This document shows, piece by piece, positions 1-64,000 of a DNA stretch of 64,000 bases (position 1 is its first letter; each line of letters begins with the position of its first letter). Source of the DNA: Ignavibacteriota bacterium (GTDB taxonomy: Bacteria > Bacteroidota > Ignavibacteria > Ignavibacteriales > Melioribacteraceae); assembly GCA_013112585.1 (NCBI GenBank), contig JABFGH010000017.1, forward strand, positions 35,922 to 99,921, in the 5' to 3' direction. Both the position numbers and the translations under genes were made by a program. Below the pieces are notes generated by a model that did not search any database, was not told the DNA's origin, and was given only the letters and a program-made list of their open reading frames with translations.

Positions 1-288
1 ATAACCCCAAGCTGCCTGCACAACGCCCACAAAAAATACTAACAAAGTTATAATATACACGATTCTTCTTGCAGGGGAGATTCGTAATAGAAATGCATTA
101 AAAAGCGATCGGGCAAAAATTAATGCCCGCACAAATCTATTTTTGGATGTATCGGGCTTAGGGATATTAGTTGTGTAGAATTCGTAAATGTCTGAAGCAT
201 CTCGTCTAATCAATCTTTCAATTTCACTAAAACTTAAATCGCTTGTATAAAGTTCAAAAATTCTTTTGATAGGATTTTGTTTTGGCAT
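1..288 (-). CDS. N-terminal part of a membrane protein of unknown family (cut by window edge)
   Basis: An open reading frame on the reverse strand begins with ATG at 286-288 and runs open for 96 codons to the window edge. It starts MPKQNPIKRIFELYTSDLS, has a charged helical section (IERLIRRDASDIYEFY), and ends in a hydrophobic segment at about residues 79-94 that looks like the first membrane helix. The gene is divergent from the histidine kinase gene that starts at 392, with about 100 bp of AT-rich DNA between them. The soluble N-terminus before a membrane segment would fit a SpoIIE/PP2C-type phosphatase or another membrane signalling protein, but too little is present to assign a family. 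Confidence 0.65.
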   Translation of the reverse strand, partial: MPKQNPIKRIFELYTSDLSFSEIERLIRRDASDIYEFYTTNIPKPDTSKNRFVRALIFARSLFNAFLLRISPARRIVYIITLLVFFVGVVQAAWGY

Positions 289-391
289 AGCAAAAATTAT
301 TAATTTGAAAATGATTTTAAGTTAAGTCAAAATAAGAAATTGAATTTTACTATTTTAATAATATCTATTTAAAAATTACAACTTCAGTTTT

Positions 392-3382
392 ATGAATCTA
401 TTTTTTAGACGGTTAATAATACAGATAAGTTTGATTTTGTTTATTACAAATTCAGATGTATATACCCAAAACCTAAATATCAAAACCTACACATATAAAG
501 ATGGTTTACCGACTCATTCATTTTTTGATGCTGTACAAGATACAACCGGACGAATGTGGTTTGCCTGCAGTAAGGGATTAACAGTTTATGACGGCTTTGA
601 GTGGAAATTTCTCTCGGTAGATGAGGGAGTACCGATGGCAAATTATATTAAGATTGAACTTGATGATGAAGGCAGAATTTGGGCATTGCCGAAAACCCCA
701 ACAAATTCTATTATTTTTCGAGATAAGAATGAATGGAGGAAAATTCCCCCAATTCTAAATTCATCAGTTACCTTAGATATGAAAATGTGGGGTAGTAGTT
801 CTAATCCCAAAATCTCTGTAATAAGCAGAGACAGTATATTTGTATTTAATGGAATAAAGTGGGACAGTTATACAAACAGTTTTCCTGAATCGACTCTTTT
901 CTTTTCGATTGATTTCTCAAACGATCAACTATATGTATCTACATCCACTGGATTGTATATCATGTTAAAAGAAAATTTTAAAATCAATAAAGTAAGTTTA
1001 AAATTTCAAGCGGATGAATCAATTTTATCAATTTATACAAGACCAAATGCTAACAATACTGATATTTACATATTAACAAATTACGCTATATATGAATACA
1101 CAAATAATGAAATTAATTTAATTTTAGAAAACTTTAATATTTCGACAAGTTTAGAATACCAACATTTTTTTTTGGCAGTAGACCAATTTGATAATTTCTA
1201 TTTCGGAAATGATATAATTACATTTCATTATAATAATAGAAATAAAATGTTTCAGTTACTCGGGAAATCCCTTAATGATAAATCATTTGGTGCTTCTGGT
1301 GTCTATTTAGATCGGGAAAATAATAAATGGATAACTACTTTCAGAGGTATAGTCAAATTAAGTAATTCTCCATTTTTTTCATTCTATAAATCCGATGGAT
1401 TGCTTTCAAACGAGGTGAGTTCAATTGAACAGTTCGATGATGGAAGATTAATAATCGGGCATAATGAAGGATTTTCGATACTAACCAATTACTCCTTCAA
1501 TAAATATATGTTTGATAACTACAATGAATTTTTTAATCAAGATTCGCGTGTTTTAGATATGGTTAACTTCAATTCTGAAATTTATTTTACTGCTGCGAAA
1601 TTGGGCTTTGGAAAGTGGAGTAATAACAATATAATAAAGTGGGAAATCAAAAATTCTAATTACCAATTTTTAACGCTAAAGAATTTTAAAGATGAATTAT
1701 TAGTTTATAAAATTGATACTCTTTTCAAATTTAAAGATAATAACCTTTCTGTTTATAGCACATTCAATCATAAAAGTAGAATTGGGGCTAGAGAGATTAC
1801 TGTTGTAAAAAATGATATAATTTTAATTGCCACGAATGGTATTGGGTTGATTAAAATTAATAATAGGTATAATAATTCAGTAATAAAATCATATTATAAC
1901 GATTACAACAACGCCTACGCAATTTTCGAACAAAATGATTCAACAATCCTTGTAGGAACCAAAGGCGGACTATGTAAAATTCAAGATTCCATTCTCGTGC
2001 CCTACTCAATTAAAAATTTAGCGATTAACGAGCCAATTTATTTCATCGAAGCAGGGAATAAACCTGGCAGTATTTGGTTTGGATTAGATAAAGGAGCAAT
2101 TTATTGCGAAGATGGAAAAGCGAGACGCTACGACCCTAACTCAGGATTGGCAGGATATGAAACGAACAGACATGCCGGATTTCTTGATTCAAAAGGAAAT
2201 TTTTGGATTGGTACTGATAACGGACTTTCAATGTTTGCTGCAGGTAATGAGGATATTATTCCGCCAAAGCCGCTTATTGACATTTTATATCTCGAGGATA
2301 GAGAGTTTAATAAGTTCGATCTTCGAAATAAAATTCAACTTGATTACAATCATAACAGCTTTGCAATTCACTTTAGATGTTTATCATTCATTGATGAATC
2401 AAATATAAAATTTTTCCCTAAGTTATTAGATTCAGATGGAGAGGTTATCGAGGAGTTTGAAACTAAGGAAAAATCAGCTAGATTTTCTAATCTTCTGCCG
2501 GGAAGTTATAGAATTGAACTTTCGGCAATTAATTCAAACTCAATTAATAGCAATGTAATTTCTTCAAATATTATCACTGTCGATTCGCCATTTTATTATT
2601 CAATATGGTTTTTCATTCTAATAATCGGAGGATTAGTTTTTATCGGATTTTCTGTTCAGAAAAGTATCTCACAAAAAAAATATGCGAAACTATTAGAGAA
2701 GGAAGTAAAAGAACGCACATCTGAATTAGAAAAAGTAGAAGAGTTAAAATCAAAAGCTATTTATGAAAATATTGAAAATGATAGAAAAAGAATATCAAGA
2801 GATTTGCATGATGGATTAGGACAAATTTTAACAAGTGCAAAACTTAAACTGGAAACATTTCAATTATCAAAATCAATTGATGACAAACAGTTTTCAGGCT
2901 CACTTGATTTGATTAAAAATACCGGACAAACACTCCGCAAGATTGTTCATAATCTTCATCCATTAGAAATTGAAAAATATGGTCTTGCAGTTTCTATAGA
3001 AATGATGTGCAATGAAATGAATAATGACTCCCCAATAAAAATTGTAAGTCAAATAGGCAATTATAGCCGCAGACTAAGTAAAAAAAATGAAGTAATGGTT
3101 TTTAGAATAGTTCAAGAAGCACTAAATAATGCTATTAGACATTCAAATGCGAAAGAGATAAATCTTATATTTTGGGAAAGTATAGGCAATCTGCACATTA
3201 CAATTATTGACGATGGCTGCGGTTTTGATTTGGCAGATAAGCTAGATGCAAAAATTAAAGGAAGGCATTTTGGTTTGGTAAATATTAATCAGCGAGCTAA
3301 TTTTATTGGTGCGGATTTAGTAATCAGCTCGAAAATTAATTTAGGTACTACAATTAAACTTGAGGTTCCATTTAATGAATGA
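392..3382 (+). CDS. Two-component sensor histidine kinase with periplasmic beta-propeller sensor
   Basis: This is a hybrid sensor kinase of the kind common in Bacteroidota and Ignavibacteria. An N-terminal signal/anchor (about residues 1-25) is followed by a long periplasmic region of Reg_prop-type propeller blades (for example GRMWFACSKGLTVYDG and GNFWIGTDNGLSMF). A Y_Y_Y-like Ig domain comes next (about 640-735), then one membrane helix (about 738-757) and a coiled coil. The kinase core is HisKA_3 type, with the phospho-acceptor His806 in RDLHDGLGQ. The HATPase_c domain has an N-box (QEALNNAIRHS, near 909) and a G-box (DDGCGFDL, near 940). The stop codon overlaps the start of the response regulator gene, so the two are translationally coupled and very probably partners. 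The ligand is not predictable from sequence. Confidence 0.95.
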   Translation: MNLFFRRLIIQISLILFITNSDVYTQNLNIKTYTYKDGLPTHSFFDAVQDTTGRMWFACSKGLTVYDGFEWKFLSVDEGVPMANYIKIELDDEGRIWALPKTPTNSIIFRDKNEWRKIPPILNSSVTLDMKMWGSSSNPKISVISRDSIFVFNGIKWDSYTNSFPESTLFFSIDFSNDQLYVSTSTGLYIMLKENFKINKVSLKFQADESILSIYTRPNANNTDIYILTNYAIYEYTNNEINLILENFNISTSLEYQHFFLAVDQFDNFYFGNDIITFHYNNRNKMFQLLGKSLNDKSFGASGVYLDRENNKWITTFRGIVKLSNSPFFSFYKSDGLLSNEVSSIEQFDDGRLIIGHNEGFSILTNYSFNKYMFDNYNEFFNQDSRVLDMVNFNSEIYFTAAKLGFGKWSNNNIIKWEIKNSNYQFLTLKNFKDELLVYKIDTLFKFKDNNLSVYSTFNHKSRIGAREITVVKNDIILIATNGIGLIKINNRYNNSVIKSYYNDYNNAYAIFEQNDSTILVGTKGGLCKIQDSILVPYSIKNLAINEPIYFIEAGNKPGSIWFGLDKGAIYCEDGKARRYDPNSGLAGYETNRHAGFLDSKGNFWIGTDNGLSMFAAGNEDIIPPKPLIDILYLEDREFNKFDLRNKIQLDYNHNSFAIHFRCLSFIDESNIKFFPKLLDSDGEVIEEFETKEKSARFSNLLPGSYRIELSAINSNSINSNVISSNIITVDSPFYYSIWFFILIIGGLVFIGFSVQKSISQKKYAKLLEKEVKERTSELEKVEELKSKAIYENIENDRKRISRDLHDGLGQILTSAKLKLETFQLSKSIDDKQFSGSLDLIKNTGQTLRKIVHNLHPLEIEKYGLAVSIEMMCNEMNNDSPIKIVSQIGNYSRRLSKKNEVMVFRIVQEALNNAIRHSNAKEINLIFWESIGNLHITIIDDGCGFDLADKLDAKIKGRHFGLVNINQRANFIGADLVISSKINLGTTIKLEVPFNE

Positions 3383-4013
3383 TAAAATTAATATTCTCAT
3401 AGCTGATGATCATGCAATTCTAAGAGATGGTTTGAAATCTGCTTTATCCATTGATGAATCGTTAAATATTATTGGCGAGGCAGAAAATGGAGTAGAAGTT
3501 ATTGAGCTCTGCAAAAAACTAAATCCCGATATTATTTTGATGGATATAAACATGCCGGAGATGGACGGAATTAGAGCTTCGAAACACATAAAAAAGGAAT
3601 GCCATCATATAAAAATTATTATTTTAACAATGTTTGATAACCGACAGTATATTTCTGATGCATTATCTGCCGGAATTGACGGCTTTGTTTTTAAAATGGC
3701 GCATATAGAAGAATTATTAAAAGCAATAAAAACCGTTTATGATGGCGATGAGTACTTTGATCCGGAAGTTCTTAAAATAATGAAGCAAAATTATTTGCGG
3801 TCAGATTCTGCTAAAAATTTTGACTTAACACCGCGTGAGTATGAGATTATAACCTATATTGCAAAAGGATTAACCGTTTCAGAAATTGCAGATACGCTTT
3901 CTATAAGCTACAGTACAGTAAAAAACCACCGGCACAACATTCTATCCAAATTAAATTTGAAAAATTCTGCTGAACTTGTAAGGTATGCAATTACGGAAGG
4001 ATTGATTAAATAA
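3375..4013 (+). CDS. NarL/FixJ-family response regulator
   Basis: The receiver domain has the acidic pair D11-D12, phospho-acceptor Asp57 (LMDINMPEMDG) and a conserved Lys in VFKMAH. The C-terminal LuxR-type helix-turn-helix is LTPREYEIITYIAKGLTVSEIA...STVKNHRHNILSKL. I chose the ATG at 3375 rather than the upstream in-frame TTG at 3360. It overlaps the kinase stop and has GAGG at 3362-3365, nine bases upstream. The protein is 212 residues, normal for the family. It is the transcriptional output partner of the preceding HisKA_3 kinase, a pairing typical of NarL-type systems. Its targets are not evident from the window. Confidence 0.96.
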   Translation: MNDKINILIADDHAILRDGLKSALSIDESLNIIGEAENGVEVIELCKKLNPDIILMDINMPEMDGIRASKHIKKECHHIKIIILTMFDNRQYISDALSAGIDGFVFKMAHIEELLKAIKTVYDGDEYFDPEVLKIMKQNYLRSDSAKNFDLTPREYEIITYIAKGLTVSEIADTLSISYSTVKNHRHNILSKLNLKNSAELVRYAITEGLIK

Positions 4014-4240
4014 CGGCTTTATAAGAAGACCTAATCACTCTTTAAAAATAGACCTTTCTACCTATTTACAAAATTGTTGATATTCACCAAATTAGTCCCA
4101 GTTAATTGAAATTATGTTCAGGGGGCGAAATAAGGATTGCGGTGTATGCCGCGGATTATAATCTTAGCGGTTAAACTGCAAAATTAGTTACCCTAATATG
4201 TTATAAACCCCTGTATGATTATAATCCCCTTATTTCTCTT

Positions 4241-5020
4241 TTAAATTTCAATCTCACCTTTCATATACAATTTACCTTCACCTTTAATTATTACCCTGTC
4301 ATCAATTATTTCACAAAATAATTCACCGCCTCTTTTTGATACTTGAAGCGCTGTCAATTTTGTTTTGTTCAATTCCTCTGCCCAAAATGGAGCCAGCAAG
4401 GTATGTGCATAACCTGTAACAGGGTCTTCATCAATACCTACATCAGGTGCAAAAAATCTCGAAACAAAATCAACTCTGTTGCCTGGTGCAGTAATAATCA
4501 CACCATGTGTTTCTAATTCTAAAAACTTTCTAATGTCCGGCTTCATTTGTCTAACAATATTTTCATTACTATATACAGCAACTAAAGTTTTATTGAAAAG
4601 AATTTTGTCCGGCTCCACCCCAAGTGCTTCAATCAGTATTTTATCCTTATCGACTTCTTTTGGAACTCTTGCCGGGAAATTTAAGCTGATAAGAGAATTG
4701 TCTTTCTCAACTATCAGTTTTCCGCTGCGTGAATTAAACTCTAGAATGTCTTTATTAAAATTCAAGTGATTAAAAAGAACATATGCTGAAGCCAGCGTAG
4801 CATGACCGCATAAATCTACTTCTGCTGTCGGAGTAAACCATCTAATTTTGTAACCTGAATTTTCTTCAACAAAAAAAGCAGTTTCCGATAAATTATTTTC
4901 GAGTGCTATATTTTGCAAGATTTTTTCATCTATCCATTCTTCTAATGGAATTACTGCAGCAGGGTTGCCGCCGAAAACCTTAGATGTAAACGCATCAACT
5001 TGATATATAGGAAGTTTCAT
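4241..5020 (-). CDS. PhzF-family isomerase/epimerase
   Basis: The 259-residue protein matches the PhzF fold. The N-terminus reads YQVDAFTSKVFGGNPAAV, the catalytic glutamate is Glu46 in NNLSETAFF (equivalent to Glu45 of PhzF), and RWFTPTAEVDLCGHATLA and GIDEDPVTGYAH are present. Family members catalyse proton-transfer isomerisations; PhzF itself acts in phenazine synthesis. No other phenazine genes are present, so this is a generic family member of unknown substrate. It is the last gene of a reverse-strand run: its ATG directly abuts the stop codon of the GNAT gene, suggesting co-translation. Confidence 0.93.
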   Translation of the reverse strand: MKLPIYQVDAFTSKVFGGNPAAVIPLEEWIDEKILQNIALENNLSETAFFVEENSGYKIRWFTPTAEVDLCGHATLASAYVLFNHLNFNKDILEFNSRSGKLIVEKDNSLISLNFPARVPKEVDKDKILIEALGVEPDKILFNKTLVAVYSNENIVRQMKPDIRKFLELETHGVIITAPGNRVDFVSRFFAPDVGIDEDPVTGYAHTLLAPFWAEELNKTKLTALQVSKRGGELFCEIIDDRVIIKGEGKLYMKGEIEI

Positions 5021-5509
5021 TTATTCCTTCGCTAAAAATTCACTTTTCAAAAAACCGTATCTAATTATATCATAATATTTACCTGAACTATATTTTGCCT
5101 CTCGTAACCTTCCTTCCTCTTTAAAGCCTAACTCTTCAATCAGCTTCTTCGCTCTATCATTAAAACTAATAACCTCAGCCTCTAACCTGTGTAAATTCAA
5201 TCTATTGAACGCAAAGTTAATTGCAAGCTTCAAAGTTTTTTTGGCAAATCCTTTTTCACGGTATTCCTTAATAATAAAAATACTTAACTCTGCTTTTCTG
5301 TTAAACCAGCGGATTGATTTAAACTGAAATTCACCAATCAATTTTTCTTCCGACTTTATTTCAAATAAAATTTCTGTAGGGAGATTTGGAGGGTACAGCT
5401 TTGTTTCTGTCATGTTAATAACAGCATTATCGGCTAACATTTTATTCTTTAATATTTCCGAAGTCGCATTAACGCTGACTAATTTAATTCCTTCATCCTT
5501 AATAATCAT
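5021..5509 (-). CDS. GNAT-family N-acetyltransferase (RimJ/RimL-like)
   Basis: A single GNAT domain of 162 residues is visible. Strand beta4 (LIGEFQFKSIRWFNRKAELSIFI) is followed by the acetyl-CoA pyrophosphate loop region EYREKGFAKKTLKLAINFAF. The typical RimJ/RimL C-terminus follows: LNLHRLEAEVISFNDRAKKLIEELGFKEEGRLREA...YYDIIRYGFL. It probably acetylates an amino group of a protein or small molecule. It lies 10 bp after yjjX and directly before the phzF-like gene in the same reverse-strand transcription unit. The substrate is unknown. Confidence 0.92.
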   Translation of the reverse strand: MIIKDEGIKLVSVNATSEILKNKMLADNAVINMTETKLYPPNLPTEILFEIKSEEKLIGEFQFKSIRWFNRKAELSIFIIKEYREKGFAKKTLKLAINFAFNRLNLHRLEAEVISFNDRAKKLIEELGFKEEGRLREAKYSSGKYYDIIRYGFLKSEFLAKE

Positions 5510-5519
5510 TTTGATTAGC

Positions 5520-6056
5520 CTAATCGAAATATAATTTTTCGTTAATAAAAGGTATTAGTGCAACTATTAATCCATGCACATAAAGATCTTTTCTATCCAT
5601 TTTTCCTTTTGTAAAATATCCAATTGCCCCGGCTTTTTGTTTTGTGTTATGCGAATCAGTATGCTTGTCAATCAATATCCCAAGCTCTGTTCCGCTCATA
5701 ATTTTCTGCGAAAATAAATTCGGCAGCTCAAAATGCGGACTTGTGCCAAAGGATTTTTGCTTTTTTTTGTTGAGAATACACATGCACCCGAATGCAAAAA
5801 GTTTATTATTGACCTTACTTACTCCGCCTTCGATACCAACAAAATAATCTGCATTTAATTTCTCTTTATCATTTATTTCTAATAACTGCAATGCTCTATT
5901 TTCAGCACCGGCATAGGTTTCATCTCCAATTGGCTGGTCAGGCACATTTGAATCAACATTAATTCCAACAGCCTCAACATCTTCATAGTATGCGGCAAAA
6001 GCTTCTTTAGCAGCTTCCAACTTTACCGGGTTGTTTGATCCTACTAATACTTTCAT
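5520..6056 (-). CDS. yjjX: Inosine/xanthosine triphosphatase (DUF84, YjjX family)
   Basis: The 178-residue protein has the hallmark YjjX/DUF84 N-terminus VLVGSNNPVKLEAAKEAF, the acidic motif DQPIGDETYAGAENRAL, and DYFVGIEGGV. The family hydrolyses non-canonical purine nucleoside triphosphates (ITP and XTP), keeping them out of nucleic acids. The gene lies 3 bp after the esterase gene and 10 bp before the GNAT gene, in one reverse-strand unit. The length is normal and no key motif is missing. Confidence 0.92.
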   Translation of the reverse strand: MKVLVGSNNPVKLEAAKEAFAAYYEDVEAVGINVDSNVPDQPIGDETYAGAENRALQLLEINDKEKLNADYFVGIEGGVSKVNNKLFAFGCMCILNKKKQKSFGTSPHFELPNLFSQKIMSGTELGILIDKHTDSHNTKQKAGAIGYFTKGKMDRKDLYVHGLIVALIPFINEKLYFD

Positions 6057-6059
6057 CTT

Positions 6060-7202
6060 TTATTTACCTAAAAATATTTTTAATGGTTTCCAAAATCTTT
6101 CCGCCCAATATTTTTCAGAATGTTTTGCAGTTTTATAATAGTACACGAATAAATCTTCCTCCAGAATAAAGCCTTTGTTCATTAAGGTAATAGCCATTTC
6201 ATCAATACCGGGTTGAAGTTTTTCTTCTAAGCCTACTCCCCCGTTATCAATATAAATCCTTATCGGTTTTTTATCTCCGCTAAATTCTTCAACATTATTT
6301 ACATAATCAATTTCATTAATTTTAAATGCAGGCGAAATACAAATTGCACCCGAAAAAACATCCGGATTTTCCCATAGAAGTATAAAAGATATTAAACCGC
6401 CGGCACTGGAACCCCCTGTAAAAGTATTATCTCTACCCGGCTTGGTTTTATAATTTTTATCAATGAAAGGTTTAAGCTGATTTGTAATAAACTCACAATA
6501 AATTTTTCCAAGATCACTTTCATTATACTCGCTGCTTCTATTTATTGTGTTATAAATCCCAACTATAATCAATGGTTCAATTTGGTCTTCTAAAATAAAT
6601 TCAGTAGCGGTTTCATCAACCTGCCAATCAATTCCGAATGCCGAGGTTTTTGGATCAAAAATGTTTTGTCCATCGTGCATGTAAAGAACCGGGTATCGTT
6701 CGGAATTTAATTCATTATAACCGGGCGGTACCCAAACAATTATATCTCTGGGTTCAATTCCTTCAAATACAAAATTTTTATGATAAAAAACCTGACCCGT
6801 TATTTGTCCCTCAAATATTGGCTTATCACCTACTTCAAGCTGGTCCTGCCACTGATAAACATCAAAAATTAGAGTGGTATCGGTACTAACTTTTAATGTG
6901 TGATTGTCAGGTACCATATTATTTTCATTCAGTGCTTCAGTTTGCCAACTGCCCCTTGTGAATTTAAATTCTAAAAGTTCTCCTTTCTTAAAGTCAAATG
7001 ATTTAGTCCAAACTGTATCTGAAACTTTAGTGAGCGGTACTGCTGCCGGATTCCAAATACCGAATTCACTAACATTTCCTGTTATAAAGATTGAATCAAT
7101 AGTTACAGCACTATTAGATTTTACAACTATTGTTACTGTGCTAACTTTTTGACCAATAAGTGTACACGAGTTAAACAGTATTAGAATTACTAAATATTTC
7201 AT
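6060..7202 (-). CDS. Secreted alpha/beta-hydrolase (putative esterase, D-family) with N-terminal starch-binding-like domain
   Basis: The N-terminus is hydrophobic and ends in FNSC, a possible lipobox placing the protein in the cell envelope. Residues of about 20-115 resemble a CBM20/E-set module (VTIDSIFITGNVSEFGIWNPAAVPL). The rest is a PF00756-type esterase: RDIIVWVPPGYNE, YPVLYMHDGQNIFDP, a nucleophile elbow in GGSSAGGLISF, and a late histidine in KTAKHSEKYW. Related enzymes hydrolyse acyl or sugar esters, including siderophore and feruloyl esters; this substrate cannot be inferred. It is the first gene of the reverse-strand run with yjjX, GNAT and phzF-like genes. Confidence 0.85.
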   Translation of the reverse strand: MKYLVILILFNSCTLIGQKVSTVTIVVKSNSAVTIDSIFITGNVSEFGIWNPAAVPLTKVSDTVWTKSFDFKKGELLEFKFTRGSWQTEALNENNMVPDNHTLKVSTDTTLIFDVYQWQDQLEVGDKPIFEGQITGQVFYHKNFVFEGIEPRDIIVWVPPGYNELNSERYPVLYMHDGQNIFDPKTSAFGIDWQVDETATEFILEDQIEPLIIVGIYNTINRSSEYNESDLGKIYCEFITNQLKPFIDKNYKTKPGRDNTFTGGSSAGGLISFILLWENPDVFSGAICISPAFKINEIDYVNNVEEFSGDKKPIRIYIDNGGVGLEEKLQPGIDEMAITLMNKGFILEEDLFVYYYKTAKHSEKYWAERFWKPLKIFLGK

Positions 7203-7257
7203 TTAATAAAATGTTAATAAGTTTTGAAAATATTAATTAATATAACTTATTTAGAGA

Positions 7258-7290
7258 AAAGCCCAGCCTGCATTACAGATTGGGCTTTGA
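7258..7290 (-). terminator. Rho-independent-like terminator after the tricorn-like protease gene
   Basis: An 8-bp perfect stem (AAAGCCCA at 7258-7265 with TGGGCTTT at 7281-7288) ends in a short T-run when read on the reverse strand. It lies 23 bp beyond the stop codon of the protease gene, in the gap before the esterase gene. Confidence 0.6.
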
Positions 7291-7312
7291 CTTTAACTAA
7301 ACATGTTTTCAA

Positions 7313-10300
7313 CTAATTGTCAATTTGCTTTAACAACTCTTTAACTGCGCGTTCAAGCTGCTCATCAATTCCTTTTGCTTTTGCATTGGGGGAATTATAA
7401 ACAACAATATCAGGAACCGCAGGAATCAATTCCATATTTTCATCTGTTGCTTTAACATACCATCCTCTGCGTGGAAGTCTAACATAAGAACCGTCAATTA
7501 AATTTCTGCCCCAAGTGGAAATTACTGCACCAAAGGTAGGCACACCTACCAGCGTTCCAATTCCTAATGTTTTATAGGTGTGAGAAAATATTTCAGCATT
7601 TGAATAACTGTTTTGGTTACAAAGTGCAATCGATGGTTTTGTCCAAGCTGCATAAGGCAGTCTTTCACCTATCGGGTAGTATTCGCTAAACTTTTTATGT
7701 TCTTTTTCCAAATTAACTGCAGCGCCTCTCGGTATGGTGTAGGCATGCTGTTGATAGTTAAGCACTGTCATCAGGTAATCAGTTGTCCAGCCGCCGCCGT
7801 TAAACCGAACATCAATTACAATACCTTCTTTGCCGTGCCCTGCGGCAGTCAGTTCTCTTTCAAATCTTTCAAAACTATTCCAGCCCATTGCTCTTATATG
7901 CAGGTAGCCTAATCTTCCGTTTGAATATTTATCGACAAGCTTTCGATTGTTCTCTACCCATTCGTTATAAAGTTGTGAAGACAAACTTGAAGCCGGTCTT
8001 ATCACAACTTCTTTTTCATTTCCATTTTTATCTTTTACTTCAAGTAGTGTTTGTTTATTTCCGGTGTTTATCAATAACGAATAGAAGTTGGTACCTTCGT
8101 CAATTAATTCTCCGTTAACTGATAATATCACATCACCAACATTCAGTTTGCTTTTTTCTTTATTAGCGGGTGATTCAGGAACTACTCTTGTTATTTTAAC
8201 TCCTGCCGATTGCGGTTCAACTTCAACCCCAAGTAAACCGGTTTTTTGAGATTGAGTTTCGGCTCTATCTGGCGTACGGTAAAGTCCCATGTGGCTGGCA
8301 TTTATTTGACCCAGCATGTAATTGAAAACCTCTCTAAAATCCTGCGAGGTTGATGCATTTAATGCCCATGGCTTGTACTTCTTTTTCAATTCATCCCAAT
8401 CTTGCCCATGAAAATTTGGATCATAAAAATAGACGTCTAATGCTCTCCAGGCTTCTTCAAAAATTTGATCGTATTCTTTTACGTAATCAATTTTAAGCTC
8501 TGCCTTAAATGGTAAACTTTCAGTCTTATCTGTTTTGGTATTTAACCTGGCAAGTTTACCTTTTTTAATCATATGCAAAAATTTACCATTACTGCTTAAA
8601 CCAATAGCCGCGGGACTTTGTCCGCCTTTAATAATTTGTTCAGTATCGGTTCCATCCCATTTAATTTTATACAGGTCTCTGCCCTTTTTAGTTTTACTGT
8701 TAGAAGTAAAGTAAAAAGTTTCACCATCGGCAGAAATTGCTAAACCGGCTTCATCACCCGGCATGGAAGTAACTTGTTCTAATCGCTTATGTATATTTTC
8801 AAAATCGATTACAATTGGTTTAACATCATCTTTCTTTTCATCGTCGTCGTCATCTTTTTCCTTTTTGGTCTCTTTTTTTGAAACCTCAATATCATCTTCC
8901 TCCCAATCCTGCTTAGTTTTTTCCCAGTCTTCTTTTTTAAGCCAAACAAACCAAACATCGGAATCATTATTATTTCTTGCAGAGAGGAAACCAAGTTTTG
9001 AACCGTCCTTACTCCAAACTGGACTCATATCGGCACGTGGGTGCATTGAAATATTTACCGGCTCTTTGCTGTTATCGGCAGCATGAATATAAATTTCTTC
9101 ATTAAACATTAAATCATTCAATGAGTAAGCAAGCCATTTATCATCGGGGCTCCAGCTTACATTGCCTGGCTCGTCCCATCCGTCAAGCAGTACTATTTCG
9201 CTGCTTAACTTTCCTTCTTCAGAAATTTCTGAAACCACTAATTTACCTACGCCAACTTCGTACGCTACTTTTTTCTTATCATTCGAAACCACCGGATAAG
9301 TCTCATCCATTTTAGTTTCAGTTAATCTTACTATCTCATGCTTTAACGATTTAAATAAATTCGGCTTCTTTTCATCGGCTGATTTTGCCATGAATAAATC
9401 AAACTGACCGAATCTATCGGAAACAAAAATTAGTGTGGTATCACTCAACCACTCAACATGCTGGTCGCGATAAGGACTTTTTGAAATGTTTACTGTTTTA
9501 CTTTTTTCTTTATCATTTTCCGTAACAAATATTTCTCCGTGTACGGCAAATGCAGTGTACTTTCCATTTGGTGAAACGGAATATTCACTTGCTTTGCTTG
9601 AATAACTTTTAAATTCGTATGGATCAAATCGATAATCTGAAGTGATGTTTATCTTCACTTTTTCTGTGTTGTTTTTTCCGACACTCATTAAATAAATATC
9701 GGTTTTTCTTTCAAACACTATTTTGCTGCCATCGCGGCTAACACTAAAATATCTTATTCCTTCATCATTAAAATTTGTAACTTTTTGAACATTACTTTTT
9801 TTGTTCACGTCGTTTAAAGTCAGCTTATGAATATTATATTTACCTAATCTTGAACTTAAAAAGTAGAGAGTGTTGGAATCACCCCACCGGGGCATAAAAT
9901 CATTTCCTACATAATCGGTAAGTTTAGTGTAAGTTTTTTTCTCAACATCATACAACCATAAATCGGGGCTTGCAGGACCTTTGTAGGCTTCACGAGTTCT
10001 TCTTGCTGAACCTCTTACGAATGCAATGTACTTGCCGTCAGGAGACATAACCGGCTCCGAGCCGACCGCATCTAAAACTCTTTCCGGTGTTCCTCCGTCG
10101 CTGCTTACTTCAAAAATTTCAGATTCTCTTTCTACTTGTCTAAATACTCTGGAAGTAGTAAATAGTAATTTACCGCTGCTGCTCCAATCAGCAATATTAT
10201 CACCGGCTGAATGATAGGTAAGTCTGTTCGGCATTCCTCCATTTACAGAAATTGTAAAAATATCATTGCTGCCGAATCGGCTGCCGGAAAATGCAATGAA

Positions 10301-10528
10301 ATTATCATCGGGGCTCCATTTCGATACACCTTCGTATCCTTCATGAATAGTTAATCTTTTTGCATCTCCGCCGCCGGCAGGCACTGTCCAAATATCACCC
10401 TGGAATGAAAATGAAATCTGACTTCCGGTTGAATTTAATGCCGGGTATCGTACAAATGGCGAATCATCTGCAAAAACCATTGATGTAATCAATAAAATTA
10501 AAAGTGAATGAAAAATTGTTCGCTTCAT
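7313..10528 (-). CDS. Tricorn-like S41 protease with beta-propeller and PDZ domain
   Basis: This 1071-residue secreted protein has a signal peptide (about 1-20) and two WD40/TolB-like propeller sections (about 25-660), with repeats such as WSPDDKWLAYSLND and VWSKDGSKLGFLS. A tricorn C1 domain, a PDZ domain (about 770-850) and a C2 protease domain follow. By analogy to archaeal tricorn, Ser745-His746 (NASHMG) and the nucleophile Ser976 (NSYSNAEIF) can be assigned. DVRFNGGG is the oxyanion region. A very acidic/basic linker (KKEKDDDDDEKK) sits near residue 560. The protein probably degrades peptides in the periplasm. A terminator-like hairpin follows its stop codon. Confidence 0.93.
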   Translation of the reverse strand: MKRTIFHSLLILLITSMVFADDSPFVRYPALNSTGSQISFSFQGDIWTVPAGGGDAKRLTIHEGYEGVSKWSPDDNFIAFSGSRFGSNDIFTISVNGGMPNRLTYHSAGDNIADWSSSGKLLFTTSRVFRQVERESEIFEVSSDGGTPERVLDAVGSEPVMSPDGKYIAFVRGSARRTREAYKGPASPDLWLYDVEKKTYTKLTDYVGNDFMPRWGDSNTLYFLSSRLGKYNIHKLTLNDVNKKSNVQKVTNFNDEGIRYFSVSRDGSKIVFERKTDIYLMSVGKNNTEKVKINITSDYRFDPYEFKSYSSKASEYSVSPNGKYTAFAVHGEIFVTENDKEKSKTVNISKSPYRDQHVEWLSDTTLIFVSDRFGQFDLFMAKSADEKKPNLFKSLKHEIVRLTETKMDETYPVVSNDKKKVAYEVGVGKLVVSEISEEGKLSSEIVLLDGWDEPGNVSWSPDDKWLAYSLNDLMFNEEIYIHAADNSKEPVNISMHPRADMSPVWSKDGSKLGFLSARNNNDSDVWFVWLKKEDWEKTKQDWEEDDIEVSKKETKKEKDDDDDEKKDDVKPIVIDFENIHKRLEQVTSMPGDEAGLAISADGETFYFTSNSKTKKGRDLYKIKWDGTDTEQIIKGGQSPAAIGLSSNGKFLHMIKKGKLARLNTKTDKTESLPFKAELKIDYVKEYDQIFEEAWRALDVYFYDPNFHGQDWDELKKKYKPWALNASTSQDFREVFNYMLGQINASHMGLYRTPDRAETQSQKTGLLGVEVEPQSAGVKITRVVPESPANKEKSKLNVGDVILSVNGELIDEGTNFYSLLINTGNKQTLLEVKDKNGNEKEVVIRPASSLSSQLYNEWVENNRKLVDKYSNGRLGYLHIRAMGWNSFERFERELTAAGHGKEGIVIDVRFNGGGWTTDYLMTVLNYQQHAYTIPRGAAVNLEKEHKKFSEYYPIGERLPYAAWTKPSIALCNQNSYSNAEIFSHTYKTLGIGTLVGVPTFGAVISTWGRNLIDGSYVRLPRRGWYVKATDENMELIPAVPDIVVYNSPNAKAKGIDEQLERAVKELLKQIDN

Positions 10529-10577
10529 AATAAAACCTTTTTTTTGTTTTAGGACTAATTGTTAGACGAAATACTTT

Positions 10578-11291
10578 TTAGTTAGATTCAAAGCTATTGA
10601 ATAAATCATTAATCGGCGGATTAAAATTTTCACCGAATATTTCAAAACATGATTCTTCAAGGATAAAATTTTTAATTCCAGATTTTTCAATCGTCTCTTG
10701 AAATGTTTTATAGCAGTCAAGAGCCTTATGAGCTGCTTCAATATCTTCAGCTTCAACTTTGATAATGCAATCAATTTCATCTTCCGTTGAACCGCTTAAA
10801 GTAAAGTGTTTACCTTTTTCTGCTTCTTCTTTTTTAAGAGTAATGAAAGCTAATCGTTTTAAGTAAGAAAGTTTTTCTTTTAGTTCAACATAAACTCTTT
10901 TAACAATTGCATGCGTAATTAAGTGATCATGAAAACCGCTGATTCCGTGAACCGGATAGGTGACAATAACATTCGGCTCAACACGTATAATTTCTTTTTC
11001 AATTACATTTTCAATATCTCTCGGGTCCATTTCCTTTAAACCGCTGTCCGGCAAATCGAGTACGTTCATATCTGTCAGGTTCAGCGTCTTTTTTACATCG
11101 AGCATTTCTTTGTAACGCACTTCACCCATTTCATCAATTGAAAGATTGTACTTAAAACGCTGCTTTGTTGCTCCGCCCTTAGTTAATGTAAGAAGGTAAA
11201 CTTCATGCCCATCGCGTATTTGCTTGTGCATTACATGTGCCGGACCAAATGACTCATCATCGGGGTGAGGATATATATAAAGTATTTTCAT
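10578..11291 (-). CDS. PIG-L/LmbE-family deacetylase
   Basis: The N-terminal zinc motif YPHPDDESFG and the later GFHDHLITHAIV supply the metal-binding residues of the PIG-L family. These zinc enzymes remove N-acetyl groups from GlcNAc-linked substrates, as in bacillithiol, mycothiol or lipid precursors. The length (237 residues) is typical. A bacillithiol BshB role is possible, but no bshA or bshC neighbour is visible. It is a stand-alone reverse-strand gene between the PLP dehydratase and the tricorn-like protease. Confidence 0.9.
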   Translation of the reverse strand: MKILYIYPHPDDESFGPAHVMHKQIRDGHEVYLLTLTKGGATKQRFKYNLSIDEMGEVRYKEMLDVKKTLNLTDMNVLDLPDSGLKEMDPRDIENVIEKEIIRVEPNVIVTYPVHGISGFHDHLITHAIVKRVYVELKEKLSYLKRLAFITLKKEEAEKGKHFTLSGSTEDEIDCIIKVEAEDIEAAHKALDCYKTFQETIEKSGIKNFILEESCFEIFGENFNPPINDLFNSFESN

Positions 11292-11412
11292 TTTTGTTTT
11301 TCTAATTTTTTCGTTTGTAATAGCTTTTTTTCTTGATATAAAAATTCAATTTATACCGGCAAACAGCAGTCGGTTTTCATAAATACCATTAAGTTGAATA
11401 AGAAGTAATTAC

Positions 11413-12360
11413 TTAAAATGGAAGATTATTCAAATCGACATTACCGCCGGATAAGATTAAACCAACTTTTTTATTTGCAAATTTACTTTTGTTTTGAATA
11501 ACTGCAGCAAGAACAATCGCCGATGACGGTTCAACAATAATTTTCATTCGCTCCCAAATCAGCCGCATTGCATTAATTGTTGCTTTATCAGGCACAGTAA
11601 TAATTTCGTAAACATATTTATTAAGAATTGAAAATGTTTTTACTCCAAGTGAGGTTCTCAATCCGTCACAAATTGTTTTAGGTTCAACTGAAGGATAAAT
11701 TTTTCCGTCCCTAATTGATCTGTAAGCATCATCGGCTCCTTCGGGTTCTGCGCCAATAACCTTAGTTGAAGGAGAAATATATTTTGCTGATAAACATGTT
11801 CCGCTTAATAATCCGCCGCCGCCAACCGGAGCAATTAAATAATCGAGATTACTGATATCGTTAAAAATTTCCATAGCACAAGTAGCTTGCCCGGCAATAA
11901 CAATATGGTTGTTATAAGGATGTATAAATACGGCACCGGTTTCTTCAACAACTTTTTCTAAAGTCGATTCTCTTGCTTCAAGTGTTGGCTTGCAGTAGAT
12001 AATTTTTGCGCCGTATTCCTGCACGGCATTTTTTTTCTGAATCGGCGCATTGCTGGGCATTACAATAAAAGATTTAATTCCATTGTTCTTTGCAGATAAA
12101 GCTAACGCCGCAGCATGATTACCCGATGAATGAGTGGCAACACCGTTAGCTCTGTAATTTTTATCTAAAGTAAGAACAGCATTGGATGCACCTCTAAATT
12201 TAAATGCACCAACCTTCTGTAAGTTTTCGCACTTAAAGAATAAATTAGCACCGCAAATTTTATTTATCAGTCGAGATGTAAGAATAGGAGTTTTATGAAT
12301 ATGATTAAAAATTCTGGAAGCTGATTGTAGAATATCTTTATGTGTAGGCTCGTGGATCAA
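11413..12360 (-). CDS. Threonine/serine dehydratase-like PLP enzyme (fold type II)
   Basis: The protein has the PLP-lysine motif GAFKFRGASNA, the substrate loop SSGNHAAALA, and the phosphate-binding glycine loop PVGGGGLLSG. Near the end is the cofactor-ring serine region LSGGNVD. At 315 residues it has no C-terminal ACT regulatory domain, so it resembles catabolic threonine/serine ammonia-lyases or serine racemases rather than the biosynthetic IlvA. It converts Thr or Ser to a 2-oxo acid and ammonia, or racemises Ser. Sequence alone does not separate these roles. Confidence 0.9.
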   Translation of the reverse strand: MIHEPTHKDILQSASRIFNHIHKTPILTSRLINKICGANLFFKCENLQKVGAFKFRGASNAVLTLDKNYRANGVATHSSGNHAAALALSAKNNGIKSFIVMPSNAPIQKKNAVQEYGAKIIYCKPTLEARESTLEKVVEETGAVFIHPYNNHIVIAGQATCAMEIFNDISNLDYLIAPVGGGGLLSGTCLSAKYISPSTKVIGAEPEGADDAYRSIRDGKIYPSVEPKTICDGLRTSLGVKTFSILNKYVYEIITVPDKATINAMRLIWERMKIIVEPSSAIVLAAVIQNKSKFANKKVGLILSGGNVDLNNLPF

Positions 12361-12656
12361 GTTAAAAGCCGAAATCCTTTTAAGTATTAATTACAAATAA
12401 AAATAATTTTTGTTTATCAAAAGTAAGCAAAATTTTATGATAATTTATAATGATAATAATTTGATATTGAAAGTTATATTTTCGTATTAGAGAATTAAAG
12501 TTGAAACATATAATTATTATTAACTATTTAAGTATTAGTCATATTTATTATTTAAATTTAATATAACGATGTTTTTTATTATTCTAATATCATAATGATG
12601 TTTTAGGGCTAGATACCCTTATTTATTAAAACCACTAACAAATTACAGGAGTTACA

Positions 12657-14498
12657 ATGACAAAAAGATTTCTAATACTTTTGATGGTTCTATGTGCGTT
12701 TTCATTTTTGTATGCACAAAACCAGCGTGAATATGTGAAGGATCCTATTTCAGTTGAAAGAGCGATTACAAACAGCGAAGATGCTACGGTTTATTTTTAT
12801 GGAGATACACCTTCTCTTTATACTGTTACCGGCGACGGCGGATATGTAATTGGTACTAATACTTACGGCGACATTGGAAAATACCAAAGATTTGATGCTG
12901 ACGGACCCGGAACGTTGAACAGTGTTGATTTATATTTTGGAGCTAAAACCGTTAATGGCGATGCTGATACCGTATGGCTGGTTATCTATACCGCTCCAGG
13001 ATCCGGTGCAACGGATGCACCCGGCGATCTTATTTACCAAATGCCTTTCACAACAGATGTTATCGACACAACAGCAGCTAATACCTTTTCTTTGCCGTAT
13101 CTACATGTTCCACAAAACTTTTTTGTCGGCATAGAGTGGGATGGAGCTATTGACGATGAATTCGGTATGATAACGGATGCTGATTTAGAAGGTGATGCTG
13201 CATACCGCGCTTGGGAAAAATGGAGTGATGGTACACTGACTTCAGTTTTAAGTGCTTGGAATCTTGATGCTGATATTTGGATTGCAGCAGAAGTTGATGT
13301 GTATAACTTGCTTACAGTTGCTCAGGCAAGAGAAGACCTCGATATGGATTTAGTTCCTGACAGATTAGGCGACACAGTAACGGTTCAAGCAATGGTTATT
13401 TCACCAAACTATCAAACAACAAATCACTCATATTACCTGCATGACGGAACTGCCGGCATTACTACTTTTATGGCAGGAACAACAAATCCAGAATTACAAT
13501 TAGGTGATATCGGATATGTAACAGGCGTAATTGGACATTTTAACGGATTAACTCAGCTTCAGCCGCTTGCCGAATACAGCTTTGTTTTTATCAGTTCAGG
13601 TAATCCTGTTCCGGATCCTCCCGTTATAACAATAGCACAATATTTAGCTAATCCCGAAATGTATGAAAGCTCATTAGTTGGTTTTATGAATCTAAGTAAA
13701 GTTAGCGGAACATGGCCAGCAAGCGGTAGCAGTGCAACAATTCAAGTAAGTGATGGAATTGATACTGTTGATTTACGAATTGATAGCGATACAGATATTG
13801 ACGGAAGCCCTGAACCGGCTTGGCCTGTTGATATTATAGGTCTTGGAAGTCAATATGACAGTTCGCCACCTTACGACGGCGGATATCAAATTCTTCCCCG
13901 CTATTACGCAGATGATTTTCTTCCCGCAGGCTCACTCCCTGTTGAATTAACAAGTTTTTCAGCCAATATCGTCGGCAGTTCTATCGTTCTTGAATGGAAA
14001 ACTGCTACTGAAATTAACAACATGGGCTTTGAAATTGAGAGAGCAACAAATAATAAAGTTTGGCAAGCTATCGGGTTTGTTGATGGATACGGAACTTCAG
14101 CCGAAGCAAAATCTTACTCATATACAGATAATGAAATTGCTGAATTAGTAAATTATTTTTATAGACTGAAGCAAATAGACTTTGACGGAAGTTACAGCTA
14201 CTCAGCTGAAATTGAAATTACGGCTGAAATGCCTACAAGTTTTGAATTATCACAAAACTTCCCTAATCCTTTTAACCCAACAACCAATATTAGATTTACT
14301 TTACCTGAAGCTTCTAATGTTCAGTTGAAAGTATTTAATACTTTGGGTGAAGAAGTTGCCAGCTTAACTAACAATTTATTTGAAGCCGGTGTTCATAACA
14401 TTACTTTTGATGCCAGCAATTTTATTAGCGGTGTCTATTTCTATAAACTTGAAGCCGATAATTTTGTTCAAGTTAAAAAAATGATGCTCCTGAAATAA
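12657..14498 (+). CDS. Secreted T9SS cargo protein with OB-like domain
   Basis: A signal peptide (about 1-20, ending LYAQ) begins a 613-residue extracellular protein. The middle (about 220-430) looks like OB-fold/DUF5689-type domains, with phrases such as VTVQAMVISPN...YYLHDGTAGITTFM. An Ig-like segment follows (VELTSFSANIVGSSIVLEWKTATE). The last 85 residues are a type A T9SS sorting domain: FELSQNFPNPFNPTTNIRF...SGVYFYKL...VKKMMLLK. It is probably exported across the outer membrane and surface-attached or released. ACAGGAGTTACA gives a Shine-Dalgarno just upstream of the ATG. The substrate or role is unknown. Confidence 0.93.
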   Translation: MTKRFLILLMVLCAFSFLYAQNQREYVKDPISVERAITNSEDATVYFYGDTPSLYTVTGDGGYVIGTNTYGDIGKYQRFDADGPGTLNSVDLYFGAKTVNGDADTVWLVIYTAPGSGATDAPGDLIYQMPFTTDVIDTTAANTFSLPYLHVPQNFFVGIEWDGAIDDEFGMITDADLEGDAAYRAWEKWSDGTLTSVLSAWNLDADIWIAAEVDVYNLLTVAQAREDLDMDLVPDRLGDTVTVQAMVISPNYQTTNHSYYLHDGTAGITTFMAGTTNPELQLGDIGYVTGVIGHFNGLTQLQPLAEYSFVFISSGNPVPDPPVITIAQYLANPEMYESSLVGFMNLSKVSGTWPASGSSATIQVSDGIDTVDLRIDSDTDIDGSPEPAWPVDIIGLGSQYDSSPPYDGGYQILPRYYADDFLPAGSLPVELTSFSANIVGSSIVLEWKTATEINNMGFEIERATNNKVWQAIGFVDGYGTSAEAKSYSYTDNEIAELVNYFYRLKQIDFDGSYSYSAEIEITAEMPTSFELSQNFPNPFNPTTNIRFTLPEASNVQLKVFNTLGEEVASLTNNLFEAGVHNITFDASNFISGVYFYKLEADNFVQVKKMMLLK

Positions 14499-14529
14499 TT
14501 TAGGACTATCTATTCGTATTTCATTAAAG

Positions 14530-14558
14530 CCCTCATCTTTTTTGGTGAGGGTTTTTTT
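14530..14558 (+). terminator. Rho-independent terminator after the T9SS cargo gene
   Basis: The stem CCCTCATC (14530-14537) pairs with GGTGAGGG (14544-14551), with one G-T wobble, followed by seven T. It lies 32 bp past the stop codon of the T9SS gene. Confidence 0.85.
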
Positions 14559-14644
14559 ATGTAATACTAAATTGTGTGTATATTTTTAATTAAATTTTCA
14601 AAATAAAAGTTGAAGTAGATTGAAAATTCTAAGGGAGGCAGACT

Positions 14645-15652
14645 ATGAAGAAATTACTATACCCAGTTTTAGCAGCAGCTTTGTTTATAATTTTTTCATG
14701 CAGCAATAAAGAAAACAGAACCCAATACGGATTAGTAATTCACGGCGGCTCTGGTAATATTTATAAGGGTAAATATACTTCTGAAGAGGAAAATGCCTAT
14801 AAAGTAAAATTAATGGAAGCACTAACACTGGGCGATTCAATTTTAAACAGCGGCGGCAGCAGTTTGGAATGCGTTGAAAAAGTTATAAATCTTTTGGAAG
14901 ACTCTCCCCTATTTAACGCAGGCAAAGGTGCCGTTTTAACTAACGTAGGTACATGCGAATTAGATGCTTCAATTATGGATGGCAGAACACTTAACGCCGG
15001 TGCCGTTGCCGGAGTACAAAGAATTAAGAATCCAATTAGTCTCGCAAAAACAGTAATGACAAACTCAAGACACTTACTGCTTACCGGTGATGGTGCGGAA
15101 AAATTTGCACTCGAAAATGAATTCAACTTAATTGATAATGAATATTTCAGAACTAAAAAACGATACGACCAATGGCAAAATTCAATTGAGAAAAAATTAA
15201 AACAGAAAGAGCATAGAACTGAAAAAGATGAAAAGCTCGGCACTGTAGGGTGTGCTGCGCTTGACTTAAATGGAAATTTAGCCGCAGGTACTTCAACAGG
15301 CGGAATAAGCAGTAAACGTTTTGGTCGTGTTGGCGATTCCCCTATAATTGGCGCCGGCACTTATGCCAACAACAAAACATGTGCAGTTTCTGCAACCGGT
15401 ACCGGCGAATACTTTATTAGAAATGTGGCAGCATATGATATTTCTGCAAAAATGGAGTATCAAGGGAAAAGTCTTAATGAAGCCGCCGAAGAAGTTATTA
15501 TTTCAAAGCTTACGGAATTGGGCGGCAGCGGAGGAATTATTGCGATAGATAATAAAGCAAATATTGTAACAAAGTTTAACACCAAAGGAATGTTTAGAGG
15601 TTCAGTAAAAAATGGAGAAATGCCTATTGTAAAATTATATATCGATGAGTAA
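14645..15652 (+). CDS. Isoaspartyl peptidase/L-asparaginase (Ntn-hydrolase), lipoprotein
   Basis: The N-terminus carries a lipobox (IIFSCSN), suggesting a periplasmic lipoprotein. The Ntn-hydrolase family is shown by LVIHGGSGNI, LFNAGKGAVL, ELDASIMDG and the autocleavage site KLGTVGCAAL, where Thr200 would become the N-terminal nucleophile of the beta subunit. TSTGGISSKRFGRVGDSPIIGAGTYA then forms the substrate pocket. The enzyme hydrolyses beta-aspartyl dipeptides and asparagine. GGGAGGC provides a strong Shine-Dalgarno just upstream. The stop codon is immediately adjacent to the convergent MmcQ/YjbR gene. Confidence 0.95.
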   Translation: MKKLLYPVLAAALFIIFSCSNKENRTQYGLVIHGGSGNIYKGKYTSEEENAYKVKLMEALTLGDSILNSGGSSLECVEKVINLLEDSPLFNAGKGAVLTNVGTCELDASIMDGRTLNAGAVAGVQRIKNPISLAKTVMTNSRHLLLTGDGAEKFALENEFNLIDNEYFRTKKRYDQWQNSIEKKLKQKEHRTEKDEKLGTVGCAALDLNGNLAAGTSTGGISSKRFGRVGDSPIIGAGTYANNKTCAVSATGTGEYFIRNVAAYDISAKMEYQGKSLNEAAEEVIISKLTELGGSGGIIAIDNKANIVTKFNTKGMFRGSVKNGEMPIVKLYIDE

Positions 15653-16006
15653 TTATAAGCTGTCCAATTCCTTTTTATCTTTTTGAGTAAGTTTATCTAC
15701 AACCAAATTATAAGAATCATCAATCCAGCTTAAAATTTCTTTTTCCGGAATACCTGAATTAATTTCGATTGTATTCCAATGCTTTTTATTCATGTGGTAG
15801 CCGGGAATTACGCCTTCATACTTTTCTCTTAATTCTAAAACCCTCTCCGGTTTACATTTAAGATTTATAGAAATCGGCGGTTCCAAGTTACTTAGGCAAA
15901 ATAATTTATTCATAACTTTGAAGACTAAAGTACCCTCGCCAAAAGGAAATCCCTCCGTTACTCCCTTTTTCTTTAAACAGTAATCCCTTATTATTTCAAT
16001 GTCCAT
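15653..16006 (-). CDS. MmcQ/YjbR family protein
   Basis: The 117-residue protein matches the compact YjbR/MmcQ double-wing fold: IIRDYCLKKKGVTEGFPFGEGTLVFKV, then NLKCKPERVLELREKYEGVIPGYHMNKKHWNTIEI. Family members are often annotated as DNA-binding because of their fold; the cellular role is not established. It is convergent with the isoaspartyl peptidase gene with no intervening base, so read-through in either direction is likely unless transcription stops inside one of the genes. Confidence 0.93.
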   Translation of the reverse strand: MDIEIIRDYCLKKKGVTEGFPFGEGTLVFKVMNKLFCLSNLEPPISINLKCKPERVLELREKYEGVIPGYHMNKKHWNTIEINSGIPEKEILSWIDDSYNLVVDKLTQKDKKELDSL

Positions 16007-16122
16007 GTTTTATTCCTTTGCGTATTTTAACTATTTTCTTATTATCGTTAATTTTTTATTGAAACTATTTTATTCAACAAGTGTATTATAGAAAGATTTT
16101 TTATCAGAGAACAGGATTTATA

Positions 16123-18189
16123 ATGAGACAGCTGCTAATATTGTTTTTAACCTTAACAAGTATTCTATTTCCGCAATCAATAGAAAAATTGATTAGTGAA
16201 AATAGTGAAATCGATTCCAATAAAGTTTTGATGCCGACCGAATATCATTCAAGAGTAAATATGAAAATTACTCCATTATTAACCAGGCATCACTACAGCA
16301 GAGTAAAATTAAACGATTCACTATCATCAACAATTTTTGATACTTACATTGAATCGCTAGATAATAATAAGCTCTATTTTTTGAAGTCGGATATCGAGTC
16401 ATTTGAAAAATATAGATACCAAATTGATAATTTCTTACGTGCCGGCAATCTTGATGCAGCATATAAAATTTTTAATGTTTATAAAAATAGATTAACCGAA
16501 AGAATAGAATACACTATAGAAAGACTTAAAACCGAATTTGATTTTAGCAAAGATGAATATCTTGAAATAGACGAAGACAATGCACAGTGGGCAGGCAGCA
16601 AGGAAGAGCTGGATGAATTATGGCGGAAGCGAATAAAAAATGAAGCTCTCAATTCTATTCTTGATGATAAAACATGGGAAGAGACAGCAGATAATTTAAC
16701 AAAGCGATATCAACGATTTCATAAAGTGCTGCTGCAATATAAAACTGAAGATGTATTTCAAATATACATGAATGCATTTGCGCAATCAGTTGACCCGCAT
16801 ACAACATATTTCTCTCCTAAAACCTCCGATGCTTTCAAGATTAATATGAGTCAATCGCTCGAAGGAATCGGAGCACAATTAAGAAGTGAAAATGATTATA
16901 CAAAAGTTGTTAGAATTATTCCCGGCGGACCCGCAGCAAAAAGCGGACTGCTTCATAAAGATGATAGAATAAAAGCTGTGGGGCAGGGAAAAGACGGAGA
17001 GTTAATTGATATTGTCGGCTGGAGAATTGATGATGTAGTTGAATTAATACGTGGTGATAAAGGTACTACGGTTAAATTAGAAATTCTAAAAGCCGATGCA
17101 ACCCCCGACATGCCGAGTGAAACTATTACAATCGTTCGTGATAAAGTTAAGCTCGAAGAACAATCCGCAAAAAAAGAAATTATTGAAATTAAGGAAGATG
17201 GTATTATTTATAAATTAGGCGTAATAGACTTACCAACTTTTTATATCGATTTTGAAGCGAGAAGAAAAGGCGATAGAGACTATAAAAGTACAACCCGTGA
17301 TGTAAAAAGAATAATTGGAGAATTGAAAGAAGAAAAGGTTGACGGCATTATAATTGACCTAAGAAATAACGGCGGCGGGGCATTAGATGAAGCAATTGAA
17401 TTAACGGGATTGTTCATTGAAGATGGACCGGTTGTACAAGTAAAAAACATAGGTAGTAGTATTGACGTTGGAACCGACCCCGATAAAAGTATTGTTTATG
17501 ACGGACCTCTTGCTGTACTTATTAATCGTTTCAGCGCTTCAGCCTCCGAAATTTTTTCAGGTGCAATTCAGGATTACGGCAGAGGCGTTGTAATTGGCGA
17601 GCAAACTTACGGTAAAGGTACTGTTCAAAATTTGTGGGACCTTAAAAGATTTTTACCGGGAGTTAAAGATAAATTGGGTCAAGTTAAATTAACAATGGCA
17701 AAATATTATAGAATAACAGGCAGCAGTACACAGCACCTCGGCGTTGTTCCCGATATCGAATTCCCATCCCCAGTTGACCCATTGAAATTTGGTGAAAGTG
17801 CTAAAAAAAGCGCACTGCCGTGGGACCAGATTAAACCGACAACGTTTAAAAAGTACGGCGACCTAAGTTCGTTTTTACCTGTGCTTAAAGAAAAGCATGA
17901 AGAGAGAATGAATACAAATCCTGAACTGCAATATTTACTTGAAGATATTGAGGAAATAAAATTAAAGCGTCAGAAAACTTCTTTTACTTTGAACCAGGAG
18001 AAACGGGCTGCCGAAAGAGCCGAGGCTAAGAAGAAACGTGAATTGAGAGATGAACAACGTCAGGAAAATTCTGATATTGAAATTGTTGATAAGGAAGAAG
18101 TAGAAGTACGCAATATAAAAGTTGATGATCCCCTGCTTGAAGAAGCCGGGCACATACTGGCAAATTTAATATTAATGACTATAGGATAA
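16123..18189 (+). CDS. prc: Carboxy-terminal processing (tail-specific) protease, Prc family S41
   Basis: I chose the ATG at 16123 over an upstream in-frame GTG (16081) because it is preceded by AGGA and begins a clean signal peptide (MRQLLILFLTLTSILFPQS). An N-terminal helical domain (TRHHYSRVKLND...) is followed by a PDZ domain (GIGAQLRSENDYTKVVRIIPGGPA). The S41 core comes next, with the Ser-Lys dyad in RFSASASEIF and TYGKGTVQN. The C-terminal DUF3340-like coiled region is rich in Lys and Glu. It degrades or trims periplasmic proteins, as E. coli Prc does. A terminator follows. The length of 688 residues is normal. Confidence 0.94.
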   Translation: MRQLLILFLTLTSILFPQSIEKLISENSEIDSNKVLMPTEYHSRVNMKITPLLTRHHYSRVKLNDSLSSTIFDTYIESLDNNKLYFLKSDIESFEKYRYQIDNFLRAGNLDAAYKIFNVYKNRLTERIEYTIERLKTEFDFSKDEYLEIDEDNAQWAGSKEELDELWRKRIKNEALNSILDDKTWEETADNLTKRYQRFHKVLLQYKTEDVFQIYMNAFAQSVDPHTTYFSPKTSDAFKINMSQSLEGIGAQLRSENDYTKVVRIIPGGPAAKSGLLHKDDRIKAVGQGKDGELIDIVGWRIDDVVELIRGDKGTTVKLEILKADATPDMPSETITIVRDKVKLEEQSAKKEIIEIKEDGIIYKLGVIDLPTFYIDFEARRKGDRDYKSTTRDVKRIIGELKEEKVDGIIIDLRNNGGGALDEAIELTGLFIEDGPVVQVKNIGSSIDVGTDPDKSIVYDGPLAVLINRFSASASEIFSGAIQDYGRGVVIGEQTYGKGTVQNLWDLKRFLPGVKDKLGQVKLTMAKYYRITGSSTQHLGVVPDIEFPSPVDPLKFGESAKKSALPWDQIKPTTFKKYGDLSSFLPVLKEKHEERMNTNPELQYLLEDIEEIKLKRQKTSFTLNQEKRAAERAEAKKKRELRDEQRQENSDIEIVDKEEVEVRNIKVDDPLLEEAGHILANLILMTIG

Positions 18190-18211
18190 TCGAATTAGAA
18201 ATATGCAATAA

Positions 18212-18242
18212 AAAACCCGCTGATTTTAAGCGGGTTTTTTTT
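18212..18242. terminator. Bidirectional terminator between convergent genes
   Basis: The stem AAAACCCGC/GCGGGTTTT (18212-18239) is flanked by an A-run and a T-run, so it works on both strands. It separates the prc gene (ending 18189) from the convergent DUF6503-like gene (ending 18273). Confidence 0.85.
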
Positions 18243-18272
18243 ACACCTTTTCGCCAAATACAAAAACATTTA

Positions 18273-19052
18273 CTACCTCAAACTTTTGACCACTATGTTT
18301 TCAATAATTATTTCCGAGACTTTTTCAAGTTTGCCTTCTTTGAAAACTGAGCTGTAATTTTCAATATCGGTGTCAATTTTATCGGACGAATAATTTATTT
18401 GATCAAAAAATAAAATTCCCCCAACCCTTCTCGAATTTACCATTTTCCTAAATCTAGATCCTCCCCCGTTCACATGAAAATAATAAGCAAAATATTCCAT
18501 TTGGTTTGAATTTTTATTTATCCAATAAACATATCTATCCTCATAATCCCTTCCGCCGCCTTCCTGCTTAAATGTAACTTCAAGCAAATAGAATTCTTCA
18601 CCTTCAATGCTATCCTCACTAATCACTTTTTTTATTGCAGCTTTATCAGCTAACGGAAACGGCAGCAGTGTAAAATAAATAACAGAGTTAACTGCTCCAT
18701 CAATTTTATTTTCCCCTTTTTTGTCCAATTCAATTTCAACACCATCAGTAAATTTTTGCTTGCCTTTGTTAGCTATCAATTCACGAACATTTTGACCAGC
18801 AGTATCAGTATAAACTCGCTCATACTTAAATTCATTGCCGTTCCGATATATATTAAATTGTTTACCTCTAAACTCAAAACTAATTTCTGAGTGTTTATAA
18901 TTTTCACCGCCATGTTCTTCAATCAATAATGATGTAATTTCTTCAACACTTTTTTCAGATTGGCAGTTTTGAAAAAGTACAAGAATCAAACTCATTAAAA
19001 ATAGTTTTCCAATTAATATCATTTTCGATTTTATATATAAATTTGTTTTCAT
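18273..19052 (-). CDS. DUF6503-like outer lipoprotein
   Basis: The hydrophobic N-terminus ends in LFQNCQSEK, a clear lipobox. The mature part is beta-rich, with SEISFEFRGKQFNIYRNGNEFKYER, GVNSVIYFTLLPFPL-type strands and DYEDRYVYWINKNSNQMEYFAYYF. This resembles the DUF6503 family of Bacteroidota lipoproteins, which have LolA/LolB-like lipocalin strands. No enzymatic motif is visible and the role is unknown. It ends at the bidirectional terminator shared with prc. The start could be the first ATG (19052) or the Met at residue 11; the latter gives a more usual lipoprotein signal length. Confidence 0.8.
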   Translation of the reverse strand: MKTNLYIKSKMILIGKLFLMSLILVLFQNCQSEKSVEEITSLLIEEHGGENYKHSEISFEFRGKQFNIYRNGNEFKYERVYTDTAGQNVRELIANKGKQKFTDGVEIELDKKGENKIDGAVNSVIYFTLLPFPLADKAAIKKVISEDSIEGEEFYLLEVTFKQEGGGRDYEDRYVYWINKNSNQMEYFAYYFHVNGGGSRFRKMVNSRRVGGILFFDQINYSSDKIDTDIENYSSVFKEGKLEKVSEIIIENIVVKSLR

Positions 19053-19141
19053 ATTACTCTCGTCGTTTTTTAGCTCAAAATATTTATAACAATATCAAAA
19101 AATATCTTCCAAGTTACGATGCAGAAAAATGAGCCATGATC

Positions 19142-19176
19142 CTGGATTCTGGATTCTGGATCCTTGTTTCTGGATG
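19142..19176. repeat. Short CTGGATT tandem repeat
   Basis: In the gap upstream of the DUF6503-like gene the heptamer CTGGATT occurs in tandem, followed by degenerate copies (CTGGATC, CTGGATG). There is no coding potential. It is one of several simple repeats in intergenic gaps of this window. Confidence 0.6.
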
Positions 19177-19204
19177 CTTGAATTTGATTATTGCCGATAC
19201 TGAT

Positions 19205-20638
19205 TTAATTTGAATGCCAGAAATTGGAAGCGTTTTCTATCTCCGGCAAATTATACGCCTCTATTATATCCTTTACATAGCTTACTCTTCTCATCCCTAC
19301 TAATACAGTGCTTACTTCGGGCAGGGCTGTAACCATTTTAATTGCCTTTTGAGAAAGAGGTATTTTAAATTCAGGATCATTAAAATATTTGCTAAGAGAA
19401 GAATGCAGTTTCTTATTGTCCTCATTCTTTTTTGCTGCATACAAACTTGCAATGGAATTAAGCAGAATATTAGACGCAACAGCAAAATGATTCAGCTTTG
19501 AAATTGTTTTTTGATTATCCGGATCCATTGTATAAATCTCATTTATGGCATAATTAATTTGCGGAATCAGATGATGAGATTTTACATCGTTGAAATGTGT
19601 TACTCCCGTAAACTTTTTAATATTTGCTTTTAAAAATTTTGATAGTGAAATAAATTCAATAAGATCATTTTTTTGATGTTCAGGAAAAAGCTGCGAATAA
19701 TCATTAATAATTTCCAGTTCCAACTTTTGCTGCTGTTTTAATAAATCCTTAATCTCCTCATCGGTTCTATCTTCTTCAATTTCATAATCAGTTAATCTAA
19801 TAAGTTTTCCATCTTCAATTGCGTTAAGCGGTCTGTTGCCTAAAACGCCAATATTATTTTCCGAAGCAATTTGTAAAAATGTTTTAGTATTATTCTTCTG
19901 ATTAAAATTGTTTGCGGCATCTTTCTCTATTAGATTAATTGGGGTTTGTACAACCGAAAAATGATTATTCGGACTAATTGAATTTGCTAATTCTATAAGT
20001 TTTTCAAGCGAAGTAAATTTTCTTTTATCACTGTCATCTATAAAAGTATTTGATGAAATCCCATAATGTCTAATCTTTCCAATTTCAACTAGGTGTTCCA
20101 AAACGGCAAAAGCTGATTTAATTCTTCTATAATATTCATCGCGTAAAGCATCAGCATCACGCTCTTTTGTGTAAAGCAAAAAATACTCAGGGTTATGAAG
20201 TAAAAAGAGATCAATATAATCCAGTTTCAATCTCCGCAGCGAAAGCTCAACTTGATCGCTAATAAAACGGGGATTGATTGAATGATACAATTCAGGAGTA
20301 CATCTTACAACCTCCTCGTACGCCTCCCCTTCATTTATCTTCTGCTCAAGCAATTTAATGTTGTCACCTTGTATGTAGCCTGCTTTTGATACAATAACTA
20401 AATCATCCCTTGCTATTAAACTGTCAGATATTAACTTCTTTACTACATTTCCAATCAAAACCTCACTACCGCCGTTAGAATAATTAGAAGATGTATCAAT
20501 TAAATTTATCCCGTTTTCAATTGCAAATTTTAAAGCGTTTGCATGCATTTCAATTTCATTATCAATTCTATAACCGCCAAAACCAATTGGTGATACCCGG
20601 AGATTTGTTTTACCAAGAATATTGTCTTTTTGAATCAT
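19205..20638 (-). CDS. Aldo/keto reductase family protein
   Basis: An AKR barrel is recognised from LRVSPIGFGGYRIDN, the catalytic region NLIDTSSNYSNGGSEVLIG, and LKLDYIDLFLLHNPEYF. The cofactor region near the end is EVSTVLVGMRRVSYVKDII. At about 477 residues it is longer than ordinary AKRs (about 320); extra helical sequence sits between about 200 and 400. Catalytic Asp and Tyr fall in IDTSSNYS; the Lys and His positions of the usual tetrad are less clear. The ATG at 20638 has AAAGG eight bases upstream and is preferred over the GTG six bases earlier. Substrate unknown; it probably uses NADPH. Confidence 0.87.
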   Translation of the reverse strand: MIQKDNILGKTNLRVSPIGFGGYRIDNEIEMHANALKFAIENGINLIDTSSNYSNGGSEVLIGNVVKKLISDSLIARDDLVIVSKAGYIQGDNIKLLEQKINEGEAYEEVVRCTPELYHSINPRFISDQVELSLRRLKLDYIDLFLLHNPEYFLLYTKERDADALRDEYYRRIKSAFAVLEHLVEIGKIRHYGISSNTFIDDSDKRKFTSLEKLIELANSISPNNHFSVVQTPINLIEKDAANNFNQKNNTKTFLQIASENNIGVLGNRPLNAIEDGKLIRLTDYEIEEDRTDEEIKDLLKQQQKLELEIINDYSQLFPEHQKNDLIEFISLSKFLKANIKKFTGVTHFNDVKSHHLIPQINYAINEIYTMDPDNQKTISKLNHFAVASNILLNSIASLYAAKKNEDNKKLHSSLSKYFNDPEFKIPLSQKAIKMVTALPEVSTVLVGMRRVSYVKDIIEAYNLPEIENASNFWHSN

Positions 20639-20732
20639 TTTCACAACCTTTAAAATTTGATTTTCAAAATAGTTAAATTTTTAAGAATAATTTTGAGTGA
20701 TTTTATATCAATACTAGTTTCATCTAATATTA

Positions 20733-20740
20733 TAAATTTG
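20733..20740 (+). promoter_or_regulatory. Possible Bacteroidota-type -7 promoter element
   Basis: TAAATTTG fits the TAnnTTTG -7 element of Bacteroidota sigma-ABfr promoters and lies 38 bp upstream of the small basic protein gene. The -33 element is not convincing (AGTTTC), so this is only a candidate. Confidence 0.3.
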
Positions 20741-20777
20741 TAATTTGTGTAGCTAAAAATAAAGGAGACCTATAAAA

Positions 20778-20942
20778 ATGGCTAAAACCCAAACATTTGC
20801 TGATAAAGCAAAAGGCAAAAAAAAAGTTGCCAGTGTTAATGTTAAATATGTAAAAGCAGTTAAAAGCGTTAACGGAAATTATAAATTTCAAGAAAGAATT
20901 GTACAACTTGACGACGTAAATAAAGTTTCAAACTTAAAGTAA
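20778..20942 (+). CDS. Small basic protein, 54 residues, unknown function
   Basis: A complete short gene: AAAGGAGACC lies about eight bases before the ATG, there are 54 codons, and a TAA follows at 20940-20942. A terminator hairpin comes right after. The product begins MAKTQTFADKAKGKKKVAS and is very rich in Lys and Val, with about 13 Lys and only a few acidic residues. It has no signal peptide and no cysteines. The Shine-Dalgarno site, terminator and isolated transcription unit argue that it is real. The basic, non-hydrophobic composition is reminiscent of small nucleic-acid- or ribosome-associated proteins. I do not recognise the family. Confidence 0.8.
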   Translation: MAKTQTFADKAKGKKKVASVNVKYVKAVKSVNGNYKFQERIVQLDDVNKVSNLK

Positions 20943-20967
20943 AAGCAGTTTTTAAAACTGCTTTTTT
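20941..20967 (+). terminator. Terminator of the small basic protein gene
   Basis: A 12-bp stem AAAAGCAGTTTT/AAAACTGCTTTT (20941-20965) with a one-base loop and a following T-run overlaps the stop codon of the 54-residue gene. Confidence 0.85.
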
Positions 20968-21167
20968 GCTTAAAAACAAACTATTAGTTAATCTTCTATA
21001 ATTTATCCTTGACTAGTGGTTTTTTTTTTATATTTTATTCAACAGATACTTATTAGCACCTTCGTTTTACACAAAAAAATCATCTGAACATTTAATATAG
21101 TTCGCATAAATTCATAAATGTAGTAAGATAGTTGTCTCAAAAATTTAATAAGAAAGGGATACAGATT

Positions 21168-22565
21168 ATGATTAAACCCAGGCAAATGAAATTTTACGGT
21201 CTGCGGGATATTGACAAAATCCCTCAATTACAATGTCTCACAGACGAAGAAAGATTTGAAATTAAAGTAGTTTCGAATGTTTTACCTTTTAGAACAAATA
21301 ATTATGTTGTTGAAGAACTTATCGATTGGGAAAATATTCCCGAAGACCCTATTTTTCAGTTAACATTTATGCAAAAGGGAATGCTATTACCCGAAAGCTA
21401 TGAAAAAATGGCAAATACCTTAAAAAACACCAACTCTCCCGAAGAAATTAGAAAAACTGCAGAAAGTATTAGATATGAACTGAATCCTCATCCGGCGGGG
21501 CAGTTAACGGCAAATGTACCTTTTTTAGAAGAGGACGATGATATTGTGCCCGGTGTTCAGCATAAGTATAATGAAACATGTTTAGTTTTTCCTTCAGCCG
21601 GGCAAACATGCCATGCGTATTGTACTTTCTGTTTTAGATGGGCTCAGTTTATTGGGGATAACGACTTAAAATTTGCAACCGATGAATCCAACCGCTTCCA
21701 AAAATATCTGCATCAGCACAAAGAAGTAACCGATGTTCTATTTACGGGCGGCGATCCGATGATTATGTCCTTAAAAAAATTAAAGACTTATATTGAACCG
21801 CTCCTCTCACCCGAATTTGATCATATCAGAAATATTAGGATAGGAACAAAATCAATCTCCTATTGGCCATACCGATTTGTAACCGATAGAGATGCAGATG
21901 AAATTCTTAACTTATTTGAAAAAATTGTAAAAGCGGGTAAGCATCTTGCAATTATGGCGCATGTAAATCATTGGGTTGAACTGAAAACAAATATTGCTAA
22001 AGAAGCAGTTAGCAGAATTAGAAATACCGGTGCAGAGATCAGGTCTCAATCGCCATTAATAAAACACATTAATGATGACCCAAAAATTTGGGCGCGAATG
22101 TGGAAAGACCAGGTAAAACTAGGTATAATTCCTTACTACTTTTTTGTAGAAAGAGATACAGGTTCAAAAAATTATTTTGCCGTGCCGCTTGCCCGTGCTT
22201 TTGAGATTTATCGTGATGCTTATACAAGAGTTTCGGGTTTAAGCAGAACTGTACGTGGTCCATCAATGTCAGCAAATCCCGGTAAGGTTGTAGTTGAAGG
22301 CATAGCTAAAATAAACGGTGAAAAAGTTTTTGTATTAAACTTCCTTCAGGGTAGAAATTCTGAATGGGTTAAGCGACCATTTTTTGCAAAGTATGATAGA
22401 AAAGCAAAATGGCTTAATGATTTAGTTCCCGCATTTAATGAACAAAAGTTTTTCTTTGAAGATGAACTAAAAAGTATTCTTGAAGAAAATTCCAATCGCC
22501 ATAATTTGAAAAAACAAAATCAAAATATGTTAGAAGATGGAATTACTTCATCTGGTGCAGCTTAA
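21168..22565 (+). CDS. KamA-family radical SAM protein (lysine 2,3-aminomutase-like)
   Basis: The radical SAM cluster motif is C148-H-A-Y-C152-T-F-C155. FTGGDPMIMSLKKLKTYIEPLL and IRIGTKSISYWPYRF match the KamA barrel. Lysine 2,3-aminomutases bind PLP through a Lys in a glycine-rich PGGGGK motif. Here the region reads SANPGKV (Lys373), so PLP use is possible but the loop is altered. The protein is 465 residues, longer than the classic enzyme (about 416), with no zinc-cysteine C-terminus visible. The ATG at 21168 follows AAGGG and is preferred to the TTG at 21132. The substrate may differ from lysine. Confidence 0.88.
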   Translation: MIKPRQMKFYGLRDIDKIPQLQCLTDEERFEIKVVSNVLPFRTNNYVVEELIDWENIPEDPIFQLTFMQKGMLLPESYEKMANTLKNTNSPEEIRKTAESIRYELNPHPAGQLTANVPFLEEDDDIVPGVQHKYNETCLVFPSAGQTCHAYCTFCFRWAQFIGDNDLKFATDESNRFQKYLHQHKEVTDVLFTGGDPMIMSLKKLKTYIEPLLSPEFDHIRNIRIGTKSISYWPYRFVTDRDADEILNLFEKIVKAGKHLAIMAHVNHWVELKTNIAKEAVSRIRNTGAEIRSQSPLIKHINDDPKIWARMWKDQVKLGIIPYYFFVERDTGSKNYFAVPLARAFEIYRDAYTRVSGLSRTVRGPSMSANPGKVVVEGIAKINGEKVFVLNFLQGRNSEWVKRPFFAKYDRKAKWLNDLVPAFNEQKFFFEDELKSILEENSNRHNLKKQNQNMLEDGITSSGAA

Positions 22566-22587
22566 ATGTCCCCTCTTCAAATGTAAA

Positions 22588-22620
22588 AAAAGCCTTGAGA
22601 TTACGGCTCTCAAGGCTTTT
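22588..22620. terminator. Bidirectional terminator between KamA-like and NFU genes
   Basis: A 13-bp perfect stem AAAAGCCTTGAGA (22588-22600)/TCTCAAGGCTTTT (22608-22620) has an A-run on one side and a T-run on the other. It separates two convergent genes. Confidence 0.88.
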
Positions 22621-22647
22621 CTATTTTTAAACTTCAATCATACAATT

Positions 22648-23190
22648 TTATGCGGGAATCACTTCAAGGTTAGGGTTTACTTCCCTTCGAAGCAGATTTT
22701 CAATTGCTACCAATGTACCTCTAAGTGCACTTGGACAACTGCCGCAAGCACCCTGGTAATGAATTTTAAGAGTCAAACCTTCTAAACCAAGTACTTCCAA
22801 TCCTCCACCGTCACCTGCAAGAGCCGGTCTAACTCGCTGATCTAAAATTGAATTTATCTGTTTTAATAATGCTGTTTCTTCTTCAGAAGAAACTTCAATT
22901 TCTTTCTCCACGGGAATTTGTGATAAATCGAAATTGCGGATAAAGTTTACAAATGACTTTTGAATTTCGCCCCAGCTAACTTTCGGGTCTTTTTCAATTG
23001 TAATAAACTTGTCCATATAAAAAACGGAAACAACTCCGTCTATTTCGAAAATTCCTTTTGCAAGCGGATCTTCGACAGCCTCCTCTTTCGATTGAAAGCT
23101 TCTTGATTCACGTTTTAATAACGGCTCGCTTATTATAAATTTTAACGCCTGGGGATTAGGAGTTAAATCAACATCTTGTACAACTAACAT
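22648..23190 (-). CDS. NifU-like (NFU) iron-sulfur scaffold/carrier protein
   Basis: An N-terminal Nfu_N domain (about 5-90: TPNPQALKFIIS, GIFEIDGVVSVFYMDKFITIEK) is followed by a NifU C-terminal domain. The cluster-binding motif is C149-G-S-C152 in YQGACGSCPSALRGTL. Such proteins bind a 4Fe-4S cluster between monomers and deliver it to target enzymes. At 180 residues it has the NFU1-like two-domain layout. Several iron-sulfur enzymes, such as the adjacent KamA-type protein, would be clients, though a specific link is only inferred from position. Confidence 0.94.
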   Translation of the reverse strand: MLVVQDVDLTPNPQALKFIISEPLLKRESRSFQSKEEAVEDPLAKGIFEIDGVVSVFYMDKFITIEKDPKVSWGEIQKSFVNFIRNFDLSQIPVEKEIEVSSEEETALLKQINSILDQRVRPALAGDGGGLEVLGLEGLTLKIHYQGACGSCPSALRGTLVAIENLLRREVNPNLEVIPA

Positions 23191-23312
23191 TTATGCCTCC
23201 GAAATAAAAATATCTATTCGTTAAATATTCATCATTTAAAATTACTTAATTCTAACCAAAAAAAAGAATGGAATCAAGAGTCAAAATTAAAACTTGATTT
23301 CCATATTCAAAC

Positions 23313-23990
23313 TTATCTGTTATCTATCATTAAAACAAATTCGCCTTTAAGCTTTTTAAGCTCTGCGATATTTTTTACTTCCTTAATTGTTCCTCTAAAA
23401 AACTCTTCCTCTTCCATTGTAATTTTATAAGCCAGCACAACTTTTTGATTGCTGCCGAAAACAGTGTTCACTTCACTTAGAATTTTTCTTAGTCTATAGG
23501 GTGTATCAAGCAAAACAATTAAGTGCTTTACAGCTTTTAGTTTTTTTAATTCCTGCTTTCTTATTTCTGTTTTAGGTGAAAGCCATCCGTAATAAAAAAA
23601 CTTTTCAATATCCAGCCCCGATGCAGTTAACGCCGGCAATAGAGAACTTGCGCCGGGAACAGGAATGACGGTAATATTATTGCTTATACACAATTCAACT
23701 AAATAATTACCGGGGTCTGAAAATAAGGGAGTTCCGCAATCGGATATTAAAGCGGTTTTTTTGCCTGCTAAAATTTCTTTAATTATATCCGGAGCATTTG
23801 CTTTTTCATTGTGCTCGTTCAATGCAATCAAATCTTTATCAATATTATATTGTGAGAGTAATCTTCGGGCTGCTTTGTATTCCTCACAAATAATAAAATC
23901 GGAACCTCGTATAACCTCCAATGCTCTTAATGTAATATCCTTGTAATTACCAATTGGGGTCGAAACAATATAGAGTTTGCAGTTTTTCAA
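23313..23990 (-). CDS. rsmI: 16S rRNA 2'-O-ribose C1402 methyltransferase-like (RsmI family)
   Basis: The tetrapyrrole-methylase fold motifs of RsmI are clear: LYIVSTPIGNYKDITLRALEVI, DFIICEEYKAARRLL, ALISDCGTPLFSDPG and VIPVPGASSLLPALTASGL. RsmI methylates the ribose of C1402 in 16S rRNA. At 225 residues it lacks the short C-terminal domain present in E. coli RsmI (about 286), a variant common in Bacteroidota. The stop codon of proS lies 3 bp downstream of this gene's start on the reverse strand, so proS and rsmI form one unit. Confidence 0.9.
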   Translation of the reverse strand: MKNCKLYIVSTPIGNYKDITLRALEVIRGSDFIICEEYKAARRLLSQYNIDKDLIALNEHNEKANAPDIIKEILAGKKTALISDCGTPLFSDPGNYLVELCISNNITVIPVPGASSLLPALTASGLDIEKFFYYGWLSPKTEIRKQELKKLKAVKHLIVLLDTPYRLRKILSEVNTVFGSNQKVVLAYKITMEEEEFFRGTIKEVKNIAELKKLKGEFVLMIDNR

Positions 23991-23993
23991 TCA

Positions 23994-25691
23994 TTACTCA
24001 ATTGACTCAAAAATTTCATCAATCTTGGAATAAAGTTCATCCAGCTTTACCTGAAATCTTTCTCCATCTCGTCTAACTTTTACTTCCACTGTATTCTCTT
24101 TAATATTACGTTCACCTACAATTATTTGAACAGGCATGCCCATAAGATCGGCATCGTTAAATTTAAATCCGGCTGATGCATCAATTCTATCATCAAATAA
24201 AACATCAAAACCTTTTGCAGTTAGATCAAGATAAATTTTTTCCGAAGCATCAACAACAACATCTTTCTTCATGTTCAGACCAAGAAGCTGAATTTGAAAC
24301 GGCGCTAATTTTTTACCCCAGATAATCCCCCGTTCATCAAAGTTCTGCTCAACATAGCAGGCAAAAACTCTTTCAACGCCGATACCGTAGCTTCCCATTA
24401 TTATAGGGTGATCTTTTCCATTTTCATCTAAAAAGTTTGCGCCTAATGCCTCTGAGTATTTTGTGCCGAGTTTAAATATGTGCCCCAGTTCAATAGCTTT
24501 AAATACTTCTAAAGCCTCGCCGCAATTTGTACAGCCTTCGCCGGTTTCAACAAATCTTAAATCAAAAAATTCCGCATTGGCAACATCTCTGGTAAAATCA
24601 ATTCCGCCAATGTGGTAATCATTTTTATTAGCGCCGCTGTACATATTGTTAGCGTCTTTTAAATTCATGTCGGCAATTATTCTTCCTTTAAAACCAATTG
24701 GACCAATAGAACCTGCATCCGCACCTGTAATATCTAAAAGTTCTTCAGGATGAGCCGGGCGTACTTGGCTGCCCAAAATATTTTCAAGTTTGGATTCGTT
24801 TACTTCATCGTTTCCAACCATTAAAACCAAGATAGGCTTGCCATCACTTATATAAACTCTCGACTTCGCACATTCCGTTTCATCAATACTTAAAAATTCA
24901 CAAAGTTCATCAATAGATTTTACGTTAGGAGTGCTTATTTCAAAAACTTCTTTTTGTTCATCTTTTCTATCAAGCGGTTTATTAACCGAAGCGGCAACTT
25001 CCGAGTTAGCTGCATAACCGCATTTCTCACAGTATGCAATGTTGTCTTCGCCTGCATCAGATTTAACCATAAACTCTTCAGATTTACTTCCGCCCATAGC
25101 ACCGCTGTGTGCACCTACAATAAAATATTTTAATCCGCATCTATCAAAAATTGCTTTGTAGGCGTCGTAATGTTTTTGATATCCAATATCTAAATCTTCC
25201 CAAGTGGCATCAAGTGTATAGGAATCTTTCATTAAAAATTGTCTTCCTCTTATTACACCGCTTCTCGGTCTCGCTTCGTTCCTAAATTTTGTTTGAATTT
25301 GATACCATATTTGCGGAAGATCTTTATAAGATTTTACACTTCCCTTTGCGTGGAATGCAATAATTTCTTCATGAGTAGGAGCCAAAACATAATCTCTATT
25401 CTTAACGTGAAATAGAGTATCGCCGAATGCTTCAACTCTACCGGTATCATCCCAAATTTCTCTGGGGTTTAATGCAGGTAAATGAAATTCTTGACCGCCG
25501 ATCGCATTCATCTCTTCACGAATAATTTCACTTATCTTTCTAATAACTTTATAGCCTGCAGGCAGCATTGAATATATTCCCGCCGAAAGCTGTCTTATCA
25601 ATCCCGCGCGTATCATTAAAATATGGCTTGGAATAACCGCATCTGTCGGTACTTCTTTTAATGTTGGTATGAATGAAGAACTTAGTCGCAT
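23994..25691 (-). CDS. proS: Prolyl-tRNA synthetase (bacterial type)
   Basis: A class II synthetase of 565 residues. The N-terminus MRLSSSFIPTLKEVPTDAVIPSH is conserved in bacterial ProRS, so the start is the ATG at 25691. The 34-codon upstream extension is Cys/Phe-rich and fortuitous. Motif 2 is TKFRNEARPRSGVIRGRQFLMKD. An editing (YbaK-like) insertion lies at about 240-400, with GSQVRPAHPEELLDITGADAGSIGPIGF. Motif 3 is IMGSYGIGVERV. A C-terminal anticodon-binding domain follows. It charges tRNA-Pro. Upstream lies the repeat-rich gap described separately. Confidence 0.97.
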   Translation of the reverse strand: MRLSSSFIPTLKEVPTDAVIPSHILMIRAGLIRQLSAGIYSMLPAGYKVIRKISEIIREEMNAIGGQEFHLPALNPREIWDDTGRVEAFGDTLFHVKNRDYVLAPTHEEIIAFHAKGSVKSYKDLPQIWYQIQTKFRNEARPRSGVIRGRQFLMKDSYTLDATWEDLDIGYQKHYDAYKAIFDRCGLKYFIVGAHSGAMGGSKSEEFMVKSDAGEDNIAYCEKCGYAANSEVAASVNKPLDRKDEQKEVFEISTPNVKSIDELCEFLSIDETECAKSRVYISDGKPILVLMVGNDEVNESKLENILGSQVRPAHPEELLDITGADAGSIGPIGFKGRIIADMNLKDANNMYSGANKNDYHIGGIDFTRDVANAEFFDLRFVETGEGCTNCGEALEVFKAIELGHIFKLGTKYSEALGANFLDENGKDHPIIMGSYGIGVERVFACYVEQNFDERGIIWGKKLAPFQIQLLGLNMKKDVVVDASEKIYLDLTAKGFDVLFDDRIDASAGFKFNDADLMGMPVQIIVGERNIKENTVEVKVRRDGERFQVKLDELYSKIDEIFESIE

Positions 25692-25784
25692 ATAATCACT
25701 TTTTGTTTGAATAAATAAACAGCAAAGATAATAAATGATGCGGCAAAATAAAATTGTGAAACAAGAAGCTGAACAATAAAGTTC

Positions 25785-25841
25785 AAATGACAAATTCTAA
25801 AAAGCAAATTCCAAAAAGGCAAACACCAAATTACAAATCAC
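25785..25841. repeat. 14-bp-period tandem repeat (degenerate, four units)
   Basis: Units with consensus AAATGACAAATTCC lie end to end at 25785, 25799, 25813 (one base longer) and 25828. The same 14-bp family occurs, better preserved, at 36101-36170. There is no coding potential. This is part of a gap of about 630 bp between proS and the RidA gene that otherwise holds a palindrome and a gene remnant. Confidence 0.65.
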
Positions 25842-25911
25842 GGAAATCAGGTATACCTGCCTTTTTTCGGCAGAGGCTAACATCTACCTCATGCATCCAG
25901 TAAAACCTTTG

Positions 25912-25971
25912 AGTCTTCGTGACTTCGTGGCAAAACAAAATAGCCGCGAAGACACCAAGTCACCAAGTCAC
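25912..25971. repeat. Imperfect palindrome with CACCAAGTCAC direct repeats
   Basis: GTGACTTCGTGGC pairs with GCCGCGAAGACAC (11 of 13 positions) around a short AT loop, followed by tandem ACCAAGTC units. The arrangement resembles REP-like intergenic palindromes of this bacterial group. No gene is visible in it. Confidence 0.55.
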
Positions 25972-26002
25972 AAAAAAATAGTAGAGCCTTTAGCTAAATA
26001 AA

Positions 26003-26116
26003 ACTGAGTGGCAAGCTGGCAGCTATTCCAGCGGTATGTACATTTACCAATTGCAGATTGAAGGTGAAAATATTGAAACGAAATTCTTCAGGAAGAAAAT
26101 GTTATTAGTAAAGTGA
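26003..26116 (+). pseudogene. Remnant of a T9SS type A C-terminal sorting domain
   Basis: The reading frame ending with TGA at 26114-26116 encodes W-Q-A-G-S-Y-S-S-G-M-Y-I-Y-Q-L, then FFRKKMLLVK. This aligns with the ends of the intact T9SS proteins here (SGVYFYKL...VKKMMLLK and SGVYFYQI...VRKMLVVK). An in-frame TAG at 25991-25993 and the absence of the NPFNP half show that only the tail of a former secreted-protein gene survives. It lies between proS and the RidA gene among repeats, consistent with deletion of the rest of the gene. Confidence 0.75.
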
Positions 26117-26320
26117 TAAAAACAGGTTTACGAACTAACCATAATATTTTACCGATTTTTATTTTTATTACACTATTCATGTTAGGGCTTAGTGTTTCTC
26201 TTCAAAAGTAAGCCGGCAACAATTTCCTTTGTATATTACAATGCATGTTAATAATTTTCATCTATAATTATTGAGGTGCTGTAAATAACAATTTAAACAA
26301 ATTTAGTTGTGGAAACTTAC

Positions 26321-26710
26321 ATGGAAAGAATCAACGTAACAACCGGAACAGTTTGGGAAAATAAAGTAGGTTATTCCCGCGCAGTAAAAGTTGGTAATCA
26401 AGTTTTTGTTTCGGGCACGGTTGCCGTAAATGATAATAATGAAATTGTTGGGATTGATAATCCCTACGAGCAAGCCAAATTTATTTTCAAAAAGATTGAA
26501 AAAGCTTTAATACAGGCTGGCAGCAAATTAAGTGATGTAGTTAGAACCAAAATGTATGTAACCGACATTAACGATGCCGAACAAATTGGTAAAGCACATG
26601 CGGAGTTTTTTAATGATATTAAACCTGCATCAACTATGATTGAAATAAGCAAATTAGTTGACCCAAAAATGTTAGTTGAAATTGAAGTAGATGCAGTTAT
26701 TCAAAAATAA
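26321..26710 (+). CDS. RidA-family enamine/imine deaminase
   Basis: The 129-residue protein shows YjgF/RidA features: GTVWENKVGYSRAVKVGNQVFVSGTVAV, the active-site Arg in SDVVRTKMYVTDI, and a C-terminal Glu in VDPKMLVEIEVDAV. Trimeric RidA proteins hydrolyse reactive enamine/imine intermediates made by PLP dehydratases such as the one at 11.4-12.4 kb. The ATG at 26321 with GGA seven bases upstream is preferred over the GTG at 26309. It lies 7 bp before a hydrolase gene, probably co-transcribed. Confidence 0.92.
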   Translation: MERINVTTGTVWENKVGYSRAVKVGNQVFVSGTVAVNDNNEIVGIDNPYEQAKFIFKKIEKALIQAGSKLSDVVRTKMYVTDINDAEQIGKAHAEFFNDIKPASTMIEISKLVDPKMLVEIEVDAVIQK

Positions 26711-26717
26711 ATGATTA

Positions 26718-27575
26718 GTGAAAATTATTATGCCGATTGACCCAGCAATAGAAGACAATATTAATAGTTCAGGTGATTATCCGCCTACAATGATGCCCTT
26801 AAAATTTTTTAGTGCGGGATATAAATTGCTCGGCACATTTTTAAATGCCGCTGGTGAAGGACCGCATAAAACAGTAATACTGCTTCATGGTTTTCCCGGT
26901 AATGAAACAAATCTAGATATTGCCCATGCACTGCGCAGAGCAGGCTGGAATGTACTTGTTTTTCACTACCGCGGTTTGTGGGGCAGCGAAGGAAATTTTT
27001 CATGGAGTAATTGCCTTGACGATGTTCATGCTGCAATTGATTTTATTGTTAGTAAAGAAAGTGCGGAACGATTTAGAGTGGCTCCAAATAAAATAGTGCT
27101 GGCAGGGCACAGTATGGGCGGGTTTGCAGCACTTCGCACTTCTGCAGATTATTCTGAATTAGAGCATGCCGCATCTTTTGCGGGCTTCAATTTCGGCTAC
27201 TTTGCAAAATTAATTTCTGTTAATTCTGAATTTTATGATTTATCGCTTGAACGAATGCAGGCTAATGCAGAAATCTTCTCGAATATAAATCCCGCTAAAC
27301 TTTTAGATGAAATGATTACATGTTCAGCTAATTTTGATCTAATAAACTTTGCCGGTGAATTGGCTGATAAAAATATTTTATTTATAAGCGCGAAGTACGA
27401 TACACTTGCCCCGCCCGAAATACACTCCTTACCTTTGATAAACGCTATGAAAAAAAACGGTGCCGATAGATTGATTGACCTTGAAATAGATTCCGGACAT
27501 TCATTCAGCAATTCAAGAATTAAGCTGACAAAAATGCTTATTAATTGGCTGGATAAAATTAAATTTAAAGAATGA
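26718..27575 (+). CDS. Alpha/beta-hydrolase
   Basis: A serine hydrolase fold is seen from the oxyanion-region motif LLHGFPGNETNLD, the conserved WNVLVFHYRGLWGSEG, and the nucleophile elbow AGHSMGGFAA (Ser132). Late DTLAPPE and SGHSFSNSR supply the Asp and His. No signal peptide is visible, so it is probably cytoplasmic. The likely substrates are esters or acyl-peptides; the family does not fix them. The start codon is uncertain: GTG at 26718 or ATG at 26730. It is co-directional and close to the RidA gene. Confidence 0.88.
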   Translation: MKIIMPIDPAIEDNINSSGDYPPTMMPLKFFSAGYKLLGTFLNAAGEGPHKTVILLHGFPGNETNLDIAHALRRAGWNVLVFHYRGLWGSEGNFSWSNCLDDVHAAIDFIVSKESAERFRVAPNKIVLAGHSMGGFAALRTSADYSELEHAASFAGFNFGYFAKLISVNSEFYDLSLERMQANAEIFSNINPAKLLDEMITCSANFDLINFAGELADKNILFISAKYDTLAPPEIHSLPLINAMKKNGADRLIDLEIDSGHSFSNSRIKLTKMLINWLDKIKFKE

Positions 27576-27727
27576 TAAAATAATTTTTCATTCCTTCATC
27601 TTATTGCTTTAACGGAACTACAGTAACAAACATATTCTATCCTCAATATTATTTTTGAAAACGATATCAATATTATTATTATTAGTTCATCCATTAAAAA
27701 ACAAAAGTATTAAATCATGAGGAAAAA

Positions 27728-29074
27728 ATGAGAAAAATATTCTATGCTTTTTTCGGCTTTCTGTTTTTGATTAATTACAGTAATGCCAATGGCAGCGAAA
27801 TTGAATTTGAGGAATACAAATTGGATAACGGGCTTCACGTTATTCTGCATGAAGACGATTCTACTCCTCTTGTTGCCGTAACAATATTATACCATGTCGG
27901 ATCAAAGAACGAAGATCCAGAACGCACCGGCTTTGCACATTTTTTTGAGCATTTAATGTTTGAAGGCTCTGAAAATATTAAGCGGGGAGAATTCGATAAA
28001 ATAGTTGAAACTGCCGGCGGCGCATTAAACGCAAATACAAATTTCGATAGAACTTTCTATTATGAAATTTTACCATCCAACCAATTAGAACTTGGGCTTT
28101 GGCTTGAATCTGAAAGACTGCTCCACTTGAATGTTGATTCTGTTGGTGTAGAAACACAACGTAAAGTTGTTAAAGAAGAAAGAAAGCAGCGCTTGGAAAA
28201 TCAGCCGTACGGTTCGCTTGCACAAGAAATTTTCAAACGGGCTTATAAAGTTCATCCATATAACTGGATGCCAATCGGATCAGATCAATATATCGATCAA
28301 GCTACAATTGATGAATTTATGGAGTTTTATAAAACTTATTACGTTCCTCAAAATGCAACGCTGTCAATTGCCGGCGATATTGATATTGATGAAACCAAAG
28401 AACTTGTTGATAAATATTTTAGCGGAATTCCAAAAGGTACACGAGAGATTTATCGCCCAAATGTTGTTGAGCCGCCTATGAAAGAGGAGTTGAGAGATTC
28501 TGTATTTGAAAATGTTCAGCTTCCCGCCGTTGTACACGCTTATCATATTCCTGCACAAGGCACTGATGACTACTATGCGATTAATATGCTTACAACAATT
28601 CTCTCCCAAGGTCAAAGTTCGCGCATGTACAAGGAACTCGTCGATAATCAACAAATAGCTTTGCAAGCGGGATCATTTCCGTTTGCTTTAGAGGATTCCG
28701 GATTATTTATTGTCTTTGCAATTCCGAACATAGGTAAATCTGCCGATGAATTAGAAGCTGCCTTTGAAACAGAGATAAGTAAAGTTAAAAATGAATTAAT
28801 TACTGAAAGAGAATTTCAAAAATTGCGTAATCAGGTTGAAAATACTTTTGTCTCGCGAAACGCACGTATTGCCGGTATAGCCGAGTCTTTAGCTAATTAC
28901 CATGTTTATTTCGGCGATGCCGATTTAATCAATAATGAAATTGAAAGATATATGAAAGTAACCCGCGATGACATCAAGCGAGTAGCTAATAAATATTTAG
29001 ATCCTAATAAAAGACTGGTACTTTATTATTTACCGAAATCAATGAAACCAAACGAAAACAATGATGCCAACTAA
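27728..29074 (+). CDS. M16 zinc protease (active subunit, pitrilysin family)
   Basis: A signal peptide (about 1-20) is followed by an M16 domain with the inverted zinc motif H71-F-F-E74-H75 in FAHFFEHLMFEGSENI. The distal glutamate is expected in KVVKEERKQRLEN. The second M16_C domain begins about residue 190 (YKTYYVPQNATLSIAGDID). At 448 residues it is the half-length form typical of bacterial two-gene M16 proteases. It probably degrades peptides in the periplasm. The downstream gene encodes a homologue without the zinc motif, and the two probably form a heterodimer. Confidence 0.95.
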   Translation: MRKIFYAFFGFLFLINYSNANGSEIEFEEYKLDNGLHVILHEDDSTPLVAVTILYHVGSKNEDPERTGFAHFFEHLMFEGSENIKRGEFDKIVETAGGALNANTNFDRTFYYEILPSNQLELGLWLESERLLHLNVDSVGVETQRKVVKEERKQRLENQPYGSLAQEIFKRAYKVHPYNWMPIGSDQYIDQATIDEFMEFYKTYYVPQNATLSIAGDIDIDETKELVDKYFSGIPKGTREIYRPNVVEPPMKEELRDSVFENVQLPAVVHAYHIPAQGTDDYYAINMLTTILSQGQSSRMYKELVDNQQIALQAGSFPFALEDSGLFIVFAIPNIGKSADELEAAFETEISKVKNELITEREFQKLRNQVENTFVSRNARIAGIAESLANYHVYFGDADLINNEIERYMKVTRDDIKRVANKYLDPNKRLVLYYLPKSMKPNENNDAN

Positions 29075-29109
29075 GTATGTTTGCAATTTTGAAATTGGAG
29101 AAAAATAAA

Positions 29110-31182
29110 ATGAAAAAATTAAAATTAATAATTTCCCTTCTTCTGCTTTTTTCGGCAGTACAATTTGCCCAAGTAGATAGAAGTATAAAGCCGGAGCCGG
29201 GACCTGCACCGGAAATTAAAATCGGAGAGTATGAATCATTTCAATTAGAAAATGGAATGAAAGTTTACGTTGTGGAAAATGATAAACTTCCTCGTGTTAC
29301 TTTCTCAATGGTTTTTGATCGTGATTTAATTTTAGAGGGTGACTCATTAGGTTATGTTAGTTTTGTCGGACAGCTTTTAAGACGCGGTACCACCAACAGA
29401 ACAAAAGCTCAAATTGATGAAGAGATTGATTTTATTGGAGCTTCACTTTCAACTTCATCTTCATTGGTCAGCGGCGGATGCTTAAAAAAACATGTTGATA
29501 ATTATTTTGAAATTTTTGCGGATGTTGTGCTTAATCCAAGTTTTCCTGAAGAAGAATTAGAAAAGATCAGAACACAAACTCTCTCCGGATTAAAAATTCA
29601 AAAAGATGATCCAAATGAAATTGCCTCAAACGTTCGGAATGCTTTGGTATATGGTAAGGATCATCCTAAAGGTGAAATTTTAACCGAGGAAACAGTTGAA
29701 GCTATTTCAATTGATGCCTGCAGAAGTTTTTATGAAACTTATATCAGTCCATCCAGCACTTACTTAGCCATTGTGGGCGACATAGATTTGGATGAAGCTC
29801 AAGAATTAGTTGAAAAGTATTTCAGCCGATGGAAAGCAAAAGATATCCCCTCACATGAATATAAATTACCGAAAAAACCATTGGTTCGAAAAACTGCGTT
29901 AGTTGATCGTCCCGCTTCCGTTCAGTCTGTTATTCATATAGCATATCCTATTGAACTTAAAATCGGCAGTGAAGATGTGGTAAAAGTAAGTGTATTAAAT
30001 AAAATACTGGGCGGTTCATGGTCCCGTTTAGATAATAATATTCGTGAAGATAAAGGCTGGGCATACTATGCACGTGCCTCCATGTCGCCCGATAGAACAG
30101 TAGCAAGATTTGATGCATTTACCGAAGCACGTAATGAAGTTACCGACAGCGTGATTACTGAAATTTTAGCCGAGATGGAAACAATAAAAAAAGAGAAAGT
30201 TTCTGAAGCTGAGCTGCAGCTTGCAAAAAATTATTTAACAGGCAGTTTCTCCCGATCGCTTGAATCGCCGGGAACGATTGCCGGATTTGCGATAAACACA
30301 GCAAGACATAATATGCCGAAAGATTATTATAAAAATTACCTTAAGAATCTAAATGCAGTTACAGCCGATGATGTTCTTGCAATGGCAAAAAAATATATTA
30401 AACCTGGTAATGCACATGTAATTGTTGTTGGTAAAGCTGATGATGTGGCTGATGATTTGAAAAAGTTTACCCTTAGCGGTAAGGTAAAGCATTATGATAT
30501 TTATGCAAATGAAATTGATCCCTCGGCTAAAAAATTGCCTGCCGGATTAACTGCGGAAAAAGTAATTCAAGATTATATTGATGCTGTTGGCGGAGAAGAA
30601 AAACTTAGTTCTATTGAAGATAAAACCACCGTGATGAAAGGTAAAATTCAAAACTTTGATATTACTTTAACAATAAACCAAAAGGCTCCAAACAAGCTAT
30701 ATCAATTTTTTGATGCGGGAGTTATGCAGCAGACAACAGTTTTTGACGGAGAAAAAGGGAAGCAAACCGCAATGGGAAAGGATGAACCTTTTGAAGGTGA
30801 AAAGCTGGAAGAAATGAAATTGGAATCTATGCTTAACCTGCTTTTGGTTTATAAAGAATTAGGAATAAAAGCCGACTTAAAAGGTGTTGAATCAATTGAC
30901 GGCAGCGATGCTTACAAAATGGTTTTCACACTTCCCTACGGAAAAGAGTGGATACACTACTTTGATGCAGAAACCGGATTTAAAGTAAGGGAAGTTCAAA
31001 CAATTGAAACGCCTCAGGGCTCCTTCACTCAAACTGTTGATATGAAAAACTACAAAGAAGTTGACGGGATGAAGTTTGCTCACACGGTAATTCAAAGTAT
31101 GGGTCCGCAAAAAGTTGAGCTTAATGTTGAATCTATTGAAGTAAATTCCGGCTTGAAGGATTCAATATTTGAAGTGGACTAA
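29110..31182 (+). CDS. M16 family protein, inactive partner subunit with C-terminal lipoprotein-like domain
   Basis: The start is ATG 29110 with GGAG upstream and a signal peptide (KLKLIISLLLLFSAVQFAQ). Residues of about 40-470 form two M16 domains, but the zinc motif is replaced by SFVGQLLRRGTTNRT, so catalysis is lost. The conserved RP..Q loop (VDRPASVQSVIHIAYP) remains, as in inactive M16 beta subunits. An additional domain (about 485-690) with repeated beta strands resembles LolA/DUF4292-like lipoprotein sorting domains. It is encoded 35 bp after the active M16 subunit and probably pairs with it. A terminator follows. Confidence 0.92.
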   Translation: MKKLKLIISLLLLFSAVQFAQVDRSIKPEPGPAPEIKIGEYESFQLENGMKVYVVENDKLPRVTFSMVFDRDLILEGDSLGYVSFVGQLLRRGTTNRTKAQIDEEIDFIGASLSTSSSLVSGGCLKKHVDNYFEIFADVVLNPSFPEEELEKIRTQTLSGLKIQKDDPNEIASNVRNALVYGKDHPKGEILTEETVEAISIDACRSFYETYISPSSTYLAIVGDIDLDEAQELVEKYFSRWKAKDIPSHEYKLPKKPLVRKTALVDRPASVQSVIHIAYPIELKIGSEDVVKVSVLNKILGGSWSRLDNNIREDKGWAYYARASMSPDRTVARFDAFTEARNEVTDSVITEILAEMETIKKEKVSEAELQLAKNYLTGSFSRSLESPGTIAGFAINTARHNMPKDYYKNYLKNLNAVTADDVLAMAKKYIKPGNAHVIVVGKADDVADDLKKFTLSGKVKHYDIYANEIDPSAKKLPAGLTAEKVIQDYIDAVGGEEKLSSIEDKTTVMKGKIQNFDITLTINQKAPNKLYQFFDAGVMQQTTVFDGEKGKQTAMGKDEPFEGEKLEEMKLESMLNLLLVYKELGIKADLKGVESIDGSDAYKMVFTLPYGKEWIHYFDAETGFKVREVQTIETPQGSFTQTVDMKNYKEVDGMKFAHTVIQSMGPQKVELNVESIEVNSGLKDSIFEVD

Positions 31183-31203
31183 TTAGAAATAATTCTGTAA
31201 TTA

Positions 31204-31235
31204 AAAAAGACAGGCTTTATGCCTGTCTTTTTTTT
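31204..31235. terminator. Bidirectional terminator after the M16 gene pair
   Basis: The stem AAAAAGACAGGC/GCCTGTCTTTTT surrounds a TTTAT loop, followed by a T-run. Its last bases overlap the stop codon region of the convergent PepSY-TM gene. Confidence 0.88.
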
Positions 31236-31794
31236 ATAGATAAAAAATTAAAAAAAGAATTGGAATAACTGCCCCAATAATTAGAAAGTATTTTCCCCTA
31301 CCGGCTAAACCATTTTTTCCTTTAAGAATAAACATACCAGTTATAGCTAAAAAGCATAATGCAACTGCAAACCCGTCTGCTACGTACGTCCACAATTTTT
31401 TAGGTTTGTTGAGATGAAGAAAATTCGTTTCCTTTATCACTGTTCTATCATTTACAATTTCTACTTGTGCAATCCCGGATCTAAGATCAGCACTAATTGT
31501 TTTACCCTCAAAAAATAAATCAATTTTCGAAACACTTTCCCTAAAACGATTTTCCACTGAATCAGTTATACTTAACTTATCAACAATATATGCCTGCATT
31601 TGATCCTGTGTTAAGTTAGTGTCGGCATTTGGAGTAAAATTGATTTCAGTTTTTTCAATAATGTAATTAGGATTCCAATCGGCTAAATGGTTAACGGCAA
31701 TACCCGATACTGAATAAATAATTAATAATACTGCGGAAAGATATCCCAGATCTCGATGTACAACTCTAACAATTTTTCTAAATTTCATTGACAT
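31234..31794 (-). CDS. PepSY-associated transmembrane protein
   Basis: The 186-residue membrane protein starts FRKIVRVVHRDLGYLSAVLLIIYSVSGIAVNHL, the signature of PepSY_TM-like proteins, in which His residues near the first helix may bind haem. Three membrane segments are visible (about 15-35, 137-155, 168-186), with a soluble PepSY-like loop between the first two. Relatives are often linked to metal or haem handling and to iron-uptake reductases. It follows the DUF4920 gene on the same strand but after a terminator, so it may be transcribed mostly by read-through. Confidence 0.85.
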   Translation of the reverse strand: MSMKFRKIVRVVHRDLGYLSAVLLIIYSVSGIAVNHLADWNPNYIIEKTEINFTPNADTNLTQDQMQAYIVDKLSITDSVENRFRESVSKIDLFFEGKTISADLRSGIAQVEIVNDRTVIKETNFLHLNKPKKLWTYVADGFAVALCFLAITGMFILKGKNGLAGRGKYFLIIGAVIPILFLIFYL

Positions 31795-31806
31795 TCCATA
31801 TAAAGA

Positions 31807-31837
31807 AAAAGCCTTTACATCAAATGCAAAGGCTTTT
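31807..31837 (-). terminator. Terminator or attenuator between DUF4920 and PepSY-TM genes
   Basis: The stem AAAAGCCTTT (31807-31816)/AAAGGCTTTT (31828-31837) is followed by T residues on the reverse strand. It lies 18 bp past the DUF4920 stop codon and about 13 bp before the PepSY-TM start, so it could set the ratio of the two products. Confidence 0.75.
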
Positions 31838-31854
31838 GTTAAAAAACGAAAAAC

Positions 31855-32358
31855 CTAAATTGAAATAACAGCGCCGTGACCTTTAATCTGATAAACCTTC
31901 TTAACTTCTACTTTTTTACTTGGACAGCAGCCGTCTTCAACTTTTTCTGCTTTCTCAGTTTTTTCAGCTTCGGCATGTTTGTCTTTATCACCGCATGCAT
32001 CCATGCAATCCGATTGAATTGAAGGTACAAATGAATATACTTCACCTTGAACTACAGCCGGCTTTCCTTTAGCTTCCATCGGGAAAACAATTACGCCATC
32101 ATCAACTTTCACCTTAATTGTTTGATACTCTTTATCACTTGAAATTTCAATCCAGCAGCCTCTCGATTCGCAGACATTAACTACCGTGCCTTCAACTTTA
32201 ACTACTTTACCGTCATACTTTTCAGGTGTTTCAAGTATGGTAGATATTTTTGTAGTCTCTTTTTCTGTTATATCTTTACCGAATGTTTTACCGTCACTTG
32301 CAAATAAATTTGAAACGACAAACAAAATCATAAACAAGGCTAATAATGATTTAAACAT
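31855..32358 (-). CDS. DUF4920-domain periplasmic protein with Cys-rich insert
   Basis: The signal peptide ends LFASDG. An OB-like DUF4920 core follows: YDGKVVKVEGTVVNVCESRGCWIEISSDKE, then IVFPMEAKGKPAVVQGEVY. Downstream lie paired cysteines (SDCMDACGDKDKH and EDGCCPSKK) separated by a Lys/Glu/Ala stretch, suggesting metal binding. The protein is 167 residues. Function is unknown; the family is found in Bacteroidota near metal-related genes, and its neighbour here is a PepSY-TM protein. A terminator-like hairpin lies directly after the gene. Confidence 0.88.
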   Translation of the reverse strand: MFKSLLALFMILFVVSNLFASDGKTFGKDITEKETTKISTILETPEKYDGKVVKVEGTVVNVCESRGCWIEISSDKEYQTIKVKVDDGVIVFPMEAKGKPAVVQGEVYSFVPSIQSDCMDACGDKDKHAEAEKTEKAEKVEDGCCPSKKVEVKKVYQIKGHGAVISI

Positions 32359-32501
32359 TTTGATACTCCTACTCTTTATTTTTTAATATGAACCGTTAAA
32401 ATATATTTTCACGCGAATAGTTACAATAGCAGTTAATTAAATCTTTGAATAAAATAAATATAAATATTTTTTCTTAATTTGGTAAAAAAAAACGGACGAA
32501 T

Positions 32502-33557
32502 ATGCAGCGCAGAAAATTTTTAACTACCATTTCACTTTCGGCATTAGCTTCAACCTTGCCTTACTCAAATATTTTTTCTAAAAATGAAAAATTAAACAAT
32601 CGCAGTTTTATCATTAAGCCGGAAAAACTGAATGAAGGCGATACATTGGGGTTGATCGCACCCGGCAGTTTTATTTCACAGGCAGAATTAGATGAATCAA
32701 TTGCAAATCTTGAACAGCTTGGGTTTAAAGTAAAATTTAACAAAACAATTTTAGATAAAAGCGGCTACTTAGCAGGTAAGGATAAAGTACGCGCCGCTGA
32801 TATAAATATGATGTTTGCAGATAAAAATGTAAAAGGAATTATTTGTGCCAGAGGCGGATACGGATGCAATAGAATTTTACCTTTGCTCGATTATGATACA
32901 ATTAGAAACAACCCAAAAGTTTTATGCGGGTATAGTGATATAACCTCTCTGATAAGTGCAATCTTTTCAAAAACCGGCTTAGTCGGATTCCACGGTCCGG
33001 TCGGCATATCAACTTTTAATGACTTTTCCGTAAAATACTTTAAAGATGTTTTAATGAGCACCAAATCAAATGTTGTCCTAAAATCTGCTGTTGAAGAAAC
33101 GGACAACACCGATTATGACAGATACACAATTAGAAGCGGAACTGCCGAAGGGATATTAGTAGGCGGAAATTTATCAATACTGGCTTCACTTTTAGGCACA
33201 CCTTACGATATGAATTACGACAACAAAATAATTTATTTGGAAGAAGTTGGAGAAGAACCATACAGAGTTGACCGGATGCTTACTGAATTGATGCTTGCCG
33301 GAAAATTTAAGCATGCATCAGGTATTGCGATAGGAGTATTTAAGAATTGTGAGCCGAGAAAGAGAAATGCATCCTTTTCAAGTTCATTTTCACTCAAAGA
33401 GGTTCTCTTCGATAGATTATTTGATCTTGGAATTCCTGTTGTGTACGGCTTGTCTTTTGGACACATTACAAATAAATTTACTTTACCTACCGGAATAAAT
33501 GCCCGACTTAATGTTACAGAACAAACAATTACTTTATTAGAATCATCAGTCACATAA
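32502..33557 (+). CDS. LD-carboxypeptidase (peptidase S66)
   Basis: The N-terminus MQRRKFLTTISLSALAST is a twin-arginine-like signal peptide. The S66 family is shown by LGLIAPGSFISQAELDESI, ARGGYGCNRILPLLDY and the nucleophile Ser145 in CGYSDITSL. The catalytic Glu is in YLEEVGEEPYRVDRML and the His in GLSFGHITNK. The enzyme cleaves the L,D bond releasing the terminal D-Ala from tetrapeptides in murein recycling; the putative Tat signal suggests a periplasmic site. priA follows 21 bp later on the same strand. Confidence 0.93.
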   Translation: MQRRKFLTTISLSALASTLPYSNIFSKNEKLNNRSFIIKPEKLNEGDTLGLIAPGSFISQAELDESIANLEQLGFKVKFNKTILDKSGYLAGKDKVRAADINMMFADKNVKGIICARGGYGCNRILPLLDYDTIRNNPKVLCGYSDITSLISAIFSKTGLVGFHGPVGISTFNDFSVKYFKDVLMSTKSNVVLKSAVEETDNTDYDRYTIRSGTAEGILVGGNLSILASLLGTPYDMNYDNKIIYLEEVGEEPYRVDRMLTELMLAGKFKHASGIAIGVFKNCEPRKRNASFSSSFSLKEVLFDRLFDLGIPVVYGLSFGHITNKFTLPTGINARLNVTEQTITLLESSVT

Positions 33558-33578
33558 TTTTTCATAATTATTAATCAC

Positions 33579-36044
33579 ATGTACGCGCAAATTGTTTTCC
33601 CATTACCATTTCGAAATTCATTTACTTACAAAGTGCCTCCGGAGTTTAAAGAGCAGGTACAGGTTGGCGTACGTGTTGTTGTTTCATTCGGCAGAAGAAT
33701 ACTTACCGGGTTTGTTATCGGGGTAAGCGAAACAACGAAGTTAGAAGGGAAAATTAAACCCATACAGGATGTGCTCGATGAACAGCCTATATTTAATTTG
33801 GAATCACTTAAATTTTATGAGTGGTTAGCGGAATATTATTTAAGCTCACTCGGCGAAGCCCTTCGCTATTCAGTTCCCTACGGCACCGAGGTTGAATCGA
33901 AAAGAACTATTGTGGCTGACACAAAATTTTGTGATCAATTATATAATGAAGAAAAGAAAAAAACATCGGTAAAGGCAAAACTGCTTAACTATTTTGCTGA
34001 TAATGAAACTGCTCGAATTTCAACCGTGCAGCGGAATGTTGGGAAGAAGAATATTTACTCCCAGCTTCGTTCACTGGAAAAAGCTGGTGCAATATCAATT
34101 CTTAATCAAATAAGCCAGGCAAAGGTAAGAGCCAAAAAATTAAAATTTGTAAAGCTCGCTGTTCCCGCAGAGGAGCTTTCCAAACATTTTCCTGAACTTG
34201 AAAAGAGTTCTCCCAAACAGGTGGTTATTCTTTTAGAACTTGTTTCTAATAAAGCAGAGGATTATCAATTAAGTTTACTTCTTAAAAAAACTAAAACCCA
34301 TCAGGCATCAATAAATTCTTTAGTTCAAAAAGGATTGGTAACGGTTTTTGATAAAGAAGTTGATAGAGTTTTTATTGAGACTTATCAGGAAAAAATTAAA
34401 AAATTTGAACTGACAGAAACTCAAAATGATGTGATTGATAAAATTACTGATTCAATAATTAAAAAAGAGTTTAAATCATTTTTACTGCACGGAGTAACAG
34501 GAAGCGGTAAAACTCAAGTTTACATTGAGCTTACAAAAAAAACATTGTCGCAGAACCAAACTGTAATAATTCTCGTACCGGAAATATCATTAACCCCGCA
34601 AATCACTTCCCGTTTTTACAACAACTTCGGTGATAAAATAACAGTGCTGCATAGCCGTATGTCGCTCGGCGAGCGTTACGATTCATGGCGTGGAATTATT
34701 GCCGGTAAATATTCGGTTGTAATCGGTCCGCGTTCCGCATTGTTTGCTCCGCTAAAAAATATCGGGTTAATTGTAATTGATGAAGAACATGACGGCAGCT
34801 ATAAACAGTTTGAAAACATTCCCCGCTATCATGCACGCGATGCCGGTTTAGTAAAAGCCACTCTAGAAAAATGTCCTATTCTATTGGGTTCAGCAACACC
34901 TTCAATTGAAAGTATGTTCAACGCAAAAAATAATAAACATACCTTGCTGGAATTGAAAGAAAGAGTTGATGATGCCAAACTTCCCCGTATTCGTCTGGTT
35001 GATGTTTCGGCAGAACGGAAACAAAAACGAATGGAAAGTATTTTCAGCAAAACATTACTCGAAGCAATTTCTGAGAGATTGAAGAAAAATGAAGGTGTAA
35101 TTTTATTGCAGAATAGAAGAGGGTTTGCTACTCAAATTTATTGTGAGGATTGCGGCGAAATTGAAATGTGTCCTGATTGTTCGGTTTCAATGGTTCATCA
35201 TATCAGCAAAAATATTTTAAAGTGCCACTATTGCGGAATTATTAAAAAGGTGCCAAAAGCTTGTTCAAACTGCGGCTCCATTGCATTAAAATTTTTCGGC
35301 ACCGGAACACAAAGAGTAGAAGATGAACTTGAATATTTTTTCCCGGAAATCAATATTGAACGAGTTGATTCAGATTCTGTTTCGCGCAAAGGAGCACTTG
35401 GATTAATATTAAATCGTTTCCGAAATAATGAAATTGATATGCTTGTCGGAACGCAAATAGTAGCTAAAGGATTGGATTTTTCCCACGTTACTTTGGTTGG
35501 GGTTATTTCTGCGGAAACAACTTTATGGCTGCCCGATTTTAGAGCAGACGAAAGAACATTTCAATTATTGACTCAAGTATCCGGTAGAGCAGGAAGAAGC
35601 AAAGTACCGGGTGAAGTGATTATTCAAACTGAAAACCCTAAACATTTTGTGCTGCAAAAAGTATATGAAAATAATTATAACGACTTTTACGAAAAAGAAT
35701 TACAGCTTAGAAAAAAAGGTGAATACCCGCCTTTTACAAGAACTTGCTTAATTGAAAGCAAGGATGAAAAAGAAGCAAATGCCCGCGGTGCAGTTGAACA
35801 GTTCTATAAATTTTTAACTAAATACGGCAGGGGACTTATTATTACTCCGCCCGCACCGGCGATAATTGAACGAATAAAAAATCAATACCGCTACCAAATT
35901 TTAGTAAAGAGTAAACGGGAGTTTGATACATCCGGCAAAATTCTTCGCAAAGCAGTGTTAGAAAGTTTCATTGAGTTCAACCAAAAATCGAGATTCCGAA
36001 ATGTTAGATTAACGATTGATATAGATCCGCAAAGCATCGTATAA
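33579..36044 (+). CDS. priA: Primosomal protein N', replication restart helicase
   Basis: The 821-residue protein has the PriA 3'-DNA-binding N-terminus (VFPLPFRNSFTYKVPPEF), Walker [13 protein letters not shown] (near 305) and the DEEH box VIDEEHDGSYKQ (near 400). Eight cysteines of the zinc-binding region lie at about 524-570 (YCEDCGEIEMCPDC ... CHYCG ... CSNCGS). Helicase motifs V and VI are DMLVGTQIVAKGLDF and QVSGRAGRSKVPGEV. It reloads the replisome at stalled forks. It is co-directional with the LD-carboxypeptidase gene. A repeat-rich gap follows. Confidence 0.97.
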   Translation: MYAQIVFPLPFRNSFTYKVPPEFKEQVQVGVRVVVSFGRRILTGFVIGVSETTKLEGKIKPIQDVLDEQPIFNLESLKFYEWLAEYYLSSLGEALRYSVPYGTEVESKRTIVADTKFCDQLYNEEKKKTSVKAKLLNYFADNETARISTVQRNVGKKNIYSQLRSLEKAGAISILNQISQAKVRAKKLKFVKLAVPAEELSKHFPELEKSSPKQVVILLELVSNKAEDYQLSLLLKKTKTHQASINSLVQKGLVTVFDKEVDRVFIETYQEKIKKFELTETQNDVIDKITDSIIKKEFKSFLLHGVTGSGKTQVYIELTKKTLSQNQTVIILVPEISLTPQITSRFYNNFGDKITVLHSRMSLGERYDSWRGIIAGKYSVVIGPRSALFAPLKNIGLIVIDEEHDGSYKQFENIPRYHARDAGLVKATLEKCPILLGSATPSIESMFNAKNNKHTLLELKERVDDAKLPRIRLVDVSAERKQKRMESIFSKTLLEAISERLKKNEGVILLQNRRGFATQIYCEDCGEIEMCPDCSVSMVHHISKNILKCHYCGIIKKVPKACSNCGSIALKFFGTGTQRVEDELEYFFPEINIERVDSDSVSRKGALGLILNRFRNNEIDMLVGTQIVAKGLDFSHVTLVGVISAETTLWLPDFRADERTFQLLTQVSGRAGRSKVPGEVIIQTENPKHFVLQKVYENNYNDFYEKELQLRKKGEYPPFTRTCLIESKDEKEANARGAVEQFYKFLTKYGRGLIITPPAPAIIERIKNQYRYQILVKSKREFDTSGKILRKAVLESFIEFNQKSRFRNVRLTIDIDPQSIV

Positions 36045-36100
36045 TGTGAAAGGTAAAAGGTAAAAAGTGAGATGGCAAAGGTGAAAGAAAAATAAATAAC

Positions 36101-36170
36101 AAATGACAAAACTTAAATGACAAATTACAAATGACAAATCTCAAATGACAAATCTCAAATTACAAAAGCG
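36101..36170. repeat. 14-bp tandem repeat, five units
   Basis: AAATGACAAA plus four variable bases recurs exactly every 14 bp at 36101, 36115, 36129 and 36143, with a fifth variant (AAATTACAAA) at 36157. The same unit family occurs upstream of proS at 25785-25841. There is no coding potential and no spacers, so it is not a CRISPR array. Confidence 0.8.
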
Positions 36171-36190
36171 TAATCTGTAAAAAATCTTTT

Positions 36191-36244
36191 AACCTGAAAC
36201 TTGCAACCTGTAAACCTGAAACTTGCAACCTGCAAATCTGAAAC
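36191..36244. repeat. 22-bp tandem repeat, about 2.5 units
   Basis: AACCTGAAACTTGCAACCTG plus two bases is repeated at 36191 and 36213, with a partial third unit (AATCTGAAAC) at 36235. It sits directly between the 14-bp and 9-bp arrays in the gap of about 340 bp after priA. Confidence 0.8.
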
Positions 36245-36255
36245 ATCAATCTTTC

Positions 36256-36309
36256 AATCTTGATAATCTTAATAATCTTAATAATCTTAATAATCTTGAT
36301 AATCTTGAT
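36256..36309. repeat. 9-bp tandem repeat (AATCTTRAT), six perfect-length units
   Basis: Six consecutive units AATCTTGAT/AATCTTAAT run from 36256 to 36309 with only G/A variation at one position. Such a short-unit array is prone to copy-number change by slippage. It precedes the terminator of the hypothetical gene at 36385-36687. Confidence 0.85.
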
Positions 36310-36314
36310 AATAA

Positions 36315-36357
36315 AAAAGATCGTAATGGCAGCGCAAAATTACCACAACGATCTTTT
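36315..36357 (-). terminator. Terminator-like hairpin after the 100-residue hypothetical gene
   Basis: AAAAGATCGT (36315-36324) pairs perfectly with ACGATCTTTT (36348-36357), with a 23-base loop and an AT-rich tail on the reverse strand. It lies 27 bp beyond the stop codon of the reverse-strand gene. Confidence 0.5.
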
Positions 36358-36384
36358 CGACAAGGGAACCAAAATTAAGGCAGT

Positions 36385-36687
36385 TTAGCCCGCTTTTTGG
36401 AATAATTTTCTTTTTTCTGCTTCTGCTTGAATCAATAAATAAACTTCCCATTTCTCAAACCATTTATTTGGCGGAGTTGACCGGGTTTCTTCATATTGAT
36501 TTTTCAAACGTTCAAAAAGCTCTAAATTTGTAATTATAGCTTTTGTCTTCATTCTTTCCAATCTTACCAATTCACGTGAATGGTAATAAGCCGCTTTATC
36601 TTTCATAAGCGAAATATTTTCCAGCAGCTCGCTATTGCTTAATTCGGAGAAGTCAGTTAAGTGTTCTATATTTTCAGCTCTGTTCAT
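36385..36687 (-). CDS. Hypothetical protein, 100 residues, helical
   Basis: The short soluble protein starts MNRAENIEHLTDFSELSNSELL. It is rich in Glu, Leu, Lys and Arg, with predicted long helices (ENISLMKDKAAYYHSRELVRLERMKTK) and an aromatic C-terminal section (PPNKWFEKWEVYLLIQAEAEKRKLF). No signal peptide, cysteine motif or known domain is recognised. GCAGGAA directly precedes the ATG, a close Shine-Dalgarno. It is flanked by a hairpin downstream and by about 370 bp of AT-rich DNA upstream. Likely a real gene of unknown function. Confidence 0.6.
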   Translation of the reverse strand: MNRAENIEHLTDFSELSNSELLENISLMKDKAAYYHSRELVRLERMKTKAIITNLELFERLKNQYEETRSTPPNKWFEKWEVYLLIQAEAEKRKLFQKAG

Positions 36688-37054
36688 TTCCTGCAGCTGA
36701 TTAGTGGAATAATCAATTTAATTTCTAAAAACAATTTCATATGATTTAACAATTATTGAACCAATGTGATTTATATCATGTTTTAGTCTATTTTCAAATA
36801 AAATTGGTTATTTTGCTTTATTTTAGTCTCAAATCGGAACATTTTACATGTAAAGTTTTTTTACATAATTGCAATATTAGGACAATGATGCTTTATTTAA
36901 GATTAAATATTTAAGTTTATTTGCAGTATTTTTGTAAAAATATTAACAGAATAGTACATTTTGTCCAGAATAAAGGGAATAATAGTCTGATTTTTTTACA
37001 AAATAGTAAAATATTATTACATAATTAATAAGATTTTTACAAGAGTTGTATAAA
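36688..37054. other. AT-rich gap without a gene
   Basis: About 370 bp of very AT-rich DNA with many T-runs lies between the reverse-strand hypothetical gene and the terminator of the Yip1 gene. I see no open frame with a credible start, no RNA gene and no clear repeat. It presumably contains the promoter of the hypothetical gene. Confidence 0.5.
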
Positions 37055-37080
37055 AAAAGTCCGGTAAAAACCGGACTTTT
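37055..37080 (-). terminator. Terminator of the Yip1-family gene
   Basis: The stem AAAAGTCCGG (37055-37064)/CCGGACTTTT (37071-37080) has a 6-base A-rich loop and a T-run on the reverse strand. It lies immediately after the stop codon at 37086. Confidence 0.88.
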
Positions 37081-37085
37081 AATTT

Positions 37086-37907
37086 TTAACGAATGAAGTT
37101 ACCTAAGAAAGGAGCAGCTTTCGATAGGAAGAATAATAAATAATTGAAGCCTAACCATAATCCGAATACTGTTATAAAGTACTTTGTTGTATAGGCAGCT
37201 TTAAACATTTTTGCCAATCCGATGCTAATAAGAGCATAAAACCAGATAGTAAATGGATCAAGTTTTGCTAATGTAAATCCTAAAATATCTGTTTTCTCAA
37301 TACTTAGGAAATCGGCAACACTTGTACCAGCCATTACTTTGTTCATAGCTAAAGCCGCAATAATCATAACAATAAGCTGAATAACTATGACATAGTATGG
37401 CAATCCGTATGCAGACATTGCTGAACCATAATTTCCATCCCCTTTTAGTCCGAACTTGGCAATTAGATAAAAGACCCCGGCAATAATAAAGAAGAGAATA
37501 AGTGTGAATATCACAACACTAATAATTGAGAACATAAGCCCCATTCCGCTGTTTTCAAAAAACTGCCTTGTTTGTTCTAATCTTTCGTCTGCTTGTTCCT
37601 GCGATAAATCTCCACTTGCTACTGCCTCATCAAGCTGCTTTTCAACTGCCGCCATTTGTTTTTCAATCAGCGAATACTTTATCGCTTCATTCGACATCAT
37701 TATAACTTGTACAAGCGATGCGACTAAAATTGTTAACAGCAGAGGAATAATCCAATCTGCAGTTTTAGCCGGAAATTTTGACATACTTGAAAACGTATCA
37801 CTTGGTTCGGTTATTACACCAACCAGCTTATCGGTATGACTGAGTTCATATTCCTCGTCATCAACAATTTCATCCTCAATGGATTCTTGGTCTTTCATCT
37901 CTTCCAT
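37086..37907 (-). CDS. Yip1-domain integral membrane protein
   Basis: The acidic N-terminus (about 1-45) is followed by five hydrophobic segments at about 50-68, 120-150, 165-190, 215-232 and 245-262. The entry phrase DKLVGVITEPSDTFSSMSKFPAKTADWIIPLL is typical of bacterial YIP1-family proteins. A charged amphipathic helix (IEKQMAAVEKQLDEAVASGDLSQEQADERLEQ) lies between the first two segments. It is an inner-membrane protein of unknown role. It is monocistronic, with its own terminator. Confidence 0.87.
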   Translation of the reverse strand: MEEMKDQESIEDEIVDDEEYELSHTDKLVGVITEPSDTFSSMSKFPAKTADWIIPLLLTILVASLVQVIMMSNEAIKYSLIEKQMAAVEKQLDEAVASGDLSQEQADERLEQTRQFFENSGMGLMFSIISVVIFTLILFFIIAGVFYLIAKFGLKGDGNYGSAMSAYGLPYYVIVIQLIVMIIAALAMNKVMAGTSVADFLSIEKTDILGFTLAKLDPFTIWFYALISIGLAKMFKAAYTTKYFITVFGLWLGFNYLLFFLSKAAPFLGNFIR

Positions 37908-38100
37908 ATTGCTTTTCCTCGTTAGTTAAATAGTTTGTTTGCTGACAAAAGTAATTTAATATATTACTATTAAAATCAGAAATGTTTATTTATACAAATA
38001 TTGATTTTGGACGATATAATTTTTTGAAAGTTCGTTGTAGTGTGTTCTTTTTTTCGATAATTTGATGTTGTTGATTAGTAATTTTTTTAATGAGGATTTT

Positions 38101-39474
38101 ATGAAAACTATAATTGAACCGTTTAAAATTAAATCGGTTGAACCAATTAGATTTACAACAAAAGAAGAACGAACTGAAATTTTAAAAGAAGCCGGGTATA
38201 ATCCATTTTTAATTCATGGCGATGATGTAATAATTGATCTGCTTACCGATAGCGGTACATCGGCGATGAGTGCAAAACAGTGGGCTGGAATTATGGATGG
38301 AGATGAATCATACGCAGGCAGCCGCAGCTTTTACAGATTTGAAAAAGCAGTTAAAGAAATTACCGGCGATAAGATTATCATTCCAACTCATCAGGGCAGA
38401 GCCGCAGAAAAAATACTTTTTACTATCCTCGGCGGTAAAGGAAAAGTAATTCCTAATAACACACACTTTGATACTACTCGTGCAAATGTTGAATTTTCCG
38501 GTGCGGAAGCAGTTGATCTGCTTTGTGAAGTAGGAAAGCACCCGGAACAGCGAGCCGACTTTAAAGGCAATATGGATATTGAAAAACTTGATAAATTTAT
38601 TCAAGAAACCGGTGTTGAAAATATTCCTGTTGTTATGATCACAATTACAAATAACTCCGGCGGGGGTCAGCCCGTTTCGATGCAGAACATTCGGGACACA
38701 AAAGAAATCTGCAAAAAATATGGACTGCCTCTTTTTATTGATGCATGTCGTTTTTCGGAGAATGCTTACTTCATTAAAAAACGTGAACCCGGTTATGAGA
38801 ACAAAACTATAAAAGAGATCTGTCAGGAAATTTTTTCGTATGCAGACGGCTCAACAATGAGCGCAAAAAAAGATGCTCTCGTTAATATCGGCGGCTGGCT
38901 TTCTGTTAATGATGAAGAACTTGCAACACAATTTAGAAATTTGCTGATCGTGACAGAAGGCTTTCCTACTTACGGCGGTTTAGCCGGGCGCGATCTTGAA
39001 GCGATTGCTCAAGGTCTGGAAGAAATTATGGAAGAAAGTTATTTGCAATATAGAATTAGAAGCACTGAATATTTGGGTGAGAAAATTGTTGCCGCAGGAG
39101 TGCCGATAATTGAACCGCCGGGCGGACATGCAATTTATATTGATGCAAAAAGATTTTTGCCCAGCGTTCCCCCTCATCAATTTCCCGGTCAGGCAATTGC
39201 CTGCGAACTTTATATTGAAGGCGGAGTGCGCGGAGTTGAGATCGGCAGTGTAATGTTCGGCAAGTATGATAAAGCAGGTAAGCCTGTGGCTCCCTCAATG
39301 GAATTAGTAAGACTCGCAATTCCCCGCCGTGTTTATACTCAAAGTCATATTGATTATGTAGCCGAAGTGATTATTGAAGTATTTAAGAATAGAGAAAAAT
39401 TAAGCGGGTATGAATTTACTTATGCAGCTCCCATACTTCGTCATTTTACGGCAAGATTTAAACCGGTAGATTAA
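38101..39474 (+). CDS. tnaA: Tryptophanase (tryptophan indole-lyase)
   Basis: A PLP beta-eliminating lyase of 457 residues. The start ATG follows GAGGA. PLP-lysine is Lys257 in MSAKKDALVN; THQGRAAEK and GFPTYGGLAGRDLEA are conserved. Tryptophanase and tyrosine phenol-lyase are distinguished at two positions. Tyrosine phenol-lyase has Thr124 and Arg381; this protein, which keeps the same numbering, has Asp124 (THFDTTR) and Ile381 (VEIGS). This matches the tryptophanase pattern. It should convert Trp to indole, pyruvate and ammonia. It heads a four-gene operon with a DUF4905-like gene, amrA and amrB, at gaps of 2-5 bp. Confidence 0.93.
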   Translation: MKTIIEPFKIKSVEPIRFTTKEERTEILKEAGYNPFLIHGDDVIIDLLTDSGTSAMSAKQWAGIMDGDESYAGSRSFYRFEKAVKEITGDKIIIPTHQGRAAEKILFTILGGKGKVIPNNTHFDTTRANVEFSGAEAVDLLCEVGKHPEQRADFKGNMDIEKLDKFIQETGVENIPVVMITITNNSGGGQPVSMQNIRDTKEICKKYGLPLFIDACRFSENAYFIKKREPGYENKTIKEICQEIFSYADGSTMSAKKDALVNIGGWLSVNDEELATQFRNLLIVTEGFPTYGGLAGRDLEAIAQGLEEIMEESYLQYRIRSTEYLGEKIVAAGVPIIEPPGGHAIYIDAKRFLPSVPPHQFPGQAIACELYIEGGVRGVEIGSVMFGKYDKAGKPVAPSMELVRLAIPRRVYTQSHIDYVAEVIIEVFKNREKLSGYEFTYAAPILRHFTARFKPVD

Positions 39475-39476
39475 AA

Positions 39477-40292
39477 TTGAAATTCAAAAAGAAAATACTT
39501 TTTAACAGTGATAACCAGATTTGGCGTTTATTAATTACTTCAACGGATAAACTAATTATTGAAACCCGGAACACTGAAACCAAGCAGGTCTATTTTAATT
39601 GTATTGAGCTGTACACCGGCAAATCAATTTTTTCGGATACTCAGTTTGATGAAAAATGCTGGATTGGAATTGAAGATACATTCGATGATAAAATTATTTT
39701 TCATGAATTTGCAAAGCCTGATATGCCGGGTCATAAAGGTATTTCCGTTTTTGATATCAATACCCAAAAAATCTTGTGGAAGGATGAACAATATTTGTTC
39801 TCATTTATCTGTGATGGGAAAATTTATGCTTTCAAACAAAAATTTGAATCGCGTGATTTTTATGCCCTCGATTTAGAGACCGGGAATATAATTGAGGAGT
39901 TGGGGGAAGATTATGAAAAAATAAATGAGCTTAAGTCCATTGCCGAAAGCCAAAAGGGGTATGATAAATACTTCTTCCCTTCCACTTTGTCTAAACTATC
40001 AAAGGATTCCGAGGCTGTCAATTCAGCCATCAAAGAAAAAAATATTGTTGGAGAAATTGAATATTTGGAATACGAAGATTCCTATTTTCTCAGCTATCAT
40101 TCCAACACTCGTTTAAAAGGTACAGTTAATTCATTTTATGCTATTGATAAAGAGAAGAATAAAATTATATTTAAGGAGGTACTCAATACGAACCTTGAAC
40201 TGTTAATGCCCGATTCGTTTTTCACATATAAGGATTTGCTTATTTTATTAAAGGGTAAAACTCAGGTTGAGATTTATAAAATAGATGGATAG
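39477..40292 (+). CDS. DUF4905-like protein (beta-propeller-like)
   Basis: The 271-residue soluble protein has repeated beta strands, such as DNQIWRLLITSTDKLIIETRN, ISVFDINTQKILWKDEQYLFSFICDGKIYAF and NSFYAIDKEKNKIIFKE. This suggests a small propeller similar to the DUF4905 family of Bacteroidota and Ignavibacteria. The apparent start is TTG at 39477, 2 bp after the tnaA stop; no nearer ATG is in frame. No catalytic motif is recognisable. The tight spacing indicates co-translation with tnaA and the AMMECR1 gene 5 bp downstream. Confidence 0.75.
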   Translation: MKFKKKILFNSDNQIWRLLITSTDKLIIETRNTETKQVYFNCIELYTGKSIFSDTQFDEKCWIGIEDTFDDKIIFHEFAKPDMPGHKGISVFDINTQKILWKDEQYLFSFICDGKIYAFKQKFESRDFYALDLETGNIIEELGEDYEKINELKSIAESQKGYDKYFFPSTLSKLSKDSEAVNSAIKEKNIVGEIEYLEYEDSYFLSYHSNTRLKGTVNSFYAIDKEKNKIIFKEVLNTNLELLMPDSFFTYKDLLILLKGKTQVEIYKIDG

Positions 40293-40297
40293 ATTAG

Positions 40298-40858
40298 ATG
40301 GAACTAACAAAGGAAGAAAAATTAATCCTTCTCAAAACGGCACGTAATTCAATAGGCTCGTTATTCGGAAAAACAGAAAAGTTTAAGCCCAATACAAAGA
40401 TGCATCCGGTTTTTAATTCTAATGCCGGAGCCTTTGTTACACTTACTATTAATAGAAAATTGCGCGGCTGTATTGGTTATATTATTTCCGATAAACCGCT
40501 TCTGCAGACAATCAAAGATGCCGCAATTCAAGCAGCACAAGCCGACCCGCGATTTTCACCCCTTACTTATGATGAATTGGAAAAAATTGAAATTGAACTT
40601 TCGATTTTATCAGAGCCTTTTCTATTAAGCTCTTACGATGAAATTATTATTGGCAAACATGGATTAATTTTAGATGAACCCGGCAGCCGTGGATTACTCC
40701 TTCCGCAAGTACCAATTGAACACAACATGAATAGAGATGAATTTTTATCCGCAATTTGTCAAAAGTCGGGCTTGCATGATGATTACTGGAAAGAAACGCA
40801 ATTAAACCTAAGCGGATTTACTGCAACCGTTTTTAATGAAAATGAAATGGAGGGCTAA
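40298..40858 (+). CDS. amrA: AmmeMemoRadiSam system protein A (AMMECR1 family)
   Basis: The 186-residue AMMECR1 domain contains the hallmark LRGCIGYI, preceded by GAFVTLTINRK and followed by QAAQADPRFSPLTYDELEKIEIELSIL. A second conserved block is GLILDEPGSRGLLLPQVP. In many prokaryotes amrA, amrB (Memo) and a radical SAM gene (amrS) occur together. Here amrB follows 2 bp later, but no amrS is in the window. Biochemical function is unsettled. It is the third gene of the tnaA operon. Confidence 0.93.
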   Translation: MELTKEEKLILLKTARNSIGSLFGKTEKFKPNTKMHPVFNSNAGAFVTLTINRKLRGCIGYIISDKPLLQTIKDAAIQAAQADPRFSPLTYDELEKIEIELSILSEPFLLSSYDEIIIGKHGLILDEPGSRGLLLPQVPIEHNMNRDEFLSAICQKSGLHDDYWKETQLNLSGFTATVFNENEMEG

Positions 40859-40860
40859 GT

Positions 40861-41676
40861 ATGGAAACGATTCGTAAACCCGTAGTGGCGGGAACGTTTT
40901 ATCCCGCTGATGAAAATAATTTGAGGGATGAAATTGAACAGCTTTTATCTGAAGTAGAAATTGATGAACACTTTGAAAACATTTTCGGAATTGTAGCTCC
41001 GCATGCCGGTTATAAATACAGCGGTGCAACTGCTGCAAAAGTTTATAAGTTAATTGAAAATAAAAATTACGAAACTGTAATTGTTATTTCTCCAAGTCAC
41101 CGCGAGTACTTTGCCGGAAGCTGTATTTATGAAGGAGACGCGTATCAAACTCCGCTCGGTCTGGTTAAAATAAATAATGAAATGAGAGATAAATTTATAA
41201 CCGGCAGCGATTCTATTTTTTTAGGCAATCACGGACACAACTTGGAGCATGCACTTGAGGTTCAAGTCCCCTTTCTTCAAACAGTTTTAAGTGATTTTAA
41301 AATTGTTCCAATTGTAATGGGCGATCAAAGCAAGCAATACGTTTATGAACTAGCCGCACGACTTGTAGATGTTGTTAATGAAAAAACATTAATCGTAGCC
41401 AGTTCCGATCTCTCTCATTTTCATAGCAAACAGCAGGCAGATTTACTTGATTCCGGAGTTGAGCAAAGCATTGCAGATTTTGATTATGAAGGTTTGCTGA
41501 AGAATTTAGAATTTAAAAACTGTGAAGCATGCGGCGGCGGACCAATTGCGGCAATGATGAAAGCAGCCGAAATACTTAACCGTACAAACTCAAAAATTAT
41601 TGCCCGCTCTGATTCCGGTGATGTTACAGGAGATGATTCTGAAGTTGTTGGATATCTTTCGGCAATTATTTACTAA
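40861..41676 (+). CDS. amrB: AmmeMemoRadiSam system protein B (Memo family)
   Basis: The 271-residue protein carries the Memo metal-site residues: VAGTFYPAD, APHAGYKYSGATAAKVY, VIVISPSHREYFAG, GHNLEHALEVQVPFLQ, and SSDLSHFHSKQQAD. The putative Cys ligand is in NCEACGGGPIAAM. Memo is related to class III aromatic dioxygenases and binds a metal. It ends the operon tnaA, DUF4905-like, amrA, amrB. A short AACGT/ACGTT hairpin follows, but without a T-run. Confidence 0.94.
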   Translation: METIRKPVVAGTFYPADENNLRDEIEQLLSEVEIDEHFENIFGIVAPHAGYKYSGATAAKVYKLIENKNYETVIVISPSHREYFAGSCIYEGDAYQTPLGLVKINNEMRDKFITGSDSIFLGNHGHNLEHALEVQVPFLQTVLSDFKIVPIVMGDQSKQYVYELAARLVDVVNEKTLIVASSDLSHFHSKQQADLLDSGVEQSIADFDYEGLLKNLEFKNCEACGGGPIAAMMKAAEILNRTNSKIIARSDSGDVTGDDSEVVGYLSAIIY

Positions 41677-41741
41677 CGTGGAAACGTTGAGACGGATAGA
41701 AGTTTAGAAGTAGAGAAGTGAAGTAGTTTAGAAATAAACTT

Positions 41742-41887
41742 GTCATACTTAGCCTGTCGAAGCATGAGGCTCTCGAAGCCAGGCGGAAATGCTACTCTTT
41801 CGTAAATCGAATAATCGGTAATCGAAAATCATTGCAAATGCAAGTCATGCTGAGCCCCGTCGAAGCATGAGCCCTGTCGAAGCGTGA
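41742..41887. repeat. Dispersed GTCATRCTKAGCCC..GTCGAAGCATGA repeat, about 2.5 copies
   Basis: The phrase GTCATACTTAGCC-TGTCGAAGCATGA (41742-41767) recurs as GTCATGCTGAGCCCCGTCGAAGCATGA (41844-41870), with a further half copy to 41887. This kind of intergenic repeat is common in Bacteroidota/Ignavibacteria genomes. It fills most of the 330-bp gap between amrB and vapB. It has no credible gene. Confidence 0.7.
41805..41831 (+). repeat. Left direct repeat flanking the vapBC module
   Basis: AATCGAATAATCG-GTA-ATCGAAAATCA occurs here and, with one extra base, at 42611-42638 in the same orientation. The two copies bracket vapBC (779 bp between them). Confidence 0.65.
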
Positions 41888-41958
41888 CGGACAGTCTAAA
41901 TCCATACCCATTTAAGCGCAACGCTAATTCTACTTTCTAATTGTAACATTATTGTTAA

Positions 41959-41987
41959 ATGTGTATATTTATTCTAAATTTACACAT
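41959..41987. promoter_or_regulatory. Possible VapB operator (inverted repeat)
   Basis: A perfect 7-bp inverted repeat ATGTGTA/TACACAT has arm centres about 22 bp apart and ends 17 bp before the vapB start. Antitoxins of this type usually repress their own promoter by binding such sites, so this is a plausible operator. Confidence 0.4.
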
Positions 41988-42004
41988 GCTTAAGAGGAAC
42001 CAAA

Positions 42005-42199
42005 ATGAGAACAAATATAGTAATTGACGATAAATTAATGAATTTAGCTCTTAAAACAACCGGCTTAAAAACAAAAAAGGAAGTTGTTGAAGAGGGGCTG
42101 AAAACATTAATTAAAATTAAAAGCCAATCAAAATTGAAAGCCTTGCGCAGTAAATTAAAATGGGAAGGCGACATAGAAAAGATGAGAATTGATAAATGA
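42005..42199 (+). CDS. vapB: VapB-family type II antitoxin
   Basis: The 64-residue protein starts MRTNIVIDDKLMNLALKTTGLKTKKEVVEEGLKTLI, a ribbon-helix-helix domain typical of VapB antitoxins. The basic C-terminal tail (SKLKALRSKLKWEGDIEKMR) would occupy the toxin active site. AAGAGGAAC gives a strong Shine-Dalgarno. The stop overlaps the vapC start by four bases (ATGA), the usual coupling. The pair sits between direct repeats at the left edge of the accessory island. Confidence 0.92.
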   Translation: MRTNIVIDDKLMNLALKTTGLKTKKEVVEEGLKTLIKIKSQSKLKALRSKLKWEGDIEKMRIDK

Positions 42200-42591
42200 T
42201 CTTTTTAGATTCCACAGTTCTGATTGATTATTTTAATGGAAATAAAAATTGGCAAGTCGAGTTTTTGGATGAAAGTTTGGGAAATGAATTAGTTGTAATT
42301 GGCGACTACGTAATAACAGAGGTACTGCAAGGCTTCCGAAGCGAGAAAGATTTTCAAAAAGCAAAAACCACCTTACTTTTATTTCCCTGTTTTGATATAG
42401 GCGGAAAAGATATTGCAATCCAAAGCGCAAAGAATTATCGTTATTTAAGAAAAAAAGGTTTAACAGTTAGAAAAACAATTGACGTAATGATTGCAACATT
42501 TTGTATAGAGAATAACTTAATGTTATTACACAACGATAAAGATTTTGAACCGTTTACAAAGTATCTAAAACTAAAAGTTTACGAGAAATAG
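42196..42591 (+). CDS. vapC: VapC-family PIN-domain ribonuclease toxin
   Basis: The 131-residue PIN domain retains the acidic active site: Asp5 (IFLDSTVLID), Glu42 (VITEVLQGF), Asp96 (KTIDVMIATF) and Asp114 (LHNDKDFE). VapC toxins cleave tRNA or rRNA when VapB is degraded. All catalytic residues are intact, so the module is probably functional. It overlaps vapB by four bases. The codon use and AT content are like those of its neighbours. Confidence 0.94.
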   Translation: MIFLDSTVLIDYFNGNKNWQVEFLDESLGNELVVIGDYVITEVLQGFRSEKDFQKAKTTLLLFPCFDIGGKDIAIQSAKNYRYLRKKGLTVRKTIDVMIATFCIENNLMLLHNDKDFEPFTKYLKLKVYEK

Positions 42592-43079
42592 TCATTTAAC
42601 GAAAAACGGTAATCGAATAATCGTAGAATCGAAAATCACAAATTATATTACTTTTAATCTTGTAAACATTTATCCGTTCAATCTTTTAATCTTGAGAATT
42701 TGGTAAACTTTCAATTGCGCTTCCCTTGCTTCCATTTCAAAATTAAATTATTTTCACTTATCAATTTTATATTTCGTTAAAATAATTCACTCATGCAGTT
42801 GATTTTATTAAACCGGGAGAAATAATTGTACAGAGGGAACAAAGTTACCGGCATATTCCAATTAGAAAAAAACAGAAAGTTTAATCTTATAAATTGTTTG
42901 TTAGTTCTTTTATTTGACATGAGTTAGTAATCCGTTAGATGGAGAATAATGGTTAGTTTGTTAGACAGCAGATTCTGCATGATAACATTCTAGGTAAATA
43001 TTAAATAAATAGTTATAAATAAATTAGTTACAGAGACATTTTGAGTTTTAATAAGATTATTAGACTGCAAAAACTGCCG
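42592..43079. other. Gap between vapC and the cassette region, with right flanking repeat
   Basis: About 490 bp without a credible gene. It begins with the right-hand copy of the direct repeat that flanks vapBC (42611-42638). The rest is AT-rich and has several GTTAG-type heptamers (for example near 42933), but no paired attC arms or integrase gene could be recognised. Confidence 0.55.
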
Positions 43080-43130
43080 ATCTAACAACTTTTGACTTTA
43101 CTTTCTCTGTAGCTTAATTAATAGTTAGGT
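43080..43130 (+). other. Possible short/degenerate attC-like site
   Basis: ATCTAAC (43080-43086) fits the R'' consensus RYYYAAC and GTTAGGT (43124-43130) fits R' (GTTRRRY). The first cassette gene begins seven bases after it, as expected for an inserted cassette. However, the inner arms pair poorly and the length of 51 bp is below normal, so it may be degenerate or coincidental. Confidence 0.3.
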
Positions 43131-43136
43131 GCTTAA

Positions 43137-43421
43137 ATGAAGATTGTAATGAAAATATATAGAATTAATAAAAGAATATTATATGTATTTCTAATATTTT
43201 TTTCTTTGGTTGGCATTATATCTTATAATATAACAGAGGATTGGGCTAGTGCTTTTTTTCAAGGTTTGACAGCTGCAATCTTTTTTGTGCTTATTTATAT
43301 TGTCGGTTATTCAAATGGTGTTGAAGAGGGTAAAACAAAAGGTTATGATAAAGCTTTGGAAGATTTAAATTCGGTTTTGCCACCTGAATTACAAAAAAAT
43401 ATGAGTGAGAAAACTAAATAA
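43137..43421 (+). CDS. Small membrane protein in putative integron cassette
   Basis: The 94-residue protein has two hydrophobic segments, at about 14-30 (ILYVFLIFFSLVGIISY) and 39-57 (AFFQGLTAAIFFVLIYIVGYS). A charged cytoplasmic tail follows (EEGKTKGYDKALEDLNSVLPPELQK). It starts seven bases after a possible attC core (GTTAGGT) and is followed by a second gene before the next attC. No family is recognised. The two-helix layout would fit an accessory membrane protein or part of a toxin/immunity pair, which is speculation. Confidence 0.7.
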   Translation: MKIVMKIYRINKRILYVFLIFFSLVGIISYNITEDWASAFFQGLTAAIFFVLIYIVGYSNGVEEGKTKGYDKALEDLNSVLPPELQKNMSEKTK

Positions 43422-43469
43422 AATAGGCTTAATAGAGCATATTTTGATTGCATATTAAGGAAATTAGAT

Positions 43470-44036
43470 TTGAGCATTTTATCCAAATTTTTCAATAATG
43501 AGGCTGCACAAACACGCGTCAAGATATGTGATATTATATCAACAAGTATTCAAAGTATAACGAAACTTGAAAAGGAATACATTCAAAAATTTTCTTCACA
43601 AGATTTAACTTACTTAAGAAAAAATCATAATACCAATGAAAGTAAATTTGAAAAGGCAATATTTACTTTATCTATCATATACAAAATATATAATAAGTAT
43701 GGTATATCTAAAGAAGAATTCTTTTCATTAGTATATTCTACTTATGATTTGTTTGCCAATCACGAAATAAGGGAAAAATTAAAGAAGAATGGCGTCCGTT
43801 CTAAAACTGATTTTTTAAATAGTCGTCTGAATTTTTATATTAGAGAATTAGACCTATTAACTAATCTCGAACATCCTCATTCTGGGTATATAACTAATTA
43901 CTGGTATGTTAATCCTTTATCCTTAGAAGAAGGTGTTGATAAAGGTTTCCACACACTGACTTTTTTCTTATCAATTATTTATCCAGATTATTTAAAATTA
44001 GTAGAAGACAGTGTAAATAAAGTTTTGGAAAATTAA
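43470..44036 (+). CDS. Hypothetical protein, cassette gene upstream of attC
   Basis: The 188-residue soluble protein is all-helical: IISTSIQSITKLEKEYIQKFSSQDLTYLRKN, FEKAIFTLSIIYKIYNKYGISKEEFF, and a C-terminal PLSLEEGVDKGFHTLTFFLSIIYPDYLKLVEDS. The start is TTG at 43470 with AAGGA upstream. Its stop is followed within 16 bp by the R'' core of attC at 44052, typical of integron cassette genes. No known domain is recognised. AT-rich codon use resembles the neighbouring cassette gene more than the housekeeping genes. Confidence 0.75.
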   Translation: MSILSKFFNNEAAQTRVKICDIISTSIQSITKLEKEYIQKFSSQDLTYLRKNHNTNESKFEKAIFTLSIIYKIYNKYGISKEEFFSLVYSTYDLFANHEIREKLKKNGVRSKTDFLNSRLNFYIRELDLLTNLEHPHSGYITNYWYVNPLSLEEGVDKGFHTLTFFLSIIYPDYLKLVEDSVNKVLEN

Positions 44037-44051
44037 AAAAAGATAAGTCGC

Positions 44052-44278
44052 ACCTAACAAGCAACTCAAAGCGACCGCGAAAACAAAGCGATCATTTTGA
44101 GTATGATAAAGTTTGTAAACAAGTTCAAGATTTTGTTGAACATTACATATTAATTAATCATTGTTACAGCCTGTTGCGTGGCTGACGCTAATTTACGCAA
44201 CGGCTGTTAATTTATTGGCACTTGGGGCTAAGGCGGCGTAACTGTGTGGGCGGCGCTTTAGTTGCAATGCCGTTAGGC
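44052..44278 (+). other. attC recombination site of an integron-type cassette (227 bp)
   Basis: R'' is ACCTAAC (44052-44058) and R' is GTTAGGC (44272-44278), both fitting consensus. Between them the L'' arm GCAACT-C-AAAGCG-A-CCGC (44061-44078) pairs with the L' arm (44250-44265) over 16 bases. It leaves exactly two unpaired bases, C44067 and A44074, the extrahelical bases expected of attC. The variable section contains a strong internal hairpin (44163-44210, GTTGCGT/ACGCAAC). It begins 16 bp after a cassette gene stop. At 227 bp it exceeds the usual 57-141 bp. Confidence 0.85.
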
Positions 44279-44345
44279 AGTAAATATTATAAAGGCAATA
44301 TTAATAATATCGTTCATTTTTTTATCATCTTGTTCTGGGACAAAG

Positions 44346-45047
44346 ATGATACAGATTAATGTCGATAAGTATCCATATTCAATTAAGAAAATGAATAACC
44401 TATTACTTGAGTATGAAGAATACTCATATGATGAAGATTTTAGATATTCACTTGATTCGAATGAAGTTTATAGAATAGCAAAAATATTTCAAGGCGCATA
44501 TACTACAAAAGAGGATTACTATAAATATAGAACTGAATTACAAAAAGCTATGGTTGATTCAATGGAAAAAACATATCATACAGATGAAATATTTTATGCA
44601 GCCGATCCAAGACAACTTTCATATAATTTAACCAAAGCAATTGAATTAAAATATGGTGAAAAATTTATAGAAGTTCTCGATCTATCAAATATTATTAAAG
44701 TAAAGATTATAAAACAATATTATAATTCCTTAAAAATACCTAAGGAAGAGATAAATTGGCACGGGTATAGGTATATTGTTAAAATAATTGATTTCTTAAA
44801 AAGAAATATTGAATTTAAAAAAGATACAATTGATATCGGCTGTTACTTAAGTATGATGGAACTTAACAAAGATAGTGAGTATATCATTGCTATTGATAAA
44901 AGCCAAGAAGAAGGAAAATACGATTGTAAACTAGTAGATCAAGAAATTAAAAACCATACGATAGAAGGTAAAAATTGGGATATGAGAGATTATACAAATT
45001 GGGAAAAATTTAAAATAGATTTTAGAAATAAATTTATACTTCAATAA
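44346..45047 (+). CDS. Hypothetical protein in integron-like cassette
   Basis: The 233-residue soluble protein is rich in Lys, Tyr, Ile and Glu. It starts MIQINVDKYPYSIKKMNNLL and includes GYRYIVKIIDFLKRNIEFKKDTIDIGCYLSMMEL and IAIDKSQEEGKYDCKLVDQEI. It has no signal peptide or membrane segment, and I do not recognise a domain. It lies 67 bp after the R' core of one attC, and its stop is six bases before the R'' of the next, so it is a complete single-gene cassette (about 984 bp from crossover to crossover). Confidence 0.75.
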   Translation: MIQINVDKYPYSIKKMNNLLLEYEEYSYDEDFRYSLDSNEVYRIAKIFQGAYTTKEDYYKYRTELQKAMVDSMEKTYHTDEIFYAADPRQLSYNLTKAIELKYGEKFIEVLDLSNIIKVKIIKQYYNSLKIPKEEINWHGYRYIVKIIDFLKRNIEFKKDTIDIGCYLSMMELNKDSEYIIAIDKSQEEGKYDCKLVDQEIKNHTIEGKNWDMRDYTNWEKFKIDFRNKFILQ

Positions 45048-45052
45048 AAACT

Positions 45053-45262
45053 GCCTAACCAGCGCCTCAACGCCGACCGCCATTTTAGTTCGGTGTATTT
45101 GTGATTTTTGAAATTGTGTTTTAGTTATAGTTTGTTGTTCAAGGTGTTCGTTCTAATTAATTAACTTGCCTTCGGTGCGTACTGAGTAAGTTACGCACCT
45201 ACGGCTTAATCATCGGCATTTGTGTTTTGCTCGGCTTCCTTGTTATGGGCGGCGGGTTAGGC
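45053..45262 (+). other. Second attC-like site (210 bp)
   Basis: R'' GCCTAAC (45053-45059) and R' GTTAGGC (45256-45262) are perfectly complementary. The inner arms GCC-TCAAC...GCCGA and, in reverse complement, GCC-ATAAC...GCCGA match, with a six-base insertion in the right arm, so pairing is weaker than in the first attC. The variable section has a perfect hairpin GGTGCGTA (45174-45181)/TACGCACC (45192-45199). It begins six bases after the stop of a cassette gene. An IS110-type element begins about 20 bp beyond R'. Confidence 0.75.
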
Positions 45263-45289
45263 GCAAGAACGTATGTTTAAGAAAGTAAT

Positions 45290-45303
45290 TAAATTGAGTT
45301 CTC
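45290..45303 (+). repeat. Left subterminal inverted repeat of the IS1111-type element
   Basis: TAAATTGAGTTCTC matches the reverse complement of 46549-46562 at 13 of 14 positions. It sits 21 bp before the transposase start codon. Confidence 0.7.
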
Positions 45304-45324
45304 AAAATAATAGGAGGACTCATT

Positions 45325-46392
45325 ATGAAAAGTTGTTTTGAAAATAAAAATTTGTTCGTTGGAATTGATGTTCATAAAAAACGTTGGGTTGTTACTGTTA
45401 GAACTTATGATCTTGAACTAAAAACTTTTTCTATGTCGCCTTCTGCTGAAGAACTTGATAGGTTTTTAAGTGCAAATTATTCCGGTGCTCTTTGTCATAT
45501 TGTTTATGAATGCTGCTTTGCTGGATTCTGGATTTACGATTACTTTAATAGTAATGGTTACGATATCATTGTTACACCTACTAACAGAATTTATCGTGAC
45601 GGTAGTATTGTGAAAACTGATGTAATTGATTCCCGCAAACTTGCATTCCAGCATTCAAGAGAATTACTTAGAGGAGTAAAAGTTCCCTCTATACAAATAA
45701 GGGAATACAAATATATTTTTAGAATATATGATAAAGAAAAGATGCGAGAAGGACAGATTCTTCGGCAGATAAAAGCTATTCTCGAACAGAAAAATCATCC
45801 GATGAAATGGGAGAAGTGGAATAAACAGTTTGTTGAAAAACTAAAGACTATTAGCTTTCACGATAAAATATTTAATTTGAAATTCTCCCAACTGATAAAA
45901 GAATATGAGTATGTTAAGGATCAAATAAAAGACAGTGAAAAAAGGATTAAAGATATTGCCGAAGATGATCAGTTAAGTATAAAGATTAAACGATTAGAAA
46001 AAATAAAAGGTATTGGAATTATTAGTGCCGTAAGATTAGTTGTCTATTTATTTGATAGAGACGACAGATTTATTTATGGTGAAAAATTGGTTCATTATCT
46101 TGGATTAACTCCCGGAGAGAAAAGTAGTGGAGAAGAAGTGATAAGACAGCGAACCGGATTGATTGGCAACAGACAATTGAGAGCAATAATTATGCAGCTG
46201 GCTTGGGTTGCTGTAAGGAAAGACGGAAATCTATTAGATAAGTTTGAAAGAGTTTATAAAAGAAGTGGATGTAAACAGAAAGCAATAGTGGCAGTAGCTC
46301 GTAAATTAATGATGAAAGTACATGCAGTAATAAAAAAAGAAGAAGAGTACGAAATAAATATAATTACCTCTGATAGAGGTAAAGCAGCTTAA
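45325..46392 (+). CDS. IS110/IS1111-family transposase (DEDD recombinase)
   Basis: The 355-residue protein has the N-terminal RuvC-like DEDD domain: Asp15 (FVGIDVHKK), Glu62 (IVYECC), Asp99 and Asp102 (VKTDVIDSRK). A coiled-coil linker follows (about 190-228). The C-terminal Transposase_20 domain has HYLGLTPGEKSSGEE (catalytic Ser268), then RTGLIGNRQLRAIIMQLAW. These enzymes use an RNA guide encoded in the element to choose donor and target DNA. AGGAGG upstream of the ATG is a strong Shine-Dalgarno. All catalytic residues are present, so the element may be active. Confidence 0.95.
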   Translation: MKSCFENKNLFVGIDVHKKRWVVTVRTYDLELKTFSMSPSAEELDRFLSANYSGALCHIVYECCFAGFWIYDYFNSNGYDIIVTPTNRIYRDGSIVKTDVIDSRKLAFQHSRELLRGVKVPSIQIREYKYIFRIYDKEKMREGQILRQIKAILEQKNHPMKWEKWNKQFVEKLKTISFHDKIFNLKFSQLIKEYEYVKDQIKDSEKRIKDIAEDDQLSIKIKRLEKIKGIGIISAVRLVVYLFDRDDRFIYGEKLVHYLGLTPGEKSSGEEVIRQRTGLIGNRQLRAIIMQLAWVAVRKDGNLLDKFERVYKRSGCKQKAIVAVARKLMMKVHAVIKKEEEYEINIITSDRGKAA

Positions 46393-46565
46393 GAACCGGT
46401 GACCGCGGCTAACGGCGTGCAATAAGCAGTTGTTTATTATAAATTGCGTAAAGCAAGAATGCGGCCCGGTTCCATTAAAACGAATATGATAATTGCTGCA
46501 TTGACAGCGAATAACAGGATGTTACTTCTTCTAATAAATAATTTTAACGAGAACTAAATTTACGG
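46393..46565 (+). ncRNA. Putative bridge/seek RNA in the 3' tail of the IS1111-type element
   Basis: The 173-nt stretch between the transposase stop and the right end is non-coding and structured. GAACCGG..CCGC (46393-46406) pairs with GCGG..CCGGTTC (46461-46472), enclosing a large internal loop region. A smaller stem ATTGCTG/CAGCGAAT lies near 46491-46513. In IS1111-type elements the guide RNA comes from this 3' position (in IS110 type it is 5'). The assignment rests on position, length and folding potential, not on covariance. Confidence 0.45.
46549..46562 (-). repeat. Right subterminal inverted repeat of the IS1111-type element
   Basis: GAGAACTAAATTTA is the reverse complement of the left repeat with one mismatch. 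It marks the right end of the element near 46565. Confidence 0.7.
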
Positions 46566-46611
46566 TTGTGTCTTAACATAACAAGCCGTTATACCGTTAA
46601 AGAGAATTATC

Positions 46612-47184
46612 ATGGAAGAAAAAAAAGAAGTTGATCCCTTGCAATTATTAAATGATAGATTTGAAGAAATTATTTTTTCTCTTGAATTGTGCAAAGATAA
46701 AGGATTTGTTTTGCCATCTTTAATGATATTGTATAATGCTATTGATAGCGCAGCACATTTGTATTCCAGTAATAAGTCTGGAAAAAAACGATTTATTGAT
46801 TGGGTTGATAAATTTATGATCAAATCTGAGGACTATGGTTTTACGGCTATTGACCTTTATTCTGCAAGATGTGGAATATTGCATACATTGACTTCAACTT
46901 CCTCTTTAGTTTTAGAAGGAAAAGCCCGAAAAGGCATATATTCATTAGATGACTCAAAAGAAGAAGATCTTCAAGAATTATTAGACCCATCAGTATTGAA
47001 TGAATGTTTTTTTGTAAAACTTGACGACCTTATCAAATTGTTTTACAAAGGTTTTTTAGAATTTTTTGATTCGATATTCATTGATACGAAGCTTAAATCA
47101 GATGTAGTTTCAAAATGTGGGAAATATTATAGTCACACAACTATTGATAAACTCGCAAAGGAAGCCGGTATAAAAACGGTATAA
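46612..47184 (+). CDS. Hypothetical protein with HEPN-like R-x4-H motif
   Basis: The 190-residue helical protein starts MEEKKEVDPLQLLNDRFEEIIFSLELC. Residues 86-91 read R-C-G-I-L-H within DLYSARCGILHTLTS, an R-x4-H motif of the kind that forms the active site in HEPN ribonucleases. The preceding helix (LPSLMILYNAIDSAAHLY) fits the HEPN four-helix bundle. It follows the IS1111-type element and may be the gene of a disrupted third cassette; no attC is visible after it. An RNase or defence role is an inference. No adjacent antitoxin is evident. Confidence 0.7.
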   Translation: MEEKKEVDPLQLLNDRFEEIIFSLELCKDKGFVLPSLMILYNAIDSAAHLYSSNKSGKKRFIDWVDKFMIKSEDYGFTAIDLYSARCGILHTLTSTSSLVLEGKARKGIYSLDDSKEEDLQELLDPSVLNECFFVKLDDLIKLFYKGFLEFFDSIFIDTKLKSDVVSKCGKYYSHTTIDKLAKEAGIKTV

Positions 47185-47243
47185 CCTCTTAAATCTGCCA
47201 ACAAAACGGCAGACAAGTAAGTAAACCCAATGGAAATAGAACC

Positions 47244-48005
47244 ATGAAACAATGGTACGAATCATTATTTGAAAATTATGCAAAGAAGTATGACAACGAA
47301 AGTTTTACAAAAGGAACAATTGGTGAATGCGATTTTATTGAGCAGGAAATAAATCATAATAAACAAGCACGAATTTTAGATATTGGCTGCGGAACAGGTC
47401 GTCATTCATTGGAATTAGCAAAACGGGGATATTCTGTAACAGGCGTTGATTTGTCAGAATCGTTAATAAAACGAGCAAAGGAGCTTGCGGAAAAAGAAAA
47501 ACTGAAAATTGATTTCCAAATTCAGGATGCAAGAGCATTAACATTTTCTAATGAATTTGATCTGGCGATTATGATCTGTGAGGGAGCGTTTCCATTAATG
47601 GAGACCGATGAAATGAATTTTCAAATTCTACAAAACGCGACAAGATCATTAAAAGAAAGCGGCAAATTAATCTTCACAACATTAAACGGGCTCTTTCCCC
47701 TATTCCATTCAGTTAAAGATTTTCTTGCAAAGGCTTCGGAAGCAGGAAATGCAACTTACGATCAAAACACATTCGACTTGATGACATTTCGAGATCATAA
47801 TATTACGCATATCGAAGATGATCTGGGGAATAAAAAAGAATTAGAGTGTAATGAAAGATATTATGTCCCATCTGAAATAACATGGCTGCTAAAGTCACTA
47901 GAATTTCACAATATAAATATTTTCGGTGCTAAACTTGGTGCCTTCAGTCGCAAAGATAAACTTACTACTGAAGATTATGAAATGTTAGTCATCGCTGAAA
48001 AGTGA
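47244..48005 (+). CDS. Class I SAM-dependent methyltransferase
   Basis: SAM-binding motif I is ARILDIGCGTGRHSLELAKRG, followed by the acidic residue in YSVTGVDLSESLI and motif IV near FDLAIMICEGAF. The 253-residue protein has no membrane segment. It resembles generic small-molecule methyltransferases with a Methyltransf_25 domain. The substrate is unknown. It lies between the HEPN-like gene and an outer-membrane barrel gene at the right edge of the mobile region. A TCTGCC/GGCAGA hairpin (near 47196) lies upstream. Confidence 0.92.
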   Translation: MKQWYESLFENYAKKYDNESFTKGTIGECDFIEQEINHNKQARILDIGCGTGRHSLELAKRGYSVTGVDLSESLIKRAKELAEKEKLKIDFQIQDARALTFSNEFDLAIMICEGAFPLMETDEMNFQILQNATRSLKESGKLIFTTLNGLFPLFHSVKDFLAKASEAGNATYDQNTFDLMTFRDHNITHIEDDLGNKKELECNERYYVPSEITWLLKSLEFHNINIFGAKLGAFSRKDKLTTEDYEMLVIAEK

Positions 48006-48213
48006 TGATAAAATTTAAGTGCATAAAAAAGTATACGAAATAATATTTTTTGTGTACACCTTGGTCCAATCAAAAATTTCTGCCTCAACAAAAGCCTTCA
48101 TTTAATATCCAATTATTCAATAAACCTTGATTTACAAAAGTTGGTCTGATAGTTGTCATTAGTGTTTTCATTATTCAAATAAATAACCATTAAAAACAAT
48201 TTTTGGGGGAAGT

Positions 48214-48903
48214 ATGAAAAAGTTAATTATAGTTGGTGCACTAATTTTACTGTCGTTATCAACAAATCTATTTGCACAAAGTGTGGGCGGGGGTTTTATG
48301 CTCGCAATTCCAAAGAACGAATTCAATGACAATGTGAGTAATTTAGGAGGCGGAATACAAGCTCAAATTACTCTTGCAACGCCTGATAAATATAATCCTT
48401 TCACAGTCGGTTTAAATGTAAGCTACATGATCTACGGAATGGAACACCGCCATGTTCCTTTAAGCATGACAGTGCCGGATGTTACGGTTGAAGTTTCGAG
48501 AACTAACAGTATGGCAAGTCTTCATTTTCTATTTCAGGTATCACCTTTCGAAGGACAGGTTAGACCATATTTTGAAGGATTAGCCGGCGGCTCATACATC
48601 TTCACAGAAACCAGTGTTAACGGTGATAATGATTTTGATGATTTTGCCAGTTCAACAAACTTTGATGATTTTGCATGGAGTCTCGGTGTCGGCGGCGGAT
48701 TTTTAATCAATTTGACTGGTGAAAATCCAGATATACCGGGCGGTTTGTTCCTCGACTTCAAAGCCAGGTACATGTTCGGCGGTGAAGCTGAGTACTTAGC
48801 CGAAGGAGATGTTATAGTAAATAATGGAAGAACATTCGCCCAGACAAGAACATCTAGGACTGATTACCTTGCCTTTCAAATTGGTATAGTTGCTGCGTTT
48901 TAA
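48214..48903 (+). CDS. Outer-membrane beta-barrel protein
   Basis: A signal peptide (ending LFAQ) is followed by alternating amphipathic strands: SVGGGFMLAIPK, NPFTVGLNVSYMIYGMEHR, MASLHFLFQVSPFEGQVRPYFEGLAGGSYIF, and a final aromatic strand DYLAFQIGIVAAF. The total of 229 residues fits an eight-stranded OmpA/OmpW-like barrel. Two DFDDFA repeats form an acidic loop near residues 137-150. GGGGGAAG precedes the start. Probably a structural or adhesin-like surface protein; no ligand can be assigned. Confidence 0.87.
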   Translation: MKKLIIVGALILLSLSTNLFAQSVGGGFMLAIPKNEFNDNVSNLGGGIQAQITLATPDKYNPFTVGLNVSYMIYGMEHRHVPLSMTVPDVTVEVSRTNSMASLHFLFQVSPFEGQVRPYFEGLAGGSYIFTETSVNGDNDFDDFASSTNFDDFAWSLGVGGGFLINLTGENPDIPGGLFLDFKARYMFGGEAEYLAEGDVIVNNGRTFAQTRTSRTDYLAFQIGIVAAF

Positions 48904-48916
48904 CAACCATTCACTA

Positions 48917-48960
48917 TTCTCACTCTGGTTTTGCCGGGGTGGGAATTTCTTTATTTTTTT
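48917..48960 (+). terminator. Terminator of the outer-membrane barrel gene
   Basis: TTCTCACTCTGG pairs with CCGGGGTGGGAA through several G-T wobbles and is followed by a T-rich tract. It lies 14 bp after the stop codon. Confidence 0.6.
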
Positions 48961-49073
48961 ATTTTTTCTATTTCTTATTTCATAAATTATTTTATCATTG
49001 TAAAAAATAGAGCAAACCGAAAGCATAATGTTCACAGTTGAATAAGTGATTTAATTATTACATTTTTCCAATT

Positions 49074-49370
49074 ATGAAAAAAGACATAGATCAAATATTA
49101 AAAACACTACAAAATTTAATTCCTACTTTAAAAGAGAAGTATGAAATCAGTTCAATCGAAGTATTTAGATCGTATGTTAATAACTTGCAGAAAAAGAACA
49201 GCGATCTTGATCTATTAGTTACTTTCAAACGCACTCCCGGACTTTTAAAATACATCAAACTTGAAAATTTTCTATCAGATTCACTTGGAATTAAAGTAGA
49301 TTTGGTAATGAAAAATTCAATTAAACCGAGATTTAGAGAAAGTATTTTAAGTAATACAATACCAGTATGA
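49074..49370 (+). CDS. Degenerate minimal nucleotidyltransferase (MNT)
   Basis: The 98-residue protein has the MNT fold: Asp44 and Asp46 in NSDLDLLVTF and Asp76 in IKVDLVMK remain. The glycine of the nucleotide-binding GS motif is replaced, however (VFRSYVNN, Arg32-Ser33, instead of FGSYARG). A GGA-to-AGA change would explain the Arg. Nucleotidyl transfer may therefore be lost, or it may act as a binding-only subunit. The stop codon directly abuts the start of a second MNT gene. Confidence 0.85.
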   Translation: MKKDIDQILKTLQNLIPTLKEKYEISSIEVFRSYVNNLQKKNSDLDLLVTFKRTPGLLKYIKLENFLSDSLGIKVDLVMKNSIKPRFRESILSNTIPV

Positions 49371-49706
49371 ATGTTAATATTTAAGGCAAAAATGAATTTA
49401 TCAGATCATGAAAAGGAAAACCTAAAAAAAAGAATCGTAGAAAAATTACAATTGCAGACTGAAATAGATAAGATTGTAATTTTCGGTTCCTTTTTGAAAG
49501 ACCGCAACCCAAATGATATTGATTTAGCAATATTCCAAAATAGTAATGAAAACTATTTAACCCTTTCATTGAAGTATAGAAAAGCAGTAAGAGAAATTTC
49601 AAAAAAAATACCAATAGATATCATTCCATTACTCAGCAATAAATTCAATGAATTTATTAAAAATGAAATTGAAACAGGTGAGGTGATTTTTGAAAGAGGA
49701 AACTAA
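49371..49706 (+). CDS. Minimal nucleotidyltransferase (MNT) antitoxin-like protein
   Basis: The catalytic motif IVIFGSFLKDRNPNDIDLAIF (Gly39, Ser40, Asp49, Asp51) is intact, and a third acidic residue is in KIPIDIIPL. MNT proteins paired with HEPN toxins add AMP to the toxin to neutralise it. The start is either ATG 49371, abutting the previous stop, or the ATG at 49392. The 3' end overlaps the HEPN gene by 17 bases, so the two are translationally coupled. At 111 residues it has normal length. Confidence 0.9.
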   Translation: MLIFKAKMNLSDHEKENLKKRIVEKLQLQTEIDKIVIFGSFLKDRNPNDIDLAIFQNSNENYLTLSLKYRKAVREISKKIPIDIIPLLSNKFNEFIKNEIETGEVIFERGN

Positions 49707-50076
49707 ACTTTGGCTAAAATATGCTGAGGAAAATTTAGAAGCTGCAAGGGTTCTACTTACCAGCCAATTATATAATCCTTCACTCCATAATGTTCAGCAG
49801 TCCGTTGAAAAATCATTGAAAGCCTTATTCATTGAATATGGCATAAAATTAAAAAAGTCACACAGTATAAGTGAACTAAAAAATATTTTAGAAAATGAAG
49901 GTCATCGAATTGAATTAGAAGATGATGAAAGCGAATTGCTTGATAGCATCTACCTCCCATCAAAATATCCAGTTGGCAGCGCTTTGCCGGATTACTACCC
50001 GGATCATGAAACCACTAAAAAGTGCATCGATATCGCACGCAGATTGTATGATGATATAACAAATAAATTAAAATAA
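49690..50076 (+). CDS. HEPN-domain protein (HepT-like toxin candidate)
   Basis: The 128-residue four-helix protein has the HEPN-family signature: WLKYAEENLEAARVLL, YNPSLHNVQQSVEKSLKALFIEYGIKLKKSHSISELKNIL, and the late tyrosine-rich region PVGSALPDYYPDHETTKKCIDIA. The start is TTG at 49690, inside the end of the MNT gene. In MNT-HEPN modules the HEPN protein is usually an RNase toxin silenced by AMPylation. No strict R-x4-6-H motif is visible here, so it could be an altered or regulatory member. Confidence 0.88.
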   Translation: MKEETKLWLKYAEENLEAARVLLTSQLYNPSLHNVQQSVEKSLKALFIEYGIKLKKSHSISELKNILENEGHRIELEDDESELLDSIYLPSKYPVGSALPDYYPDHETTKKCIDIARRLYDDITNKLK

Positions 50077-50097
50077 CCCAAAGCATTATTAAAATAA

Positions 50098-50550
50098 TTG
50101 AAACCAAAAAACCTTACCAACCACCCCGAAGGCGGAAGATTCGCCGAGATATTCAAATCCAATTGCAAAGTTACTACGAGTGACGGCAAAGAAAGGACAG
50201 CCCTTACCCACATTTACTTTTCACTAAATCCCGGTGAGGTTAGCAAATTTCATAAAGTGGCGAGTGATGAAGTTTGGAATTTGTATGAAGGAACCGGACT
50301 GCTCCTCTATATTTGGGACGGCAGATCTGATCAAATGGAAATTGTTGAATTATCAAAACATGAAAGAGAATATTGCCATATTGTTCCGGCAGGAATGTGG
50401 CAGGCTGCGGAGCCGATACACGATACAATTTTAGCAGGCTGCTCGGTTGCACCGGGATTCGAATTTGAAGATTTTGAATTAATAGACCCGGCAGGTGAGG
50501 AAGCATCATTGTTACTAAAATATTTTTCCGATATTAAAAAATTTCTATAA
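50098..50550 (+). CDS. DUF985 (cupin_5) family protein
   Basis: The 150-residue cupin begins NLTNHPEGGRFAEIFKS, the DUF985 signature. The metal-site strand follows as THIYFSLNPGEVSKFHKVASDEVWNLYEG, then HIVPAGMWQAAEP and CSVAPGFEFEDFEL. The start appears to be TTG at 50098, as no in-frame ATG precedes the conserved motif. Cytoplasmic, function unknown. It is 15 bp before the P1 peptidase gene and probably co-transcribed with it. Confidence 0.9.
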   Translation: MKPKNLTNHPEGGRFAEIFKSNCKVTTSDGKERTALTHIYFSLNPGEVSKFHKVASDEVWNLYEGTGLLLYIWDGRSDQMEIVELSKHEREYCHIVPAGMWQAAEPIHDTILAGCSVAPGFEFEDFELIDPAGEEASLLLKYFSDIKKFL

Positions 50551-50565
50551 ACTACGGAGGTTCGT

Positions 50566-51705
50566 TTGAAAACCAAACTGACTTACATTTTAACTTTATT
50601 GATTTTAGTTTTTTCAAGCACAGATGCACAGACAAAAAGGGCGCGGGACTACGGCATCAAGTTCGGTAAATTACCAACCGGTTTGAACAATGCAATTACC
50701 GATGTAGAGGGAGTTTTAGTAGGACATGAAACAATAATTGAAGAGGATGACGCACGAACCGGAGTCACGGCAATACTTCCTTATGCTGGCAATGTTTTTC
50801 AAAATAAAGTGCCTGCCGCAATTTTTATTGCAAACGGATTCGGAAAGCTTACAGCTATTAGTCAAGTTGAAGAACTTGGAAATATTGAAACGCCCATAAT
50901 TTTAACTAACACTCTCTCAGTACCAACTGCCGCTGATGCATTGATTGATTACACATTTACATTTAGTGAAAACGATGATGTAAGATCGGTAAATCCAGTT
51001 GTAGGAGAAACGAATGACGGGGGCTTAAATAATATTCAAGCGCGGTATGTGAAAAAGCAGCATGTATTAAATGCAATTAAAAGTGCAGAAGCGGGCAGCG
51101 TGGCAGAAGGGAATGTGGGAGCCGGAACCGGAACTATCTGCTTCGGTTTTAAAGGCGGCATTGGTACCTCATCAAGAGTGCTGCCTGAAAAGTACGGCGG
51201 CTACACTGTTGGAGTTTTGGTTCAAACAAACTTCGGCGGCGATTTACTTGTTGCCGGAATTCCGGTTGAAGAAAAACTAAAAAAAATGAGCGATCCCGAA
51301 TCGGGAGACGGCTCGGTGATGATAATAATTGCAACCGATGCCCCATTAAAATCGAGGAATTTAAAAAGACTGGCTAAGCGTTCATTAATGGGAATTGCCC
51401 GAACCGGCGGTAACTGTTCTAACGGAAGCGGCGAGTATGCAATTGCTTTTTCGACAGCGGAAAATTTGAGAAGCACATACAAACGGGGTGACCAATTTTT
51501 TGACGAGGCGAAAGAATTAAGAAACGATAGAATGACTCCCCTATTTACCGCCGTAATTGAAGCCGCTGAAGAAGCCGTTATCAATTCGTTATTTGCAGCC
51601 GAAACAATGACCGGAGTAAATAACAGAACTGTTCAATCTCTCCCTGTTCAAAAAGTTATTAAAATTTTGGAAAGCCATAACATAATAGTTAATGATGAAC
51701 AATAG
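50566..51705 (+). CDS. P1-family (DmpA/aminopeptidase) Ntn-like peptidase, secreted
   Basis: The start is TTG 50566 with ACGGAGG upstream. A signal peptide (TYILTLLILVFSSTDAQT) suggests export. The P1 family is clear from YGIKFGKLPTGLNNAITDVEGVLVGHETI, VNPVVGETNDGGL, GNVGAGTGTICFGFKGGIGTSSR, and the autoprocessing/nucleophile site GGNCSNGSGEYAIAFS (Ser288 by alignment to DmpA). These enzymes self-cleave before the catalytic Ser and release N-terminal amino acids, some preferring D-residues. An aspartate racemase gene follows 18 bp downstream. Confidence 0.92.
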   Translation: MKTKLTYILTLLILVFSSTDAQTKRARDYGIKFGKLPTGLNNAITDVEGVLVGHETIIEEDDARTGVTAILPYAGNVFQNKVPAAIFIANGFGKLTAISQVEELGNIETPIILTNTLSVPTAADALIDYTFTFSENDDVRSVNPVVGETNDGGLNNIQARYVKKQHVLNAIKSAEAGSVAEGNVGAGTGTICFGFKGGIGTSSRVLPEKYGGYTVGVLVQTNFGGDLLVAGIPVEEKLKKMSDPESGDGSVMIIIATDAPLKSRNLKRLAKRSLMGIARTGGNCSNGSGEYAIAFSTAENLRSTYKRGDQFFDEAKELRNDRMTPLFTAVIEAAEEAVINSLFAAETMTGVNNRTVQSLPVQKVIKILESHNIIVNDEQ

Positions 51706-51723
51706 CATCGGGGTACAAATAGT

Positions 51724-52437
51724 ATGAGTAAAAAACCGCTACTTGGAATTCTCGGCGGAATGGGTACTGCCGCAGGTTTATACTTTCAAAAATTATTGTT
51801 TGATGCCTGTATTGAACGAGGGATAAAAAGAGATCAAGATTATCCTGAATGGATTTATTTTAATGCCTCACAAGCACCCGACCGCACCGATGCTCTCCTC
51901 AAAAATGGTGAGTCGCCTGCAAATTATATTTCAAATATTATTAATAGAATTGATAAAGCCGGAGTTGAACTGATTGTGGTTGCATGTAATACAGCTCATT
52001 CATTTTACGATGAAATAATTGCGCAGACCAATTTACCCTGGATAAATTTACAAACAGAAACTACAAATTTTATTAAACGCAAGGGGTACAATAGTGCAGC
52101 TTTGATGTCAACTGAAGGAACGCTTAAATCCGGCTTATACAGAAAAGCATTGGAACCGCTCAAAATAAAATATTTCGAACCTCAGATCGACTCCGAAATT
52201 CAAAGGAATATTACTGATGCGATTTTCAATACGGCATACGGTATAAAAGTAACCGGATCAGAAATCAGCCGGGAAGCGATAAATAATCTGCAGCATGTTG
52301 TTGATCAAATTGAATGTGAAGCAATTATTGCAGGCTGCACCGAACTATCACTCGTTGATAAATATCTTTCACTTAAGGCTGATTGGCTTGACCCTATGAA
52401 AATTACCGCCGAAGTTTGTGCTGATAAAATTATCTAA
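51724..52437 (+). CDS. Aspartate/glutamate racemase family protein
   Basis: The 237-residue protein has LGILGGMGTAAGLYFQKLL, the first catalytic cysteine Cys88 (VVACNTAHSFYDEI) and the second Cys205 (IIAGCTELSLVD). These are the two acid/base cysteines of PLP-independent Asp/Glu racemases. It interconverts L- and D-aspartate or a related amino acid. Its place after a P1 peptidase, some of which handle D-amino-acid peptides, suggests D-amino-acid metabolism, an inference only. GGGGTACAAATAGT precedes the start. Confidence 0.92.
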   Translation: MSKKPLLGILGGMGTAAGLYFQKLLFDACIERGIKRDQDYPEWIYFNASQAPDRTDALLKNGESPANYISNIINRIDKAGVELIVVACNTAHSFYDEIIAQTNLPWINLQTETTNFIKRKGYNSAALMSTEGTLKSGLYRKALEPLKIKYFEPQIDSEIQRNITDAIFNTAYGIKVTGSEISREAINNLQHVVDQIECEAIIAGCTELSLVDKYLSLKADWLDPMKITAEVCADKII

Positions 52438-52603
52438 TTTATATTGAACGCATGAATGAAACAGTACCCCCCCCAAAAAAACATTGAACTACTAACGCAG
52501 TTGTTGATTGTTTTTGTTTGCATTGAGTGGAAACTACAAAATCAGCATTTTATTGTCGAGGAATGGTTCTCGATAACCTTAAAATTGTCTTTGTAATTGC
52601 ACC
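52438..52603. other. First part of the gap after the racemase, no gene seen
   Basis: About 165 bp with a long C-run directly followed by an A-run near 52467. No coding or structural signal is visible apart from the repeat that begins at 52604. The gap continues to 53028 and is AT-rich. Confidence 0.45.
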
Positions 52604-52701
52604 GTCATTGCGAATCCCGATGTCCCTCAATCGGGATGTGGCAATCTCTCACTTTTTGGCAGATTGCTTCTCCGGATCAAAAACATCGGGATCGCAATGA
52701 C
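52604..52701. repeat. 98-bp palindromic intergenic repeat (GTCATTGCGA type, MITE/REP-like)
   Basis: The ends GTCATTGCGA-A-TCCCGATG and CATCGGGAT-CGCAATGAC are near-perfect inverted repeats of about 19 bp. An inner pair (GGCAATCT/AGATTGCT) and an internal ATCGGGAT also occur. The whole folds into a long hairpin. Elements with GTCATTGCGA ends are widespread in several bacterial phyla. No ORF of note is inside it. Confidence 0.75.
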
Positions 52702-53028
52702 CGGAACCAGTTTATTCAGAGGTTATTCGAAGGCTTCTATGTGAGATAATTCCGAAACACATAAGCAGTTTAATGTTTGTTAAAAATTGACCCGGAAATT
52801 ATTTTCTTGGAGAGATGTTCTACGTTTCCAATTATCCTATTAAATCTTTCTACTTAATTGCATTTTACAATCGGATAGCATATCTTATTTCATAATTATT
52901 TAACCAATCTTACTTGCAGTATTCATTCCTCGTCCGCAAATATTTACTCATTATTGAATTCTGTTCTGCAAACTAAAGTGTTATTCCTAATTAATATTTT
53001 TATAAGCTTTTAAAAATTGGAGTGCAGC

Positions 53029-53418
53029 ATGACAAACACAGAGTTATTAAAAAATGCTTATTCACTTTTCTCAGAAGGGAAAGTACCCGAAGTACTCGCG
53101 CTATTTGACCCCCAAATTGAATGGCGTGAATGCACAGGTTTTCCATTTATTGAGGGCGACGGTATTTCAGTTGGTCCCGCTGCAGTTGCGCAAGATATCT
53201 TTTCGCAAATTCCCGTTCATTATGACGGATTCAATATCCAAATAAATGAATTATTCGGTATTGGTGATAAAGTTGTAATGGTTGGATTTTATAAGGGCAA
53301 ATGGAAGGCTACCGGTAAAGAGTTTACTGCCAATGCCACTCATGTTTGGACGGTAAAAGAGAATAAGATCACACATTTTTTTCAAGCAGTTGATACTGCA
53401 GAAATTATTAGTCCTTAA
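53029..53418 (+). CDS. SnoaL-like/NTF2-fold protein
   Basis: The 129-residue protein has the NTF2/SnoaL phrasing LLKNAYSLFSEGKVPEVLALFDPQIEWRECTGFPF, YDGFNIQINELFGIGDKVVMVGFYKGKWKATGKEF, and ATHVWTVKENKITHFFQAVDTAEI. Cone-shaped proteins of this fold bind or isomerise small hydrophobic molecules. The ATG at 53029 with GGAG upstream is preferred over the TTG at 53017. It lies 29 bp before the DinB-like gene on the same strand. No specific substrate can be named. Confidence 0.88.
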   Translation: MTNTELLKNAYSLFSEGKVPEVLALFDPQIEWRECTGFPFIEGDGISVGPAAVAQDIFSQIPVHYDGFNIQINELFGIGDKVVMVGFYKGKWKATGKEFTANATHVWTVKENKITHFFQAVDTAEIISP

Positions 53419-53447
53419 ATTAAACACTAACAATAATGGAGCATAAA

Positions 53448-54017
53448 ATGAAAAATCTAAAAGTAGTTGCAGCAGCAATTTTAGCGGCATTTTTACTTTT
53501 CGGGTGCATAAGTGCAACGGAAGCACGAGATATGCCCGACTCGCATCAAGACCCTTTTATTAAAATGATACTTGGTCAAGTAGCATTTACGGAAGGCAGA
53601 ATCAGCAGTCTTGCAGAAGCAATACCTGAAGAAAAATTTAACTGGCGTCCGGATGAAGAAGTTCGTTCAACAAGTGAGCAACTTGTGCATACACTTGCAG
53701 CCGGCTACTTTATAACAAGTTTGATGGGGGGAGAAAAACCGGACCATATAACTCAAGATTTAGAGAAAACTTTAACTGCTAAATCTGATATAATGAAAAA
53801 TTTGAAAGGTTCTTTTGAGGCAGTAACAAAATTTTTAAAATCATACGATACTGCTAATTATGAAAAAATGGTTAAAACTCCGTTTGGAGAATTTACGCAA
53901 AGAAATATGATCTTAATTTTGAATAATCATTATCATGAACATCTCGGTCAGCTAATTGTCTATGCAAGGTCAAATGGTATTGTGCCGCCTTGGTCGGAAA
54001 AACCGGAAGAGCAGTAA
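53448..54017 (+). CDS. DinB-like lipoprotein
   Basis: The start ATG 53448 has GGAG upstream; an earlier ATG (53436) gives a poorer signal. The N-terminus (NLKVVAAAILAAFLLFGCISA) ends in a lipobox, so a membrane-anchored lipoprotein is predicted. The four-helix DinB fold follows: ILGQVAFTEGRISSLAEAIPEEKFNWRPDEEVRSTSEQLVHTLAAGYF and LNNHYHEHLGQLIVYARSNGIVPPW. Conserved His residues (EQLVHTL, HYHEHLGQ) could bind a divalent metal. DinB-family proteins are often thiol-dependent S-transferases. Lipoprotein localisation is unusual for the family. Confidence 0.87.
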   Translation: MKNLKVVAAAILAAFLLFGCISATEARDMPDSHQDPFIKMILGQVAFTEGRISSLAEAIPEEKFNWRPDEEVRSTSEQLVHTLAAGYFITSLMGGEKPDHITQDLEKTLTAKSDIMKNLKGSFEAVTKFLKSYDTANYEKMVKTPFGEFTQRNMILILNNHYHEHLGQLIVYARSNGIVPPWSEKPEEQ

Positions 54018-54163
54018 AAGTTATAATTATCCATGCATTCGCGGCAAAGTTATTTTGCTGCGGATGTATAATCTATCTAAATTTTTACCCCTCATATTTT
54101 TTCTCCCCTTACATTTTATCCTTATATTAAAAGTTCAACTTTTGCAAAACAATATTTTTTAAT

Positions 54164-56179
54164 ATGAATAAATTCGATTTAGTTTCATCATATAAACCAT
54201 CAGGCGATCAGCCGGAGGCGATAAAAGCATTAACAAAGGGATTGAACAATGGTGAGAAACATCAAGTGCTGCTTGGTGTTACCGGCAGCGGTAAAACTTT
54301 TACAATGTCCAACATCATTAAAGAAGTTAACAAGCCGACTTTGATTATCTCGCATAATAAAACACTTGCAGCACAGTTGTATTCCGAGTTTAAGTCTTTC
54401 TTCCCCAATAATGCTGTCGAGTTTTTTATAAGCTATTACGATTACTACCAGCCGGAAGCTTATGTTGTAAAGAAGGACCTCTACATTGAAAAAGATTTTT
54501 CCGTTAATGAAGAAATTGACAGACTAAGATTAAAAGCGACTACTTCCCTAATCGAGGGAAGAAATGATGTGATAATTGTAGCATCGGTAAGCTGTATTTA
54601 CGGAATCGGGGCTCCAGATCAATACGCAAAACAAATTTTGTTTTTGAAAAAGGGACAGGAGATTGAGCGAAAAAAATTACTTCGTCACTTAATTGATATT
54701 TACTACACTCGAAACGATGTTGAATTTACAAGAGGAACATTCCGTGCCCGCGGCGATGTTGTTGAGGTAATACCCGCTTATCAATATGAAGAAGCTGTGC
54801 GCATTGAATTTTGGGGCGATGAAATTGAACGGCTCTCAATTATTGATTCGATAACCGGTGATGTGATAAAGGAAGTTGATTCTATTCCCGTTTACCCTGC
54901 AAAATATTTTGTTACAACAAAAGAGCAGGCAAACGCAGCAATCAAAACAATTGATGCTGAACTGAAAGAAAGATTAGAAGAATTGTGGAAAGATGAAAAA
55001 TACTTAGAAGCTCAGCGGATCGAGCAGCGCACTAAATATGATATTGAGATGATTCGTGAAATTGGTTACTGCTCCGGGGTTGAAAATTATTCGCGGCACA
55101 TGGATGCACGACCTCCCGGTTCCCGCCCCGCTTGCTTGTTTGATTATTTTCCCAAAGATTACTTGCTGATAATTGATGAATCACACGTAACAATTCCGCA
55201 AATTGGAGGTATGTACAAAGGAGACCGCTCCCGCAAGGAAACGCTCGTTGAGCACGGTTTTAGGCTCCCTTCCGCATTGGATAACCGCCCGTTAAAATTT
55301 GAGGAGTTTGAATCACTTGTTAATCAAACAATTTATGTTAGCGCCACGCCGGGCGATTATGAACTTACAAAATCTGGAGGCTCATTTGTTGAACAGATAA
55401 TCCGTCCAACCGGCTTGCTTGATCCCGAAATTGAAGTGCGCCCAATTAAAGGGCAGATTGATGATTTGATTGGCGAGGTTCGTGATAGGATTGAACGGAA
55501 GGAAAGAGTTCTTGTTACAACACTCACAAAAAAGATGGCGGAAGACTTAACCGATTATCTCGATAAGCTTAATATTTTAGTGAGATATATTCACAGTGAC
55601 ATAGATGCGCTTGAGCGCGTTGAAATAATTAGAGATTTACGAATCGGCGATTTTGATGTGCTGGTTGGAGTAAACCTATTGCGCGAGGGGCTTGATCTTC
55701 CCGAGGTTTCACTCGTTGCAATTATTGATGCAGACAAGGAAGGATTTTTAAGAAGCGAGCGGTCATTAATGCAGACTGCGGGAAGAACCGCTAGAAATGT
55801 TAACGGAAAAGTTATTATGTATGCAGATAAAATTACGAACTCAATGCGTAAAACAATTGATGAAACAAATAGACGCCGCAAGGTTCAAACCGAGTACAAT
55901 AAAGAACACAACATCACTCCCAAAACAATCTTTAAAAGTGTTGAAGAGATTATGGACTCAACTTCAATTGCCGATGTACGGAAAAAAGATTCCGAGAAAG
56001 ATCAGATGACATTCTCGAAAGTTGCGGAACCGGTTATTAGGTATATGACAAACGAGCAAAAGCTGGAACTGGTTGATCAGATGAAGGAAGAAATGATTGC
56101 CGCTGCAAAAGATTTGGAGTTTGAAAAAGCCGCTGCTCTTAGAGACGAAATTGAGAAGATGCAGAAATTAATTAAATAA
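54164..56179 (+). CDS. uvrB: Excinuclease ABC subunit B
   Basis: The 671-residue UvrB is complete. Walker A is [10 protein letters not shown] (Lys44), the DNA-inserting beta-hairpin is [14 protein letters not shown] (about 88-101), and the DEAD-type box is [13 protein letters not shown]. Helicase motifs V and VI are [20 protein letters not shown] and [12 protein letters not shown]. The C-terminal UVR domain binding UvrC is [26 protein letters not shown]. It verifies damage in nucleotide excision repair with UvrA and UvrC. It is monocistronic here. The start ATG has only a weak Shine-Dalgarno. Confidence 0.98.
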
Positions 56180-56211
56180 AAATCCCGCTGCCGAAATACA
56201 AGGCGCGGGAT
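56178..56211 (-). terminator. Terminator of the sigma/anti-sigma/DUF4097 operon
   Basis: ATCCCGC (56182-56188) pairs with GCGGGAT (56205-56211). On the reverse strand the stem is followed by a T-run (TTTTTATTT). It lies 28 bp beyond the DUF4097 stop codon and overlaps the end of uvrB on the other strand. Confidence 0.75.
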
Positions 56212-56239
56212 ATGACTTACCACAAAGTATTATTTCACA

Positions 56240-57379
56240 TTACTTCATTTTTTTAATTCTAATATCAGAAGAAGTTGTTTTAAGCCGTATTTCGTGTTTG
56301 CCGCTGTTAAGCTTAAAAACTTTTTTTATCCCTCTCTCTCCTTCATTTATAGTTGATTCGGGAAAGTCGGAAACAATGTCATATCCATCCCTATCCCATT
56401 TAGTGTAAGTATCAATTTTAGCGTTGATCGTCGCCTGTGCTGTTTCCGGTATTAAAAGTTCAATTTCACCCACAGAAGTTTTGATCAAACTCTCCCCTCC
56501 TCTTGAAGGATTCAATTCTACATAAATATTGCCTGCGCTTGTAACCGCCCTTACACTACCCTTAATATTTTTAAGATCAATATTTCCGCCGTTAGTTTTA
56601 ACATCCACTTTTCCATTAGCAGCCTCAACGGAAATACTTCCGCCGTATGTATCGGCAGTAACATTTCCTTCAACATTCTGCATACTGATATTGCCGCCGT
56701 AAGTTTTTGCAGTCGCACTTCCACCCACATTCCCAAGTGAAATTTCTCCGCCGTATGTATTTACTAAAATATTAGACTCGCTGCTGCCGACAGAAATGTT
56801 ACCGCCCATAGTTTTTAATTGTGCTGACTCACCCTTAATTTCTCCCACTTGAATATTTCCGCCTCGCGTATCAACAGAAAGCTTTCCGGAGATATCTCCC
56901 GTTAAAATATTTCCGCCCATTGTTTTTATACGCAGCTCGCCCTGAACATTTCGCGTTTGAATATTTCCGCCTGCGCTGTAAAGTGAAGCGCGACCAATAA
57001 TATCATTTGAAAGCTCAAGATTGCCGGCAGTAGTTTCCAATTGCAGATGAAAATTTGCGGGTACTTTAACATAAAAGTCAATACTCTCATTCCAGCCTAA
57101 ATCCCTTGTAGTAACATAAATCTGATTACCATTCTGCTTAAATGAAACTTCATCCAAGTCGGCATCGTTTGACCCGACCAATTCAACCTTAACCTCATCT
57201 TGATCCCAAGTATCAACTATTATATTACCCGGATCAGCTTTGGCGAACAGAGTACCCCCTTTACTTACATTAAATGATTTTGTTCTATCACTTGTGTTTT
57301 CACTTGCAAATAATACACTTGCGAAACTGAATATCAGTAACAATAAAAATAATTTTTTTAGATTTTTCATTTTATTCAT
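56240..57379 (-). CDS. Exported DUF4097-family beta-helix protein
   Basis: A signal peptide (ending LFASENTSD) is followed by a DUF4097/adhesin-like right-handed beta-helix. It has about ten repeats of the form GNIxxxxxxGxxxxxTxGG, for example ELRIKTMGGNILTGDISGKLSVDTRGGNIQVGEIKGE. It is an exported structural protein of unknown role. It is translated from an 8-bp overlap with the anti-sigma gene upstream and is the third gene of an ECF sigma operon, so it is probably co-regulated by that sigma factor. The first Met or the Met at residue 4 may be the true start. Confidence 0.88.
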   Translation of the reverse strand: MNKMKNLKKLFLLLLIFSFASVLFASENTSDRTKSFNVSKGGTLFAKADPGNIIVDTWDQDEVKVELVGSNDADLDEVSFKQNGNQIYVTTRDLGWNESIDFYVKVPANFHLQLETTAGNLELSNDIIGRASLYSAGGNIQTRNVQGELRIKTMGGNILTGDISGKLSVDTRGGNIQVGEIKGESAQLKTMGGNISVGSSESNILVNTYGGEISLGNVGGSATAKTYGGNISMQNVEGNVTADTYGGSISVEAANGKVDVKTNGGNIDLKNIKGSVRAVTSAGNIYVELNPSRGGESLIKTSVGEIELLIPETAQATINAKIDTYTKWDRDGYDIVSDFPESTINEGERGIKKVFKLNSGKHEIRLKTTSSDIRIKKMK

Positions 57380-58337
57380 CCCCCTTAAGAATTGATGCCG
57401 CGCGAAGTTTTATAAAATCATTATCATCGTATGCAGCTTTTTTATTCAATACATTTTTTACAACACTGTCTAAACTTTTATCTTCTAATTTTTTATCTGC
57501 TAAAATATTTATTGCTAAAACTCTCAATCCCGAATTTACATCTTTCTCCAAAACTTCAAGTACAGCATCCCGGATCTCGGTATCAAACTTAAAATTTGAG
57601 ATTGCAGAAAGTGCTTCGCGTCTAACTGCCGGATTTTCATCAGCGAGCATTGAACTGATTAAAGCCTTTTTTACTTTTGGATCAATCTGAGCGGAAGATG
57701 CATTCAAGGAAGAGAGTGTGTTAACGGTTTTAATTCTAACACCGGGATTTTTAGTTGTGAGCAAAGCCTTTGCAAGCAGCAATTGCACTGTTTGGTCATT
57801 TATGCTGCCTTTATATTTTACGGGCTGTACTGCATCAAACACAAATTCTATCTGTCCCTTATCCGTAAAAGATTCTGAAAATCTTATGTTGGAAATGTTT
57901 AACCCACTCTTCTCAATTTCGTGCGGATTAAAATTATCCAATGATTGACCCATAAACTTTTCTTTGGCGGGGTTACTGAAAATGAAGTAGCCTATCAATA
58001 CACCGATAACCAGGGCGGCAATCCCCCCGGCTGCCGCTTGCAAGTTGAAATAAAATATTTCGGAGAACCAATCTGCTATTCTTTCCGTTAGTGAAATTTT
58101 CGGTTCGATATTTTTTACATTTCTTAAAAGCTGTTCACGCATTGAATAAAGTTCATCATCCGCAATCTGCTTCGGTCTGTTTTCAACTAAAGCGGAATGA
58201 AGTTGGCGAAGGCTTTCGAACTCACATTTAGCTTCTTCATCTTCCAGTATATAATTTTCCAGCTCAATCTTTTTTTCTTCCGATAGCTCGTTAAGAAAGT
58301 ATAGCTGAACAATTTCTTCAAATTTTTTCTTATCCAT
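57372..58337 (-). CDS. Putative anti-sigma factor with C-terminal HEAT repeats
   Basis: The N-terminal 75 residues (KKFEEIVQLYFLNELSEEKKIELENYILEDEEAKCEFESLRQLH) resemble a zinc-finger-like anti-sigma domain, but only one Cys is visible, so metal binding may be absent. A membrane helix lies at about 98-118 (AAAGGIAALVIGVLIGYFIF). The C-terminal half contains HEAT-like repeats (LLAKALLTTKNPGVRIKTVNTLSSLNASS and ALISSMLADENPAVRREALSAISNFKFD). It lies 12 bp after the ECF sigma gene, so it probably sequesters that sigma factor at the membrane. A HEAT sensor domain on an anti-sigma factor is unusual. Confidence 0.82.
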   Translation of the reverse strand: MDKKKFEEIVQLYFLNELSEEKKIELENYILEDEEAKCEFESLRQLHSALVENRPKQIADDELYSMREQLLRNVKNIEPKISLTERIADWFSEIFYFNLQAAAGGIAALVIGVLIGYFIFSNPAKEKFMGQSLDNFNPHEIEKSGLNISNIRFSESFTDKGQIEFVFDAVQPVKYKGSINDQTVQLLLAKALLTTKNPGVRIKTVNTLSSLNASSAQIDPKVKKALISSMLADENPAVRREALSAISNFKFDTEIRDAVLEVLEKDVNSGLRVLAINILADKKLEDKSLDSVVKNVLNKKAAYDDNDFIKLRAASILKGDE

Positions 58338-58349
58338 TTTAATACCGAT

Positions 58350-58928
58350 TTATTTCTCAATTACTTTTTCGAGATGAGATCTCATTTTTCTTGTCGCTAC
58401 AAATAGGTAGCGTTTAATTGTGCCTTCATTGCAGTTCATAATTTTTGCAATCTCTCTAATTTTATAATCCTGATAATATTTTAATGAGAATGCCATTCTT
58501 TGTTGTGCGGGTAATTTATTTAATGCTGAATTTATCAGTCGGGCAGAATCAGCTTGGAAAACTTGAGCATCAGTTTCTTCCTCTCCTGCAATTGTATCGG
58601 CAAGTTTAAAACTGCCCTCATTTGAATTTCCAATTTCCTTATCTATTGAATCATGTTCTAAATTTCCTTTTTTGCGCTGAAAGGAAATGCAGACGTTTGA
58701 AGTGATGCGGAAAAGCCATGTTGAAAATTCACTTTTGAACTTAAAATTTTTTAATCCCTTAAAAACACGAATGAAAACCTCCTGATAAATATCCTTAGCA
58801 TCTTCCGTATTGTTCCGGAATGAATGTGCGATGCTGAGCACCTGACGGTCGTATCTCGTTACAAGTTGTTCAAAAGCCTGCATATCTCCCCGCTGGGCAT
58901 TTTTAATTAGAATTTCGTCTTTTATCAT
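58350..58928 (-). CDS. ECF-type RNA polymerase sigma factor
   Basis: Sigma region 2 is QAFEQLVTRYDRQVLSIAHSFRNNTEDAKDIYQEVFIRVFKGLKNF, followed by FSTWLFRITSNVCISFQRKK. Region 4 contains the helix-turn-helix LPAQQRMAFSLKYYQDYKIREIAKIMNCNEGTIKRYLFVATRKMRSHL. At 192 residues it is a minimal ECF (sigma-70 regions 2 and 4 only). The start is ATG at 58928. It heads an operon with an anti-sigma factor and a DUF4097 protein, which it probably transcribes in response to an envelope signal. Confidence 0.95.
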   Translation of the reverse strand: MIKDEILIKNAQRGDMQAFEQLVTRYDRQVLSIAHSFRNNTEDAKDIYQEVFIRVFKGLKNFKFKSEFSTWLFRITSNVCISFQRKKGNLEHDSIDKEIGNSNEGSFKLADTIAGEEETDAQVFQADSARLINSALNKLPAQQRMAFSLKYYQDYKIREIAKIMNCNEGTIKRYLFVATRKMRSHLEKVIEK

Positions 58929-59026
58929 AAAATTTCTCGTTCTAATCAATTAGACTTACACAAATTCTTTTGGTTGTATCGTTTGCGAAATTAATTTAAG
59001 GAAAGATTAAATGTAATTCGATTGAT

Positions 59027-59148
59027 ATTCGGTGGGGATTCGATTTTTACTCGGTGGGAATTCGGTAGTTATTCAGTGGGCATTCTCTAAAGGAGTCCTT
59101 CGGACAGTAGTCATTTGGTGGTCATGAATTGTCATTTGTGGTCATTGG
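59027..59148. repeat. 22-bp and 10-bp tandem repeats in the gap upstream of the ECF sigma gene
   Basis: ATTCGGTGGGGATTCG and variants recur every 22 bp (59027, 59049, 59071). Right after, GTCATTTGG/GTCATGAAT/GTCATTTGT units recur about every 10 bp from 59110 to 59148. The gap of about 400 bp (58929-59330) has no credible gene and otherwise contains only AT-rich DNA and a hairpin. Confidence 0.65.
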
Positions 59149-59287
59149 AAAAAAATTATACATCTAACATTTTTGCCTATAAGCAAAAATTTTCGCTATG
59201 ATTTTTGCTTTAAAGAAAAAATTCACGAATCTATTTAATAATTTTTTTTTGAGAAATTTAAAGATTTTTCCACTCTGCCTTGTATAG

Positions 59288-59320
59288 AAACCTCCAAGGT
59301 CTTGGAGACCTTAGAGGTTT
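59288..59320 (-). terminator. Hairpin downstream of the saccharopine-dehydrogenase-like gene
   Basis: A long near-perfect stem (AAACCTCCAAGGTCT pairing with AGACCTTAGAGGTTT, 14 of 15) lies 11-43 bp after the stop codon of the reverse-strand gene. The T-run is short, so it may be a dispersed palindromic repeat used as a weak terminator. Confidence 0.5.
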
Positions 59321-59330
59321 GAAATTCATA

Positions 59331-60452
59331 TTAGTCTGCCGTGCCTATATACTTTTCCTCAATCTCCACTCCCATCTCTTTCATATCATCAAAAAATCCA
59401 ACCGGCTCTACAAAGTTTGCCTGCAAATGTAAACCGGGTTTTTTGTTTCCATCCAAATATTGTTTTATACATGCAACTACCGGAATTGCAGTTAGGGCAT
59501 ATCCATCTTCATGTGAAATTTTCATTTCAAAATTTGCGGATATCCCCTCTTTAATTCCTTCAGCATGAAGCAAAAGTTGCGTTGAATAAGGAGGAGGTGA
59601 AAATGTGTGCAATCCCCATTTGAACATTTTTGCCATTGGCATTGCAGATAGCTTTGGAAATAATTTAAAGTAGATGAACATTACCGGCATTAAAAAATAA
59701 TCTACAAACCAATTGAAACCGCCGACATAAAATCCTGCCTCTTTTAATGTTGGTATCATTTCGGGCAATTTCCTCATTTCCTCCAGCATCATTGCAGTTT
59801 CCTTCTGCACCCCAAATCTTTTGCCGAAATTAAAACTCTTCCGATTTTTGTATTCCAAATTTATCCACTCACCATTTCTATAAATTAATGGGTCATAAGT
59901 TTTAAACTCTTCAATCATTTCAAGTGCGGTATCTTCACCGAAATTCAATCCCTTCCAATTAATTTTAATAAGACTGCCGACATTTGCTTTATGAAGTTCA
60001 TCAATCTTTTCCGCGGCATATCTGATCATTGCAGCAGGTATGCCCGGATGAAATCCTCCGTCTGTGATAAAACATCTTCCGCTTTTTTCGATCTCATCTT
60101 TAATTGAATTTAACTGCATAAGTTTTAATGCCGAGTATTGAACATCGATATAATCAATGCCGCACTTGATTGCCGCCCGTGCAATGTTTTTTGTAAATTG
60201 AGATGTACTGCCGGCGGAAACTACAAAATCAGCATTGCTGAATGCTTCAATCAAACTTTCTTCATCTGCGGCATCAACTTTAATTGATGAAACTCTGCTC
60301 CCCTCAAACTCGGTGTTTAATTTATTTGCACACTCGCCTGACTTTAATGAATTTCTTCCGGCTAAAATCACACTGCCATCTGTTGACTGTAAAAAATATT
60401 TAGCGATTAAAAATCCGGTGTTGCCGCTGCCGCCGAGAATAATAATTTTCAT
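59331..60452 (-). CDS. Saccharopine dehydrogenase NADP-binding domain protein
   Basis: The Rossmann motif KIIILGGSGNTGFLIAKYFLQ opens the protein, followed by SVILAGRNSLK, VDAADEESLIEAFSNADFVVSAGS and CGIDYIDVQY, as in saccharopine dehydrogenase-like oxidoreductases. At 373 residues it is a single-chain family member. The start is the ATG at 60452 with AGAGG just upstream; an ATG 36 bases earlier lacks these features. It probably reduces a small carbonyl or imine compound with NAD(P)H. Substrate not known. Confidence 0.9.
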   Translation of the reverse strand: MKIIILGGSGNTGFLIAKYFLQSTDGSVILAGRNSLKSGECANKLNTEFEGSRVSSIKVDAADEESLIEAFSNADFVVSAGSTSQFTKNIARAAIKCGIDYIDVQYSALKLMQLNSIKDEIEKSGRCFITDGGFHPGIPAAMIRYAAEKIDELHKANVGSLIKINWKGLNFGEDTALEMIEEFKTYDPLIYRNGEWINLEYKNRKSFNFGKRFGVQKETAMMLEEMRKLPEMIPTLKEAGFYVGGFNWFVDYFLMPVMFIYFKLFPKLSAMPMAKMFKWGLHTFSPPPYSTQLLLHAEGIKEGISANFEMKISHEDGYALTAIPVVACIKQYLDGNKKPGLHLQANFVEPVGFFDDMKEMGVEIEEKYIGTAD

Positions 60453-60599
60453 ACATCCTCTCTTTTTATACAAAACTTTGCAGTGCAAAAATAAATAATT
60501 TGGATGACAAAAAGACTTTCATTTCTTATTTTGTATTAGATTTATTATATTAGTTGGCAAAATGTTAAAACATTGGAAGCAAATAAAGGCAGGAAGGCA

Positions 60600-62174
60600 A
60601 TGAAAACTCATTTCAAATTTCAAATCATTTTAACAGTTAGTTTATTTTTTGTAATTGCATTTAATTCATATGCGCAGAATGAATTTATTCAAAATTCAGT
60701 TCTGGAAAATCATATTTCGGAACTCACTTCTCAACACTTGACGAATAAGAATTTGACTATAAATTCTCTAGCAATCTCAAACCAAAAGAATAAAATTGAA
60801 TTCTCTGATGAAAAACTTGATAGTATAGTTTACTACGGGATAGGAAATCAGGGTAAAGATTCATTTACTTATGATGTTGAAGGGAAATTGTTAACTAGGT
60901 TAATACAAGAATGGAATCCTCAATTCTTGGAATGGTCAAATTTCAAAATCACAGTTTATGATTATGATAGTAATGGAAAAATGATTAGTAAAATAGAGCA
61001 ATTATGGGATACAAATGAAACTTGGGTAAATTTCTCTAGATTAACTTTCACTTATGATAACTACGGTTTTTTATCCTCCTACAAATCAGAAAACTGGGAT
61101 TCATTTTCGAGTGATTGGATAGCTGAAATGAGGCATACCTTCACAAATGATTTAAACGGTAAAATTCTAATAGATTTATATGAAAGTTGGGATACTTTTT
61201 CAAGTATTTGGACTCCATTCGATCGTCATAGCTATACCTATGATAGTAATAATAATTTATTATTTGATTTAACTGAAAATTTGAGTGACGGAAATTGGAA
61301 GAACCATAAACGTTACAGTTATGATTATGATGAAACTAACAACTTAATAAATCTGTTATACGAAATTTGGCCCACTAATGACAATAATTGGGAAATGATG
61401 TGGTTAAAAACTTACACATATGATAACAACGGAAATTTGTTATCAGAATTAAGGGAAGATTGGGATCCTTCCCTAAATAATTGGGTTGATGAATTTCGTT
61501 ATAATTATACTTACGATATAAATGGATTTCTACAAGAAGAAATCTACGAGGATTGGGATATTTTTGCTTCTAGTTGGATAAAGAACTGGCGTTATAGTTA
61601 TACTAATGATAGTGAAGGAAATATCTTAACCTCTCTATTTGAAAGGTGGCAGAATGCAACCTCAACCTGGAGGAAGTTTTATCTTGAAACTTTTACTTAT
61701 AATTCTAATAATGATTTAATAAAATTTATAAATGAAAGGTGGTCAAATTCAAGCTGGGAACCATATGTTGGTATTTTTAATTTTAATAATGCAAATTATC
61801 AATGTCATGAATTATCAGCCTACTACAGTCCCCTAACTGACATCAATGATTCAGAAAATTTAATAGATGAATATTCATTATCACAAAACTACCCTAACCC
61901 ATTTAACCCAAGTACCACAATAGAGTATTCAATTCCGAATCCGTCAGCCGACGGAGGGAAAAGTGAAATGCCAAAAGTGAAACTTGTTGTTTATGATTTA
62001 TTGGGAAGTGTTGTTCGTACTTTGGTTGATGAGCAAAAGTCTGCCGGTAAACACAAAGTTACTTTTGATGCAAGTCAACTTCCTAGCGGAGTTTATTTTT
62101 ATCAAATAAATGTTTACGCGCCGGGGCGTGCAGACAGTTTTAATCAGGTAAGAAAAATGTTAGTAGTAAAGTAA
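60600..62174 (+). CDS. Secreted T9SS protein with ten 31-residue YD/W repeats
   Basis: The start ATG 60600 follows AGGAAGGC. A signal peptide (ending NSYAQN) is followed by about ten repeats of 29-31 residues, each of the form YTYDxNGNLLxxLxExWDxxxxxWxxxxR. Examples begin at FTYDVEGKLL, YTYDSNNNLL, YTYDNNGNLL and YTYDINGFLQ. The C-terminal 85 residues are a type A T9SS sorting domain (LSQNYPNPFNPSTTIEYSI ... SGVYFYQI ... VRKMLVVK). The repeats recall the YD repeats of RHS-type proteins. An extracellular binding or adhesion role is likely. The downstream gene encodes a paralogue. Confidence 0.9.
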   Translation: MKTHFKFQIILTVSLFFVIAFNSYAQNEFIQNSVLENHISELTSQHLTNKNLTINSLAISNQKNKIEFSDEKLDSIVYYGIGNQGKDSFTYDVEGKLLTRLIQEWNPQFLEWSNFKITVYDYDSNGKMISKIEQLWDTNETWVNFSRLTFTYDNYGFLSSYKSENWDSFSSDWIAEMRHTFTNDLNGKILIDLYESWDTFSSIWTPFDRHSYTYDSNNNLLFDLTENLSDGNWKNHKRYSYDYDETNNLINLLYEIWPTNDNNWEMMWLKTYTYDNNGNLLSELREDWDPSLNNWVDEFRYNYTYDINGFLQEEIYEDWDIFASSWIKNWRYSYTNDSEGNILTSLFERWQNATSTWRKFYLETFTYNSNNDLIKFINERWSNSSWEPYVGIFNFNNANYQCHELSAYYSPLTDINDSENLIDEYSLSQNYPNPFNPSTTIEYSIPNPSADGGKSEMPKVKLVVYDLLGSVVRTLVDEQKSAGKHKVTFDASQLPSGVYFYQINVYAPGRADSFNQVRKMLVVK

Positions 62175-62184
62175 TTGGGGTAAA

Positions 62185-63879
62185 ATGAAAGTCAGCAGTC
62201 AATGGTTGTTACTGATATTATCATTATTAATTTTTGGAATTCATGAAGAGATTTCCGCTCAGATTTATATTCATGAAAATCAGGTAGAGCCATACATTTC
62301 ACCAATTGAAAAGTTTAAACATGATACTTCTTTCTCAAATCCATTTCAATTTCCTGATTATCCAAAAAATCTCCAAACTGAATTAGACTCACACTTTAGT
62401 CCGGAAAGAATAAGGTTGTTTGATAAAAGTGCTGCTGATACAACAATATATTTATTGGATAGTCTTCTTTACTCATCAGATTTTAATGAGAAAAAAATGG
62501 TAATAACTTATAATCATAATTTGAATGAGATAATTCAATTAAATCAGTTTTGGGATTCCACTTCATTTAATTGGATAAATGAGGATGAGATATCAAAGGT
62601 TTATGATGAGCATGGAAATTTACTATCGGAAACCAGGAAGTTATGGGACATAATTACTAAACTATTTAGTAATATCACACGGGTTGAATATGTTTATAAC
62701 CATAATAATAATAATATGATCTTAAGAATATCCCATTATTGGGATAACAAACAAGAGAGTTGGATTTACTCAAATTCGGAAAAATATAAGTTTGATTTGA
62801 GAGGATATTTAACAGAGAGTTTATTGCAAAGCTGGAATGATAAATTAAATGAGTGGGTAAATCAAATACGGAACCAATACAAGAATAATAGTGCAGGTAA
62901 ACAAACAATGCATACGTACGAAGAATGGGATACAGCCGCAAGTACTTGGCAGCCGTTATTTTGCTACTATTATGAGTATGATATTTGGGGAAATCGAACT
63001 TCAACCTTATTTCAATCAATAAATTATGAAAGTATGGAGTTGTATAATTTTTACTTACACCAAATAAAGTATCTTAATAATAAAATCGTAAACAGCTTAA
63101 TTGATTATTTTAATCCTGCTGGAGAAACTGAAAGAAAATTGCGTTTCGAATACAGTTACTTTGAAAATGGAGAGCAAAAAATAATTCAAAGTCAGTTGTT
63201 CGATTTTAGTTCACAGTCTTGGGTAAATCGATCTAGAACTAGTTTTTCTTATGAAATTGACAATGCCAAAACTGAATTATTAGAACACTGGAATTCCGAT
63301 ACGATGGCTTGGGAAAAAAAATTTAGATGGATTAGTCTGTTTGATCAAAATAATAATATAATAACCGGACTGAGAGAGGTTTGGAGTAAAGCCGATGAAA
63401 ATTGGCAAAAAGACCAAAGGAAGAATCAGGAGTTTGATAATAATAATAATTTGATCTACGTAAATTTTGAATGGTGGAACGGATCAGAGTGGCAGCCTTA
63501 CTCTAACATAGTAAGTATTATAAGTGACAATATAAAAATTGGTGTATCAGCAACTAATTTAAAAGCATATTATTCTCCATACATTAAAAATATTCCTGAA
63601 ACTACTTTTAACAAGCCGGTTTTTCAACTTTCACAAAATTACCCCAATCCGTTTAATCCTATTACAATTATTACGTTTGAGATTCCAGAGCTTCAATATG
63701 TAACAATTAATATTTATAACGCACTAGGCGAAAAAATTTCGACTTTAGTAGATGGATTACGAGCAGAGGGAACATACAAGGAAATTTTTAATGGAGCCCA
63801 TTTATCAAGCGGAGTTTATTTTTATCAGATAACCGCCGGCAGTTTTAATCAGGTAAGAAAAATGTTGTTGTTAAAATAG
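62185..63879 (+). CDS. Paralogous secreted T9SS repeat protein
   Basis: The gene starts 10 bp after the upstream paralogue. The signal peptide ends EISAQ. The middle contains about eight to ten degenerate copies of the same 31-residue unit (for example VYDEHGNLLSETRKLWD, YVYNHNNNNMILRISHYWD, KFDLRGYLTESLLQSWN). The C-terminal T9SS sorting domain is FQLSQNYPNPFNPITIITFEI ... SGVYFYQI ... VRKMLLLK. The repeats are more diverged than in the neighbour, suggesting an older or relaxed copy. The function is presumably the same surface role. Confidence 0.9.
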   Translation: MKVSSQWLLLILSLLIFGIHEEISAQIYIHENQVEPYISPIEKFKHDTSFSNPFQFPDYPKNLQTELDSHFSPERIRLFDKSAADTTIYLLDSLLYSSDFNEKKMVITYNHNLNEIIQLNQFWDSTSFNWINEDEISKVYDEHGNLLSETRKLWDIITKLFSNITRVEYVYNHNNNNMILRISHYWDNKQESWIYSNSEKYKFDLRGYLTESLLQSWNDKLNEWVNQIRNQYKNNSAGKQTMHTYEEWDTAASTWQPLFCYYYEYDIWGNRTSTLFQSINYESMELYNFYLHQIKYLNNKIVNSLIDYFNPAGETERKLRFEYSYFENGEQKIIQSQLFDFSSQSWVNRSRTSFSYEIDNAKTELLEHWNSDTMAWEKKFRWISLFDQNNNIITGLREVWSKADENWQKDQRKNQEFDNNNNLIYVNFEWWNGSEWQPYSNIVSIISDNIKIGVSATNLKAYYSPYIKNIPETTFNKPVFQLSQNYPNPFNPITIITFEIPELQYVTINIYNALGEKISTLVDGLRAEGTYKEIFNGAHLSSGVYFYQITAGSFNQVRKMLLLK

Positions 63880-63888
63880 TGCCAAATG

Positions 63889-63928
63889 ACCCCTCAGAAT
63901 ATTAAATTTAGAAAAAAGACTGAGGAGT
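63889..63928 (+). promoter_or_regulatory. Hairpin covering the Shine-Dalgarno of the next gene
   Basis: ACCCCTCAG (63889-63897) pairs at eight of nine positions with CTGAGGAGT (63920-63928), which contains the GAGGAG ribosome-binding sequence of the following gene. It could act as a translation-lowering structure or a weak terminator of the upstream gene. It has no clear T-run. Confidence 0.4.
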
Positions 63929-63931
63929 AAA

Positions 63932-64000
63932 ATGGAACAAAGAAGAAGAGTATTAATCCGTAGACAAAATAAGAGCAGTGAGGGGGAGTTCATCTGGGAG
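63932..64000 (+). CDS. Start of an unknown gene (cut by window edge)
   Basis: Good Shine-Dalgarno (GAGGAGTAAA) precedes an ATG at 63932. The first 23 codons encode MEQRRRVLIRRQNKS and continue to the edge, a strongly basic N-terminus. Too short to identify; a DNA- or RNA-binding protein is only a guess. Confidence 0.5.
   Translation, partial: MEQRRRVLIRRQNKSSEGEFIWE

Follow-up and report, generated by a model that had tools for sequence, protein, structure and literature searches.

The 64 kb stretch of DNA analysed here (the window) carries on its forward strand an attI-like site (43013-43128), cassette A (43124-44271) with its intact attC (site 1, 44052-44278), cassette B (44272-45266 up to the point where it is interrupted), an insertion sequence (IS) of the IS110/IS1111 type (45267-46583, 1317 bp, with ends set by comparison with relatives), and a third cassette (46588-47185). 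A sequence-only reading of the same DNA had described an array with two attC sites; both of them were recovered, but the array turned out to be longer, as the attI-like site, the IS, and the third cassette also belong to it.

Cassette boundaries and cassette genes

In an integron cassette, the initial bases complement the R'' region found at the end of the same cassette. Pairs of GTTA and TAAC spaced 300-1500 bp apart in the window (n = 1493) were compared by the length of their uninterrupted extended complementarity, and at least nine complementary bases were found in 3 of the 1493, at 43124/44058 (9 bases), 44272/45059 (10), and 46588/47185 (11). Since no other pair reached this length and these are start/end pairs, the region holds three cassettes. 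Cassette A starts with GTTAGGTGC, complementary to GCACCTAAC at 44050-44058, and includes two ORFs, at 43137-43421 (94 aa) and 43470-44036 (188 aa). Cassette B starts with GTTAGGCAGT, complementary to ACTGCCTAAC at 45050-45059, and has its ORF, of 233 aa, at 44346-45047; the final bases of this cassette and the boundary R' sit beyond the IS. The complete single-gene cassette that had been proposed between the two attC sites was confirmed. The start of the third cassette, GTTATACCGTT, is complementary over 11 bases to its R'', AACGGTATAAC (47175-47185), and its ORF extends from 46612 to 47184 (190 aa). No recognisable attC arm follows this R'' (left-arm profile -9.6 bits; -8.2 and -5.3 with reduced training sets), so its own attC is truncated or degenerate, which counts against the completeness of this cassette.

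The proteins encoded in the cassettes have few relatives. A search of 5.8 billion proteins gave a single one (96%) for the 233-aa protein, and the 390 other genomes of the class yielded no relative of it. The 188-aa protein has two other relatives (57% and 51%), and the 190-aa protein has one besides itself in 391 genomes (G191, 54%), which lies without clear cassette structure. Searches of these proteins against Pfam gave no match over the cut-off, and matches to PADLOC were weak (best E 0.0027). Such a scattered distribution is in keeping with cassettes and argues against vertical descent, the origin that would have told against the earlier reading.

The attI-like site and the search for an integrase

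The sequence that precedes the first cassette, with a core TTAATTAATA/GTTA at 43114-43127, shows 83.6% identity over 116 bp to a stretch on contig C20 of the same genome, where it also lies directly before a cassette, with an attC at C20:87594-87812; other matches to it in this genome were weak (E 0.048 or worse). A core TTAATTAATAGTT, allowing up to two mismatches, was detected 95-210 bp downstream of the intI stop at 17 of 41 distinct intI loci, not all, compared to a chance occurrence in 72 of 2000 random 450-bp stretches. These 41 loci correspond to 48 rows minus 7 duplicates, several of them with less than 450 bp of downstream sequence and one with none. Because of these core matches downstream of intI in relatives, the places in the window and on C20 both look like attI.

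Genes for the integron integrase over the curated cut-off were found in 69 of the 391 genomes of the class, the window's own not being among them. Its whole assembly gave 14 matches to TIGR02249, none of them over the 265-bit cut-off (best, 82.8 bits), although with 77 contigs the gene could sit in a gap, and no intI remnant could be detected in the window or in the C20 stretch by tblastn with one intI protein. A possible intI relic, the truncated tyrosine recombinase on contig C16 (L009 6329-6727), was rejected, with 50.4 bits to integrase_gron and 41.1 to XerA, both far below the cut-offs. The previous statement that the window lacks an integrase gene thus holds, and applies to the assembly at the same cut-off; the mobilising integron that had been supposed elsewhere in the genome was not found, as no integron with integrase could be detected in the assembly.

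Recognition of the intact and the interrupted attC

A sequence profile took the place of stem scans for calling attC sites. Scans with relaxed cores were drowned in A+T-rich chance matches, and a stricter one (score 33) gave 24 matches versus 29 in the reversed sequence; being no better than this control, its scores are used here for no purpose other than weighing two placements of a single site against each other. The profile combined 28 bases on the left and 36 on the right from 19 attC sites. All of these lie outside the window, six of them on other contigs of its genome. Both strands were scanned. Throughout the 64 kb, site 1 ranked first (72.9 bits) and site 2, the attC of cassette B, second (63.7), the next pair scoring 5.8, and no left-right pair with both halves above 0 was found on the opposite strand. 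As one of the training sites, L043, is near-identical to site 2, the profile was rerun without it (18 sites), with sites 1 and 2 at 73.1 and 60.3 bits, followed by a shifted reading of site 2 (27.6) and then by 5.8. When the sites from the same genome were also left out (12 sites), the values were 71.7 and 62.7, the next being 10.1, and 6.5 on the other strand. In the alignment of 20 attC sites (A4), 91.9% of the cells are paired, with a covariation of 0.454 versus 0.124 after shuffling, a figure biased towards structure because many of the sites were picked by arm pairing, whereas the profile ranking uses sequence only.

Site 1, of 227 nt, starts 15 nt past a stop codon and is delimited by R'' ACCTAAC (44052-44058) and R' GTTAGGC (44272-44278), with arms of 16 pairs and two bulged bases (C 44067 and A 44074). 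The cores, the 16 arm pairs, and exactly two bulged bases were all confirmed where they had been described, as was the start of both sites close after a gene stop. By these features and its rank, site 1 is a real attC as far as its sequence can tell. Apart from site 1 itself (E 2.7e-122), BLAST against its own genome gave four matches, all of them weak (E 0.0228 at best), and Rfam gave no match, a database that may hold no attC model. The right-arm pattern had 13 matches in this genome against 6 in the backward control, and the left-arm pattern 11 against 21; left-arm matches were counted only when pairing with a right arm. Further attC sites, called by sequence and arm score, are found in the same genome on contigs C25 (two), C4, C3, and C10; a placement on C10 and a second on C4 are weak (29.2 and 32.2).

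Site 2 begins at its R'' (45053-45059), 5 nt past a stop codon, and its left part (R'', L'', loop, L', and CAA; 45053-45266) scores 35.5 bits as a left arm. Its right part, formed by the spacer AGCC and R' GTTATAC (46584-46594, the true R' being 46588-46594), lies on the other side of the IS. The sequence-only reading had instead ended the site at 45262, in what would be a plain CALIN (a cluster of attC sites lacking an integron integrase, as defined in IntegronFinder) with two complete attC, the IS110 gene being simply the next gene of the array. R'' and the GTTAGGC at 45256-45262 are indeed perfectly complementary over 7 bases. However, the right arm scores -7.1 bits at that GTTAGGC and 28.2 at 45277, a placement in which the end of the site is taken up by IS sequence, and reaches 49.9 across the junction of 45266 with 46584 (with reduced training sets, -5.4 and -2.9 versus 48.4 and 48.1 joined), and the arm score of the stem scan is 27.5 at the former placement versus 45.7 joined. 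The GTTAGGC in question sits within L', where the left-arm GCGCCTcAAC pairs with GTTAGGCGC. The plain CALIN is also contradicted by an unoccupied homologue in L043 (genome G327, same order), located less than 1 kb from intI, in which GGCGGCGGGTTAGGCGCAA runs directly into CGTCGTTATAT; the joined site 2 is 84.2% identical to it (192 of 228 columns). We find this alternative hardly credible, and site 2 is, by these scores and this homologue, a real attC interrupted by the IS. The R'' and the left arm of the earlier description are therefore kept, while its R' was L'-arm sequence and the split by the IS had been missed. The label CALIN stands as regards the two attC sites, one of them split, and the lack of an intI over the cut-off, but an attI-like sequence precedes the first cassette. 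This site makes the array look like an integron that lost its intI rather than a plain CALIN, the integrase having probably been lost by deletion with attI left behind. It could also be that the attI-like sequence is flanking DNA duplicated together with the cassettes, which an integrase supplied by another cell would have inserted in trans. The two copies (C17 and C20) without a recognisable intI beside either, and the attC sites at other loci of the genome, would agree with such insertion in trans, but in relatives the sequence located 95-210 bp past intI agrees with this one in its core and in its placement with respect to the first cassette, and we regard this alternative as unlikely.

The insertion sequence, its putative guide RNA, and related elements

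The IS encodes an IS110-family transposase of 355 aa (45325-46392), which matches NF033542 with 179.3 bits (cut-off 140) and PF02371 and PF01548 over their cut-offs, and whose residues 260-269, GLTPGEKSSG, correspond to the GL-P----S(T)G motif. The noncoding sequence amounts to 58 bp upstream and 191 bp downstream of the gene, and imperfect subterminal repeats, differing in length by one base, lie near 45272-45281 (TATGTTTAAG, left) and 46572-46580 (TATGTTAAG, right). Profile matches to the transposases of IS621 and ISCro4 had E values of 9.4e-09 and 2.3e-12, respectively. At E <= 1e-60, a relative of the transposase was found in 6 of the 391 genomes of the class, the window's own included, and a scan of genome contigs identified nine loci, assigned to Ignavibacterium (2), Ignavibacteria (3), Ignavibacteriaceae (2), Chlorobiota (1), and Bacteroidetes (1). 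Two of these loci, L085 (G352) and L086 (G169), come from genomes of the same order as the window's own that are named Ignavibacterium and Ignavibacteria, and on this basis the window is placed in a probable Ignavibacteria genome. Among plasmids, identity to the transposase is 31.4% for the best-ranked match and stays under 60% in all 1042 records that matched; the annotation around three plasmid IS110 relatives lists no integron.

Comparison of the relatives, after taking out the duplicates L077, L078, L079, and L081, revealed insertion into attC at one fixed point and in one orientation. The left-end motif was found in 11 distinct cases, 10 of which abut an attC L' ending in CAA, the exception being L083:2943, with no attC. 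A TAAC R'' core is present within 270 bp before the left end in eight of these ten, with a degenerate R'' in L091 and none seen in L086. The right-end motif had 15 distinct matches, 12 of them followed by three bases and then CGTTA (R' core); those without CGTTA were L085:3057, with part of a second transposase gene copy further downstream, and opposite-strand matches in L086 and L091. The left end of L082, which adjoins a run of N, was unreadable.

Downstream of the transposase gene, a hairpin of 19 pairs (46390-46474, forward strand; 89.7 bits with model R1) was detected that we interpret as a putative seekRNA (bridge RNA). It is common to the nine relatives compared, with 98.2% of cells paired versus 24-41% in slid versions of the structure, and 8 of the 19 pairs changed on both sides (17 cells, nine sequences), a value reached in 0 of 500 shuffles. 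The hairpin model was matched in 7 of the 391 genomes of the class, namely the six with the transposase at E <= 1e-60 plus G388, where it lies at a contig end and the right junction also reads CGCCGTTAG; it has one place in the window's own genome and no match in plasmids. All nine hairpins retain TAACGGC and GCAAG. In the window hairpin, the segment CTAACGGCG is reverse-complementary to CGCCGTTAG, which comprises the attC spacer and R' core, and the 9-base guide matches 11 right flanks at 7 to 9 of 9 positions (7 for the window's own flank). On the left side, GCAAG matches the flank (G/A)CAA over 3 or 4 bases, one more being added with the first IS base (4 to 5).

The complementarity of CTAACGGCG to the attC spacer and R' makes it probable that the insertion was guided by the seekRNA. 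According to this proposal, the hairpin region would give rise to an RNA that the transposase binds. Two segments of this RNA would then contact the target, CTAACGGCG by pairing with CGCCGTTAG (attC spacer and R' core, top strand) and GCAA by pairing with the end of L' on the bottom strand, and the IS would be inserted between L' and R'. Insertion would separate R' from the rest of the attC hairpin and keep IntI from using the site, and cassette B would thus be tied to its neighbour. As the part of attC matched by the guide is common to cassettes, this would also explain how one RNA could address many of them. Alternatively, the IS might have reached attC through recognition of the folded site by a protein, or by chance followed by hitch-hiking, with the hairpin RNA reading something else (e.g., the IS ends) or not being used in targeting. 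A folded attC hairpin is indeed readable by a protein, the guide matches the window's own flank imperfectly (7/9), and the guide RNA is known here from sequence alone. On the other hand, TAACGG and GCAAG are conserved throughout the nine hairpins, the insertion point is the same across different attC sites, and the tested IS110/IS1111 elements use RNA for targeting according to the available text of PMC11187229 and PMC11208160, so that we give targeting by protein or by chance a quite low probability. With guidance by the seekRNA as the preferred explanation, we are rather confident that the region is an integron cassette array composed of an attI-like site and three cassettes, with no intI detected in the assembly, whose second attC was interrupted by an IS110/IS1111-type IS likely directed to attC by its own downstream guide RNA.

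By its predicted features, the window IS is a divergent lineage of attC-targeting IS1111-type elements, in Ignavibacteria, a group for which no report of such elements was found among the matches listed in the open-licence literature. This suggests that IS elements attacking attC, described from Proteobacteria, also occur outside that group, here with a transposase distant from the ones in the plasmid collection. The low identity of the plasmid matches makes an independent origin possible, and we tentatively raise, as somewhat less than an even chance, that Ignavibacteria carry their own seekRNA-guided IS lineage dedicated to integrons, whose guide reads the attC spacer and R' core and whose specificity arose independently of the proteobacterial IS1111-attC group. 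If this were true, RNA-guided transposition would have arrived by convergence at the integron integrase's own site. The loci described supply occupied sites and an unoccupied, near-identical one, usable for testing the pairing between guide and target.

As an example of an integron that keeps its attI and cassettes and shows no integrase, the window array resembles a CALIN in its attC sites, its cassettes, and the lack of a detected integron integrase, but differs from it in having retained an attI-like site ahead of cassette A and in the interruption of one attC by an IS. Compared to a complete integron, with intI and attI, the attI-like site is present and intI was not found. Integrons in Ignavibacteriae are mentioned in the available part of PMC9024848, and the chromosomal integrons of Ignavibacteria and relatives (e.g., L064 and G113) have attC sites that measure 221-224 nt and agree with those described here in the pattern of arms and cores; in contrast to the window, intI precedes their array (L064 14445-15425).

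With respect to the IS, earlier work cited on attC-targeting IS1111 elements includes Tetu and Holmes 2008 along with Post and Hall 2009. The available text of PMC11187229 names ISKpn4, ISPst6, and ISPa25 among these, with a seekRNA reported for ISKpn4 and ISPst6, and that of PMC11616780 adds ISPa21. As far as these partial sources describe them, this group shares with the window IS the IS110/IS1111-type transposase, insertion into attC, and a noncoding region downstream of the gene, whereas the hosts here are Ignavibacteria and their kin; the comparison is by description. For the IS1111 family as a whole, the same portion of PMC11187229 describes a downstream noncoding region, subterminal repeats, the GL-P----S(T)G motif, a seekRNA with the top-strand match 5' of the bottom-strand match, and a transposase of 330-350 aa; the window IS shares the noncoding region, the motif, and the order of segments in its putative seekRNA, while its repeats are imperfect and its transposase, with 355 aa, is slightly longer. 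Finally, IS621 and other bridge-RNA IS110 elements share with it the recombinase family and a noncoding RNA with a target-complementary internal loop, but the putative RNA of the window IS is placed in a long right end and accompanied by subterminal repeats, as the available part of PMC11208160 describes for IS1111.

Integrase position and the DNA before the attI-like sites

In the relative G113, the integron integrase gene (intI) and the cassettes lie on one strand (locus L064, 14445–17662), with the array located 3' of the intI stop codon, and in other relatives the attI-like core was likewise found downstream of intI. Immediately 5' of the attI-like region of the window (43013–43128), a VapB/VapC toxin–antitoxin pair was found (42005–42591), which, judging from the relatives, occupies the place expected for intI. 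The noncoding DNA preceding the attI-like site also contains a run of GTTAG repeats (42880–42980).

A second attI-like site of the same genome, preceding a cassette with its attC, was located on contig C20 (86881–86996, corresponding to 6882–6997 of locus L119), and, as at the window's site, no recognisable intI was found there. On contig C16, a truncated tyrosine recombinase was detected (locus L009, 6329–6727), for which the integron integrase model was marginally nearer than the XerA models, both scores being far under their cut-offs. Beyond the array, three small ORFs (window 49074–50076) resemble by eye nucleotidyltransferase (MNT) and HEPN toxin–antitoxin genes, a candidate identity.

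Insertion sequence variants within attC sites of relatives

Locus L091 presented an IS110/IS1111-type insertion sequence inside an attC, reduced by an internal deletion to 368 bp (2926–3293), with both ends retained and R' joined to its right end; a further right end was present at 4194. At locus L088, a stretch of about 48 bases spanning the L' arm of attC appears twice in tandem immediately before the element (about 2740–2837).

The inner part of the long attC sites

The inner part of the long attC sites is conserved across cassettes, as found for window 45050–45266, the unoccupied homologous attC of a relative (L043, 547–778) and contig C10 of the window's genome (157965–158056). The window site shares 84% identity with the L043 attC, and its inner part 74% over 92 bp with that of C10. 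This conserved part contains a second hairpin and, in these three sites, is reminiscent of lineage-specific attC families.
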